NCBI GenBank assembly: GCA_017404795.1
Contig: JAFRBR010000011.1
Location: 1-37,368 of the forward strand
Direction: 5' to 3'
DNA: 37,368 bases
DNA from: Candidatus Saccharimonadota bacterium
GTDB lineage: Bacteria > Patescibacteriota > Saccharimonadia > Saccharimonadales > Saccharimonadaceae
Shown here: positions 1-37,368 of the stretch, piece by piece
Layout of the letters: each line of letters starts with the position of its first letter
Position numbering within the stretch: position 1 is the first letter of the stretch
Translations under genes and position numbers: made by a program
The notes under the pieces: generated by a model
Databases searched by the model: none
What the model saw: the letters and a program-made list of their open reading frames with translations, nothing else
Told to the model about the DNA's origin: nothing

Positions 1-372
1 AGCGACATTACCGCCAACCCTCAAAACTCTGTCTGTCCCGCTGGCTGGCGTCTACCTACAGCTTCTAGTGCTGGTAGCTCCACTGCTGGCTCTACTAACG
101 AATTTATGCGGCTAAACTATATCTACAACAATGGCTCTACGAATAGTAAGGCTATGGAAGGCTCGCCGTTGTTCTTTGTTCGCGGCGGCAGCGTTTCTAG
201 TAGTTTACTTAGCAGTTCGGGTCATTACGGTGGATACTGGTCTAGCACAGTTAGTGACTATTACTATCCCTATAGCCTATACTTCGGAAATTCTTTTTTG
301 TACAATAACAATAGTAATAACGGCAACGGCTATGGCTACAGCGGTAGACTAGTCCGTTGTGTGGCTCGCTAG
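1..372 (+). CDS. C-terminal part of a FISUMP-type surface protein (partial)
   Basis: The frame is open from base 1, so the start lies outside the window; 123 residues are visible. The fragment begins close to the motif SVCPAGWRLPT and continues to GGYWSSTVSDYYYPYSLYF and a final GRLVRCVAR. This series (CPxGWRLP, then YWSS, then xVRCV at the C-terminus) is the signature of the Fibrobacter succinogenes major paralogous (FISUMP) / DUF1566-like lectin-type domain found on secreted or surface proteins. The stretch between is very rich in Gly, Ser, Asn and Tyr, as expected for an extracellular protein. No LPxTG-like sorting signal follows the domain, so any anchor must be N-terminal (a pilin-like leader is common in this family). 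Ligand and exact role are unknown. It converges on rplL. Confidence 0.72.
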   Translation, partial: SDITANPQNSVCPAGWRLPTASSAGSSTAGSTNEFMRLNYIYNNGSTNSKAMEGSPLFFVRGGSVSSSLLSSSGHYGGYWSSTVSDYYYPYSLYFGNSFLYNNNSNNGNGYGYSGRLVRCVAR

Positions 373-422
373 AGGTAGTAGTTTCGGTTTTTCCAGCGTC
401 AATAACCCGAACTGTCCTCAAC

Positions 423-446
423 AAAAACCCCACCATCACGGTGGGG
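423..446 (-). terminator. Rho-independent terminator of rplJ-rplL
   Basis: A perfect 7-bp stem CCCCACC/GGTGGGG with a 5-nt loop (428-446) is followed on the minus strand by a run of five T (423-427). It lies 31 nt after the rplL stop. The T-run is only on the minus side, so it mainly serves rplL. Confidence 0.85.
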
Positions 447-477
447 CCTTTGCTACAATTAACTAACCTATTATTAT

Positions 478-861
478 TTATGCTAATTCTACGGTTGCAC
501 CGGCTTCTTCGAGCGATTTCTTCATCGCCTCAGCCTCGTCTTTAGGCACCTTCTCCTTGACGGTAGCAGGCGCGCCATCTACAATAGCCTTAGCCTCACC
601 GAGGCCAAGCCCAGTAGCTTCCTTTACGGCCTTGATCACAGCGATCTTCTGTGCGCCGGCATCTTTCAAGACTACATCGTATTCAGACTTGCCTTCATCA
701 GCGGCAGCCTCTGCACCAGCAGCTGGCCCAGCAGTCACAGCCACGGCGGCAGCGGCCGGCTCAATGCCGTACTCGTCCTTCAGGACATTCTTTAATTCGT
801 TTACTTCGAGCACAGTCAATTTGACTAGCTCTTCAGCTAATTTCTTAATATCTGTTGCCAT
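478..861 (-). CDS. rplL: Ribosomal protein bL12 (L7/L12)
   Basis: 127 residues, normal length for L7/L12, the multimeric stalk protein that recruits translation GTPases. The N-terminal dimerisation helix ([16 protein letters not shown]) is followed by an Ala/Gly-rich hinge at about residues 36-58. The C-terminal domain has the conserved [26 protein letters not shown] and [10 protein letters not shown] segments. The ATG at 861 is chosen because GAAAGGA sits about 9 nt upstream; an in-frame ATG 18 nt earlier would add MKGLII and lose this spacing. It follows rplJ by 34 nt in the same operon and ends in a strong terminator. Confidence 0.97.
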
Positions 862-895
862 AATTATTAATCCTTTCAATTATAGTAATTGGTTG

Positions 896-1417
896 CTATT
901 TTGCGTGGGCTTCTAGCCCAGACACAATCCCAGACAGTCCACCAGAAAGCCCAGAAATACTGTCGGTAACCGGTGATAAGAGCTGAGCCACCACCTGAGC
1001 GATCAGTTCGTTCTTGGTCGGTAGAGCCGCCAGGGCCTTAACCTCGTCCTCAGATAGGTTCGCTCCTAGATCAGAGAATCCACCTACTAGATTGAGGGCG
1101 TTATGCTTCTTGGCAAATTCGGCCAGCACCTTAGCCGGTGCTACCTCGTCCTCGTCCGACACCGCATACAACAACTGACCAGTCAGACCAGTCGTATCGG
1201 TATCCTTATAGACGGCAATTTGCCCCATCGCGACGCGAACCAAGCGGTTCTTAACCACCTTAATCTTAACCCCCGCTTCACGCGCGGCCTTTCTCAGCTC
1301 CTGCAACTCTGCCACGGTCAAGCCTTGATATTTGGCATAGACCGTAGTCTTTGCGCCAGACAAAAGCTCCGTCAAATCAGCAACCAATGTGTTCTTTTTT
1401 TGCTTACTAATTGCCAT
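896..1417 (-). CDS. rplJ: Ribosomal protein uL10
   Basis: 173 residues, typical for L10, which binds 23S rRNA and carries the L7/L12 dimers. The start MAISKQKKNTLVADLTELL and the segment KNRLVRVAM are typical family features. The C-terminal helix (about 135-170, LLSPVTDSISGLSGGLSGIV) is the L12-docking part. AAAGGA lies 8-9 nt before the ATG. A promoter with an L10-type leader precedes it, so rplJ-rplL is a separate transcription unit. In most bacteria rplJ directly follows rplA; here a membrane-protein gene lies between them. Confidence 0.97.
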   Translation of the reverse strand: MAISKQKKNTLVADLTELLSGAKTTVYAKYQGLTVAELQELRKAAREAGVKIKVVKNRLVRVAMGQIAVYKDTDTTGLTGQLLYAVSDEDEVAPAKVLAEFAKKHNALNLVGGFSDLGANLSEDEVKALAALPTKNELIAQVVAQLLSPVTDSISGLSGGLSGIVSGLEAHAK

Positions 1418-1470
1418 AAAAAGTCCTTTGGTTATAGTTGATAATATTGGTTAGCTAATTGTTAAACAGC

Positions 1471-1545
1471 GTCACCAAACAAAATTGTAAGAATTTCCTC
1501 GACGACATAATTAAGGATCACTCCCGTCGTTGTCTTTGGTAACTA
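1471..1545 (-). ncRNA. Probable L10-type autoregulatory leader of rplJ-rplL
   Basis: The roughly 128-nt untranslated leader of rplJ folds into an outer 9-bp stem (1535-1543 with 1471-1479; GUUACCAAA against UUUGGUGAC, one G-U pair). Inside is a second stem, ACGAC/GUCGU (1526-1530 with 1502-1506), capped by GGA-GUGA-UCC with a GNRA-like loop. The position, the purine-rich AAAGAC internal loop after ACC, and the two-stem layout match the known L10 leader family, where the L10/L12 complex binds and represses its own operon. Pairing is seen directly; the function is by family resemblance. Confidence 0.6.
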
Positions 1546-1550
1546 TCTCT

Positions 1551-1580
1551 ATTATATCACGAGATACGCTTAGTTGTCAA
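1551..1580 (-). promoter_or_regulatory. Sigma-70 promoter of rplJ-rplL
   Basis: TTGACA (1575-1580), 18-nt spacer, TATAAT (1551-1556): both hexamers match the consensus. The TGA stop of the upstream gene is directly followed by TATAAT, so the stop codon also supplies the TG of an extended -10. Confidence 0.88.
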
Positions 1581-2120
1581 GAATTGGAACACTCCACCTA
1601 TCGCAGTAATCCCCAAAATCATCGGCCAGTAATAAGTCTCAAAACTAATATCCGGGACCAGCTTCATTAGCGCCAGCGTAATCGCATAAGCTCCCACCGC
1701 AGAGGTAGCAATAATCGTGGCCGGCTTCATCAGCATCACCGCCGCCCCAGCTACAATCACCCCCACTACTGCCGCTATGGCCAAGGTCTGCATATCAGTC
1801 CCAAAGTATTGCACCGCCAGTAGCATCACTAGCACAAAACAAATCCCACCCACGCAGAGCTTTTCGATCGAAAACCCCATCAGCGCCAGCAATAGCCCCC
1901 CAGCAATCGGCAACAAATTCTGATACAGCTCGCTGACTGCTATCTCAGGCACTAAGTTATTAATTTGCGGCATTAAATAGCTCATGCCTAGATACCCCAG
2001 CATAAACCAAACGATAAAAAACGCTATCTTCTTTAGCCGGTACCCAAATAGCAGCACCGCCAACCCCACCCCCAACATAATAATCAGCTCCGGAGTCTGA
2101 AAATTCTCAATCATTTCCAT
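1557..2120 (-). CDS. DUF4203 (TMEM198-like) multi-pass membrane protein
   Basis: 187 residues, nearly all in hydrophobic helices; six or seven membrane segments can be counted (for example LIIMLGVGLAVLLFGY, IAFFIVWFMLGYLGM, LLPIAGGLLLALMGF, LCVGGICFVLVMLLAV). The repeated Gly-rich helix pattern resembles DUF4203/TMEM198-type proteins of unknown function. The ATG at 2120 is chosen over a GTG at 2126 because an extended -10 (TGATATAAT) ends at 2127, which would put the RNA start on this ATG (leaderless). The gene sits between rplA and rplJ, an unusual place for a membrane gene. Family assignment is tentative. Confidence 0.6.
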   Translation of the reverse strand: MEMIENFQTPELIIMLGVGLAVLLFGYRLKKIAFFIVWFMLGYLGMSYLMPQINNLVPEIAVSELYQNLLPIAGGLLLALMGFSIEKLCVGGICFVLVMLLAVQYFGTDMQTLAIAAVVGVIVAGAAVMLMKPATIIATSAVGAYAITLALMKLVPDISFETYYWPMILGITAIGGVFQFLTTKRIS

Positions 2121-2126
2121 AAGCAC

Positions 2127-2135
2127 ATTATATCA
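2127..2135 (-). promoter_or_regulatory. Extended -10 of the DUF4203-like gene
   Basis: TGATATAAT with the hexamer at 2127-2132, six bases before the ATG at 2120. No convincing -35. Confidence 0.6.
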
Positions 2136-2140
2136 CAGAA

Positions 2141-2255
2141 AAAGACAAAAAATATACTTTTGGGGCAGTCCGGAGGCCGCTGCCGAGGTGTGAGGGCGCG
2201 AGCCCCGTGAAGACGGGCGCGAGCGACCCGTCCCCAAAAGTATATTTTTGTCTTT
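2141..2255 (-). repeat. Structured inverted-repeat element, copy 1 (four-way-junction-like)
   Basis: Long arms, 2141-2165 and 2232-2255, pair over 24 bp with one bulged base. The outer arms are AT-rich and end in TTTTGGGG / CCCCAAAA. The GC-rich interior holds three hairpins: GGCAG/CTGCC (2164-2184), GGGC-GCGA-GCCC (2194-2205) and GACGGG/CCCGTC (2212-2232). On the minus strand the element begins 4 nt after the rplA stop and ends in a T-rich arm, so it could terminate rplA transcription. A relative with the same TTTTGGGGC...CCCCAAAAGTA edges lies at 25166-25265. Confidence 0.7.
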
Positions 2256-2258
2256 CTA

Positions 2259-3170
2259 CTAGTTATACAAGTTCTCAACCTGGATTGAGGGTCCCATCGA
2301 AGTCGTTATATAAACCGATTTCACGAATGAGCCTTTGAGCGAAGCTGGCTTCTGCACCTTCAATGAATCAAAGAATGCCTCAGCATTCGCCAGCAGCTTA
2401 TCTACCCCAAACGAAACTTTACCAATCCCGATATGCACAATTGCTTGTTTGTCTACTCGATATTCTACCTTACCCGCTTTGGCTTCTTTAACTGCCTTTT
2501 CGACATCATTAGTTACGGTGCCAGCCTTAGGGTTCGGCATTAGTCCCCGCGGTCCGAGCAAACGAGCATATTTACCGAGTTTAGGCATATATTGTGGTGT
2601 AGAAATCAACACATCAAAGTCAATCGTGCCCTTTTCTAGTCGTTTCAAAAATTCCTCGTCTTCTGCAATGTCAGCCCCCGCCGTCTTGGCTGCCTTGCAG
2701 ACATAGAGAGGCGCAAATACCGCTACCCGCACAGTCTTACCACTACCGCTAGGCAGTACCAGGGTGGTTCGGATGTTCTGATCCGCCTGGCGCGGGTCTA
2801 CGCCTAGCCGAGTGTGTACCTCTACTGAGGCATCAAACTTTACCGGGCTGGTCTTGGCCGCAAGTTCCAAGGCCTCCTTCAAACCATAAACCTTAGTCTT
2901 ATCAATCAATTTGGCCATTTCTTGGTATTTCTTGCCTCGACGCTCTAATTTAGAACGAGTAATCGGTGCAGCACCTTTAGGCTTATTGGCGGCTTCAGCT
3001 TCTTTTGCTGCCCGCTCTTTTTTGCGCTCCTGGCGCTCTTCTTCAGCCTTGACTTCCTCTATATGCTTCTTAGATTTCTTACCAGATTTGGCAAACTTCT
3101 CCGGCTCTTCTATAGTAGCTTTCTCGGCTACATTTTCGATAATTTCCTTATTTTCGGTTTCCTCGACCAT
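2259..3170 (-). CDS. rplA: Ribosomal protein uL1 with a long charged N-terminal extension
   Basis: 303 residues against about 230 in most bacteria. The canonical L1 part starts near residue 78 ([13 protein letters not shown]) and includes [15 protein letters not shown] at 206-220, the 23S rRNA-binding core motif of the family. Residues 1 to about 75 are an extra Lys/Glu-rich, probably disordered or helical segment. AAAGGA 8 nt upstream supports the ATG at 3170, so the extension appears to be translated. L1 forms the L1 stalk at the E site and in many bacteria represses its own mRNA. Here rplA has its own promoter and is separated from rplK by a terminator. Confidence 0.96.
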
Positions 3171-3228
3171 AAAATTCCTTTCGTGGTATTATCGGGTTTC
3201 CCCTCCCATCTTAAATAATAATATATAT

Positions 3229-3262
3229 ATTATATCAAATTTGACCCGACGGGTCAAATTTG
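3229..3262 (-). promoter_or_regulatory. rplA promoter overlapped by a 27-bp perfect palindrome
   Basis: TTGACC (3252-3257), 17-nt spacer, TATAAT (3229-3234), with TGA before the -10 making it extended. A perfect inverted repeat with 13-bp arms, CAAATTTGACCCG / CGGGTCAAATTTG around one central base, covers 3236-3262. It takes in the whole -35 and the spacer. The geometry fits an operator for a dimeric repressor, or a DNA or RNA hairpin. Confidence 0.75.
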
Positions 3263-3271
3263 TTTAATTCA

Positions 3272-3306
3272 AAAATCGCCAGGGAATTCATTTCTCTGGC
3301 GATTTT
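3272..3306 (-). terminator. Terminator after rplK, T-rich on both strands
   Basis: AAATCGCCAG-type arms with an internal mismatch pair across a short loop; T-runs lie on both sides. It is 46 nt after the rplK stop and just before the rplA promoter, so it separates the two units. Confidence 0.7.
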
Positions 3307-3351
3307 CTAACTAGTTTCTTTTGCTAAACTTTTCTTTGCCCAAAGAAAAGT

Positions 3352-3783
3352 TTAAGCGTCTTCAACCGTCACACCCATCGATCGCGCGGTCCCGGCGATA
3401 ATCTTAATCGCCCCCTCGATATCGACAGCATTTAGTTGATCCATCTTTTTCTCGGCAATTTCTTGCAATTGTGCCTTGGTGATCTTGCCTACTTTATCGG
3501 TATTAGGCTTACCAGAGCCTTTTTGGATTTTAATCGCTTCGCGAATCAAATCATCCACCGGCTGCCCCAATGACTTCCAATCAAACGAACGGTCGTCAAA
3601 CACCCGAATATGGACAATTACGTCCTTACCCATCAAATCCTTGGTGGCTTCATTAAACGGATTGATAAAATCCATCATATTCAGTCCCCACTGACCGAGA
3701 GTCGACCCAACTGGTGGTCCAGCCGTGGCTCGCCCCGCCGGTATCCGAAGCTTCAAATTACCAATTACCTTTTTTTCTGCCAT
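3352..3783 (-). CDS. rplK: Ribosomal protein uL11
   Basis: 143 residues, standard length. L11 binds the GTPase-associated centre of 23S rRNA. The conserved N-terminal section LKLRIPAGRATAGPPVGSTLGQ contains the Pro-rich PAGxAxPxPPVGxxLGQ signature; this copy has ATAGPPVG. The C-terminal RNA-binding domain ends GTARSMGVTVEDA, close to the usual GTARSMGxxVE. AAAGGG lies 6-7 nt before the ATG. It follows nusG by 36 nt and has its own promoter overlapping the nusG stop, so it can be expressed with or without nusG. Confidence 0.96.
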   Translation of the reverse strand: MAEKKVIGNLKLRIPAGRATAGPPVGSTLGQWGLNMMDFINPFNEATKDLMGKDVIVHIRVFDDRSFDWKSLGQPVDDLIREAIKIQKGSGKPNTDKVGKITKAQLQEIAEKKMDQLNAVDIEGAIKIIAGTARSMGVTVEDA

Positions 3784-3813
3784 AAAAATCCCTTTCTAGT
3801 GCGTAACACTATA

Positions 3814-3841
3814 ATTATATCATAATTGTTTTACTTGTAAA
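3814..3841 (-). promoter_or_regulatory. Internal promoter of rplK
   Basis: TTTACA (3836-3841), 16-nt spacer, TATAAT (3814-3819). The TGA stop of nusG (3820-3822) forms the TG of the extended -10. Confidence 0.65.
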
Positions 3842-4365
3842 GCGTCAAGTTCTACCGGAGTTTCTCGGCCAAACATCGATACCATCACCTTAATTTTGCC
3901 CTTAGCGGCATCAATTTCGGAAATCGAGCCATCAAAGCCCTTAAACGGCCCATCAGTAATCGACACCACCTCGCCTACTTCATACTTCACTGAGAACTTA
4001 GGATCTTCCACACCCATCCGCTTCTTAATCTTCTTAATTTCCTTTTCCGATACTGGTGTTGGCTGGGTACCAGTTCCCACAAACCCAGTCACCCCTGGAG
4101 TATTACGAATAATATACCAAGTCTCATCCGACAATTTCATGTCCACTAGCACGTAATTTTGTAAAATCTTCCGGTCCACGATCTTACGCTTGCCGTTTTT
4201 AATCTCAATTTGTTTTTCTTTGGGTACAATTGCTTCAAAAATCTTCCCAGACATCTCAACCGACCCTACCCGCTGATTAATCGAATCAGCCACCTTGTCC
4301 TCATATCCGCTGTAGGTCGAAATCGCGTACCACGCCCGGGTGCTATCATATCTGTTTACTGCCAT
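3820..4365 (-). CDS. nusG: Transcription termination/antitermination factor NusG
   Basis: 181 residues, normal length. The N-terminal NGN domain begins RAWYAISTYSGYEDKVADSI and includes ILQNYVLVDMKLSDETWYII and RNTPGVTGFVG. The C-terminal KOW domain (about 128-178) has GEVVSITDGPFKGFDGSI. NusG binds RNA polymerase and couples it to Rho or the ribosome. It sits 18 nt after secE and before rplK, the usual secE-nusG-rplK order. A GGAAAGGA ribosome site lies 6 nt upstream of the ATG. Confidence 0.96.
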   Translation of the reverse strand: MAVNRYDSTRAWYAISTYSGYEDKVADSINQRVGSVEMSGKIFEAIVPKEKQIEIKNGKRKIVDRKILQNYVLVDMKLSDETWYIIRNTPGVTGFVGTGTQPTPVSEKEIKKIKKRMGVEDPKFSVKYEVGEVVSITDGPFKGFDGSISEIDAAKGKIKVMVSMFGRETPVELDALQVKQL

Positions 4366-4383
4366 AAAAATCCTTTCCTATAT

Positions 4384-4785
4384 TTAATTATTACCTAATA
4401 TTAATCCAAATAACCACGAGAAGAACAGGTCAAGTAGTAAAATAATCACCATAAAGAGGGCCGAATAAACCACTACCGCCAGCACCATTTTCCAAGTGGT
4501 CTTGCGATTGGGCCACCGCACTTGGCGAAGCTCCATCCACGAATCGCGAATGTATCGCCAAAGATAAACAAAAGGCGCAATCAAGAAAAACGGCTTTTTC
4601 TCGGACTTTTTGCCCGGCTCAACCGTAGAAATCTTTTTTTCGTCGGCTTTGGCTTTCTCGCGTTTGGTTTTCTCAGTCTTTTTGTCTTTTACGACCACCT
4701 TTTTTCGAGTAATCGCCGGCGTATCCGATGTGTCCTCTTTCTTGCTAGGCCCATCCGACGCCTTGATTCTTGTGATTTTTGCCAT
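4384..4785 (-). CDS. secE: Preprotein translocase subunit SecE, with Lys-rich N-terminal tail
   Basis: 133 residues, about twice the minimal bacterial SecE. The conserved core is at residues 75-130: an amphipathic helix YIRDSWMELRQVRWPNRKTTW with the RQVxWP motif, then one membrane segment (VLAVVVYSALFMVIILLLDLF). Residues 1 to about 65 are a Lys/Glu/Thr-rich cytoplasmic tail. SecE clamps SecY in the translocon. AGAGGAG 5 nt before the ATG supports this start. The promoter overlaps the end of the glucan phosphorylase gene, and a terminator-like hairpin lies in the leader. Confidence 0.94.
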   Translation of the reverse strand: MAKITRIKASDGPSKKEDTSDTPAITRKKVVVKDKKTEKTKREKAKADEKKISTVEPGKKSEKKPFFLIAPFVYLWRYIRDSWMELRQVRWPNRKTTWKMVLAVVVYSALFMVIILLLDLFFSWLFGLILGNN

Positions 4786-4805
4786 TTTACTCCTCTTTTA
4801 GTATC

Positions 4806-4826
4806 AAAAAAGTCTGATACCAGACT
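4806..4826 (-). terminator. Hairpin plus T-run in the secE leader
   Basis: AGTCTG-GTAT-CAGACT (4811-4826) is directly followed on the minus strand by six T. It lies downstream of the secE promoter and 20 nt before the secE ATG. It may end transcripts of the upstream gene, or act as an attenuator of secE-nusG. Confidence 0.6.
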
Positions 4827-4832
4827 ATGTCA

Positions 4833-4861
4833 AGTATATCACACAGGAAATAGATAGTCAA
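4833..4861 (-). promoter_or_regulatory. Promoter of secE-nusG
   Basis: TTGACT (4856-4861), 17-nt spacer, TATACT (4833-4838). The TGA stop of the upstream gene (4839-4841) directly precedes TATACT and forms the extended -10. Confidence 0.8.
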
Positions 4862-6593
4862 GATAATCTTGCATCATCCGCGCACCCGAAATCACCGGCA
4901 AAAACTCCTTTAATTGCTCGCGCATAGTATATTCTAAGTCAAAATCACTATCCCAGATAGCAGCCGCTTCTTCCATTCTCTGATAAAGCATATCCACTTC
5001 CTCACCTTCGTCCTTGCCCGATACATTAAGGTAGGCATTCATCGAGCCATCCGCTACCCCACCATCGTGAGTCGAAATCATCACATTGAGATTGGCCACA
5101 TCTTTCATCCAAGAAGTCCCACAAGCCTCTAGCCCCACAATCGGCACATTAACCGTAATATTGCACCCCGCCGACAGCGCCAAGGCCATCTCCTCGTCAT
5201 AATCCGAAATATAGTGCACGTGCCCACGCAAATAGTCGTCCCTGTCTACTATTTCCAGCATTTTTCTCAATTTTTCTTGCATTGTTTGGTCTCCAGCGTG
5301 CACCCGCCCCGCCATAATATAATGCGCCCCGTGGCTTTCTAGAATATTTCTCAGCCGCCCCGGGTCATGAAAGGCTAGTTCTGGCCGTTTATAATCTGCA
5401 AATCGTCGTCTAAAATCATAAATCAGCTCATCTTCTCCAAATTTCAAAATTTTCCCATTCTGGTCCGGCCGTTTTTTCAAAATCTCATTTAACAGTCTCC
5501 GCCCCTGTTTCTTAAACTCTCGTATTTTTTCCGCCGTGAATAACTCCAGATTTTCCACATAATTCACGGTCGGATAGCCCTTAGCATCGATGATTTCCGA
5601 ATTTTCCATAAATTTCAAAATTTCCGGCAGTACCCAATAATCCATGTCGATCCCATTAGTCACCGCTTTGAATTTGACTTTGTTGCCAGCAATATCTCGG
5701 TAATTGGCAATTCTGGCGTGGAGTTTAGACACTCCAGAGCGCATCTCGGCAATTTCAATGGTCACCGACGAAAGTTTAATCCGGTTATCAGTAAACTTAT
5801 CGCTCAGCCATTTTTTCACCGCCAATGATTTGATATTCGGAAACACATAGCGCTCAAATTGCTCGTGCGTAAACTCCGCCTCAGCCGCCTGGACCAAAGT
5901 ATGATTTGTATATAGAGTATGCTTGCGGGTATAGACCACCGCTTCATAAAAATCCATTCCATTACTCGCCAACTCATCCAGCCGTGCCAGTGCCGCAAAG
6001 AAAGTCGCTACTTCGTTTAATTGCATAATTGCCGGCTTCAAGCCAATCAGCTTCAGCGCCGCATAACCACCAAAACCCAGTGCCACTTCTTGGTACAGCC
6101 GATGGTCGCCCCAACTTAGCCCCGAATACAATTCTCCAAAATTCGGCTCGGTAATCGCAATAATCCTGGTACTACCAAACTCTTTTTGCACCACATCCAA
6201 TTTACACAAATCATTACCACATTTAATATGCACTTGATCCACAAATTTAAACCCAAATTGTTTGTAATCTACATTTCGATGCTCATCGACAACCACGCCA
6301 TTTTCAACTTTTTGATGAGTTTCGGACGGGTAAAAAGGCGTAATCAGCGCAAATGGCACACCGAGTTTTTCAGCCACCCGGCGAGTGTCTGCCGCTAGTA
6401 TCCCTAGCCCCCCACCACCTCGAATACCATTAGCTTGGTCATAAATCTCAATCGTCCAATAAGTATAAGGCCGTTCTTTTGAGACCGCCTTAGTTAGCTT
6501 CCCTCTCTCCACCGCCTCATAAAAAATATCCACATCCTCAATATTCTCAAGCGGGTGATAAAAATATTCTGCATCCTGCGATTCATTATTCAT
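4839..6593 (-). CDS. GT35 alpha-glucan (glycogen/maltodextrin) phosphorylase, short form
   Basis: 584 residues. Phosphorylases of family GT35 release glucose-1-phosphate from alpha-1,4-glucan using pyridoxal phosphate. Landmarks: GGGGLGILAAD (59-69), LNEVATFFA (192-200, cf. NEGHxAF), TNHTLVQAAE (229-238, cf. THTPVxAG), VTNGIDMDYW (311-320, cf. VTNGVHxxxW), RRFADYKR (396-403) and GLEACGTSWMKDVANLN (487-503, cf. EASGTSGMKxxxNG). Lys497 aligns with the pyridoxal-phosphate lysine. It is shorter than the 800-residue enzyme of E. coli and closer to short archaeal/Thermotoga-type forms. An extended -10 ends 7 nt before the ATG, so the mRNA is probably leaderless. It fits with the GT4 and GH57 genes at 22747-25167 as part of a storage-glucan pathway. 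Confidence 0.85.
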   Translation of the reverse strand: MNNESQDAEYFYHPLENIEDVDIFYEAVERGKLTKAVSKERPYTYWTIEIYDQANGIRGGGGLGILAADTRRVAEKLGVPFALITPFYPSETHQKVENGVVVDEHRNVDYKQFGFKFVDQVHIKCGNDLCKLDVVQKEFGSTRIIAITEPNFGELYSGLSWGDHRLYQEVALGFGGYAALKLIGLKPAIMQLNEVATFFAALARLDELASNGMDFYEAVVYTRKHTLYTNHTLVQAAEAEFTHEQFERYVFPNIKSLAVKKWLSDKFTDNRIKLSSVTIEIAEMRSGVSKLHARIANYRDIAGNKVKFKAVTNGIDMDYWVLPEILKFMENSEIIDAKGYPTVNYVENLELFTAEKIREFKKQGRRLLNEILKKRPDQNGKILKFGEDELIYDFRRRFADYKRPELAFHDPGRLRNILESHGAHYIMAGRVHAGDQTMQEKLRKMLEIVDRDDYLRGHVHYISDYDEEMALALSAGCNITVNVPIVGLEACGTSWMKDVANLNVMISTHDGGVADGSMNAYLNVSGKDEGEEVDMLYQRMEEAAAIWDSDFDLEYTMREQLKEFLPVISGARMMQDYLDYLFPV

Positions 6594-6600
6594 GCTTATG

Positions 6601-6609
6601 ATTATATCA
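6601..6609 (-). promoter_or_regulatory. Extended -10 of the glucan phosphorylase gene
   Basis: TGATATAAT, hexamer 6601-6606, seven bases before the ATG at 6593. The predicted RNA start falls on the A of ATG. Confidence 0.65.
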
Positions 6610-6691
6610 CATGTTTTTAAACTATAGCATTATGATTTTTTCTTCCCTTGTAAAAACGCGTTTTGTGTTTTCAGAATTCAAAGTTATGAAT

Positions 6692-7651
6692 TTAAAACCA
6701 AAATTCACGCGGTAATTCATCGGCAATCCGCTGATGAAAATCCCAGTCAAATCCTTCTAGCCGCTCAGGGTTTTTAGTCTTAAAATATTTCTCCCGAATA
6801 TATTTTGCAGTCATTATTTTACCTGGAATCAAACGGTATTTTTTGCCAAAATTCAGTCCACGTTTGTAGTCCGTGGGCGGCAACACAGCTAACGGTAAAA
6901 AATCGCAATTAATTTCGGGGTCGGCGTATAATTTTACCGCCAACATCGCCATTGTCGGAATAATATCTTCCTTTTTATTGTAGGCATCTTCGTTTTTAAA
7001 CACTGTGGCCTGCCGAGTAGCCGACGGCGCTACAAAAATAACCCCACCATTCTTGACTGCTTCTTTCGATAAATCAGTATAAATATCCCGAAACTCTTTT
7101 CTCAAGCGATTCGCTACTTCGTATTTTTTTGTCCCCTCTTTCAAGTCCATCTTATTCCAGGTGGAGGGAGTAATTGTCGGCGTTAAAATAATCCCTAGTC
7201 TCTCAATTCGATCTGAATTAGGCGCGAGGGCTTCATACCACGGCAGATTGACTGGAAAATACATTGGTTTATCGCCCATCACATCAATCTTCATCATCAA
7301 AATTCGCGCAATTTCTCCTAGTGACGGATGATTATATCCCACCACTAATCCATTTTTAGTATCTTTAGGCATCCCTCGATAAGTGCCCGGAGTAATTTTG
7401 CCAAGCACCTTTACCAGTTTTTTACGCGCTGCTAGGTTGTGCTTTGCAGGGTTGTCCTTTGGCCCCGTAGTCCGGAAAAAGTAATTTATCGCCGTATTGC
7501 AAGCTTTGCCTACCGGCACCATTTCTTTGCGCAAATCCTCTGAGCCGAGGGTAGAAAGAAGCGAATAATTTTCATATTTAATCTTATTAATCACTTCTTC
7601 CGCCGTCAAATTCTCAAGCTCTTTCAAGCTAAAAGTATTTTTTTTTGCCAT
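6692..7651 (-). CDS. LPLAT/PlsC-like acyltransferase-fold protein with altered motif I
   Basis: 319 residues. VVGYNHPSLGEIARI (near residue 124) resembles motif I (NHxxxxD) of glycerolipid acyltransferases but has Glu in place of Asp. GGVIFVAPSATRQATVF resembles motif III (FPEGTRS), again altered (PSATR). No membrane helix is obvious. It may transfer acyl chains to a phospholipid precursor, with acyl donor unknown, or be a divergent relative with another role. The open frame continues upstream through the repeats and tRNA-Gln, but the ATG at 7651 is preferred: TGCTATAAT ends 6 nt before it, and the upstream part only reads tRNA repeat sequence. Confidence 0.55.
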   Translation of the reverse strand: MAKKNTFSLKELENLTAEEVINKIKYENYSLLSTLGSEDLRKEMVPVGKACNTAINYFFRTTGPKDNPAKHNLAARKKLVKVLGKITPGTYRGMPKDTKNGLVVGYNHPSLGEIARILMMKIDVMGDKPMYFPVNLPWYEALAPNSDRIERLGIILTPTITPSTWNKMDLKEGTKKYEVANRLRKEFRDIYTDLSKEAVKNGGVIFVAPSATRQATVFKNEDAYNKKEDIIPTMAMLAVKLYADPEINCDFLPLAVLPPTDYKRGLNFGKKYRLIPGKIMTAKYIREKYFKTKNPERLEGFDWDFHQRIADELPREFWF

Positions 7652-7657
7652 AAATTC

Positions 7658-7666
7658 ATTATAGCA
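7658..7666 (-). promoter_or_regulatory. Extended -10 of the acyltransferase-like gene
   Basis: TGCTATAAT, hexamer 7658-7663, six bases before the ATG at 7651. It starts directly after the last tRNA-Gln-derived repeat. Confidence 0.7.
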
Positions 7667-7848
7667 CAAAAATGGCTGGTATGGAGGGATTCGATTCGAG
7701 CGAAGCGAGAACGATGTCCCCGCTTTTTTGTGTTTTTGTGAAACAAAAATGGCTGGGATGGAGGGATTCGATTCGAGCGAAGCGAGAACGATGTCCCCGC
7801 TTTTTTGTGTTTTTGTGAAACAAAAATGGCTGGGATGGAGGGATTCGA
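7667..7848 (-). repeat. Tandem 77-bp repeats carrying the 3' end of tRNA-Gln
   Basis: Two full units (7667-7743 and 7744-7820) differ at one base. The first 28 bases of the unit recur a third time at 7821-7848, and this stretch includes the real tRNA-Gln 3' end. Read on the minus strand, each unit holds a T-rich hairpin (TTTTTGT/ACAAAAA), an 8-bp hairpin GCGGGGAC-ATC-GTTCTCGC with two G-U pairs (7705-7723, 7782-7800), and then the T-loop to CCA end of tRNA-Gln. The duplicated tRNA part is TCGAATCCCTCC followed by ATCCCAGCCA; the outer unit has A for C once. No integrase lies nearby. Confidence 0.9.
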
Positions 7849-7901
7849 ACCCCCGAATGGTGGGATCAGAACCCACTGCCTTACCACTTGGCGACATCCC
7901 A
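7827..7901 (-). tRNA. tRNA-Gln (anticodon CUG)
   Basis: 75 nt with encoded CCA (7827-7829). Acceptor stem TGGGATG/CATCCCA with discriminator G. The anticodon arm is GTGGG-TTCTGAT-CCCAC, giving anticodon CTG for codon CAG. The T-arm has GGTTCGAATCC. The U1-A72 end pair is typical of bacterial glutamine tRNAs. Two further copies of its 3' end follow downstream. Confidence 0.93.
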
Positions 7902-7911
7902 GTGCTATATA

Positions 7912-7940
7912 ATTATATCACTCATCTATTCACTTCGCAA
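7912..7940 (-). promoter_or_regulatory. Promoter of tRNA-Gln
   Basis: TTGCGA (7935-7940, inside the 3' end of the ABC gene), 17-nt spacer, TATAAT (7912-7917) preceded by TGA. Ten bases separate the -10 from the tRNA. Confidence 0.75.
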
Positions 7941-10538
7941 TGCTTCCACCGGGTCTTTTTTGCTAGCCGCTCTAGCCGGAATCAGCCCACCAATTAGCGT
8001 CAGTATTACAGACAGCACAATCAAGAACAGCGCCATCCGGATATCGAGCGTCGCATACAAAGGCACGTCGCCGATAAAATGATGCAAGACCAGATTAATC
8101 AGCGGTATCAGCAAATACGAAATCCCAATCCCAAATAGTCCCGCAAGCAGCCCGATAATAAAGGTTTCCGCATTAAAGATCGAGGAAATATTATGTTTGC
8201 TCGCCCCCATGGCACGCAAAATCCCAATCTCTTTCGTCCGCTCATATACCGAAATATAAGTAATCACCCCAATCATAATCGACGACACCACAAGCGAAAT
8301 CGACACAAACGCAATCAGCACATAACTCACCGCATCGACAATTGTCTTGACCGACGACATCAAGACTCCAGTCGTATCAGTATATTCAATCGCCTTAGCC
8401 TCATCCCCGTCAGCACGCATCATCTCGTTATAATTATCGAGAAACTTCACAAAATCCGATTTCCCATCAAAACTCCAGAAATAAAACGACAACTGAGTCG
8501 GATCATCCAAATCTTGATAGCCCAGTGCCGACAAATTCGTCGCTAGAGTCGAGCTCTTTTTGTTATACATTGCATCTACCACTCTCGACAACTCATCTTC
8601 AGTCAAATTTAACTTAAACGCCTGCATCAAAGCGCTTTTATCACCCGAGCTCATCATCGCCTGCATCAGCGCATTTTCATCTACTTCTATCAAATCTTCA
8701 AACTCAAAGTTAACCCCACTCCGCGTTTCGCCAAACTTTGCTCCTGAGAAAATGTCAATTTCGGGCTTTTCGAGTTGCTTTTTGACAATTTCGGTCTTAC
8801 CGGCTTTATCAATAATATGCGTGACTAGTGACGGCAAATACGCTACCCCACTACCATTAGACAGCATTTCTGAATCTAACACCGCCACTCCCACAATCTT
8901 TAGTCGCTCTGCCGAGTCGTAAACCTTGCGCATGTAGCTGGCATCACCACTCATATCCTCATATACACCATATTTAGCATTATATTTATAAGTATCTGTT
9001 GCCGCCACTAGGCGCAGATCCGCCGCCATTACCTCGTCAAGGGTCACTTCCAGCGGCTCACTCTTAAAATCAGCATTTTCTCCGCTCATGATTTTGGCCA
9101 CGACCTTATTCAGTTCATTCGTGTCATGAAAGCCCAAAGTATAAGTCAAAAGATCCGGAATTTCACCCTTATTTGAGATCACCACCAGAAGTTCATCATA
9201 ATTTTCAGGATAACGCCCAGTCAGAAGCTCCGTATCATTTTTCAGATTCTCTTCCTCATATTGCTGAAACACCGAAGTCATCGAAGAATAGTTCCGAAGC
9301 AAAGACGATTCCCCTACCAGCGAAGTAAACAAAGTACTCGGGTTGACTTTTGCCACCTTATTGGTCGAGTCAATTGTATATACTAGTGGGTCTACGTTAT
9401 ATTCTTTCTCCATCAGGCGGATATCACCCTCAATTTCTGATTGGTGCTCTTCCAAATATTCCGCAAAACTCTGCAAATCGTTATTCGTCACCGTTCCTAG
9501 CGCCGAAGTCAAAATCTGTCGTTCTTTCAATTTGTCTCCATCTGGCTCCGTGCTGCCTCCACCACTTAGACTGAGCAATATTCCAGTCAAATCCGCCGAT
9601 TCTTTTTGCAGGGCCAGGGGATAAGAAGTCAAAGTATCCTCCTCAATCTTATCGATATAATTCTGAAACCCGGTCGATACCGCGCTAATCAAAGCAATCC
9701 CGATAATCCCAATCGACCCCGCCAGCGCCACTAGAATCGTTCGCGCTTTTTTGGTCATTAAATTATTTAAAGATAAGGAAAAAGCCGTCCAAAACGACAT
9801 ACGGGTCTTTTTACTCTTTTTCTCGGATTCAGCCAGAGCCAAATCAGTCCGTTCCGCACCATCATACGGATTAGAATCCGATGTAATCTTGCCATCTTTT
9901 AAGGTGATAATTCTAGTCGCATATTTATCGGCCAATTCGGGATTGTGGGTCACCATAATCACTAATTTTTTCTTAGCGATTTTAGTCAGTAAATTCATAA
10001 TCTGCAAGCTAGTTTCCGAATCTAGAGCCCCCGTCGGCTCATCCGCCAGCAAAATATCCGGATCATTGACCAGCGCCCTAGCTATCGCCACCCGCTGCAT
10101 CTGTCCGCCGGACAGTTGCGCCGGCTTCTTATCCATATGCTCTTTTAGCCCCACATCTTTCAAGGCTTTCTTGGCACGGCGAATAGAATCGCGCTTAGAA
10201 ACCCCACTTAAAGTCAGTGCCAATCGCACGTTATTCAGTACCGTCTGATGCGGAATCAAATTGTAACTTTGAAACACAAACCCCACCCGGTGATTGCGAT
10301 AAGCATCCCAATCTTTATCACGGAATTTCTTGGTGGACTTTTCGTTGATAATCAAATCGCCAGTGGTATATTTGTCTAACCCGCCGATAATATTTAGCAT
10401 GGTAGTCTTGCCAGAACCCGATGGCCCCAGAATCGCCGCGAATTCATTTACGCGAAAATTAATTCGCACTTTATTTAGTACTGTCCGCTTAATCCCACCA
10501 GTCTCGTAGACTTTCGACACACCCCGAATTTCTAACAT
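7926..10538 (-). CDS. MacB-like ABC transporter, ATPase fused to FtsX-type permease
   Basis: 870 residues. The N-terminal ATPase has Walker A GPSGSGKTT (38-46), signature LSGGQMQR (142-149), Walker B DILLADEPTGALD (161-173) and the switch His in MVTHN (198). A first membrane helix (about 262-285, ILVALAGSIGIIGIALISAV) is followed by a large extracytoplasmic domain of about 400 residues. Three more helices end with the FtsX-like IGILRAMGASKHNI and the terminal IPARAASKKDPVEALRSE. This is the MacB/LolCDE-type mechanotransmission fold, which moves peptides, lipoproteins or antimicrobials rather than importing nutrients. ATPase and permease are fused in the MacB order. The substrate cannot be told. 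It has a probable leaderless start behind TGATATAAT. Confidence 0.9.
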   Translation of the reverse strand: MLEIRGVSKVYETGGIKRTVLNKVRINFRVNEFAAILGPSGSGKTTMLNIIGGLDKYTTGDLIINEKSTKKFRDKDWDAYRNHRVGFVFQSYNLIPHQTVLNNVRLALTLSGVSKRDSIRRAKKALKDVGLKEHMDKKPAQLSGGQMQRVAIARALVNDPDILLADEPTGALDSETSLQIMNLLTKIAKKKLVIMVTHNPELADKYATRIITLKDGKITSDSNPYDGAERTDLALAESEKKSKKTRMSFWTAFSLSLNNLMTKKARTILVALAGSIGIIGIALISAVSTGFQNYIDKIEEDTLTSYPLALQKESADLTGILLSLSGGGSTEPDGDKLKERQILTSALGTVTNNDLQSFAEYLEEHQSEIEGDIRLMEKEYNVDPLVYTIDSTNKVAKVNPSTLFTSLVGESSLLRNYSSMTSVFQQYEEENLKNDTELLTGRYPENYDELLVVISNKGEIPDLLTYTLGFHDTNELNKVVAKIMSGENADFKSEPLEVTLDEVMAADLRLVAATDTYKYNAKYGVYEDMSGDASYMRKVYDSAERLKIVGVAVLDSEMLSNGSGVAYLPSLVTHIIDKAGKTEIVKKQLEKPEIDIFSGAKFGETRSGVNFEFEDLIEVDENALMQAMMSSGDKSALMQAFKLNLTEDELSRVVDAMYNKKSSTLATNLSALGYQDLDDPTQLSFYFWSFDGKSDFVKFLDNYNEMMRADGDEAKAIEYTDTTGVLMSSVKTIVDAVSYVLIAFVSISLVVSSIMIGVITYISVYERTKEIGILRAMGASKHNISSIFNAETFIIGLLAGLFGIGISYLLIPLINLVLHHFIGDVPLYATLDIRMALFLIVLSVILTLIGGLIPARAASKKDPVEALRSE

Positions 10539-10544
10539 AACTAT

Positions 10545-10553
10545 ATTATATCA
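10545..10553 (-). promoter_or_regulatory. Extended -10 of the ABC transporter gene
   Basis: TGATATAAT, hexamer 10545-10550, six bases before the ATG at 10538. Confidence 0.65.
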
Positions 10554-10585
10554 AAATTTCATAATTCTTGAAACTACAAAGCCGC

Positions 10586-12331
10586 CTATTTTGTTTTTTT
10601 GGTTTTATTCTGCTTTTGCTCTGCTTCACCCATTTCCCGGGCCATTTTTTCGAGTTTACGAAAATCAGTCTTATTAGCCCTCGTTATCGGCAAGTCATCT
10701 AGGAATATCACTTTACGCGGGATTTCGTAAGATTTCAGCGTAATCCGACGCTTACCAAGGTTAAACGGCTCGGTAGCTTTTTTCATAATCTCCCGCCGAA
10801 TTTTATTATCATGACCAACACCGTCTTCAGTCACTATAAAAGCATACGAGGCTAGCTTTAATTTAGCATCGGGCCCCTTTACTACATAGCATTTTTTTAC
10901 TAATTCGGACTTTGCAATCGCTGCGCGCACCACTTCATAATAAATTTTCGCCGGCAAATTATTGATGAAAAATGTCGCTCGCCCCACGAGTGTAATATAG
11001 CCAGTCTCAGAAACATAGGCCAAATCACCAGTCTTAATATATTTCTTACCGCGTACTTTGATAATCTTCTGTTTATCTAATTCCGGGCGGTTAAAATAAC
11101 GATTCAATACGTGTTTACCAGTTGCATATAAAATTCCCGTCTTACCAAATCCTAATTCTTCGCCAGTTTCCGGATCTAGCACCATCACATGAACTCCAGC
11201 CGGAATTCTCCCCACCGAATCAGGATTGTAAGCCGCCGTACCTACCGCAGTAGAAATCAGCCCCAAGGCCTCCCCCACGCCATAACCATTACTAATTTTA
11301 ATATGATCAAGTCCTCGAGATTTAAAGAAATCCAGAGCCGCCAGCGAAGCGGATTTTTCTAGACGCTCCCCACCCGAGGCAAACATTTTGAGTTCCGAGA
11401 TATCAGTATCATTTCGCAGGGTAGGCATAGCCTCTAACAGTGGCGGAATCCCAAAAATCGTATTGGGGTTTTTGCCGATATAATAATCAAGGTTTGAATC
11501 ATCGATATCCGGCGTCAAAATCACCTCGCCTCCACCACAAATCGGCGCCAAAACTGACACCACTAAGCCATAAGGACAATCAAATTTTACATAACTCATC
11601 CAGGAGTGCAGCTCTTTATCCCACATCTTGACGTTGGAAGCCACTTTGGAATAAATCGCCGAAGCAATTAGATTTTTATTAGTAAAGACCATCGGCTTAG
11701 GCCCCGAGGTCGAACCAGAAGTAAACGAAATCAACGCTTCACGATTGGCTGCAAAAGTATGCCTCGGCACTAAACCGCGATGCTTTTCGGCAATTTTTTT
11801 GATATTTTGCTTCCCCACCCAAAAACCATCCAGCGCAAACACCTCGATATCTTCTTCTTGCTCGTCATCCGGACCACCTTCATCCACCGTCTTGCCATCA
11901 AGATTAATTACGTGCTTCAAAAATTTAGCATCGCGCTTCAACTCCTTAATCCGTTTATCACTATATTTATAAGTAATTAGTATCGGAGATTTAAATTCTT
12001 CCAAATAATGCAAAATTGTGTCTCGAGGAGTTTTTTCGTCTAGAAAACTAGCAATCGCGCCAAGCCTATTAGCCGCTAAGAAAATCAAAATATTTTCGTA
12101 CATTGAACGACCAGTGGCAATCAAGATAATGTCCCCCTTCTTCGCTCCTAATTCCAAAAAAGCCTTAGCCAGAATTTTGCAATCATGCTTCAGCTCGCGC
12201 CTAGTAAAATCAATTTCCTTCTGGTTGGCGACCACCTCATCCCAGTGCCGAAAACTTGACAAATTGAATAATGCTGAAACGCTAAGCGGTGGCACAGCCG
12301 GATTGCGCTTTTGATTTTTAATTTTTAACAT
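10586..12331 (-). CDS. AMP-dependent acyl-activating enzyme (ANL superfamily ligase)
   Basis: 581 residues. The phosphate-binding loop is ISFTSGSTSGPKP (201-213). Other landmarks are NGYGVGEALGLIS (A5-like), YIKTGDLAYVSETGYITLVGR (A7/A8) and TRANKTDFRKLEK near the C-terminus, where the usual GKxD/R catalytic-lysine motif appears as NKTD. Such enzymes adenylate a carboxylic acid and pass it to CoA or a carrier protein. No carrier-protein gene is visible nearby, and the acid is unknown. Unlike its neighbours this gene has a real leader: TATAAT lies 26 nt upstream and GCGAGG precedes the ATG by 7 nt. The C-terminus is Lys-rich. Confidence 0.85.
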   Translation of the reverse strand: MLKIKNQKRNPAVPPLSVSALFNLSSFRHWDEVVANQKEIDFTRRELKHDCKILAKAFLELGAKKGDIILIATGRSMYENILIFLAANRLGAIASFLDEKTPRDTILHYLEEFKSPILITYKYSDKRIKELKRDAKFLKHVINLDGKTVDEGGPDDEQEEDIEVFALDGFWVGKQNIKKIAEKHRGLVPRHTFAANREALISFTSGSTSGPKPMVFTNKNLIASAIYSKVASNVKMWDKELHSWMSYVKFDCPYGLVVSVLAPICGGGEVILTPDIDDSNLDYYIGKNPNTIFGIPPLLEAMPTLRNDTDISELKMFASGGERLEKSASLAALDFFKSRGLDHIKISNGYGVGEALGLISTAVGTAAYNPDSVGRIPAGVHVMVLDPETGEELGFGKTGILYATGKHVLNRYFNRPELDKQKIIKVRGKKYIKTGDLAYVSETGYITLVGRATFFINNLPAKIYYEVVRAAIAKSELVKKCYVVKGPDAKLKLASYAFIVTEDGVGHDNKIRREIMKKATEPFNLGKRRITLKSYEIPRKVIFLDDLPITRANKTDFRKLEKMAREMGEAEQKQNKTKKTK

Positions 12332-12352
12332 AATTACCTCGCTTTGCTAATA

Positions 12353-12363
12353 ATTATATTATA
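12353..12363 (-). promoter_or_regulatory. -10 region of the ligase gene
   Basis: Two overlapping TATAAT boxes (12358-12363 and 12353-12358) precede the gene by 22-26 nt. No TG extension and no clear -35. Confidence 0.5.
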
Positions 12364-12399
12364 CCCCTCTTTTTTCAAAACCGCAAGCTATCTCCCCAA

Positions 12400-14013
12400 T
12401 TACGTCCTCGATGGATCGCCACTCGAGTTCATCATTGGCTGCCCCATCCTAGAGTTCCCAAGAGTAGTCGTGACCTCCGCAATCGTAAACTGTTGGTATT
12501 CTACTCCATCCAGATATATCGTGTAGGTTTCGCCTAGGGTCAAATCTTCTGACCCTGCCGCCAAATGACTAAACGACTTAATTGCCGTATGAGACATCAC
12601 TAATTCATTGCTAGAATTCCGTATTTCAATCGTCGTCCCTGCCGGCTCGGTTGTGTCAAAATACACACTAATATTGCAAATGCCAGAATCCGCGCCCAAA
12701 CCTTCCGCCATTCCAGAAGAACCTACCGCAATCACACTCCCACCTTGGATAGTAATTCCGAGCCCAGCATCCAAAGCTCCATTGCCATTATTGGTCGGGC
12801 CATCCACTACAGTATCTCCACCATTAAAAATTAAATAACCATTACTATCTACCCCGTCGCCACCAGAATTAACGTAAACTGACCCACCATTAATCGTCAA
12901 AACACAATTTTCATCTCCGGCAAAGGAATTAGCCCCTGGGCGATTAATCGCCGAATCATCCGCTCCCCCACCAGCGTTCAAGCCATCATCCGTAGCCGTA
13001 ATATCTAGAACCCCATCATTAATCGTCACCACTTGAGCCTCCACGCCCTCATAGCTTTTAGTGATTTTAATCGTTCCTCCATCTACAATTAATTCGTTAT
13101 CGGCGTGAATCCCGTCATCTCCTGAATCAATCGTCAATGTTCCACCCACGATTCCTACGTAATTATTGGAGTGCACGGCGTCATCCGTGGTGTTCAGGGT
13201 CAAATCTCCACCGTATAATAAAATAGTGTTTTCGGCACTTATACCTTTGCCGATAGTTGTCAATTCAAAATCGCCGTCCTCTATCATCACAAAACCCTTG
13301 CCATAATCAGTATCATTGGTCGACTTAACCGCATCACCTCCAGCATCAATGCTCAAGACACCACCAGTTATATATACAGAATCTTTACCTCTAACCCCAT
13401 CATCTATTGCCGTTATCTTGTAAACACCACCACGCGTCACTACGTCATCTTTTCCGACTATCCCATCTCCGTGACTAGCTATAATTGTCAAAGTCCCTTC
13501 TCCCGTAAACGCTAAATCAGCTTTGCTATAAATTGCCCCGTCGACATCTTCGTCATATTTTACGTCATAACTGGCTCCATCCGTCAAAGTATTGTCCCCC
13601 ATGAGTTCAATCACCAAATTTTCCGCATTATAAGCCACAATTGCCGGCCCAGTAGAGTTAGTAATCGAGACATTATCCAGCACTAGTCGCACTTCTCCCA
13701 CACCAGCATCTACAATAATCTGCCCATCCATAAGCGTGCCAGTCAAATGGTAAGTCCCGGATTCGGTGATGGTCAAGCTCTCAGTTAGCTCCATATCTAC
13801 TGTCTGATAGCGTTCCCAATTAACCTTTAAGTCACTGTTGTCTACCACTACCCTGTTTAGTAATTTACTAGTCGAATCATCCCCTACTCGGTTATTAGCA
13901 ACAATTGCGACAGCTATCGCCACAACACAAACCAAACCCAGAATCAACCAACGCCAATCAATTTTCTTCCTAGCCTTATAGTCTCGACTATTCTTTGTGA
14001 CCTTTTCCGACAT
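12400..14013 (-). CDS. Cthe_2159-type (carbohydrate-binding) beta-helix protein, membrane-anchored
   Basis: 537 residues. A basic N-terminus and one membrane segment (about 20-44, WLILGLVCVVAIAVAIV) are followed by an extracellular domain of repeated strands with DGI/DGV turns: DDGVRGKDSVYITGG, DDAVHSNNYVGIVGG, DDGIHADNELIVDGG, DDGLNAGGG, GDGVDSNG. This repeat form matches the Cthe_2159 family (Pfam carbohydrate-binding, formerly DUF4353), whose founder binds cellulose and pectin-like glycans through a right-handed beta-helix with calcium. AAGGAGAT lies 4 nt before the ATG, directly after the DUF4956 stop. It is the last gene of the VTC-DUF4956 operon. Ligand unknown. Confidence 0.83.
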   Translation of the reverse strand: MSEKVTKNSRDYKARKKIDWRWLILGLVCVVAIAVAIVANNRVGDDSTSKLLNRVVVDNSDLKVNWERYQTVDMELTESLTITESGTYHLTGTLMDGQIIVDAGVGEVRLVLDNVSITNSTGPAIVAYNAENLVIELMGDNTLTDGASYDVKYDEDVDGAIYSKADLAFTGEGTLTIIASHGDGIVGKDDVVTRGGVYKITAIDDGVRGKDSVYITGGVLSIDAGGDAVKSTNDTDYGKGFVMIEDGDFELTTIGKGISAENTILLYGGDLTLNTTDDAVHSNNYVGIVGGTLTIDSGDDGIHADNELIVDGGTIKITKSYEGVEAQVVTINDGVLDITATDDGLNAGGGADDSAINRPGANSFAGDENCVLTINGGSVYVNSGGDGVDSNGYLIFNGGDTVVDGPTNNGNGALDAGLGITIQGGSVIAVGSSGMAEGLGADSGICNISVYFDTTEPAGTTIEIRNSSNELVMSHTAIKSFSHLAAGSEDLTLGETYTIYLDGVEYQQFTIAEVTTTLGNSRMGQPMMNSSGDPSRT

Positions 14014-14685
14014 TTACATCTCCTTTTCTGCTTCGGGTTGCGAAAGCAAGACTTTCAAGTTGCAATTTTTCACTCGAATCTCATCCAGGAACTCTTTTTC
14101 CTTAATTCCTTTCTTTAACGTCACATTATAAGTTAACTTATATAAGCTCCCCATGTTCATAGTTTTGGTCTTAACTAGTTCAGCCGATTTAGTATATTTG
14201 TCAAAAATATCATCAAACACTTCATCATAGTCCAAATCTTCCGGAATCACAATCTTAAGTGACCGATTATAGGTGTTTGGTTCCAAGAAATGTGTCTTTG
14301 AAAAAATCACAATTGCCGCTACTGCAATCGCTGTAATCACCACCGCAAATAGTACGTGTCCCATGCCAAGCGCCAACCCTACCATCATCACAAAGAAGAC
14401 GCTGAGTAGTTCCTTAGCATCACCCTGAATCGAACGGAACCGAATCAATGAAAACGCACCTAGAATCGCAATCGAAGTCCCGAGATTACCATTGATCATA
14501 ATCATCACTGCCATTACCAGCAAAGGCAGAGTCGCCAAAGTAATCGCAAACCCTTTAGTAGTGCGCGAAGTTTTCATGTGGGTAAACGCCACTACAATTC
14601 CTAGCGCCAAAGCCACCGCGGCACAAATTAACACGGTCTCGATACTTAGTCCCGTCGCTGTATTGTCAAAGATAGTATTAAACAT
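14014..14685 (-). CDS. DUF4956 membrane protein
   Basis: 223 residues. Three to four hydrophobic helices fill the first 130 residues, with the family hallmark SLIRFRSIQGDAKEL between helices. A soluble C-terminal domain of about 90 residues follows. DUF4956 proteins have no proven function but recur next to VTC-domain polyphosphate polymerases. Here the start overlaps the end of the VTC gene by 8 nt, and the beta-helix gene follows with no gap, so the three are probably co-translated. GGAAAGGAAAT precedes the ATG. It could be the membrane partner or channel of the polymerase; that is inference from context. Confidence 0.85.
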   Translation of the reverse strand: MFNTIFDNTATGLSIETVLICAAVALALGIVVAFTHMKTSRTTKGFAITLATLPLLVMAVMIMINGNLGTSIAILGAFSLIRFRSIQGDAKELLSVFFVMMVGLALGMGHVLFAVVITAIAVAAIVIFSKTHFLEPNTYNRSLKIVIPEDLDYDEVFDDIFDKYTKSAELVKTKTMNMGSLYKLTYNVTLKKGIKEKEFLDEIRVKNCNLKVLLSQPEAEKEM

Positions 14686-15409
14686 GGTAGATTTCCTTTC
14701 CTATTTTTTGATAAATTTTACCAACCTTACTAAATTGTTGCGGGAAAATCCGTTCGCTCGAAAGCTTCCGCGCCAGCCACAAAGGCCAAGCACCTTGTGC
14801 TTTAATTTCCATTATAATATTTTTTTCGTCCAAAAAGTATTTTTTGTCTGACTTTTTTTTGCAAAACTTAACATCTTCTGTCCGATACCGTAGATTTTCA
14901 TCAAAAGTAATCCTGAGCTTCTGTTCACCCTGCCAACTATACCGCCGGTAAAAAACTAAAATCTTTGGCTTCAAGTCAAAATGTTTAATCAAATAATCCA
15001 CCTCCTCGGCAATCCGATAATCATTAGGTTCATCTGCATTCTGAGCCATAAAATCACTTAGGTTTGCGTGTTCTTTTACCATTTTATTATAATCTTTTTT
15101 CGTCACTCGCACCCGTCGTTTATAACCGACATTATTTTCTTTACCACAAAGTTTAGTTTTAATCTCAAAAAACACTTTGTCGTATCCACCGTAACTTCGC
15201 GCCCGCAACTTCTCTTTGAACATCGGCTGCTCAATAGACTGGATAATCAAATCATAATGGTCTGTATCAAAATAAATATTATAAACTTCTGAATCATAAT
15301 AGCCGTCCTTTTCCATATGACGCTTTATTTCGGTCAGCATTGCCTCTTTTTGTTCTTTGGTGATTAGGCATTTTTTCTCAATCCGGTCGAAAGTCTTAAC
15401 ATCTTCCAT
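14678..15409 (-). CDS. VTC-domain protein (putative polyphosphate polymerase)
   Basis: 243 residues, a stand-alone VTC domain. The tunnel-fold enzymes of this family make polyphosphate from ATP. Conserved basic and acidic strands are visible: RIEKKCLITKEQKEAML, VYNIYFDTDHYDLI, KEKLRARSYG, KVFFEIKTK, GYKRRVRVTK, VFYRRYSW, LRITFDENLRYR and IIMEIKAQG. These match the family pattern of alternate Arg/Lys and Glu residues lining the tunnel. It lacks the SPX and membrane domains of yeast Vtc, which the DUF4956 partner may replace. A -10-like TAGAAT ends 6 nt before the ATG. Confidence 0.86.
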   Translation of the reverse strand: MEDVKTFDRIEKKCLITKEQKEAMLTEIKRHMEKDGYYDSEVYNIYFDTDHYDLIIQSIEQPMFKEKLRARSYGGYDKVFFEIKTKLCGKENNVGYKRRVRVTKKDYNKMVKEHANLSDFMAQNADEPNDYRIAEEVDYLIKHFDLKPKILVFYRRYSWQGEQKLRITFDENLRYRTEDVKFCKKKSDKKYFLDEKNIIMEIKAQGAWPLWLARKLSSERIFPQQFSKVGKIYQKIGKEIYHV

Positions 15410-15415
15410 ACTACT

Positions 15416-15421
15416 ATTCTA
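15416..15421 (-). promoter_or_regulatory. -10 box of the VTC operon
   Basis: TAGAAT six bases before the ATG at 15409; no TG extension. The 150-nt intergenic region beyond it also holds a 17-nt palindrome, CTATATATAATATATAG (15456-15472). Confidence 0.45.
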
Positions 15422-15529
15422 CAATAAAAAACTCAAAAAAACCTCAAAAAACCAACTATATATAATATATAGCGCATTTACAGAGGTCTACCCCTGTAAG
15501 AAAAAAGAGTATTTTTTTAACATAACCTG

Positions 15530-15555
15530 TGTTATAATAAATACATATAAGGAGG
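15530..15555 (+). promoter_or_regulatory. Extended -10 and ribosome site of the 7TM gene
   Basis: TGTTATAAT (hexamer 15533-15538), then AAGGAGG (15549-15555) 3 nt before the ATG at 15559. Upstream at 15478-15499 is an imperfect hairpin TTACAG/CTGTAA with a pyrimidine-rich loop, which could be regulatory. Confidence 0.6.
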
Positions 15556-15558
15556 TAT

Positions 15559-16545
15559 ATGCAATTAATAGTGATATTACTTACAACCGTGGCCGTGCTG
15601 ACATTTTTGTCCGGGGCTATTGTCTTTTTCGGATCATCCAAGGGAGACCGCGTCCGTTCCGCTTGGTTTTTCTTAGCGGCAATCTTTGCTACCGCTTGGA
15701 TGGCTTCAATATCAGTCTTTATGCTGGCTCAACCCGAATGGACCAACAACATCGAATGGCACGTCAAGTGGACTTTCGTCAGCGCCATCTTGATCGACCT
15801 AGCCTTCCTCGGCTATGTAGCCTGGACTCAGAAAAACGGCAAAATATTAACCTTTCTATTCGTTATTCTCGGTATCGCCATCAGTACACTAATCTTCTTT
15901 GCCCCTAATCTCCTTTATAGTGATATCATCATTTCTCGTACCGGTAATAGTGTCGTCATGAATATCGGTCCACTCTATTTTTCCTATATCATCTTCTTTA
16001 GTCTAATTGTTCCGGCTATCATTTTCTCCCTCTTTCGGCAATCAGTCAAAACTCATTCTTTGCGCAAAAAGGGGGGCGACATCACAATTATGGCTAGCTT
16101 CGGTTTATCGAGCTTGATCATATTAGTAGCTAACCTCATTTTGCCATTACTTGGCAATTGGAGCGCTATTTGGCTAGGCCCACTAGCCTTATCCGCTACA
16201 ATCATCGGCTTTTATTACACTATCCTGAGATACCATTCGCTGAATCTCTCGTCTGTCTGGCTCAAGATTTTCTCCTATATTGTTATCATTTCTTCAGTAG
16301 CAATTATTTATATGATCATCTTTGCCATCATTTTTGCCGCTCTGTTCCGCGGCTCTACTCCTTCTACTGAAGTTATCATCTTGAACTTTATCATGATTTT
16401 GATTTTTGTCGCCTTGACTCCAGCCATGAACGAATTTACCAGATTTATCCGTACTCTTATCAGCCAAAGCGACCAGCACAGGACGCACACCACCAAACAT
16501 CACTCTTCTCAAATTAACTCAAATCATTCTAAGGAAGTCAAATAA
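15559..16545 (+). CDS. Multi-pass membrane protein resembling the 7TM sensor domain of histidine kinases
   Basis: 328 residues with about eight hydrophobic helices from residue 1 to about 295, then a His/Ser/Gln-rich polar tail. Helix layout and motifs such as RSAWFFLAAIFATAWMAS, IEWHVKWTFVSAILIDLAF and ILRYHSLNLSS resemble the N-terminal 7TM region (HisKA_7TM) of bacterial histidine kinases. No kinase, PAS or GAF domain follows, so if the resemblance is real this is a free-standing sensor or transport-like module. It overlaps nothing and is followed 3 nt later by the CAP-domain gene, so the pair is an operon. Start chosen from a perfect AAGGAGG, 3 nt away. Confidence 0.6.
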   Translation: MQLIVILLTTVAVLTFLSGAIVFFGSSKGDRVRSAWFFLAAIFATAWMASISVFMLAQPEWTNNIEWHVKWTFVSAILIDLAFLGYVAWTQKNGKILTFLFVILGIAISTLIFFAPNLLYSDIIISRTGNSVVMNIGPLYFSYIIFFSLIVPAIIFSLFRQSVKTHSLRKKGGDITIMASFGLSSLIILVANLILPLLGNWSAIWLGPLALSATIIGFYYTILRYHSLNLSSVWLKIFSYIVIISSVAIIYMIIFAIIFAALFRGSTPSTEVIILNFIMILIFVALTPAMNEFTRFIRTLISQSDQHRTHTTKHHSSQINSNHSKEVK

Positions 16546-16548
16546 ATC

Positions 16549-17511
16549 ATGAAACCCGAAACCAAAAAACATTCTCGCGTCACCATCCTGCTTTCTATCA
16601 ATGCTGCGGCTGTAGTAATTGCTGGAGTTTTGATTTCTAGTGCTATTTGGCTCAACGGCGGGCTAACTTTCCGCGCCGTAGGCGAGCGTTCAGACATTGT
16701 TGCTGGCGATGCTGAGTCTACCGCTTTACTAGACTCCGTTTCCAATTCCAAAGCCGCCGCCGCCGAATACGTCGACATTATCGGCAACGATGATTATATT
16801 TCTACTTCTAGCCACGAATACGATAGTTCCGACGTTCCATCCGGCGAACTGTGGAACGAAAACGCCATTGTTATTTATGGCACACCCGATGTCGATATTT
16901 GCGTTGGCGGCGGGTTGTCGGATCTCGGCGAGATGTATTGGCAGACTTCTGACTCCAATATCATTTCCGGTTTTTATAATACCGCTCGCACCTGGCTTGG
17001 CTATAGTAACGACACTTGTCGTTATCCTGTAATTAACGGTTACGGCACTACCACTATTACTGCCGGTACTTATGACGGCAAACGCAAAGACAGCATCACT
17101 GTCACCGTCATTGAGCCTCCCGTTGAACAATGGAAACATGAAGTCTTAACCCTCGTCAATAAGATTCGCATCAAGAACAATTTAGATCAACTTTCTTGGG
17201 GCGAAACTTGCGAATCCGCTGCTGATGTTCGTGCCACCGAGACCAAGACTCTCTATGCCCATACCCGTCCAGATGGCTCTAGCTGGTCTACAGTTTGTCC
17301 AGCACCTAGCTCTGGTGGCGTCAGCGGCGAAAACCTCGCCATGGGCAACGCCGCCGTTTCTCCCGCCACTACCGTCGCCCTTTGGATGGGCAGCGAAGCT
17401 CACCGTGCCAACATCTTAAACCCCGAATACACCAAACTTTCAGTCGGTTTTGTCTTCGACATGGATTCCGATTATAAGACTTACTGGTCGCAATTCTTCA
17501 GCACCTATTAG
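16549..17511 (+). CDS. Secreted or membrane-anchored CAP (SCP/PR-1) domain protein
   Basis: 320 residues. An N-terminal signal or anchor helix (about 12-35) is followed by a linker and a roughly 110-residue region with no recognised domain. The C-terminal CAP domain starts near residue 195: LTLVNKIRIKNN, SAADVRATE, YAHTRPDGSSWSTV, SGENLAMG and VALWMGSEAHRANILNPE. These hold the conserved His and Glu positions of the CAP cavity. Bacterial CAP proteins sit outside the cell; their activities are mostly unknown. The gene is 3 nt after the 7TM gene; the only Shine-Dalgarno-like site, AAGGA, is rather far upstream, so translational coupling is likely. Its last 4 bases overlap the end of the opposing CapA-like gene. 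Confidence 0.83.
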   Translation: MKPETKKHSRVTILLSINAAAVVIAGVLISSAIWLNGGLTFRAVGERSDIVAGDAESTALLDSVSNSKAAAAEYVDIIGNDDYISTSSHEYDSSDVPSGELWNENAIVIYGTPDVDICVGGGLSDLGEMYWQTSDSNIISGFYNTARTWLGYSNDTCRYPVINGYGTTTITAGTYDGKRKDSITVTVIEPPVEQWKHEVLTLVNKIRIKNNLDQLSWGETCESAADVRATETKTLYAHTRPDGSSWSTVCPAPSSGGVSGENLAMGNAAVSPATTVALWMGSEAHRANILNPEYTKLSVGFVFDMDSDYKTYWSQFFSTY

Positions 17512-18956
17512 GGTCGTTCACTAATGAGTCTGTCAATAAACCATTCGGGGCTTTCCATTATTTTGGTCTGGTAATTTGTGTCATATACAGTCGGCACAAC
17601 TTTAGTTTGTAACAATTTATCATTATAGAAATAATGTGACAAAATCAAACTCCTAGTCGTCCCCGGCCACCACGCTTGATCAAAGAATAAATTCCCTAGC
17701 CCATAATAAATCACCCCATCACCATATAATTCAAAAGTTTGCGATTGATGGGCACTAGTCCCTACCACGATATCCGCACCTAGATCAATCAAATGTCGGA
17801 AAAATCCTACTTGGTCCCCTGCCGCCGAATTAGCATAATCACAGGTATTATCTTCATAATCCGCAACATAGGCGTTACATTCATAATATTGAATATCGAT
17901 AATTACAATATCACCTCGTTCTTTTGCCGCCGCAATTTCCGTCGTCACATTAGTCTCGTCGTATTGATTTGCTCCGGGTGTATCATCCAAAGTCGCCCCA
18001 CCCGTAGACTGGTTATAAGCTAAAAAGGTAATCCCAGTTCCTTTTGTATTAATTTCTAAGGGCATCACTGCCTCGGTCGCCGTCTTTCCGCCGCCCACTA
18101 TTTTGATATTATTACTATTATATATATCTATAGTATTATTAGCCGCCTCATCTCCACAATCTTGATTGTGATTTCCGGTCAACTCCACTACATCTAGCCC
18201 AATATCCAGTAAAGTGTCAATAAATCGCGGGTCAGAACAAATATTGTCGGCACTGGCCATTTCCGAAAAAGACGCTTCGTTCGAAGTATGCGTAATATCA
18301 AAACTTCTTAAATACTCTGCAATATCTTGGCTAAAATATTTAGCATCTCCCACTTCGGTTAATTTACCATTCATTCCACGCGAAAGTGCCGTTACACCAG
18401 TCTGTGCCATAGTCAGTACATTATCTTTGCTTGGCAAAGTTTTGTTTAATCTCTCATCAACTAACGGCTTAATCTCTTCGGCAAACTTTTCCGATTCAAA
18501 ACTAATAATGTTATAATATGCCCCCTGATCAAAAGTATCTAGATAATACTGCCCGTCAATACTTAAGAGTTTTTTACTAAAATCTAACTCCTCTATCGGG
18601 ATTACTTCTACTTCATCAAATTCATTGCGGTCGCTCCGACTATCATAGAAATCCGTCACTGGCACCATGATACTATATATATACTCCCCCTCTGCTAACT
18701 CTGGATAAGTCAAACTATTTCGTGATGTAATCGTCGCATCTTTATCTAGCTCTACTTCATCAGTAAAAATCTCTTGAATCATCGTCACCTGCTCTGGTAG
18801 CAGCCGATCTTCTTCGTATCGCACCACTCCAGGCACCTTAAATAATCCCGTCTTAGTCACAAATTGAATCCCCACAAAAGCCACCGCAAACACCACCAAG
18901 AACAAGCCCACACTCATTAAGAACATTTTTGTCCGTTTCGGCTTTCTCTGCCCCAT
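17508..18956 (-). CDS. CapA-like (PGA_cap) metallophosphatase-fold protein, membrane-anchored
   Basis: 482 residues. One N-terminal membrane helix (about 10-33, KMFLMSVGLFLVVFAVAFVG) is followed by about 160 residues not recognised, then a CapA/PGA_cap domain. Landmarks are VVELTGNHNQDCGDE, IVGGGKTATEAVMP, ADIVVGTSAHQSQTFELY and GVIYYGLGNLFFD; they match the TGNH, GAxxVxGxHxH and YxLGNFxFD motifs. The family is related to calcineurin-like phosphoesterases and is needed for poly-gamma-glutamate anchoring in Bacillus. Other capB/capC genes are absent here, so the surface polymer it acts on is unknown. Its -10 is 6 nt before the ATG, so the mRNA is probably leaderless. Confidence 0.82.
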   Translation of the reverse strand: MGQRKPKRTKMFLMSVGLFLVVFAVAFVGIQFVTKTGLFKVPGVVRYEEDRLLPEQVTMIQEIFTDEVELDKDATITSRNSLTYPELAEGEYIYSIMVPVTDFYDSRSDRNEFDEVEVIPIEELDFSKKLLSIDGQYYLDTFDQGAYYNIISFESEKFAEEIKPLVDERLNKTLPSKDNVLTMAQTGVTALSRGMNGKLTEVGDAKYFSQDIAEYLRSFDITHTSNEASFSEMASADNICSDPRFIDTLLDIGLDVVELTGNHNQDCGDEAANNTIDIYNSNNIKIVGGGKTATEAVMPLEINTKGTGITFLAYNQSTGGATLDDTPGANQYDETNVTTEIAAAKERGDIVIIDIQYYECNAYVADYEDNTCDYANSAAGDQVGFFRHLIDLGADIVVGTSAHQSQTFELYGDGVIYYGLGNLFFDQAWWPGTTRSLILSHYFYNDKLLQTKVVPTVYDTNYQTKIMESPEWFIDRLISERP

Positions 18957-18962
18957 AAAATT

Positions 18963-18977
18963 ATTATATGGTATAAT
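18963..18977. promoter_or_regulatory. Back-to-back -10 boxes of the CapA-like gene and GH97
   Basis: ATTATA (18963-18968; TATAAT on the minus strand) and TATAAT (18972-18977, plus, preceded by TGG) are three bases apart. Each lies exactly 6 nt from its start codon. The two divergent ATGs are separated by only 27 bp, so each promoter's upstream part lies inside the other gene. Confidence 0.7.
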
Positions 18978-18983
18978 TAACTT

Positions 18984-20945
18984 ATGTTCAAGTGGGCAAA
19001 TTTCTTTGTACGCGAAGAAGTAGAACGTGATATTTTATCGCCAAACGGCCAAATAAAATGTCATTTTTCATTAAACGGCGGAAAAATTTCTTATGCCGTC
19101 TTCAAAAACGACAAACCCATCCTAAGCCCCTCTAAACTGGGTTTTTTAATTTGTGGTGAAGAGCCTTTGGGTGAAAATCTTAAACTTATCCGCAGTGAAC
19201 ATCGCAAACATACCGAAGATATCGAACTGCCTTGGGGCGAAGACCGTTATATTCCCAACAATTATACCGAAACCGCCTTCTATCTCGCCGAAAAAAGACC
19301 CCCCAACCGTATTTTTACTCTCAGATTTCGTGTTTTTGACAACGGCGTAGCTTTTCGTTATGAAATCCCTCCCCAGCCCAAATTCTCACAAATTACCATC
19401 AAGGATGAACTAACTGAATTCAATGTTGATCTTAATTCCATCGCCTGGCATATCCCCGCTTATCAACCCGATCGCTACGAATATAACTACGAAAAAACCA
19501 CGGTCTATGATTTAGCCCATCCTGTCCACACTCCACTCACTGTTCGCACTCCCAATGGCTATTATTTATCCATTCACGAAGCCGCACTTTATAATTACGG
19601 TTCTATGACTATCAAGCTTAATCCTCGCCAAGCCCTTCAGTCCGACATCACACCTCTCTCTGATTTTACCAAAGCCCACGTGTTGCTACCTTTTCAAACA
19701 CCTTGGCGTTTAATTATGGTAGCCAGCTCTGCCATTGAACTAACTACCAATCGTCTAATTTATGCCCTTAACGACCCACCAGAACAAGATTTTAGTTGGG
19801 TCAAAACATTAAAATTCATTGGCATTTGGTGGGCGATGTATGTCGGTGAATGGACCTGGGCCCCAGGCGAACGCCACGGCGCCACTACCGATCATGCCAA
19901 AGAATATATCGACGCCGCCGTCCGTCTAGGTATTAGCGGGCTTCTTATTGAGGGCTGGAACGAAGGCTGGGAAGGCAACTGGCTCGAAAACGGCATCCAT
20001 AATAAATTCACCATCACTACTTCTGATTTTGATTTGCCCGCCGTAACTCGTTACGCTAAGTCCAAAAACATCGAAATCGTTGGCCATCACGAAACCGTTG
20101 GCTTTATTGATAATTACGAATCTCAACTGGAAGCTGCCTATAATTATTACGCCGCCAACAACATCCACTATATCAAAACTGGCTATGCAGGTTCGATGAT
20201 GTTAATTAATGGACGTCGCGAATACCATCATTCTCAACTAGGTGTCAATCATTATCAAAAAACCGTCGAATTAGCCGCCAAAAAACACATCTGTTTAGAT
20301 ATTCACGAACCCATCAAGGGCACCGGTATCGAACGCACTTGGCCCAATCTTTTATCTCGCGAAGGTGCTAGAGGCCAAGAATACGAAGGCGGCGCCATTT
20401 CACCATCGCACGCTTGTTTCTTACCCTATACTCGTTTACTCTCTGGCGGAATGGATTATACTCCTGGAATTTTGGACCTTACTAATAGCGTCAAGCGCAT
20501 GTCTACGACCTTAGCGCGTCAACTAGCCTATTTTGTTACAATTTATTCCGGTATGCAAATGGCTGCCGACCGTCCTTATATTTACGAAGACCGTTTTCCA
20601 AAAGAATTCGAGTTTATTCGCACCGTCCCTACTAATTTCTCTAAAACTTTGCCTCTAGCGGGTGAAATCGGCGAATATTATATAGTCGCTCGTCGGGACC
20701 ACGATTCTCGCGATTGGTATCTCGGTGGCATCACCAACGAATCAAGCCGTCGCGTCTACATCCGTTTAGATTTTCTAGACGATGGGGTTTACGCCGCCGA
20801 TCTTTATTGTGATTCTGATGACGCTCACTACCGCGAAAATCCATTTGGTATTAGCATCACTCACAAAAAAGTTGGACGTAGCGACACCCTAGATCTTTAT
20901 TTGGCGCCCGGCGGCGGTTTTGCGATTAGATTACAGCGACTATAA
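18984..20945 (+). CDS. GH97 alpha-glucosidase (SusB-like, inverting type), cytoplasmic
   Basis: 653 residues, full length for GH97. The TIM-barrel core shows IWWAMYVGEWTWAPGERHG (281-299), GLLIEGWNEGWEGNW and IVGHHETVGFIDNYE. Candidate catalytic and calcium residues are Glu199, Glu370 (HHET), Glu442 (HEP), Glu460 (SREGARGQ) and Glu466. The last three have the same spacing (18 and 6) as Glu508, Glu526 and Glu532 of SusB. The segment IKTGYAG carries no Asp nucleophile of the retaining subgroup, so an inverting mechanism fits. Most GH97 enzymes are exported, but no signal peptide is visible here. It would hydrolyse malto-oligosaccharides inside the cell. Leaderless start behind TGGTATAAT. Confidence 0.9.
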   Translation: MFKWANFFVREEVERDILSPNGQIKCHFSLNGGKISYAVFKNDKPILSPSKLGFLICGEEPLGENLKLIRSEHRKHTEDIELPWGEDRYIPNNYTETAFYLAEKRPPNRIFTLRFRVFDNGVAFRYEIPPQPKFSQITIKDELTEFNVDLNSIAWHIPAYQPDRYEYNYEKTTVYDLAHPVHTPLTVRTPNGYYLSIHEAALYNYGSMTIKLNPRQALQSDITPLSDFTKAHVLLPFQTPWRLIMVASSAIELTTNRLIYALNDPPEQDFSWVKTLKFIGIWWAMYVGEWTWAPGERHGATTDHAKEYIDAAVRLGISGLLIEGWNEGWEGNWLENGIHNKFTITTSDFDLPAVTRYAKSKNIEIVGHHETVGFIDNYESQLEAAYNYYAANNIHYIKTGYAGSMMLINGRREYHHSQLGVNHYQKTVELAAKKHICLDIHEPIKGTGIERTWPNLLSREGARGQEYEGGAISPSHACFLPYTRLLSGGMDYTPGILDLTNSVKRMSTTLARQLAYFVTIYSGMQMAADRPYIYEDRFPKEFEFIRTVPTNFSKTLPLAGEIGEYYIVARRDHDSRDWYLGGITNESSRRVYIRLDFLDDGVYAADLYCDSDDAHYRENPFGISITHKKVGRSDTLDLYLAPGGGFAIRLQRL

Positions 20946-21431
20946 TTTAATCGCTGTAACAATTAATCTGTGCGTCGCATCTCCCCCATCAAGCAACCGT
21001 CCAGCACAAGTCATAATTACAAGCGTATCTCGATCCGCGGAACTTAATAATTTACTCATTTCAATTTGATATTTCGGCACCATATCAATTGCTACTATCT
21101 TGTAGTCTGCATAATCATAGTTAATTCCATCCCCCAACGCAACCTGATATAAATTTTCAAACACCGTAGCAGAGTGACCAATTAGTAGAGTTTTATTTTT
21201 GGCTTGGGAATAACTCCCTACGATCTCATCAGGTGTGTTTAGGCTATTATTATCTAATGTAAGTGTCGTCACATCAGAATTCAAACCAATTTTTGGCACT
21301 ACCAACTTAGTCGAAACTTCGTAATTCGTAGCTCCTGCCGGCTGTAAACCCACAACCAAATATATAGCAAAAGCCAAAAAATACAATCCGACGAAAATTT
21401 TTCTTGTGCTTAAGCGCTGCTTTAGCTCCAC
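20940..21431 (-). CDS. Sortase-family transpeptidase
   Basis: 163 residues. An N-terminal membrane helix (about 12-31) is followed by the sortase beta-barrel. The catalytic triad is visible: His86 in IGHSATVF, Cys142 in LVIMTCAG and Arg155 in DATHRLIV. The short length and LVVPKIGLNSDV entry strand resemble class D/E-like sortases. It would join surface proteins to the cell wall or to each other; no LPxTG-type substrate is seen in the window. The start is GTG, chosen because AAGGAGG lies 5 nt upstream and TGCTATAAT 20 nt upstream. Its last 6 bases overlap the end of the GH97 gene. Confidence 0.85.
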   Translation of the reverse strand: MELKQRLSTRKIFVGLYFLAFAIYLVVGLQPAGATNYEVSTKLVVPKIGLNSDVTTLTLDNNSLNTPDEIVGSYSQAKNKTLLIGHSATVFENLYQVALGDGINYDYADYKIVAIDMVPKYQIEMSKLLSSADRDTLVIMTCAGRLLDGGDATHRLIVTAIKL

Positions 21432-21451
21432 ACTCTCCTCCTTATGTTTTT

Positions 21452-21460
21452 ATTATAGCA
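21452..21460 (-). promoter_or_regulatory. Extended -10 of the sortase gene
   Basis: TGCTATAAT, hexamer 21452-21457. It is followed by a 20-nt leader containing AAGGAGG before the GTG start. Confidence 0.65.
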
Positions 21461-21550
21461 TAGGCATTTTCATTTTTGGATTTATGAATTATATTTTTTC
21501 AAAATCAAAGTTGTGGAAAACTCAAAATTTGCAATTGTTCAACTATCTGT

Positions 21551-21558
21551 GCTACAAT
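21551..21558 (+). promoter_or_regulatory. Extended -10 of the P-loop kinase gene
   Basis: TGCTACAAT with hexamer 21553-21558, nine bases before the ATG at 21568. A near-leaderless message is expected. Confidence 0.5.
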
Positions 21559-21567
21559 AGAATTATT

Positions 21568-22068
21568 ATGGAAGGTAATAAATCCAAACCTCGTGCACTT
21601 CTGGTTTTCGGAGCGCCTTGTAGCGGCAAATCAACTTTTGCTGCAAAATTCGGTCACAAATTCAATCTAGCGGATTATGATTTTGACCAATTGATGAGTG
21701 AGCACGAATTCACCCACGACGAAATTTTAATCATCCTAGAACAAATTTTAAAAACCCGTCAGACAATTTTAATCGAAGGCTGTCTAGACACCGAGAAAGA
21801 CCGTATCGAAATGCGCAATCTCTTACGTGACCATGGTTACGAACCCACCCTCATTTGGATTCAGACCGATGTTTCCACTATTCGTTCTCGACTAAAATCG
21901 CGCTTCAAATCCGTCAGTAAAGCCAAAGATTTCTACGAAAAAGCCGTAGATACAATTGAGGCACCCAATGAAAACGAGCACGCTATCATTCTTTCCGGCA
22001 AACATACTTTTGAAACTCAAGCCAAACACGTCGTGGCCGGCTTAGCTGATTTGGGCAAAAATAGTTAA
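21568..22068 (+). CDS. AAA_33-type P-loop ATPase/kinase
   Basis: 166 residues. Walker A is GAPCSGKST (15-23), preceded by a hydrophobic strand. A DYDFDQLM segment and ILIEGCLDTEKDR resemble the second strand of small P-loop kinases, and LIWIQTDVSTIRSRLKSR supplies the lid Arg residues. This pattern fits the AAA_33/zeta-toxin-like or nucleoside-kinase-like group that phosphorylates small molecules or RNA ends; the substrate cannot be read. The ATG is preferred over upstream starts because a -10 (TACAAT) lies 9 nt before it. The stop overlaps the ATG of the metallopeptidase gene (TAATG), so the two are translationally coupled. Confidence 0.72.
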   Translation: MEGNKSKPRALLVFGAPCSGKSTFAAKFGHKFNLADYDFDQLMSEHEFTHDEILIILEQILKTRQTILIEGCLDTEKDRIEMRNLLRDHGYEPTLIWIQTDVSTIRSRLKSRFKSVSKAKDFYEKAVDTIEAPNENEHAIILSGKHTFETQAKHVVAGLADLGKNS

Positions 22069-22613
22069 TGATTATCCAGGATTCAGAATTCGGCGAAGTT
22101 ATCGTCCGCAAAAATGCTTGGGTTAGAGGTGTTAAGTTTTCAGTTTCTACATCTGGACGTTTGCAAATGAGCGTACCAAAATACACCTCCGAGTTCATGG
22201 CTAAGCGCTATCTCAAATCCAACCGCGACAATATCCGCCAGAACCTCCCCCTAAAAGACCCGTCCAACCAGCGAGCTCGTGATTATCAAAAAAAGCAATT
22301 AATGAAAAAAGCCCGTGATTATCTGCCTTACCGGCTAGAATATTGGGCTAAACGTTATGGTTATAAATATGAAAAGTGCCGTTTATCTCACGCCAATACA
22401 CGCTGGGGCAGCTGTTCGTCTAATCGCACCATCTCACTCAACATTGGCCTCATGAAAGTCCCCGAGCCTTTACGCGATTATGTGATTTTGCATGAGCTAG
22501 CACATCTTAATCATATGGATCATTCGCCTGCCTTTTGGCGCGAAGTCAGTCTCCACGACCCTAATTACAAAACCCACGAACGCCGACTGAAACACTTCTC
22601 GCCTGGGTTATAG
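22068..22613 (+). CDS. YgjP/WLM-like (DUF45) metallopeptidase
   Basis: 181 residues. The zinc site HELAH is at 142-146, with a third ligand probably His152 (MDHSPAFW). RWGSCSS (112-118) is the other family signature of DUF45/YgjP proteins. The N-terminal beta-rich part (VRGVKFSVSTSGRLQMSVP) is also typical. These are predicted zinc peptidases of the M48/WLM superclan, often next to restriction or repair genes; the physiological target is unknown. It is coupled to the upstream kinase gene by a 1-base overlap. It ends one base before the CCA end of the opposing tRNA-Trp gene. Confidence 0.87.
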   Translation: MIIQDSEFGEVIVRKNAWVRGVKFSVSTSGRLQMSVPKYTSEFMAKRYLKSNRDNIRQNLPLKDPSNQRARDYQKKQLMKKARDYLPYRLEYWAKRYGYKYEKCRLSHANTRWGSCSSNRTISLNIGLMKVPEPLRDYVILHELAHLNHMDHSPAFWREVSLHDPNYKTHERRLKHFSPGL

Positions 22614-22689
22614 TGGCAGGGGCAGAGGGACTTGAACCCCCGACACCAGGTTTTGGAGACCTGTGCTCTACCAACTGAGCTATACCCCT
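22614..22689 (-). tRNA. tRNA-Trp (anticodon CCA)
   Basis: 76 nt including encoded CCA (22614-22616), discriminator G. Acceptor AGGGGTA/TGCCCCT has one G-U pair. The anticodon arm CAGGT-CTCCAAA-ACCTG gives CCA. T-arm GGTTCAAGTCC. Converges on the metallopeptidase gene. A TATAAT (22702-22707) lies 12 nt upstream. The CCA anticodon reads UGG only, and the window uses UGA as a stop. Confidence 0.93.
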
Positions 22690-22731
22690 TTAAAAGTTCT
22701 GATTATATTTTATCATAAAATGTTAAAATGT

Positions 22732-22739
22732 GCTATAAT
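22732..22739 (+). promoter_or_regulatory. Extended -10 of the GT4-GH57 operon
   Basis: TGCTATAAT, hexamer 22734-22739, seven bases before the ATG at 22747; leaderless start expected. Confidence 0.7.
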
Positions 22740-22746
22740 TATATAG

Positions 22747-23970
22747 ATGAAAATACTTATGCTAGGTTGGGAATTGCCACCACATAATAGTGGTGGGCTT
22801 GGCGTAGCTTGTTTTAATATGGCCCAAGCCCTAGCAAATGAAGGTGCTGATATTGATTTTGTTTTACCCTACAACGCCCAGCACAAAGATGTTGATTTTA
22901 TGCAAATTCTATCTGCCACCAGACTCGACCCGATTCACCGCTACGGTGGTGGCGCCTATACTAATTTGCAACTATTCACCGAAATCATCCCAGATATTCA
23001 TCCCGGCAAATTAGTCTCTATTCGCGAAGTCCAGCACCAATATCAGAAATACGTCGCTAGTTATCTCCAGACCCATCACCCCGACCTCGTACACGCGCAT
23101 GATTGGCTAACTTTTGAAGCCGGCATTTTGGCTAAACAAGACCACGGCACACCCCTAATTGCTCACGTTCATGCTACCGAATACGATCGCGCCGGTATGC
23201 ACACCGGCAATCCTCTTATTCACGAAATCGAACAAGAAGGTTTAATGCTCGCCGACCGCATTATCGCCGTTTCTGAGTCTACCAAGCGCCTAATTCACGA
23301 CAAGTATCACATTCCACTCAACAAAATTGACGTAATTTACAACTCTCTCGATTCTAATTACGAAAAAGATTATCTTTTCAACGATTCAGCTTATAACTAC
23401 ATCAAACAATTAAAATCCGCCGGTTATACCATCGTGTCTACCGTTGGTCGTTTTACCATTCAAAAAGGCCTTGAGCGTCTGATGTCCGCCGCTAAACTAG
23501 CCATCAGCAAAAACCCCAAACTCGTCTTTATTTTTGCTGGTGACGGCGAAGAAAAGAATGAGCTAATTAATCTTTCCGCCGAATACGGCATCGCCAAAAA
23601 TGTGATTTTTACTGGTTTTATTCGTGGCCAAAAATTGCGCGACATTTATTCTCTGACAGATATTTTTGTCATGAGCTCCATTTCTGAACCTTTTGGCTTG
23701 ACGGCTCTTGAAGCTGCTCATCATGGTGACATTTTGATTCTCACCCATCAATCCGGAGTTTCCGAAATCATCTGGTCAGCGCTCAAATATGACTTTTGGG
23801 ATACCCAGAAGTTAGCCGACGAGATTCTCGCCGTGGCTGACAGTTCCACTTTGAGAGCAACTCTGCGTACCAATATCGCCAAAGAATATCGTCAAATTTC
23901 CTGGTCCAAAGTTGCCAAAAAATGCCTAAACGTTTATAATAAAGTAAACAAACATAAGAGGAATCGATAA
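22747..23970 (+). CDS. GT4-family glycosyltransferase (glycogen-synthase-like)
   Basis: 407 residues, GT-B fold. The N-terminal domain starts MKILMLGWELPPHNSGGLGV, the acceptor-side Gly loop of GT4/GT5 enzymes. DLVHAHDW (113-120), VHATEYDR (141-148) and IIAVSESTK follow. The C-terminal nucleotide-sugar domain has VGRFTIQKG (233-241), FAGDGEE and SEPFGLTALE (313-322), the EX7E donor motif. It would move glucose or another sugar from a nucleotide donor. Its position directly before a GH57 enzyme is a common pair in bacteria and archaea and suggests alpha-glucan building. The stop is followed with no gap by the GH57 ATG. Confidence 0.87.
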   Translation: MKILMLGWELPPHNSGGLGVACFNMAQALANEGADIDFVLPYNAQHKDVDFMQILSATRLDPIHRYGGGAYTNLQLFTEIIPDIHPGKLVSIREVQHQYQKYVASYLQTHHPDLVHAHDWLTFEAGILAKQDHGTPLIAHVHATEYDRAGMHTGNPLIHEIEQEGLMLADRIIAVSESTKRLIHDKYHIPLNKIDVIYNSLDSNYEKDYLFNDSAYNYIKQLKSAGYTIVSTVGRFTIQKGLERLMSAAKLAISKNPKLVFIFAGDGEEKNELINLSAEYGIAKNVIFTGFIRGQKLRDIYSLTDIFVMSSISEPFGLTALEAAHHGDILILTHQSGVSEIIWSALKYDFWDTQKLADEILAVADSSTLRATLRTNIAKEYRQISWSKVAKKCLNVYNKVNKHKRNR

Positions 23971-25167
23971 ATGCGCGCGATTTGCCTATATTTGCACATG
24001 CACCAGCCAATTCGCTACCGCGAATATTCGATTTTTGACGTCGGTAACAATTCCAATTATTACAACGACCATTTTGACGGGCGCCAATCCAACGAACGCA
24101 TTTTCAAAAAAGTCACCGAAAAGAGCTACCGTCCTATGCTTAATCTCCTTTGGCGCAAGATGCAAAAGCATCCCGACTTCAAAATTTCCCTGTCAATTAC
24201 TGGTACTTGGCTCGAACAAGCCGAAAGATGGGCCCCAGAGCTAATTGACCAAATTCGCCAAATGGTCAACAGTGGCCAAGTCGAAATCATCGGCGAAACC
24301 TACTACCACTCCTTAGCTTTTTTCTATGATTTAGCAGAATTCGAACAGCAAGTAGACCTGCATTCCGCCAAAATCCAAGAACTATTCGGCGTCACTCCGC
24401 AAGCTTTTCGTAATACCGAGCTAGCCTATAATGACGAACTCGCCCGCTGGGCCGAGTCCAAAGGCTACCACGTCATTCTGGCCGAAGGCTGGGACAAAAT
24501 CCTCGGCTGGCGCAGTCCCAATCACGTCTATCGCCCCGCCGGCTGCGAACATCTCAAATTACTCCTCAAAAATTACCGCCTTTCTGATGATATTGCCTTT
24601 CGCTTTTCTAATCGCAATTGGCGAGCCTGGCCGCTTACCGTTGCCAAATATCAAAATTGGATCGATCTGGATTGCCTCCGCGGTAATTTAATTAATCTAT
24701 TCATGGATTTTGAAACTTTTGGCGAGCATCAATGGAAGGAAACCGGTATTTTTGACTTCATGGATCACTTCATTGATTCTTGGCTAGCTGAATACGAAAA
24801 CAAATTCGTCACTGTCTCCGAAGCTGCCGACCTTTACGAGCCAGCCGACGAGATTTCCATGCCCGAAACTATCACTTGGGCCGATACCGAGCGTGATTTA
24901 TCCGCTTGGGCTTCTAATGCCATGCAAGGCTCCGCTACCGACGATCTCTATCACTTGCGCCAATCCATCCTCGCTACCCACGATTCCGCACTTATCGCCG
25001 ACTGGCGCCGCCTCACCACCTCCGACCACGTCTACTCTATGTGCACCAAATACTGGCACGACGGCGACGTCCACGCCTATTTCTCTGCCTACGCCAGCCC
25101 CTACGAGTCCTTCATGTACTACATGAATGTCCTCCGCGACATAGAATATAGATTAAGCAATAGTTAA
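23971..25167 (+). CDS. GH57 alpha-amylase/4-alpha-glucanotransferase-type enzyme
   Basis: 398 residues, within the range of short GH57 enzymes. Conserved regions: LHMHQPIRY (8-16, His-x-His at the N-terminus), GETYYHSL (108-115), FRNTELAYND with nucleophile Glu150, and FMDFETFGEHQW with acid Asp246. These are the five-region landmarks of GH57. Specificity among amylase, glucanotransferase and branching enzyme cannot be decided from the sequence. AGAGGAA lies 8 nt before the ATG, at the end of the GT4 gene, so the pair forms an operon. No signal peptide: cytoplasmic, like the GH97. Its stop codon is part of the following inverted repeat. Confidence 0.9.
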   Translation: MRAICLYLHMHQPIRYREYSIFDVGNNSNYYNDHFDGRQSNERIFKKVTEKSYRPMLNLLWRKMQKHPDFKISLSITGTWLEQAERWAPELIDQIRQMVNSGQVEIIGETYYHSLAFFYDLAEFEQQVDLHSAKIQELFGVTPQAFRNTELAYNDELARWAESKGYHVILAEGWDKILGWRSPNHVYRPAGCEHLKLLLKNYRLSDDIAFRFSNRNWRAWPLTVAKYQNWIDLDCLRGNLINLFMDFETFGEHQWKETGIFDFMDHFIDSWLAEYENKFVTVSEAADLYEPADEISMPETITWADTERDLSAWASNAMQGSATDDLYHLRQSILATHDSALIADWRRLTTSDHVYSMCTKYWHDGDVHAYFSAYASPYESFMYYMNVLRDIEYRLSNS

Positions 25168-25265
25168 TTATTATTTTTGGGGCAATTTCCCGGAAAAATT
25201 CAAAAAGTCAACGGCCTTTAGGCCTTTACTTTTTGAATTTTGGAGGCGCCCCAAAAGTAATAATT
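25166..25265 (+). repeat. Structured inverted-repeat element, copy 2
   Basis: Outer arms 25166-25183 and 25248-25265 pair over 18 bp with one G-T pair and end in TTTTTGGGGC / GCCCCAAAAG. The inside holds a second long stem, AAAATTCAAAAAGT with ACTTTTTGAATTTT, capped by GGCCTTTAGGCC. The left arm starts inside the GH57 stop codon. It shares its TTTTGGGGCA left edge and CCCCAAAAGTA right edge with the element at 2141-2255. It could terminate the GT4-GH57 transcript. Confidence 0.75.
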
Positions 25266-25289
25266 GCTATTGCCATCTTACAAAATATG

Positions 25290-25298
25290 TGATACAAT
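25290..25298 (+). promoter_or_regulatory. Extended -10 of rpmG
   Basis: TGATACAAT, hexamer 25293-25298, ten bases before the ATG at 25309. TAGGA lies between but too close to the ATG for a normal ribosome site. Confidence 0.55.
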
Positions 25299-25308
25299 TA
25301 TAGGAATT

Positions 25309-25518
25309 ATGGCAAAGAAGAATAATACTAAAAGAAAGTTAGTTGGGCTGGTTTCTGAGGAATCTGGTGTTCGAGCTTATTATACCAAGAAAAACACCAT
25401 GAACACCCCAGACAAGTTAAGCCTCAGAAAATACGACCCCGTCTTGCGTAAGCACGTCTTATTTGTTGAGACCAAGAAGAACCTCGGTTGCAACGAAGTC
25501 AAAGAAAAGAAACGCTAA
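25309..25518 (+). CDS. rpmG: Ribosomal protein bL33
   Basis: 69 residues. MAKKNNTKRKLVGLVSEES is followed by AYYTKKNTMNTPDKLSLRKYDPVLRKHVLFVETK, the bL33 core (xYxTxKNxxNTPxxLxLxKYxPxLRKHxxxxExK). The paired Cys residues of zinc-binding L33 are absent (one Cys only, at the C-terminus), so this is a C-minus form. The C-terminal tail is about 15 residues longer than in E. coli. The ATG at 25309 is chosen because earlier in-frame codons lie upstream of the promoter. A strong terminator follows. Confidence 0.93.
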   Translation: MAKKNNTKRKLVGLVSEESGVRAYYTKKNTMNTPDKLSLRKYDPVLRKHVLFVETKKNLGCNEVKEKKR

Positions 25519-25530
25519 CAGCAAAATACC

Positions 25531-25560
25531 GGCGGGGTCTTAAAGAACCCCGCCTTTTTT
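25531..25560 (+). terminator. Rho-independent terminator of rpmG, possibly shared
   Basis: GGCGGGGT/ACCCCGCC (25531-25553) followed by seven T. It lies between rpmG and the opposing zinc-finger ORF; on the minus strand the following T-run is weak (GGTATTTTG). Confidence 0.9.
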
Positions 25561-25568
25561 GTGAGATG

Positions 25569-25676
25569 CTACGAACCGCACATCAAGACATGCATTGCAT
25601 ACTGCGCTTCCGTGGTAAACACAGCACCACACCGCCTGCAAGTCCACGTAATATGATGGATTCTCCTTTTACGCAT
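25569..25676 (-). CDS. C2HC zinc-finger microprotein, 35 residues
   Basis: A short reading frame missed by length filters. After a basic start (MRKRRIHHITWT) comes C13-x2-C16-x12-H29-x3-C33, a complete C2HC zinc-finger pattern with the hydrophobic spacing of a classical finger (Phe20, Tyr26). AAGGGGGTGA, close to the perfect ribosome-binding site AAGGAGGTGA, lies 5 nt before the ATG. A promoter is present: TTGCAA, 18-nt spacer, TATAAT. The stop is followed by the hairpin shared with rpmG. It may bind DNA or RNA, or be a protein-contact module. No homologue is recalled. The coding claim rests on the coincidence of promoter, ribosome site, motif and terminator. Confidence 0.62.
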   Translation of the reverse strand: MRKRRIHHITWTCRRCGAVFTTEAQYAMHVLMCGS

Positions 25677-25723
25677 CTATCTCACCCCCTTCAAGGTGCC
25701 ACAATTTGGTCATTGCCACCCAT

Positions 25724-25753
25724 ATTATATAATAATAGACTCAGATTTTGCAA
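25724..25753 (-). promoter_or_regulatory. Promoter of the zinc-finger microprotein
   Basis: TTGCAA (25748-25753), 18-nt spacer, TATAAT (25724-25729), which overlaps the TAA stop of the helicase gene. The leader contains a possible hairpin, GGTG..CAAT / ATTG..CACC (25696-25721), just before the ribosome site. Confidence 0.6.
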
Positions 25754-28700
25754 GCAACAGCTTTATGAATTCTTTGATGTCTTTAAGGTTTTTCTGCCCG
25801 TCAGGAGCAATAAATATCTCCGAATCTTCAATAAATTTAAGTGATAAAACCAATTTATAGACTGCCTGCATCAAAGCCAATAAATTCTGCTCATCTTCAT
25901 CGTTAAATTCATAAACCTTATCGTGCACTTGGCGGTCCTTAATATCCGGCGTCACAAACAAAATATGCGCCCGACTTATCTTATACTTACCATAAGTCGG
26001 TGAGTTATTGAGCAGCAACTTATAAAACCCCAATTGCAACATATACTTAAACAGCGTAGCATGAGATTGCCATTTTTCTTTGTGGTAACCACTGGTTTTG
26101 AAATCATAAATCTCGATCTCTTTGTTATCTTCGTCTATTATAATGTGGTCAATTTTACCTGTTACAGGCACCCCAGCAATTACCAACTTCTCGGGGCCTA
26201 AATTCACCTCAGCCTTGCCCTGTCTAAGAATCGGCCCAAACTCGGCCAGTGCTACTGTCAAATCCTCTGGCCCCTTTTCCCGAATCACTTGCTTAACTTC
26301 CGCATTTAAATCCTTTTCATCCAAAGCTTCCAAGAAAAATTTCTCCGCCTCTTCATCAGTCAGACCTTTATTAGTCACCGCTTCAAAAGTCGCGTGTACC
26401 AAATTTCCCATCGCCATCGCTTCATTTTCTGGCTCTCTCGGCGCCCTCAAGATGTTATTTTTGAAAAATTCCTGTGGGCCGGCATAAACCACATCGATAA
26501 ACGAAGTCAGCCCCGTAGCGCTCATCTTGTAATTTGATATCCGCTCTCGGTACAATGCCTTCATGTCTGGTGTCAAAGCCACATAAGATGCCAAATAATT
26601 GCGCAAGTTTTTAACAGCTGTTTCCGGAGTCGCCATTTCATACATCGTCTGCACCTTCCGACTAGGCAAAAATGGCGAAATCACCTCCTCACCCTCAGCA
26701 TATTCGGCCAAATACTCCAACCTATCCGGTGCTTTGCCATTGAAATCCTTCAAGGAATTCGTAATATAGAGCCCCTCCTTGGCCCGAGTCAGAGCCACAT
26801 AGAGCACTCTCAGCCGCTCCCCGTCTGTCATCCCTGTATGGCGAATTTGGGTCAAATTACTAGGCAGACTCAGCAAATTATTATTACCCTTCCCCTTGCC
26901 CCAGGCCATATGATCTACCGAGACCATAAAGACATATTTGAACTCTAGACCCTTAGCTTTGTGCGCCGACAGCACCTGAATCGCCTCGTCCGCATCTCTG
27001 TAGGGACTAGTAGTAATTAGAGGCATCTCTGCAGACTCATAATCGTCCAGCATCGCAATCAAATCTTTTAATTTTAGAGGTTTATCACCGAAGTGGCGCT
27101 TCAATTTACCCCTTAGGGCCGCCAGATTCTCATACAGAGTAAAGGCCTCATATTCACCCCTATTAGTGTAATATGCCAAAAACGGCGACCGCTTACCCTC
27201 TAACTCTATCGCCCCAGTTAGATAGTCCAGCCAGATTTCTAGAGGCTCGTTAAATGATTTAGCCGCCAAATTCGCCATCAGCCCAGCTATCTCTGTTATA
27301 TCGGAGTTTTCGGACGCGCTTAGATCAGCAAAAACCGAATGTTTATCTTGCCTTGCCTTACCTACTAGACGCACTACCTCTAATATTGGCAATTGCCAAA
27401 ACGGATACGACAGTATCTCCACAATCGAGGTGTTTTCGTTGCGCTCATTAGCTAGTTCCCACACATACCGAGCAATCGTCAAAATTTGACGAATCGGCTC
27501 GTTTTCCAGCAGATTGTCTCGCTTTTCGTAAGCAATATTTAGCCCTGGTTTAGCTTTGAGATATGGCAGAAGCGGCATAAAATACTTGGTTTTATAGGAA
27601 ATAATCGCAATTTCACTTTGAGGTACTCCGTTTTGGACTAATTCCGCAATTTTATCCGCCACAAAAGCATATTCCATGTCACTAGCCAAAAACTCATACC
27701 GGTAAATTTGCGATTTTTCTGGCGTCTTTTTATGTGCCACTAATTCTTTGTCCGCAAATCTGTCCGGCGCCTGTCGAATCACTTCACTCGCAAAATCCAA
27801 AATCTCCTCAGTGCTACGATAATTTTCGACCAACGGTATCACTTCAGCGTTGTAGTGATTTTGAAAATCCGTTAAATTCGTCGACAAAGCCCCCTGAAAT
27901 TCATAAATCGCTTGGTCGTCATCACCTACCGCCATTATTTGCGGCTGCTCATAATCCGTCAAGGCCTTAATAATTGCAAATTGCGACGGATTAGTATCCT
28001 GAAACTCATCCAGCATGATAAACTGATACCTTTCAGTTAAGGTTGCCCGGAAGCCATCATCAGTTTTGAGCACTCTCACCGCCTCCTCTATCATATCATC
28101 AAAATCATACAATCCTTCCTGCCGCAGATACTCATCGTATTGCTCCATCACTTTAGCGATACTGACTAGCTTCTGATTTGCCACTCGGTCTTTCAGCCGA
28201 TACGCTCCCTTTTCATCTTTTTCAAAATACTTATCTTTCCAGCTAGAAAGTGATTTTATCTTTTCGCTAGATTCCGCTTCGACAATCGCCTCTTTCAAAT
28301 CTCGTGCCAGAATCGCCACAATCCTTTCAATCTGAGGCGACGACGATTTATCGCTCTCGGGACCATTAGTCTGGCCAAACGACCTTGGGTGTGTCTTAAA
28401 AGTAATTATCGGGGCCTTATCTACATATCGCGACAATAACTTATATATCGGCTGATACGCATTTTCGTATGATTCTTTAAAAACCCTTGGCACCACATTC
28501 TCAAGTAGTGGTGATATCGTTTCAGACAATACCTTGGAATCCGCCATATTTTGCTCAGCAATCACTGCCAAATCGCGGGCTGTTAGCCCCGCCGACTTTG
28601 CCTCCGAAATCACACTCACGATATCTTTAACATTGTCTTTCCTCAAAATATCCTTGGCCGGCAACTGCTCTTGAATTTGTTTTACGATTTTAAATCTCTG

Positions 28701-29036
28701 CACTTCATCAATCGCCACATCAATTTTGCGCTCATAATCTACGGCATAATTTGCGTATTGTAGCAAAATTTCTGTCCCAAAAGCATGATAAGTGCTGACA
28801 TTAACTTTTAATCCGGCCGCACCAATGATTGACTTTAGGCGCTCGCGCATATTTTTGGCCCCAGTTTCCGTAAAAGTCATACAGAGGATATTTTCTGGGT
28901 TCGTGTCCGTATTTTCCAAAATATAAGCCACCTTATGAGACAATAATTGGGTCTTACCAGTCCCTGGCCCTGCCAGTACTAATAGCGGTCCCTCCAAATA
29001 TTCTACTGCCCGTTTTTGATTTGTATTTAGCCCCAT
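25725..29036 (-). CDS. UvrD/Rep-family helicase with C-terminal PD-(D/E)XK nuclease
   Basis: 1103 residues. Superfamily 1A helicase motifs in order: Walker A GPGTGKTQ (23-30), Ia CMTFTETGA, II LDEFQDT (342-348), III GDDDQAIYEFQGA (371-383), IV ENYRST, V LSAHKAKGLEFKYVF and VI RVLYVALTRAKEGLYI. The last 150 residues carry a RecB/Cas4-like nuclease: GKIDHIIIDEDNKEIEIYDFKTS with the D...DxK catalytic set. The fusion is like AddA-type or CPR helicase-nucleases for double-strand-break repair. An extra Ser/Lys-rich insert lies around residues 214-236. AAAGGAGG 5 nt before the ATG. It is the last gene of rmuC-gpsA-helicase. Confidence 0.92.
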   Translation of the reverse strand: MGLNTNQKRAVEYLEGPLLVLAGPGTGKTQLLSHKVAYILENTDTNPENILCMTFTETGAKNMRERLKSIIGAAGLKVNVSTYHAFGTEILLQYANYAVDYERKIDVAIDEVQRFKIVKQIQEQLPAKDILRKDNVKDIVSVISEAKSAGLTARDLAVIAEQNMADSKVLSETISPLLENVVPRVFKESYENAYQPIYKLLSRYVDKAPIITFKTHPRSFGQTNGPESDKSSSPQIERIVAILARDLKEAIVEAESSEKIKSLSSWKDKYFEKDEKGAYRLKDRVANQKLVSIAKVMEQYDEYLRQEGLYDFDDMIEEAVRVLKTDDGFRATLTERYQFIMLDEFQDTNPSQFAIIKALTDYEQPQIMAVGDDDQAIYEFQGALSTNLTDFQNHYNAEVIPLVENYRSTEEILDFASEVIRQAPDRFADKELVAHKKTPEKSQIYRYEFLASDMEYAFVADKIAELVQNGVPQSEIAIISYKTKYFMPLLPYLKAKPGLNIAYEKRDNLLENEPIRQILTIARYVWELANERNENTSIVEILSYPFWQLPILEVVRLVGKARQDKHSVFADLSASENSDITEIAGLMANLAAKSFNEPLEIWLDYLTGAIELEGKRSPFLAYYTNRGEYEAFTLYENLAALRGKLKRHFGDKPLKLKDLIAMLDDYESAEMPLITTSPYRDADEAIQVLSAHKAKGLEFKYVFMVSVDHMAWGKGKGNNNLLSLPSNLTQIRHTGMTDGERLRVLYVALTRAKEGLYITNSLKDFNGKAPDRLEYLAEYAEGEEVISPFLPSRKVQTMYEMATPETAVKNLRNYLASYVALTPDMKALYRERISNYKMSATGLTSFIDVVYAGPQEFFKNNILRAPREPENEAMAMGNLVHATFEAVTNKGLTDEEAEKFFLEALDEKDLNAEVKQVIREKGPEDLTVALAEFGPILRQGKAEVNLGPEKLVIAGVPVTGKIDHIIIDEDNKEIEIYDFKTSGYHKEKWQSHATLFKYMLQLGFYKLLLNNSPTYGKYKISRAHILFVTPDIKDRQVHDKVYEFNDEDEQNLLALMQAVYKLVLSLKFIEDSEIFIAPDGQKNLKDIKEFIKLLLAKSESIII

Positions 29037-29089
29037 TTTTCCTCCTTTCAGTTTATTCTAGCGCGTCCAAAAGTTCCGAAACACCCCTG

Positions 29090-29869
29090 TTAATCCCATT
29101 TTTCACTTTCTCGAAGCAAATTTTCCAAATACGGCAAATTTCCCGGCAAATTGATTTCACCACGTCGGATGCGTTTTAGAACCGTTAGCCCTTCTACCGT
29201 AGTTTCGGGCTTCGTTTTAGGATTTTTTGCCAGCTCCTGGCCATAGATATAGTTTCGCGAGCCTGGACCCGAAGTTAGTCTCAAATCATCCACACCGCAA
29301 TGCAAATCTACCGTCATCGGGTCGGCGCCGTTAGCCAATAATATCGCCCGCATTTCGTCCGCAGTGTCTTTTAAGTATTTTTCATGCACATCCGTCCCCG
29401 GTCTCAAGAGACAATACCCAGCCCATAAAGCATATACATTTTTAAGAGCCCCGCACAGTAATACGCCCTTCCTGTCGCTAGTCTCGTCAAACCGCAAATT
29501 CTCGGCCTGAAACATTTCCATAACTCTCGGGTCCGTAGCCGTCAATTTGACCTCTAGGCCACCCCTCAAATCCGCAGCAAATGCCGCCCCCGATAACACC
29601 GTCCAGTCTCTAAACTCCTCAAACACCTCATCAGTCAAAAACCCTTTTGTCGCCACTATCAAGAATCTATCCTTTGGAAGATGCGGTAGCAGTCTCGTTG
29701 CTATTTCTGACGGCACAGATAGGACAACTGTTTTAGCGTCCTCCAACACGTCACTTAATCGTTCGTGCTCCAGACGTGTGTCGTAATAATCAACATCGTA
29801 CCCTTTACCCGCTAATACGCTTCCCAGGGCCGTGCCATATGCTCCTGCTCCCAGAACCGCAATTTTCAT
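29090..29869 (-). CDS. gpsA: NAD(P)H-dependent glycerol-3-phosphate dehydrogenase, compact form
   Basis: 259 residues against about 330 in E. coli. GxGxxG is seen in VLGAGAYGTAL (5-15). Next come LSVPSE, VATKGF, LCGALKNVYALWAGY (cf. CGALKNVxAIAxG) and LRLTSGPGSRNYIYGQELAKN (cf. DLxxTxxSxxSRNxxxG). The reaction makes sn-glycerol-3-phosphate from dihydroxyacetone phosphate for phospholipids. About 50-70 residues are missing, mostly between strand 2 and the PSE motif and at the C-terminus. The ATG follows the rmuC stop with no gap, and GGGGAG precedes it. A phospholipid role would fit the acyltransferase-like gene at 6692. Confidence 0.83.
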   Translation of the reverse strand: MKIAVLGAGAYGTALGSVLAGKGYDVDYYDTRLEHERLSDVLEDAKTVVLSVPSEIATRLLPHLPKDRFLIVATKGFLTDEVFEEFRDWTVLSGAAFAADLRGGLEVKLTATDPRVMEMFQAENLRFDETSDRKGVLLCGALKNVYALWAGYCLLRPGTDVHEKYLKDTADEMRAILLANGADPMTVDLHCGVDDLRLTSGPGSRNYIYGQELAKNPKTKPETTVEGLTVLKRIRRGEINLPGNLPYLENLLRESEKWD

Positions 29870-31003
29870 CTAAATCTCCCCTATTATTTTGACTGAGTCG
29901 GCCTCGGGTAGTTCCTCGACATTCTTTAGTTTTCGCTCAATTACCCGCGAAGTAGTCTTGGCTGATTCTATTTTATTGGCCGATTCTTGCAATTTCTTCT
30001 GTACACCCTCTAACAAATCTCCAAATTTGCCAAATTGCGTCTTGACCGCACCTAGTGTTTGCCACACTTCTGCCGAACGTTTTTCGATCGCTACCGTCCT
30101 AAAGCCCATCAATAAACTATTTAGTGCCACCGGCAAAGTCGACGGGCTGGTAATTGACACGTGATACTTCTGCCGCACCTCATCCGACAACCCCGGCACT
30201 CGTAAAATCTCCGCATACAGCGACTCCGTCGGTACAAACATAATCCCAAAATCGGTCGTCATTGGCGGATCTAGATATTTAGTCGAAATCTTTTTTGCTT
30301 GCTCTTTAACATCTGCCGAAAGGGCCTTGGAATATTTCTCTATATCCGCCTTACTACCAGTGTCATAGGCAGCAATCAGCCGCGAATAGTTTTCCACCGG
30401 AAACTTACTGTCGATTGGCAAATACACCGCCGTCTCCTCATCCTTGCCCGGCATTTTAATCGCAAACTCCACCCGATCGTTTGAACCTTTCTTAGTTGCC
30501 ACATTTTCTTCATACTGCGCCTTGTTCAAAATGTCCTCAATAATTGCCCCAAGTTGCACTTCGCCATAAATCCCTCGCGTCTTGACCCCTTCCATTACTT
30601 TTTTGAGATCCCCCACCCCAGTCGCTAGATTTTTCATCTCTCCTAGCCCCTGATATACCTGTGTTAGTTGCGTACTAATAGACTTAAAACTCTCGTTAAA
30701 TCGTTTTTCTACGCTTGCTTTCAACTTTTCGTCCACCGTTTCTCGCATCTCTTCTAATTTTTTCTCATTCCCAGTCTGCAATCTTTCCAAATTTTCTGCA
30801 ATCTCCTTTCGGTTCTCCCGAAAATTCCGATCGATCGAGGGATTAATCTTGCCAATCTCCCCCTCCACCCGGATCAACCGCTCTTCCATCGCCTTGAAGT
30901 CAGTCGATTTTTCGTTCGCATCAGATTTTCTCACTGAAAGCACAATCACGACCACCAACAATATTATAATTATTACCCCCATTACACCTAAAAATATATC
31001 CAT
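29870..31003 (-). CDS. rmuC: RmuC-family DNA recombination protein
   Basis: 377 residues. A membrane helix at 5-23 (LGVMGVIIIILLVVVIVLSV) is followed by a coiled coil to about residue 120 and the RmuC domain: GVGDLKKVMEGVKTRGIYGEVQLG, AIKMPGKDE, YLPIDSKFPVENYSRL, TDFGIMFVPTESLYAEIL and ITSPSTLPVALNSLLMGFRT. RmuC limits DNA inversions and has a nuclease-like fold. It is co-transcribed with gpsA and the UvrD-type helicase-nuclease, which supports a DNA-repair role. An extended -10 ends 7 nt before the ATG (leaderless). Confidence 0.92.
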   Translation of the reverse strand: MDIFLGVMGVIIIILLVVVIVLSVRKSDANEKSTDFKAMEERLIRVEGEIGKINPSIDRNFRENRKEIAENLERLQTGNEKKLEEMRETVDEKLKASVEKRFNESFKSISTQLTQVYQGLGEMKNLATGVGDLKKVMEGVKTRGIYGEVQLGAIIEDILNKAQYEENVATKKGSNDRVEFAIKMPGKDEETAVYLPIDSKFPVENYSRLIAAYDTGSKADIEKYSKALSADVKEQAKKISTKYLDPPMTTDFGIMFVPTESLYAEILRVPGLSDEVRQKYHVSITSPSTLPVALNSLLMGFRTVAIEKRSAEVWQTLGAVKTQFGKFGDLLEGVQKKLQESANKIESAKTTSRVIERKLKNVEELPEADSVKIIGEI

Positions 31004-31010
31004 AAAAAAA

Positions 31011-31043
31011 ATTATAGCATATCTTTAATGAGTATGCTATAAT
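31011..31043. promoter_or_regulatory. Symmetrical divergent promoters of rmuC (-) and tRNA-Thr (+)
   Basis: ATTATAGCAT (31011-31020) and its exact inverse ATGCTATAAT (31034-31043) are 13 bases apart. Each is an extended -10 (TGCTATAAT). The left serves rmuC, whose ATG is 7 nt away; the right serves tRNA-Thr, 8 nt away. No -35 is clear for either. Confidence 0.75.
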
Positions 31044-31051
31044 TTAAAAGT

Positions 31052-31127
31052 GCCGACTTAGCTCAGCTGGCAGAGCAACGGTTTTGTAAACCGTAGGTCG
31101 TCGGTTCGATCCCGACAGTCGGCTCCA
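31052..31127 (+). tRNA. tRNA-Thr (anticodon UGU)
   Basis: 76 nt including encoded CCA (31125-31127), discriminator T. Acceptor GCCGACT/AGTCGGC. The anticodon arm ACGGT-TTTGTAA-ACCGT gives TGT for codon ACA. T-arm GGTTCGATCCC. The last 10 bases plus one recur at 31202-31212. Confidence 0.94.
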
Positions 31128-31212
31128 TGAGTGAAAAGCAAGCAAAAATGCTTGCATTTTTGATAGATTTTCCGAATGGAGCATGAGTTTGCTTCTGCGC
31201 GGTCGGCTCCAT
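31118..31212 (+). repeat. Duplicated 3' end of tRNA-Thr(UGU)
   Basis: GTCGGCTCCAT occurs at 31118-31128 (end of the tRNA) and again at 31202-31212, followed by TTTTT. The second copy can pair with ATGGAGC (31178-31184) to form a terminator-like hairpin. The copy is short, but it has the same start-to-CCA nature as the tRNA-Gln and tRNA-Tyr duplications. Confidence 0.6.
31138..31161 (+). terminator. Terminator of tRNA-Thr(UGU)
   Basis: GCAAGCA-AAAA-TGCTTGC (31138-31155) followed by a T-run at 31157-31161. Confidence 0.8.
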
Positions 31213-31214
31213 TT

Positions 31215-31760
31215 TTAATAGTTCTCAGCCTTAATTTCAAAATACGCTTGTGGGTGATTACAGACCGGGCAAACCTCTGGTGCTTCTCGCCCAATCACAA
31301 TATGTCCACAATTCCGACACACCCAAATGGTATCCCCGTCGCTCGAAAACACTTTTTTATCTTTCACATTCGCAAGTAATTTCAAATACCGCTCTTCGTG
31401 GGTCTTTTCGATCGCTGCCACCTGATCAAACTTTTCTGCTAACTCGTCAAACCCCTCTTCCCGCGCTACCCTCGCAAACTCCACGTACATATCAGTATAT
31501 TCATAATTCTCCCCGTCTGCCGCCGCTTGCAAATTCACATCTGTCGGCTCTACTGCGCCCCCGTGGAGTTCCTTGTACCACAGTTTAGCATGCTCCTTTT
31601 CATTCGCCGCCGTCTCCGTAAAAATCGCCGCAATTTGCTCAAACCCGTCTTTTTTTGCCTGCGAAGCAAAGAAATCATACTTCGTTCGCGCGCTAGACTC
31701 CCCCGCAAACGCTTTTTCTAGATTTTCTTTGGTTTTAGTCCCATCATATTTAGTTTTCAT
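31215..31760 (-). CDS. Rubrerythrin
   Basis: 181 residues. The di-iron four-helix bundle has [37 protein letters not shown] (ExxH) and [16 protein letters not shown] (ExxH). The C-terminal rubredoxin-like domain has [20 protein letters not shown], the Fe(Cys)4 site. Rubrerythrin reduces hydrogen peroxide in anaerobic and microaerophilic bacteria. The ATG at 31760 is chosen because AAGGAGG lies 5 nt upstream; an in-frame start 36 nt earlier would fall inside the SDR stop region. It follows the SDR gene by 13 nt on the same strand, so the two are an operon. Confidence 0.95.
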
Positions 31761-31773
31761 ATTTCCTCCTTTC

Positions 31774-32535
31774 TTAAATAGCTGTATACCCGCCATCTAC
31801 GGGTAAAATCACACCAGTAACGTACGATGCTTCCTCCGAAGCGAGAAACACCACCGCAGCATCCAGTTCTCCCGGTTTGCCATACCGCTGCATCGGCACC
31901 ATCGTCTTGGCAAAATCTTGAAATCTCTCTGTGTCCAGCACTGCAGTCGTCAGTTCCGTATAAAAATACCCCGGGCAAATCGCATTGCAGGTAATCCCAT
32001 CTGTCGCTAGCTCCGCTGCCACCGCCCGAGTAAAGTTCACTACCGCCCCCTTCGAAGCGTGGTAAGCAATGGTCGGAATCTCGGTATTCCCCACTAAACC
32101 ATACATCGACGCGATATTAATAATTCGCCCGTATTTATTTTTCTGCATAATCCGCGCAAATGCCCGCGTCATCTTAAACACACTCGTCTCATCCGTCGCA
32201 ATCGTAAAGTCCCATTCCTCATCCGTCATCTCTACCACCCCCTTATCTTTAGACGATCCGGCGCAATTTAGCAAAATATCGACCCGTCCAAATTCTTTTT
32301 CCACATCTTTCGCCACCTCATCAATATTCGCCGTATCAGTCACATCACATTTGTACGCAACCACCTTTTTTGCTCCCGCCTCCATTAACTTAGGCTTGAA
32401 TTCCTCCAACCTTTCCACTCGTCTAGCCAAAATCGCCAGCGAAGCCCCCTGCCGAGCCAGCGCCAACGCCATCTGTTGTCCCAGCCCTGACGACGCACCA
32501 GTGACTACGGCTATTTTTCCTTTCAAATCAAACAT
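31774..32535 (-). CDS. Short-chain dehydrogenase/reductase
   Basis: 253 residues, classical SDR. The cofactor loop is [12 protein letters not shown] (TGxxxGxG). It continues with [19 protein letters not shown] (NAG position as NCAG), INIASMYG with the catalytic Ser, and YHASKGAVV with the catalytic Tyr and Lys (YxxxK). The C-terminus [11 protein letters not shown] is the family end motif (VDGG). It resembles FabG/gluconate-5-dehydrogenase-like enzymes; the substrate is unknown. The ATG at 32535 is preferred over a GTG two codons earlier, since AAGGAG has correct spacing only for the ATG. Promoter TGTTATAAT upstream. Confidence 0.93.
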
Positions 32536-32556
32536 TTTCACTCCTTTCTAGTATCA

Positions 32557-32565
32557 ATTATAACA
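32557..32565 (-). promoter_or_regulatory. Extended -10 of the SDR-rubrerythrin operon
   Basis: TGTTATAAT, hexamer 32557-32562, followed by a leader of about 15-20 nt with AAGGAG. Confidence 0.6.
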
Positions 32566-32626
32566 AAAAATCATCAAAAAGTCGCGAAAGAGCGAAAACC
32601 CCCCGCTTTATCCAAGTCAAAATTTC

Positions 32627-32635
32627 TGGTATAAT
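32627..32635 (+). promoter_or_regulatory. Extended -10 of the pseudouridine synthase gene
   Basis: TGGTATAAT, hexamer 32630-32635, six bases before the ATG at 32642; leaderless start expected. Confidence 0.7.
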
Positions 32636-32641
32636 ATAGGT

Positions 32642-33523
32642 ATGATTCGTACTGGGAAAAAATTCAGCAAACCCGCCATGTCGCGCGTCAAAAACGGCGA
32701 TACTATTTTGCCGGCAGAGCCAGAAACAGTCGCAAAAATCCGCCTCGACCACATGATGGTAGATATTTATAAGAGTTATAATCGTTCCACACTGCAAAAA
32801 TTTATCGAAAACGGATTCGTCAAAGTAGACGGCGAAGTAGTCGAAAAACCCAACGCCAAATTCCCCAGAGGGGTCAAAATTGATTTACAGGTCCCCGAAA
32901 AACAAAAAAACGCCGACATCACTCCCGAAATCATCTACGAAGACGAAAACGTACTAGTAGTCGACAAACCGGCGGGGCTACTCTCTGAGGCCAAGGGAGA
33001 ATATTGCCCAGAGCGCACTTTGGCAGATTTTGGGCTGATTTGCCATCGGTTAGATAGGGACACATCAGGGGTAATGATTTTAGCCAAGACACCCGAAGTT
33101 CAGAAATTCCTAAAAAAACAGTTCCAAGACCGCAAAGTCCACAAGACCTACAACGCAGTAGTAGAAGGGACACCGAAACTCGAGGCCGCCAGAATAGATT
33201 TACCGATGTTAAGAAACAAAAAACGCCCCACCACCTTCCTCGTAGACCCAAATGGCAAAGAAGCCGAGACTTTTTACGAAGTACTCAAAACTAACGGCGA
33301 ACGTTCTCTGGTAGAGCTAAAGCCTACCTCTGGGCGAACACACCAACTGAGAGTACACATGCAGTATCTGGGACACCCTATCGTCGGCGATCCGATATAC
33401 GGAGACGGCAACGCAGATAGGTTATATCTGCACGCCAAAGAGTTAGAGATCACTTTGCCAGGAGGCAAACGGACAGTTTTTAAGTCCAAATTGCCACGGA
33501 GCTTTACCAATGTGGTTCGATAG
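32642..33523 (+). CDS. RluA-family pseudouridine synthase
   Basis: 293 residues. An S4 RNA-binding domain covers about 33-85 (RLDHMMVDIYKSYNRSTLQKFI, VKVDGEVV). The catalytic domain has ENVLVVDKPAGLLS (103-115) and HRLDRDTSG (135-143), with Asp138 as the catalytic residue. LKPTSGRTHQLRVHMQYLGHPIVGDPIYG is also diagnostic. It isomerises uridine in rRNA or tRNA; the exact site (RluD-, RluC- or TruC-like) cannot be told. An N-terminal stretch of about 30 residues is extra. The end overlaps the start of the HolB-like gene by 14 nt, so the two are coupled. Confidence 0.94.
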   Translation: MIRTGKKFSKPAMSRVKNGDTILPAEPETVAKIRLDHMMVDIYKSYNRSTLQKFIENGFVKVDGEVVEKPNAKFPRGVKIDLQVPEKQKNADITPEIIYEDENVLVVDKPAGLLSEAKGEYCPERTLADFGLICHRLDRDTSGVMILAKTPEVQKFLKKQFQDRKVHKTYNAVVEGTPKLEAARIDLPMLRNKKRPTTFLVDPNGKEAETFYEVLKTNGERSLVELKPTSGRTHQLRVHMQYLGHPIVGDPIYGDGNADRLYLHAKELEITLPGGKRTVFKSKLPRSFTNVVR

Positions 33524-34169
33524 CGCAGCCCAAATTCCAGAAATAGCCATCAGGGGTGGCACCTCTATTTTTGTCATGCCTATTGGAGCGCGTATTGAGG
33601 TTCCGCAAGCAATCCTACTAGAACCTGTGGAAAAGTCATTCATCACGATCGAACAAGTTCGGCAAATCGGGGCCAAATTAAGACTAAAGCAGACCGAGGA
33701 CCGTTTCATCATCGTCCGGCCAGCAGACAAATTAACTCTAGACGCCGCCAACGCTTTTTTGAAAAATCTAGAGGAGCCCGGCGACAAAGTCCATTATATC
33801 TTAATTACCGAGCAGCCTTCTCAGTTGCTACCGACGATTTTAAGTCGATCAATGATTTATTTTTTAAGAGACAAGCAAGGGTTCAGCACGGAAATTCAGG
33901 CCAAAGAGGAGCAAAAGCAATTAGTTAAGAAGTTAATCGCCGGCAAGCCAGCAGACTTAGTCGAAATCGCCGAAAAAGTAGCCAAGAAAAAGCCCGCTCG
34001 CGCGGCGGCGATGGACACTTTGGGCCTAGCAATTGAAATGCTCCAGAAATCGTATTTTATCACCGGCAAAGAAGTTTTTGTCAAAAAAATACCCAAATTC
34101 TTGACTGCTTATGATAACATCAGCAAAAATGGCCACGTGAAGCTACAAATTGTAGCCAATTTATGTTAA
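33510..34169 (+). CDS. HolB-like DNA polymerase III delta' subunit, lacking the P-loop
   Basis: 219 residues. The AAA+ core includes ITIEQVRQIGAKLRL, DRFIIVRPADKLTLDAANAFLKNLEEPGD and YILITEQPSQLLPTILSRS. The last two match the NALLKxLEEP and LLPTIxSRC motifs of delta'. Only about 45 residues precede this part, and there is no GxxGxGKT loop, so it cannot bind ATP as a full AAA+ protein would. Delta' opens or wedges the sliding clamp and does not need ATP itself. The first 20 residues are specific to this copy. It overlaps the pseudouridine synthase gene by 14 nt. Truncated-start error is possible but the upstream frame is used by the neighbour. Confidence 0.78.
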   Translation: MWFDSAAQIPEIAIRGGTSIFVMPIGARIEVPQAILLEPVEKSFITIEQVRQIGAKLRLKQTEDRFIIVRPADKLTLDAANAFLKNLEEPGDKVHYILITEQPSQLLPTILSRSMIYFLRDKQGFSTEIQAKEEQKQLVKKLIAGKPADLVEIAEKVAKKKPARAAAMDTLGLAIEMLQKSYFITGKEVFVKKIPKFLTAYDNISKNGHVKLQIVANLC

Positions 34170-34172
34170 AAT
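34164..34172 (+). promoter_or_regulatory. Extended -10 of the TPR gene
   Basis: TGTTAAAAT, hexamer 34167-34172, seven bases before the ATG at 34180. It overlaps the stop region of the HolB-like gene. Confidence 0.55.
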
Positions 34173-34179
34173 AAGAATT

Positions 34180-34974
34180 ATGATAGCTGTTTTTGTGATT
34201 TTAATCTTTATTCTGTATCTGGTATTTCTTTTTCCGATGGAGCCCGCACCAGAACCAGAGGAGGAAAAGTCCCCCAAATACAAGGCCCAAATGAAAAAAT
34301 TATGGCAAGTAGCGCAGACTTCGATGCGAGAACGCAAGCCATTCAAAGCCGAAAAGGCCCTCCTCACCATTTTGAAATTTGACGAAAAAAACGCCGCCGC
34401 CTATAACCGACTCGGAATTCTCTATGCCAAAGGCCAAAAATACGATGAGGCGGTGGAGTGTTTTGAAATCGCCCAATCTCTAGACAACAATCCGGCCTCG
34501 ATTCATAATGTCGGGCTGATTTATCTAGAAACCGGCGCCTATGAAAAGGCCGCAATGGCGTTTAACCAAGCGATTGAACTAGAGGGAGATGTGCCAGCGC
34601 GCTACATCGCTCTAGCCAAAGCCGAAGAAAAGCTCGGCAATAACAAAAAAGCCATTAACGCTCTCGAGAGCGCCTACGAACTAGACCCGAAAGTTTCAAC
34701 TTTGCGCCAAATACTGGCAATTTACGAAAACACCGGCGATACAGAGGCGGTGACAGCCACAGCAGCGCGAGTAGAAGAGCAAATCGTCAAAGACAACGAG
34801 GCCAAGAAAAAACGCGCAGCAAGCCGTGCCAGAGGAGCAACCGCCAAAGCCACTCGCCAGTCAACTCGCAAAACTGTCTCCAAATCCACCAATACCGCTA
34901 ATCAGAACTCAACAGCAAAATCCAAATCCACCCCCAAGATTATCAAGCCTCATGCAGGGAGAAAGCGCATCTAG
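34180..34974 (+). CDS. Membrane-anchored TPR protein with basic Ser/Thr-rich tail
   Basis: 264 residues. One N-terminal membrane helix (2-20, IAVFVILIFILYLVFLFPM) is followed by an acidic Pro-rich linker and about four tetratricopeptide repeats (70-205): AAAYNRLGILYAKGQKYDEAVECFE, ASIHNVGLIYLETGAYEKAAMAFNQAIELE and further units. The C-terminal 60 residues are Lys/Arg/Ser/Thr-rich low complexity, probably disordered. TPR proteins scaffold other proteins; the partner is unknown. Its -10 (TAAAAT) is 7 nt before the ATG, so a leaderless start is likely. It converges on the small hypothetical gene at 34978. Confidence 0.8.
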   Translation: MIAVFVILIFILYLVFLFPMEPAPEPEEEKSPKYKAQMKKLWQVAQTSMRERKPFKAEKALLTILKFDEKNAAAYNRLGILYAKGQKYDEAVECFEIAQSLDNNPASIHNVGLIYLETGAYEKAAMAFNQAIELEGDVPARYIALAKAEEKLGNNKKAINALESAYELDPKVSTLRQILAIYENTGDTEAVTATAARVEEQIVKDNEAKKKRAASRARGATAKATRQSTRKTVSKSTNTANQNSTAKSKSTPKIIKPHAGRKRI

Positions 34975-34977
34975 TCC

Positions 34978-35238
34978 TCAAGAGTCAGAATCAGCTTTTT
35001 TATATTTAGCCTGAAATGCCGCGGTGAGTTTTAGTTTGGTATCCTTGTTGCCAATGGTACGAATCTGAGGTTCGCCATCTACCATCATTTGCTCGGCAAA
35101 GCAAATATCAGCCAAATCATCAGTAGAAATTAAATACAAATAATCCTTACCATCTAGTTCTAAACGCTCAAAACACAGAAAATCACGCCCATCCAAGACT
35201 ACTACTTCGCCTACTTCCAATAATGTCGATTCTACCAT
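34978..35238 (-). CDS. Small hypothetical protein (DUF1292-like)
   Basis: 86 residues. MVESTLLEVGEVVVLDGRDFLCFERLELDGKDYLYLIS resembles the small beta-rich DUF1292-type fold, with the acidic segment STDDLADICFAEQ following. No membrane helix. The start overlaps the end of the upstream gene by 7 nt, indicating co-translation. Family call is a weak guess from pattern only; function unknown. Confidence 0.6.
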   Translation of the reverse strand: MVESTLLEVGEVVVLDGRDFLCFERLELDGKDYLYLISTDDLADICFAEQMMVDGEPQIRTIGNKDTKLKLTAAFQAKYKKADSDS

Positions 35239-35648
35239 TGTTGCTCCTTTTTCCGAGCCTCCCGCTCGGCTTGGCGTTTAGCCTTGAGATCTTTCATTTC
35301 AGCGAGACGAGCAAGGCGACTAAACAAAGTACCGATAGCGGCCGCCCCAAGAGCAAGAGTAGTAGTGGCTGCTTCGGGCGAATTAACCACAAATTCAGAT
35401 GGCCCATTTAGCACCACATCTGCGGTCATCATCACGGCAAAACCAACCGCAGCTATACCCCCCATCACATTAGGATCAGAAACCTTCTTGATGATTTTTT
35501 GTAGGAGACCGTCGGGTTCACTCCGCTCTAGATTAGCTTGAAATCGAGGACGAGCTATCCTCTCAACCCGTTCACTACGTGCAATCCGCTCAAAATCATT
35601 CCGATTGCCCCTGTCATTTGAACGACTTCCTAGTTCTGGATTCCGCAT
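35232..35648 (-). CDS. Small membrane protein of unknown function
   Basis: 138 residues. An Arg/Asn/Asp-rich N-terminus (1-50) precedes two hydrophobic segments, VMGGIAAVGFAVMMTADVVL and TTTLALGAAAIGTLFSRLA, and a Lys/Arg/Glu-rich C-terminal helix. Both ends are charged, so the two helices probably form a hairpin in the membrane. I do not recognise the family. AAAGGAGG lies 4 nt before the ATG. It follows trpS by 15 nt and overlaps the next gene, so trpS and the two small genes probably form one unit. Confidence 0.7.
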   Translation of the reverse strand: MRNPELGSRSNDRGNRNDFERIARSERVERIARPRFQANLERSEPDGLLQKIIKKVSDPNVMGGIAAVGFAVMMTADVVLNGPSEFVVNSPEAATTTLALGAAAIGTLFSRLARLAEMKDLKAKRQAEREARKKEQQW

Positions 35649-35663
35649 TTTACCTCCTTTATA

Positions 35664-36674
35664 TTATCTTAATCCAAAAGCCTTTTGTACTTCTAGTAGT
35701 TTTGCGTTAGCAACATGATTGGCGTATTTTTCGCCATTCTCCAATAACTCATAAACCTCTTCATCGCTAATGGTAGCAAGCTTGGCCTGAAATTCTGTCA
35801 ACATCTTTGCTACGCTATCCGCCACCTTTTTCTTGAGCTCGCCATAGCTAGTTTCACCCGCCCAGGCGGCCGTCACCTCATGTAGCGGCGTATCCGTCAC
35901 CAGCGCCTCAATCTGTAATAAATTCGAAATCCCCGGTTGCGCCCACATATCAAACTTCACCTTGCCAAGCGAGTCCGTCGTAGCACTCATAATCTTCTTC
36001 GCCGCCCGCTCCGGTGCGTCATCTAGCATAATCTTGGAATTCTCCGCCTTAGTCGATTTGCTCATTTTCTTCTCTGGATTTAACAAATCTCGAATCCGAA
36101 TCCCATCATCTACCCCCATAAACTTCACTTGCTCCGCCGTCTTCACCGGCACCGTAAAAATCTCTCCAAACCGATGGTTAAAGCGCGTCGCCAAGTTCCG
36201 AGTCAGCTCAATGTGCTGGAATTGGTCCTCGCCAATTGGCACATATTCCGCCGAGTAAAGCAAAATATCCGCCGCCATCAAAATCGGATAGTCAAAAATC
36301 CCCACATTACAAGACTCACGCCCCTCAGATTTTTCTTTGTATTGAGTCATTCGGGAAGTTTCGCCCATTGTCGCCACACAGTTCAATATCCAACACAGCT
36401 CCGAATGCGCTGGCACATAACTCTGACGGTAAACATGTACATTTTCATTAATCTTTAGTCCAGCCGCCAAATAATACTTGAGTGTCCTAATAATGTTTTT
36501 TTGCAAATCACCATCGATATCCGCAATAATTGAATGTAAGTCCGGCACAAAAATATTGATATGATGGTCTGCGGAGTGTTGATTCGCTAACCGCACCATC
36601 GGCAAAAGCGCCCCCAGATAATTCCCCAGTGTCAGCTCACTATTAGCCCGAATCCCCGTCAAAATCGTTTTCAT
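35664..36674 (-). CDS. trpS: Tryptophanyl-tRNA synthetase
   Basis: 336 residues, standard length for bacterial TrpRS, which charges tRNA-Trp. The HIGH-equivalent motif is ELTLGNYLGAL (13-23), with HLGN as TLGN. KMSKS is at 203-207. Other conserved parts are FVPDLHSI (cf. FIADLHALT), GIFDYPILMAADILLY, VPIGEDQFQHIELTRN and PARRF-like RFNHRFG. The ATG at 36674 is chosen over one 18 nt upstream because TGCTATAAT ends 6 nt before it (leaderless). It lies just after the tRNA-Tyr 3'-end duplication and follows the tRNA-Ala/Thr/Tyr cluster. Confidence 0.96.
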   Translation of the reverse strand: MKTILTGIRANSELTLGNYLGALLPMVRLANQHSADHHINIFVPDLHSIIADIDGDLQKNIIRTLKYYLAAGLKINENVHVYRQSYVPAHSELCWILNCVATMGETSRMTQYKEKSEGRESCNVGIFDYPILMAADILLYSAEYVPIGEDQFQHIELTRNLATRFNHRFGEIFTVPVKTAEQVKFMGVDDGIRIRDLLNPEKKMSKSTKAENSKIMLDDAPERAAKKIMSATTDSLGKVKFDMWAQPGISNLLQIEALVTDTPLHEVTAAWAGETSYGELKKKVADSVAKMLTEFQAKLATISDEEVYELLENGEKYANHVANAKLLEVQKAFGLR

Positions 36675-36680
36675 AAATCC

Positions 36681-36689
36681 ATTATAGCA
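36681..36689 (-). promoter_or_regulatory. Extended -10 of trpS
   Basis: TGCTATAAT, hexamer 36681-36686, six bases before the ATG at 36674. Confidence 0.7.
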
Positions 36690-36720
36690 CAATTAATCTC
36701 AAATTTTTTTGCAAAAAATA

Positions 36721-36921
36721 TGGTGCTGGAGGTAGGACACTTATTCCTCGTTTACGCTCGGAATAATACGCCGGGCGTCGTCTCGAAAAATCTCAAATAA
36801 ATTTGAGATTTTCACTCGCCTCCTACGGCGTCCGAACCTACGGTTCTCGTCCTATCCCAATATCAAATAAAATATTCTTGATTATAAGTCAAGAATATTT
36901 TATTGGTGCTGGAGGTAGGAC
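36721..36921 (-). repeat. Duplicated 3' end of tRNA-Tyr with hairpins between
   Basis: The plus-strand sequence TGGTGCTGGAGGTAGGAC (18 bp) occurs at 36721-36738 and at 36904-36921, the true tRNA-Tyr end including CCA. Between the copies are a perfect 16-bp inverted repeat (36866-36881 with 36889-36904), a roughly 11-bp hairpin (36787-36812) and shorter GC hairpins. One of these (near 36832-36848) includes CGTAGGTTCG, a copy of the 5' half of the T-arm. So a second tRNA-Tyr T-arm appears split in two around the hairpins. There is no coding frame in this stretch. Confidence 0.85.
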
Positions 36922-36989
36922 TCGAACCTACGAAGCGCGAAGCGCGAGAGATTTACAGTCTCTTGTCATTGCCACTAGACGACTCCAGC
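36904..36989 (-). tRNA. tRNA-Tyr (anticodon GUA)
   Basis: 86 nt including encoded CCA (36904-36906), discriminator A. Acceptor GCTGGAG/CTCCAGC. The anticodon arm AGAGA-CTGTAAA-TCTCT gives GTA. A long variable arm of about 16 nt (repeated CGCGCTTCG) makes it a class II tRNA, as in other bacterial tRNA-Tyr. T-arm GTAGGTTCGAGTCCTAC. Confidence 0.93.
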
Positions 36990-37029
36990 TTTCCAAAGTA
37001 CTTCCATATTTTCAATCCTTATCCAATCC

Positions 37030-37106
37030 TGGAGCCGCGAACGAGACTTGAACTCGTGACCTCATCCTTACCATGGATGCGCTACTACCAACTGAGCTAT
37101 CGCGGC
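37030..37106 (-). tRNA. tRNA-Thr (anticodon GGU)
   Basis: 77 nt including encoded CCA (37030-37032), discriminator T. Acceptor GCCGCGA/TCGCGGC. The anticodon arm CATCC-ATGGTAA-GGATG gives GGT for codon ACC. The D-arm reads GCTCAGTTGGTAGTAGC, one base longer than the usual GGTAGAGC form. T-arm GAGTTCAAGTCTC. Confidence 0.91.
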
Positions 37107-37118
37107 GGATTGTTAATA

Positions 37119-37195
37119 TGGTGGAGCGTATGAGATTCAAACTCATGACCTCTACTATGCCATAGTAGCGCTCTAATCAACTGAGCTAACGCCCC
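37119..37195 (-). tRNA. tRNA-Ala (anticodon GGC)
   Basis: 77 nt including encoded CCA (37119-37121), discriminator A. Acceptor GGGGCGT/ACGCTCC with one G-T pair. The anticodon arm CTACT-ATGGCAT-AGTAG gives GGC for codon GCC. T-arm GAGTTTGAATCTC. It is the first gene of the Ala-Thr-Tyr tRNA cluster. The acceptor lacks the G3-U70 pair expected in the usual position; the G-U pair seen is at position 3 with T70, which is the alanine identity element. Confidence 0.92.
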
Positions 37196-37203
37196 ATACC
37201 CCC

Positions 37204-37231
37204 ATTATACCATATTTTTTACAAAGTCCAA
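37204..37231 (-). promoter_or_regulatory. Promoter of the tRNA-Ala-Thr-Tyr cluster
   Basis: TTGGAC (37226-37231), 16-nt spacer, TATAAT (37204-37209) preceded by TGG. Confidence 0.75.
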
Positions 37232-37250
37232 CAAAGTCTACACTTTATAT

Positions 37251-37368
37251 GTTGTTATCACGTGATAATGTCGTAGTAGATTGTTATGTGAAAATGTCGC
37301 AATCATCGTTCATAATTTAATACATGAAGGAAGTAACATTATCAATGAAAGAACAAGAAAAACTAGCT
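37251..37368 (+). mobile_element. Probable left end of an ISNCY/IS1202-like insertion sequence (partial)
   Basis: Two direct, similar motifs, TTGTTATCACGTGATAATG and TTGTTATGTGAAAATG, each followed by TCG, lie at about 37252 and 37281. They precede a reading frame that runs off the window. Repeated TGTGAAAATGTC-type motifs at the end are typical of some IS1202-group elements; this is from memory of the pattern and needs a search. The right end is not visible. Confidence 0.45.
37324..37368 (+). CDS. N-terminus of a probable transposase (partial)
   Basis: Fifteen residues are visible: MKEVTLSMKEQEKLA, running off the window. The xVTLSxKEQEKL start resembles the leading helix of ISNCY/IS1202-type transposases, just before their helix-turn-helix. 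A CATAAT box lies 7 nt before the ATG. Too little sequence for a firm call. Confidence 0.4.
   Translation, partial: MKEVTLSMKEQEKLA

Follow-up and report, generated by a model that had tools for sequence, protein, structure and literature searches.

Short hairpin units duplicated at tRNA genes of a gut Saccharibacteria genus, read as possible tiny insertion elements, or remnants of attachment sites, that are specific to the 3' ends of tRNAs

The stretch of DNA analysed here (the window, 37,368 nucleotides) is from contig C3 of a Candidatus Saccharimonadota assembly, which belongs to a 0.69-Mb genome (G000). On its minus strand lies a tRNA-Gln(CTG) gene with encoded CCA (7827..7901; ARAGORN, and Rfam RF00005 at 61.9 bits), and directly 3' of the CCA, in the tRNA reading direction, follow two units of 77 nt that differ by one mismatch. 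Unit 1, proximal to the tRNA, occupies 7826-7750 and unit 2 occupies 7749-7673, as seen in the sequence and by repeat search, with covariance model scores of 76.9 and 75.1 bits, respectively. The repeat search itself placed the direct repeat at 7666-7742 and 7743-7819 of the plus strand (77 nt, 99% identical, start-to-start distance 77). Each unit ends in CGAATCCCTCCAT(C/A)CCAGCCA, which is the tRNA-Gln tail from C56 of the T-loop to A76 (7827..7847, minus strand), a 21-nt duplicated segment whose boundary was set by comparison of 134 units. The tail copy of unit 1 (7750-7770) is the same as the tRNA at 21 of 21 positions, and that of unit 2 (7673-7693) has one mismatch; a 29-nt core of tail plus ACAAAAA occurs three times, with the tRNA counted. 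The first-pass annotation of the window had described the near-identical pair and its T-loop-to-CCA ends correctly, and its remark that no integrase is near is true for the tRNA-Gln locus. An Rfam scan of the window returned only tRNAs and an L10 leader, with no family match for the units at gathering score.

Read with the tRNA, a unit consists of hairpin 1 (TTTTTGT-TTC-ACAAAAA; 7810..7826 in unit 1, 7733-7749 in unit 2; plus-strand loop GAA), then CACAAAAAAGC, the 5' arm of hairpin 2 (GGGGACATCG; 7789..7798 and 7712-7721), an inner hairpin (7771..7788 and 7694-7711; ATTCGAGCGAAGCGAGAA on the plus strand of unit 1, with 12-mers common to several isoacceptors), and finally CGAATCCCTCCATCCCAGCCA, i.e., the tRNA from C56 to A76. 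An A-tract is present in addition to the two hairpins. Two hairpins had been proposed for each unit at the outset. The first, TTTTTGT/ACAAAAA, was upheld and covaries in relatives and within G000 (e.g., TTTTTCT/AGAAAAA), and its variants include unrelated GC-rich stems. The second, GCGGGGAC/GTTCTCGC, was the minimum-free-energy fold of a single sequence and was replaced, on comparison, by a covarying T-arm pairing of GGGACATCG with CGAATCCC of the tail copy. When 34 units were aligned, hairpin 2 had its 8-bp outer stem paired in 91.5% of cells, and sliding the partner strand abolished hairpin pairing; across the whole structure both partners had changed in 42 cells, whereas shuffles averaged 13.9 and none of 500 reached 42. 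The 5' arm of hairpin 2 is complementary to the T-loop/T-stem 3' strand of the tRNA and changes along with that tRNA. Since the variable side of the hairpin is the tRNA T-arm, the arm of each unit follows its tRNA. Hairpin loops range from 2 to 20 nt.

The annotation had suggested a search for the unit in relatives, and had named its absence from all of them as refuting; a similarity search of the 174 genomes of the genus gave homologues in 81, so this refutation clearly fails. Collected in all were 134 distinct units of this kind (type A), about 60-84 bp long, behind 27 tRNA isoacceptors, including Gln, Gly, Ser, Trp, Tyr, Asn, Asp, Val, Ile, Leu, Lys and others. Every unit closes with the tail of the tRNA that it follows, with 21-nt identity in 109 of the 134, and the tails match the host's own tRNA variant. 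The sequence context examined was that of stretches around tRNAs. With a tail copy defined as at most 3 mismatches in 16 within 250 nt downstream of a tRNA, 137 of 279 sampled tRNAs (a sample enriched for units) had one, compared with 1 upstream and 2 on the opposite strand, so that duplication of the tail is far beyond chance. Apart from the survey of tRNA-Asn described below, units were found by similarity, and fractions across tRNAs are accordingly not rates. The heaviest load was 11-12 units per genome (G025, G098, G121), copy numbers being uncertain in draft, multi-contig genomes of which several contigs end inside units. A covariance model built from the 34 units detected 47 genomes of this genus and a single marginal match outside it among 393 genomes from 156 genera of the order; type-A units are almost confined to one gut Saccharibacteria genus. 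Named carriers of the hairpin-1 sequence are mostly uncultured 'Candidatus Saccharibacteria' draft assemblies, many from ruminant guts. Matches to a 20-nt pattern outside Saccharibacteria (Enterococcus and others) are probably chance, the hairpin-1 pattern was not found in IMG/VR viral contigs, and nothing on such Saccharibacteria tRNA repeats or units was found in the open-access literature.

Within G000, 8 of 42 tRNAs have a restored tail: Gln-CTG (two copies), Gly, Asn (truncated tail), one annotated His with a Gln-TTG-type tail, Ser-TGA, Tyr, Lys and Ser-GGA; a match first listed for Pro-TGG was the neighbouring tRNA-Pro. The Ser-TGA, Tyr, Lys and Ser-GGA elements are of other structural types, which consist of a terminator palindrome with a T-stem/acceptor fold-back or of branched structures of 140-200 nt. 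In the window, a 183-nt branched element on the minus strand (36721-36903) lies behind tRNA-Tyr (36904-36989), beginning with an AT-rich terminator palindrome followed by GAGAACCGTAGGTTCGGACG... and ending in the tRNA-Tyr 3' end; relatives of it lie behind tRNA-Ile (G147), tRNA-Arg (G071) and tRNA-Asn (G103, G154). Behind tRNA-Thr(TGT) (31052-31127), a stretch of 84 nt on the plus strand (31128-31211) contains a terminator-like palindrome, ends in the last approximately 10 nt of the tRNA (GTCGGCTCCA) and is followed by TTTTT; this is possibly another, decayed unit type. Long fold-back elements, CATCTCGGCG...CGCCAATCTGA, are found behind tRNA-Lys and tRNA-Ala of G000 (L067 on C4, L054 on C17) and near tRNA-Tyr in G147 (L291), and the tRNA-Lys element ends in the tRNA tail. 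Finally, TTGGACGAGAGTCCAATTTTTT...GGCTCTAACAGGTTAAATTGGAGTC recurs downstream of tRNA-Asn in several species (G079, G129, G106, G098; L332, L340, L343, L388), possibly as another integrated element family.

Gain and loss of units is most clearly seen at tRNA-Asn. In a trio of close relatives having the same downstream flank, one genome (G131) is empty, the second (G036) has an additional unit of 80 nt and the third (G128) a different unit of 62 nt, so that precise empty and occupied sites exist that differ by exactly one whole unit. The tRNA is left intact by the unit, since a copy of C56-A76 ends each one. A sample biased toward units (12 of 13 tRNA-Asn) had suggested a conserved RNA at this gene, but this was ruled out by a survey blind to units, in which 17 of 70 tRNA-Asn genes had a tail copy and 6 a type-A unit, the remainder showing truncated hairpins, other terminators or nothing. 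Such patchy occupancy indicates that units come and go and that the tail decays afterwards, and it speaks against a conserved RNA function; units at tRNA-Asn show rapid turnover. The tRNA-Gln(CTG) gene is inverted relative to its two flanking genes in G079 and G115 (L094, L095) as compared with the window, a small inversion. In G052 (L278; C10, 28390-28570) a displaced tRNA-Ser 3' half, starting from the anticodon stem, is followed by a unit, an apparent scar of a larger anticodon-loop integration.

Genes, too, are found at these positions. At some tRNAs, single-gene cassettes start or end at tRNA tails, four of them with a unit at the distal end. At tRNA-Gly of G108 a gene that we take, from its translation and without a database match, to encode a 2-hydroxyacid dehydrogenase is flanked by two near-identical units; the homologous flank in other genomes has one unit and no gene, and the gene itself is present in 4 of 174 genomes. 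A presumably NUDIX-like gene, named on the same basis, precedes a unit at tRNA-Val of G121. Cassettes at tRNA-Ser of G124 and tRNA-Gln of G071 hold genes of no recognised family, with no significant Pfam match and no match to defence families, and the 125-aa gene of the latter is 97-99% identical in G156, G121 and G112. The far end of the cassette has, in six places, roughly the form ATTGTTAA..C.TG...AATT....C...CCA, closing with the last bases of a tRNA. One of the six is in G000 itself, where a 172-aa gene lies between tRNA-Met and a right end approximately 0.75 kb behind it (L070, contig C9, minus strand), and that right end, ATTGTTAATGCCTGAACAATTCGCCCCCACCA, is common to cassettes of G071, G121, G138 and G156. 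Read antisense, the right ends at L070, L034, L046, L402, L403 and L253 share a conserved peptide, W...I.QALTIYxEDI; the idea that it is an integrase C-terminus gained no support, and no integrase reading frame was found for it. Collectively, the cassettes demonstrate that small mobile DNA enters at the 3' ends of tRNAs in this genus, and a single machinery may serve both cassettes and gene-less units.

The clean gain and loss among close relatives suggests that the units are a family of small insertion elements, so far undescribed, which target the ends of tRNAs and for which no enzyme is known. On the best reading they are tiny insertion elements of DNA, or what is left of attachment sites, in either case specific to the 3' ends of tRNAs, with a mechanism that we infer. 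In its specific form, in which short DNA elements of about 60-84 bp insert at tRNA 3' ends by way of a site on a folded strand to which the tRNA T-arm contributes one half, this reading is tentative and is given a probability of roughly 0.45. Of the four readings offered by the first-pass annotation, decoy attachment sites among them, a small hairpin element targeting tRNA ends is the best supported, given the genus-wide family, the precise inserts and the adaptation of units to each tRNA; remnants of serial integration are kept as an option because gene cassettes occur at the same sites, and nothing was found to support RNA processing. A unit would be acquired at the T-loop or the CCA of a tRNA gene, through an event that is either site-specific or directed by homology, with folded single-stranded DNA as the working form. 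Hairpin 2 would then be a half-tRNA attachment site, similar to attC, with its R box borrowed from the tRNA T-arm; the 77-bp units would be the gene-less form, and tandem copies could arise from repeated insertion or unequal recombination.

Some properties of the hairpins bear on the strand involved. When hairpin 1 is read on the strand opposite to that of the tRNA, 29 of 52 distinct stems have a GNA or GNNA loop, compared with 3 of 52 for the complement pattern; these loops include GTTA, GTCA, GCTA and GACA, none of which is an RNA GNRA loop. DNA is stabilised by GNA/GNNA loops and by tandem G.A pairs in CGAG contexts, and CGAG/CGAG tandem G.A mismatches lie within ATTCGAGCGAAGCGAGAA, the inner hairpin 2 of unit 1 on the plus strand. 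GCGAAGC, a known thermostable DNA mini-hairpin according to a work cited in PMC10527192, is present in both window units, within ATTCGAGCGAAGCGAGAA at 7777-7783 of the plus strand in unit 1. The loop pattern and GCGAAGC give a hint that folded single-stranded DNA may matter. Calculated with DNA energies, hairpin 1 is more stable on the antisense strand in 37 of 41 cases, whereas for hairpin 2 the same preference appears with RNA energies only (30 of 41), so that the energy calculations agree with a single-stranded DNA form only in part and the strand argument is mixed.

No dedicated recombinase for the units was found in the genomes of the genus. Nearly all of them have one Xer-like recombinase, which is the sole candidate enzyme that most genomes possess. 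Extra integrases do not track units across the genus, and a phage-type integrase as driver was rejected, as the unit-rich G096 (9 units) and G132 (7 units) have one PF00589 match each. Two further candidates were also set aside, the Y1 transposase (PF01797; 8 of 174 genomes) and Cas1 as in casposon- or CRISPR-like integration (PF01867; 11 of 174), both missing from G000 and from unit-rich genomes. Reverse transcriptase, as in a retro-element, is found in 98 of 174 genomes including G000 and was likewise rejected as driver, being unmatched in the unit-rich G096, G098, G121 and G132. Neither the 77-bp units nor the cassettes examined contain an integrase gene, a search without its extra domain as query identified no integron-specific integrase, and no excised or circular form of a unit was seen.

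The main rival to the insertion-element reading is a serious one, although on balance somewhat unlikely. In a local fold-back duplication, the nascent strand would switch template within the tRNA T-arm/acceptor hairpin and produce [tail + T-run][inverted pieces][tail]; template switching within the hairpin (quasi-palindrome correction) would keep the arms complementary, and homologous recombination between tRNA loci would spread the product with no mobile element involved. Direct or inverted copying of the neighbouring tRNA 3' end could account for nearly everything in the simplest unit (T-run, A-run, inverted T-arm, TTC, TTCGAAT, tail), and the unit has a T-run as long as that of its flank in 29 of 48 cases, against a permutation mean of 18.6. 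This tRNA-derived make-up and T-run agreement favour a local replication origin and count against an insertion element, as do the tails in the host's own tRNA variant and the lack of an enzyme that tracks the units. The recurrence of the most frequent inner 12-mer, CGTTCTTCGAAT, behind 12 isoacceptors is also counted in favour of fold-back duplication; inner sequences are closer within an isoacceptor than between isoacceptors (0 of 1000 permutations), a descriptive result as the sample holds near relatives. However, non-tRNA sequence (ACATCAAAAAG, and inner parts of the form CTCGCT..GCTCG) recurs across tRNAs and genomes, the GC-rich hairpin-1 variants are unrelated to the flank, and gene cassettes end in or beside such tails. 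The family is also restricted to a genus, whereas tRNA genes are universal.

An unlikely further reading, related to the insertion of elements, is an integron-like capture system anchored at tRNAs. The tRNA 3' ends would be dispersed attI-like sites and the single-stranded DNA hairpins that borrow the T-arm would be attC-like, with cassettes of 0-2 genes lacking their own integrase behind many tRNAs and the host Xer-like recombinase as driver.

It is more doubtful still that the units are transcription or RNA elements, i.e., tRNA terminators, antisense terminators or 3' processing signals under selection on RNA. Antisense reading places a T-tract after hairpin 2 as in an intrinsic terminator, T-runs often follow the CCA, some units have strong sense terminators, and the antisense preference of hairpin 2 with RNA energies would also fit. 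A terminator does not need an exact copy of the tail, however, and in several units the sense terminator lies upstream of hairpin 2; units behind a sense-direction terminator (e.g., TAGACCTATGGGTCTTTTTTT) would hardly be transcribed. Termination between convergent genes was ruled out by neighbour orientation, as the genes behind units are in the same direction in 64 cases and convergent in 48, compared with 39 and 50 without units, and show no convergent excess. No Rfam family matches the units, and the patchy tRNA-Asn occupancy, with many decayed copies, also argues against selection on RNA. Least of all are the units a metagenome assembly or binning artefact, a negligible prospect even with uncultured draft assemblies and contigs that end inside units, as is typical of repeats, since covarying units specific to each tRNA, together with sites that are precisely empty or occupied, turn up in assemblies made independently by many projects, although the number of copies in any one assembly could still be in error.

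Genes for tRNAs are classic landing sites of mobile DNA, and the tRNA-targeting elements known to us carry an integrase and are kilobases long. If the insertion-element reading is true, genus-wide units of 60-84 bp, each a copy of the end of the tRNA in front and with its hairpin adjusted to that tRNA, would amount to a novel and minimal route by which DNA enters tRNA genes; otherwise they may be a vivid record of fold-back mutation there. Either would bear on gene gain and loss in very small epibiotic bacteria.

Several known systems resemble the units in part. At E. coli tyrT, a single locus, 178-bp tandem repeats with 19 nt of tRNA have been reported to make rtT RNA. These likewise lie directly behind a tRNA with its 3' end in each repeat, whereas the present units are at many isoacceptors and in many species, duplicate 21 nt, have a covarying hairpin and lack an Rfam match. 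Quasi-palindrome template-switch products share the inverted and direct copies of local sequence, but not the recurring non-tRNA sequence or the genus-wide spread. REP/BIME sequences with RAYT are also short, non-autonomous hairpin repeats, many per genome and suggestive of single-stranded DNA; the units differ in sitting at tRNA ends and copying them, and the Y1 transposase is almost absent here. Similar to the attL and attR of tyrosine-integrase elements, the 21-nt C56-A76 direct repeats flank an insert (exact in 109 of 134) with precise empty and occupied sites, but no integrase gene is in or with the units, and ordinary tyrosine-recombinase core sites have a fixed overlap whereas loops in the units vary from 2 to 20 nt. 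Tycheposons measure 4-200 kbp, are bordered by a tRNA and have xerD (PMC10872708). As in these and other tRNA-targeting integrative elements, insertion is at a tRNA gene, an identical 3' part restores the tRNA and the displaced copy is at the far end; the units are 50 to thousands of times smaller, lack an integrase, match a hairpin arm to each tRNA and form tandem arrays. The attC sites and cassettes of integrons offer a further likeness in their hairpin site with strand asymmetry, bulges and a variable loop, their gene-less and single-gene cassettes and a recombinase encoded elsewhere, to which the units correspond in the conserved folded-strand pairing revealed by covariation and in the strand bias of the loops. 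They differ from integrons in a 3' arm of CGANTCC and not GTTRRRY, in a 21-nt target copy as against a 7-bp core, and in sites that are scattered over tRNA genes.

Follow-up and report, generated by a model that had tools for sequence, protein, structure and literature searches.

A conserved zinc-finger microprotein gene in an exchanged slot behind a UvrD-family helicase gene of ruminant-gut Saccharibacteria

The window, the whole 37,368-nucleotide stretch of Candidatus Saccharimonadota DNA that we analysed, contains a short interval between a helicase gene and the gene for ribosomal protein L33. Within this interval lies an open reading frame for a zinc-finger microprotein, accompanied by the following features.

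25309–25518, plus strand: ribosomal protein L33 gene (rpmG; PF00471), the other flank of the interval, hereafter the slot
25531–25554: GC-rich terminator hairpin between the microprotein and L33 genes, with a good T-run on the plus strand only
25569–25676, minus strand: C2HC zinc-finger microprotein gene, 35 residues, with an ATG start and a TAG stop (25569–25571)
25578–25640, minus strand: zinc-finger core, codons C13 to C33, with ligands C13, C16, H29 and C33
25641–25676, minus strand: basic N-terminal tail MRKRRIHHITWT, net charge +4
25677–25679, minus strand: in-frame stop codon TAG directly before the start codon
25682–25691, minus strand: ribosome-binding site AAGGGGGTGA, with 8 nt between GGGGG and ATG
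25724–25753, minus strand: promoter TTGCAA-18-TATAAT, overlapping the helicase stop codon (25725–25727)
25725–29036, minus strand: UvrD-family helicase with a C-terminal PD-(D/E)XK nuclease domain (Pfam PF00580, PF13361, PF12705)

The minus-strand ORF at 25569–25676 translates to MRKRRIHHITWTCRRCGAVFTTEAQYAMHVLMCGS, in which the ligands are spaced exactly C-x2-C-x12-H-x3-C, the perfect finger that a first-pass annotation of this DNA had described. Elsewhere in the window, a protein with an AAA_33/zeta-toxin-like kinase domain (21406–22068) adjoins a YgjP-like metallopeptidase (22068–22613).

Many genomes of this genus carry homologues of the microprotein in the same gap, and the matches are mostly labelled ruminant-gut Saccharibacteria, with a few MAG contigs bearing other labels; all sequences came from assemblies, mostly MAGs. 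The four ligands, whose loss from relatives with the same locus had been named beforehand as the observation that would count against the gene, are invariant in 33 of 33 single-finger homologues. Selection on the single-finger ORF is purifying, and the bias towards synonymous substitution for which the first-pass annotation had proposed a check is strong, with pS of 0.69, pN of 0.15 and dN/dS of about 0.09 across 17 disjoint pairs, the last a rough figure because synonymous sites are near saturation. The finger frame is also the sole open frame in all 34 rows compared, every other frame having stops in many rows. Nothing except its small size favours reading the ORF as a chance one within non-coding DNA, a reading with practically no prospect of being right given the invariant ligands, the low dN/dS, the stops in every other frame and the conserved promoter described below, and which we reject on the conservation and frame tests. 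The microprotein ORF of the window is almost certainly a real, strongly conserved gene and one occupant of an exchanged slot. Ordinary gene-calling would likely miss this 35-residue ORF.

The signals around the gene were then compared across relatives. The ribosome-binding site of the window differs from AAGGAGGTGA by one mismatch, and the start codons of 78 zinc ORFs at the slot (ATG, GTG or TTG) all lie 7–10 nt after a GGNGG-type core, which agrees with the near-consensus site reported previously; these starts were picked partly by ribosome-site spacing, and the 7–10 nt range is not independent of that choice. A promoter match in a single sequence is weak alone (five found versus 3.2 expected). 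Across the genus, a -10-like box falls within -6 to +30 of the helicase stop in 107 of 126 loci, compared to 22.7 expected from shuffles, bearing out the proposal of a promoter over the helicase stop. A TTGnnn box lies 16–18 nt upstream of the -10-like box in 95 loci, at exactly 17 nt in 82. The -35 box overlaps conserved helicase codons, whereas the -10 box is mostly at or past the helicase stop, so that the helicase protein does not explain its conservation. The hairpin following the gene, claimed as a terminator shared with L33, is real and well suited to L33 on the plus strand; on the strand of the microprotein it is weak (tail GGTATTTTGC), and the sharing is therefore only partly supported. 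A stop codon abutting the start, as in the window, occurs in 39/78 zinc ORFs, 12/33 non-zinc ORFs and 0/92 L33 genes, often in the form ATGA-GTG/TTG. A programmed frameshift from the out-of-frame ATG of such starts is unneeded as an explanation, because the in-frame GTG or TTG is better spaced, at about 8 nt.

AlphaFold2, run on 27 sequences, predicts one beta-beta-alpha finger with a core pLDDT of 93–94, two strands being followed by a helix at residues 23–32. The nearest solved structures are C2H2 fingers, including DNA-binding ones, with Foldseek E-values of 0.48 or worse, weak as is usual for so short a chain. The window protein may fold around one zinc ion. Its zf-met (PF12874) score of 21.2 bits equals the cut-off of that family (21.2 bits), its zf-C2H2 (PF00096) score is 15.6 bits versus a cut-off of 25.2, and it reaches no family cut-off in NCBIfam. 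DUF7410 (PF24166; cut-off 27.5 bits), a family with matches in Haloferax, has no match in the window genome and none above the cut-off in 60 genus genomes, and we rejected it as a family label; a fragment from one relative scores above that cut-off, at 28.6 bits.

With classical C2H2/C2HC fingers the window protein shares the C-x2-C-x12-H spacing, a conserved F between the second Cys and the His, and the predicted beta-beta-alpha arrangement; unlike classical C2H2 fingers, it has Cys as fourth ligand at x3, consists of one finger and a basic tail only, and is bacterial. Haloferax zinc-finger micro-proteins are likewise prokaryotic one-domain zinc proteins of under 70 residues. Those proteins carry two C(P)XCG motifs (PMC6562870, PMC11241148, PMC10716476), whereas in the window protein there is a single CxxCG motif, the second pair being His/Cys. 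Ros/MucR proteins also combine a bacterial C2H2-like finger with basic residues alongside, but their Cys-His spacer is 9 residues long and their domain is larger, with one more helix (PMC9779718), compared to a spacer of 12 in a protein of 35 residues here.

We surveyed the flanks downstream of the helicase at 126 distinct slots from the same ruminant-gut Saccharibacteria genus, assigning occupant classes by pattern and profile, for which reason the boundaries among zinc classes are approximate. A single finger occupies 33 slots, always behind the UvrD/PD-(D/E)XK helicase. Another 45 hold a finger or Cys-rich module joined to a DnaJ-like CxxCxGxG module (20 with a C2HC finger, 11 with a longer C2H2-type and 14 with another Cys-rich part). 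The second module of these longer proteins resembles the zinc module of anti-TRAP and DnaJ, whose CxxCxGxG repeats the window protein lacks; the two-module form has a predicted pLDDT of 81 and a finger helix, and its structural matches, to DnaJ, C2H2 and anti-TRAP, are weak. A non-zinc family fills 34 slots, and most of the 14 with none of these classes still hold another small ORF with a ribosome site. No slot among the 126 contains zinc and non-zinc forms together. Members of the non-zinc family lie just past the helicase stop (at L024, L030, L055 and others), are about 50–70 residues long and carry the pattern IIIxDxxxGxS...GYxxA...GHxV. This family has no match in Pfam, is restricted to the genus in a search of 148 genomes, and is not basic, with a mean net charge of 0.1. 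At L031 and L043, the helicase and the zinc ORF are apparently separated by a further small ORF that contains a hydrophobic stretch.

Occupants change often relative to the helicase. When occupant class is mapped by parsimony onto a tree built from helicase C-termini, 52 changes are needed, compared to a shuffled mean of 76. Unrelated occupants lie between conserved flanks behind helicases that are 97% identical (L089 and L090) and 96% identical (L058 and L066), and one pair with helicase ends 99.6% identical (L061 and L014) carries zinc proteins of 69% identity. Among single-finger slots, the identity of the occupants says almost nothing about that of the helicases (rho 0.16). The closest occupants to that of the window in this class (L002, L003 and L081, 87.5% over the core) sit behind helicases only 59–62% identical to its own, and the occupant of L242, where L33 is convergent as in the window, is 86% identical over the full protein. 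Unrelated microproteins thus take each other's place while the flanks stay conserved. Allele exchange of this form is familiar from capsule, restriction-specificity and immunity loci, and the slot resembles them in its conserved flanks and exchanged middle; unlike them, it exchanges a single microprotein behind a helicase-nuclease. We know of no described case of such an exchange, although we did not search the literature systematically for one. The exchanged slot is more interesting than the single gene, and could not be seen from the window alone.

This exchange bears on whether the microprotein could be a free-standing DNA-binding regulator of distant genes, like Brz of Halobacterium or archaeal viral C2H2 proteins. 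A lone classical finger is usually a weak DNA binder, and swaps with non-zinc proteins are hard to square with a fixed set of target genes; we consider this role improbable, even with a single finger plus basic tail and DNA-binding C2H2 fingers among the nearest structures to recommend it. Small zinc-finger regulators do exist (PMC2253796, PMC3541406), which also speaks for such a role.

The helicase is present in 163 of 174 genus genomes and is the constant upstream neighbour of the slot. In one contig (G033:C6, 6779–7600 and 46006–46827), two helicase matches have identical score and length, perhaps an assembly repeat. The order gpsA-helicase-slot-L33-GH57 is widely preserved. L33 is co-directional with the helicase at 89 slot loci and convergent in the window, in five other slots (L025, L027, L029, L095 and L096) and at L242; L33 alone appears inverted, because the orientation of GH57 is kept in relatives. 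Where L33 is inverted, the slot persists directly after the helicase, and in a deep branch without a nearby L33 the slots are filled all the same. The occupant is anchored to the helicase rather than to L33.

Adjacency to L33 is one reason to suspect that the zinc protein associates with the ribosome, as do the small C2H2 proteins of archaeal ribosomes, which include the putative zinc-finger protein aS21 (PMC12605026). Another is that the microprotein profile matches two chains of archaeal 70S ribosomes, 6skg_Bo and 9qf4_Bk, with weak E-values (0.008 and 0.31, respectively). A gene that tracks the helicase and not L33 fits poorly with this proposal, as does the exchange itself, since near relatives would not swap a ribosomal protein for unrelated ones, and we regard a ribosomal role as very improbable.

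Beyond the genus, no slot was seen behind helicase orthologues at 27 loci from other genera, and we rejected the idea that the slot is a general feature of Saccharibacteria. A helicase of this kind (34% identical) also comes before a two-module zinc protein in genus g47, where the zinc protein in turn precedes a putative Y-family polymerase. At two g47 loci (L144 and L148), the zinc microprotein lies beside a small protein and the putative Y-family polymerase-like gene, and at L148 a putative IS30-like transposase lies on the other side. Most order-wide matches to the two-module profile outside g1 and g47 fall in the central domain of DnaJ-sized proteins. Two Eggerthellaceae-labelled genomes from deer contain a 52-residue ORF with the same finger (L264 and L267, around 5001–5093) in a high-GC context, and within the 10 kb read around these copies there is no such helicase. 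Their finger core shares 87.5% protein and 71% DNA identity with one Saccharibacteria form, and a strong finger match occurs in only 2 of 138 Eggerthellaceae genomes. Actinobacteria are known hosts of cultivated Saccharibacteria. The copies, which sit in another phylum, suggest that genes have passed between Saccharibacteria and a family of Actinobacteria sharing one gut. Searches of viral contig, phage and plasmid collections returned no microprotein match, and we rejected phage or plasmid cargo as an explanation. The slot microproteins also matched none of the known defence proteins, and were set aside as members of these; the helicase matches GajB models via its UvrD domain.

The Eggerthellaceae copies, which live without the helicase nearby, lend weight to the view that the slot is a permissive expression site, in which a strong promoter at the helicase end and the ribosome site serve as a docking place where recombination drops unrelated small genes, each doing its own job apart from the helicase. 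One 5' region is common to unrelated protein families, and occupants and helicase show almost no co-variation, as this view would have it. Set against it, the occupant families look dedicated to the slot, with one copy per genus genome, and the slot follows the helicase even with L33 inverted or not near. We judge a permissive site rather unlikely, and it remains a serious rival.

Our preferred reading, tentative and somewhat short of an even chance as a whole, is that the microprotein may be a nucleic-acid-binding accessory or regulatory factor of the helicase-nuclease that is exchanged by homologous recombination. The zinc-stabilised finger and basic tail would act as a putative DNA or RNA binder, as suggested by a tail charge of at least +2 in 30 of 33 single-finger homologues and by the C2H2 fingers among the nearest structures, at weak E-values. 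The link to the helicase, whose work may lie in DNA repair, uptake or defence, is suggested by the slot staying after the helicase with L33 inverted or not nearby, and by the same pairing in g47. The conserved flanks in helicase and L33 would let recombination swap the occupants, a change that a variable outside factor, such as phage or foreign DNA, would favour. Natural competence, with uptake of flanked cassettes, gives Saccharibacteria a route for exchange (PMC10633639).

Several observations count against parts of this reading. An intimate helicase subunit would co-vary with the helicase, and the near absence of correlation makes a tight subunit role harder to defend. Because the non-zinc family is not basic, binding of nucleic acid may be a property of some occupants only. 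The Eggerthellaceae copies without a helicase within 10 kb speak against a helicase-linked mechanism, and the lack of matches to defence proteins, viruses, phages or plasmids speaks against the proposed mechanism. A bolder form of our reading, which we regard as doubtful, is that this is a hypervariable dedicated slot in which structurally unrelated microproteins might serve one conserved helicase-nuclease as functionally interchangeable factors of specificity or evasion, with diversity kept by phage or foreign DNA and one form passed between Saccharibacteria and Eggerthellaceae.

Taken together, a stretch of a CPR genome that looks empty contains a gene under strong selection, and more than a hundred related genomes almost always have some microprotein at the corresponding position. 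The many clean swaps that nature has carried out in near-identical backgrounds make the slot a direct genetic handle on microprotein function. A locus where single tiny proteins are rapidly exchanged behind one constant DNA-processing enzyme would be a novel context for allele exchange.
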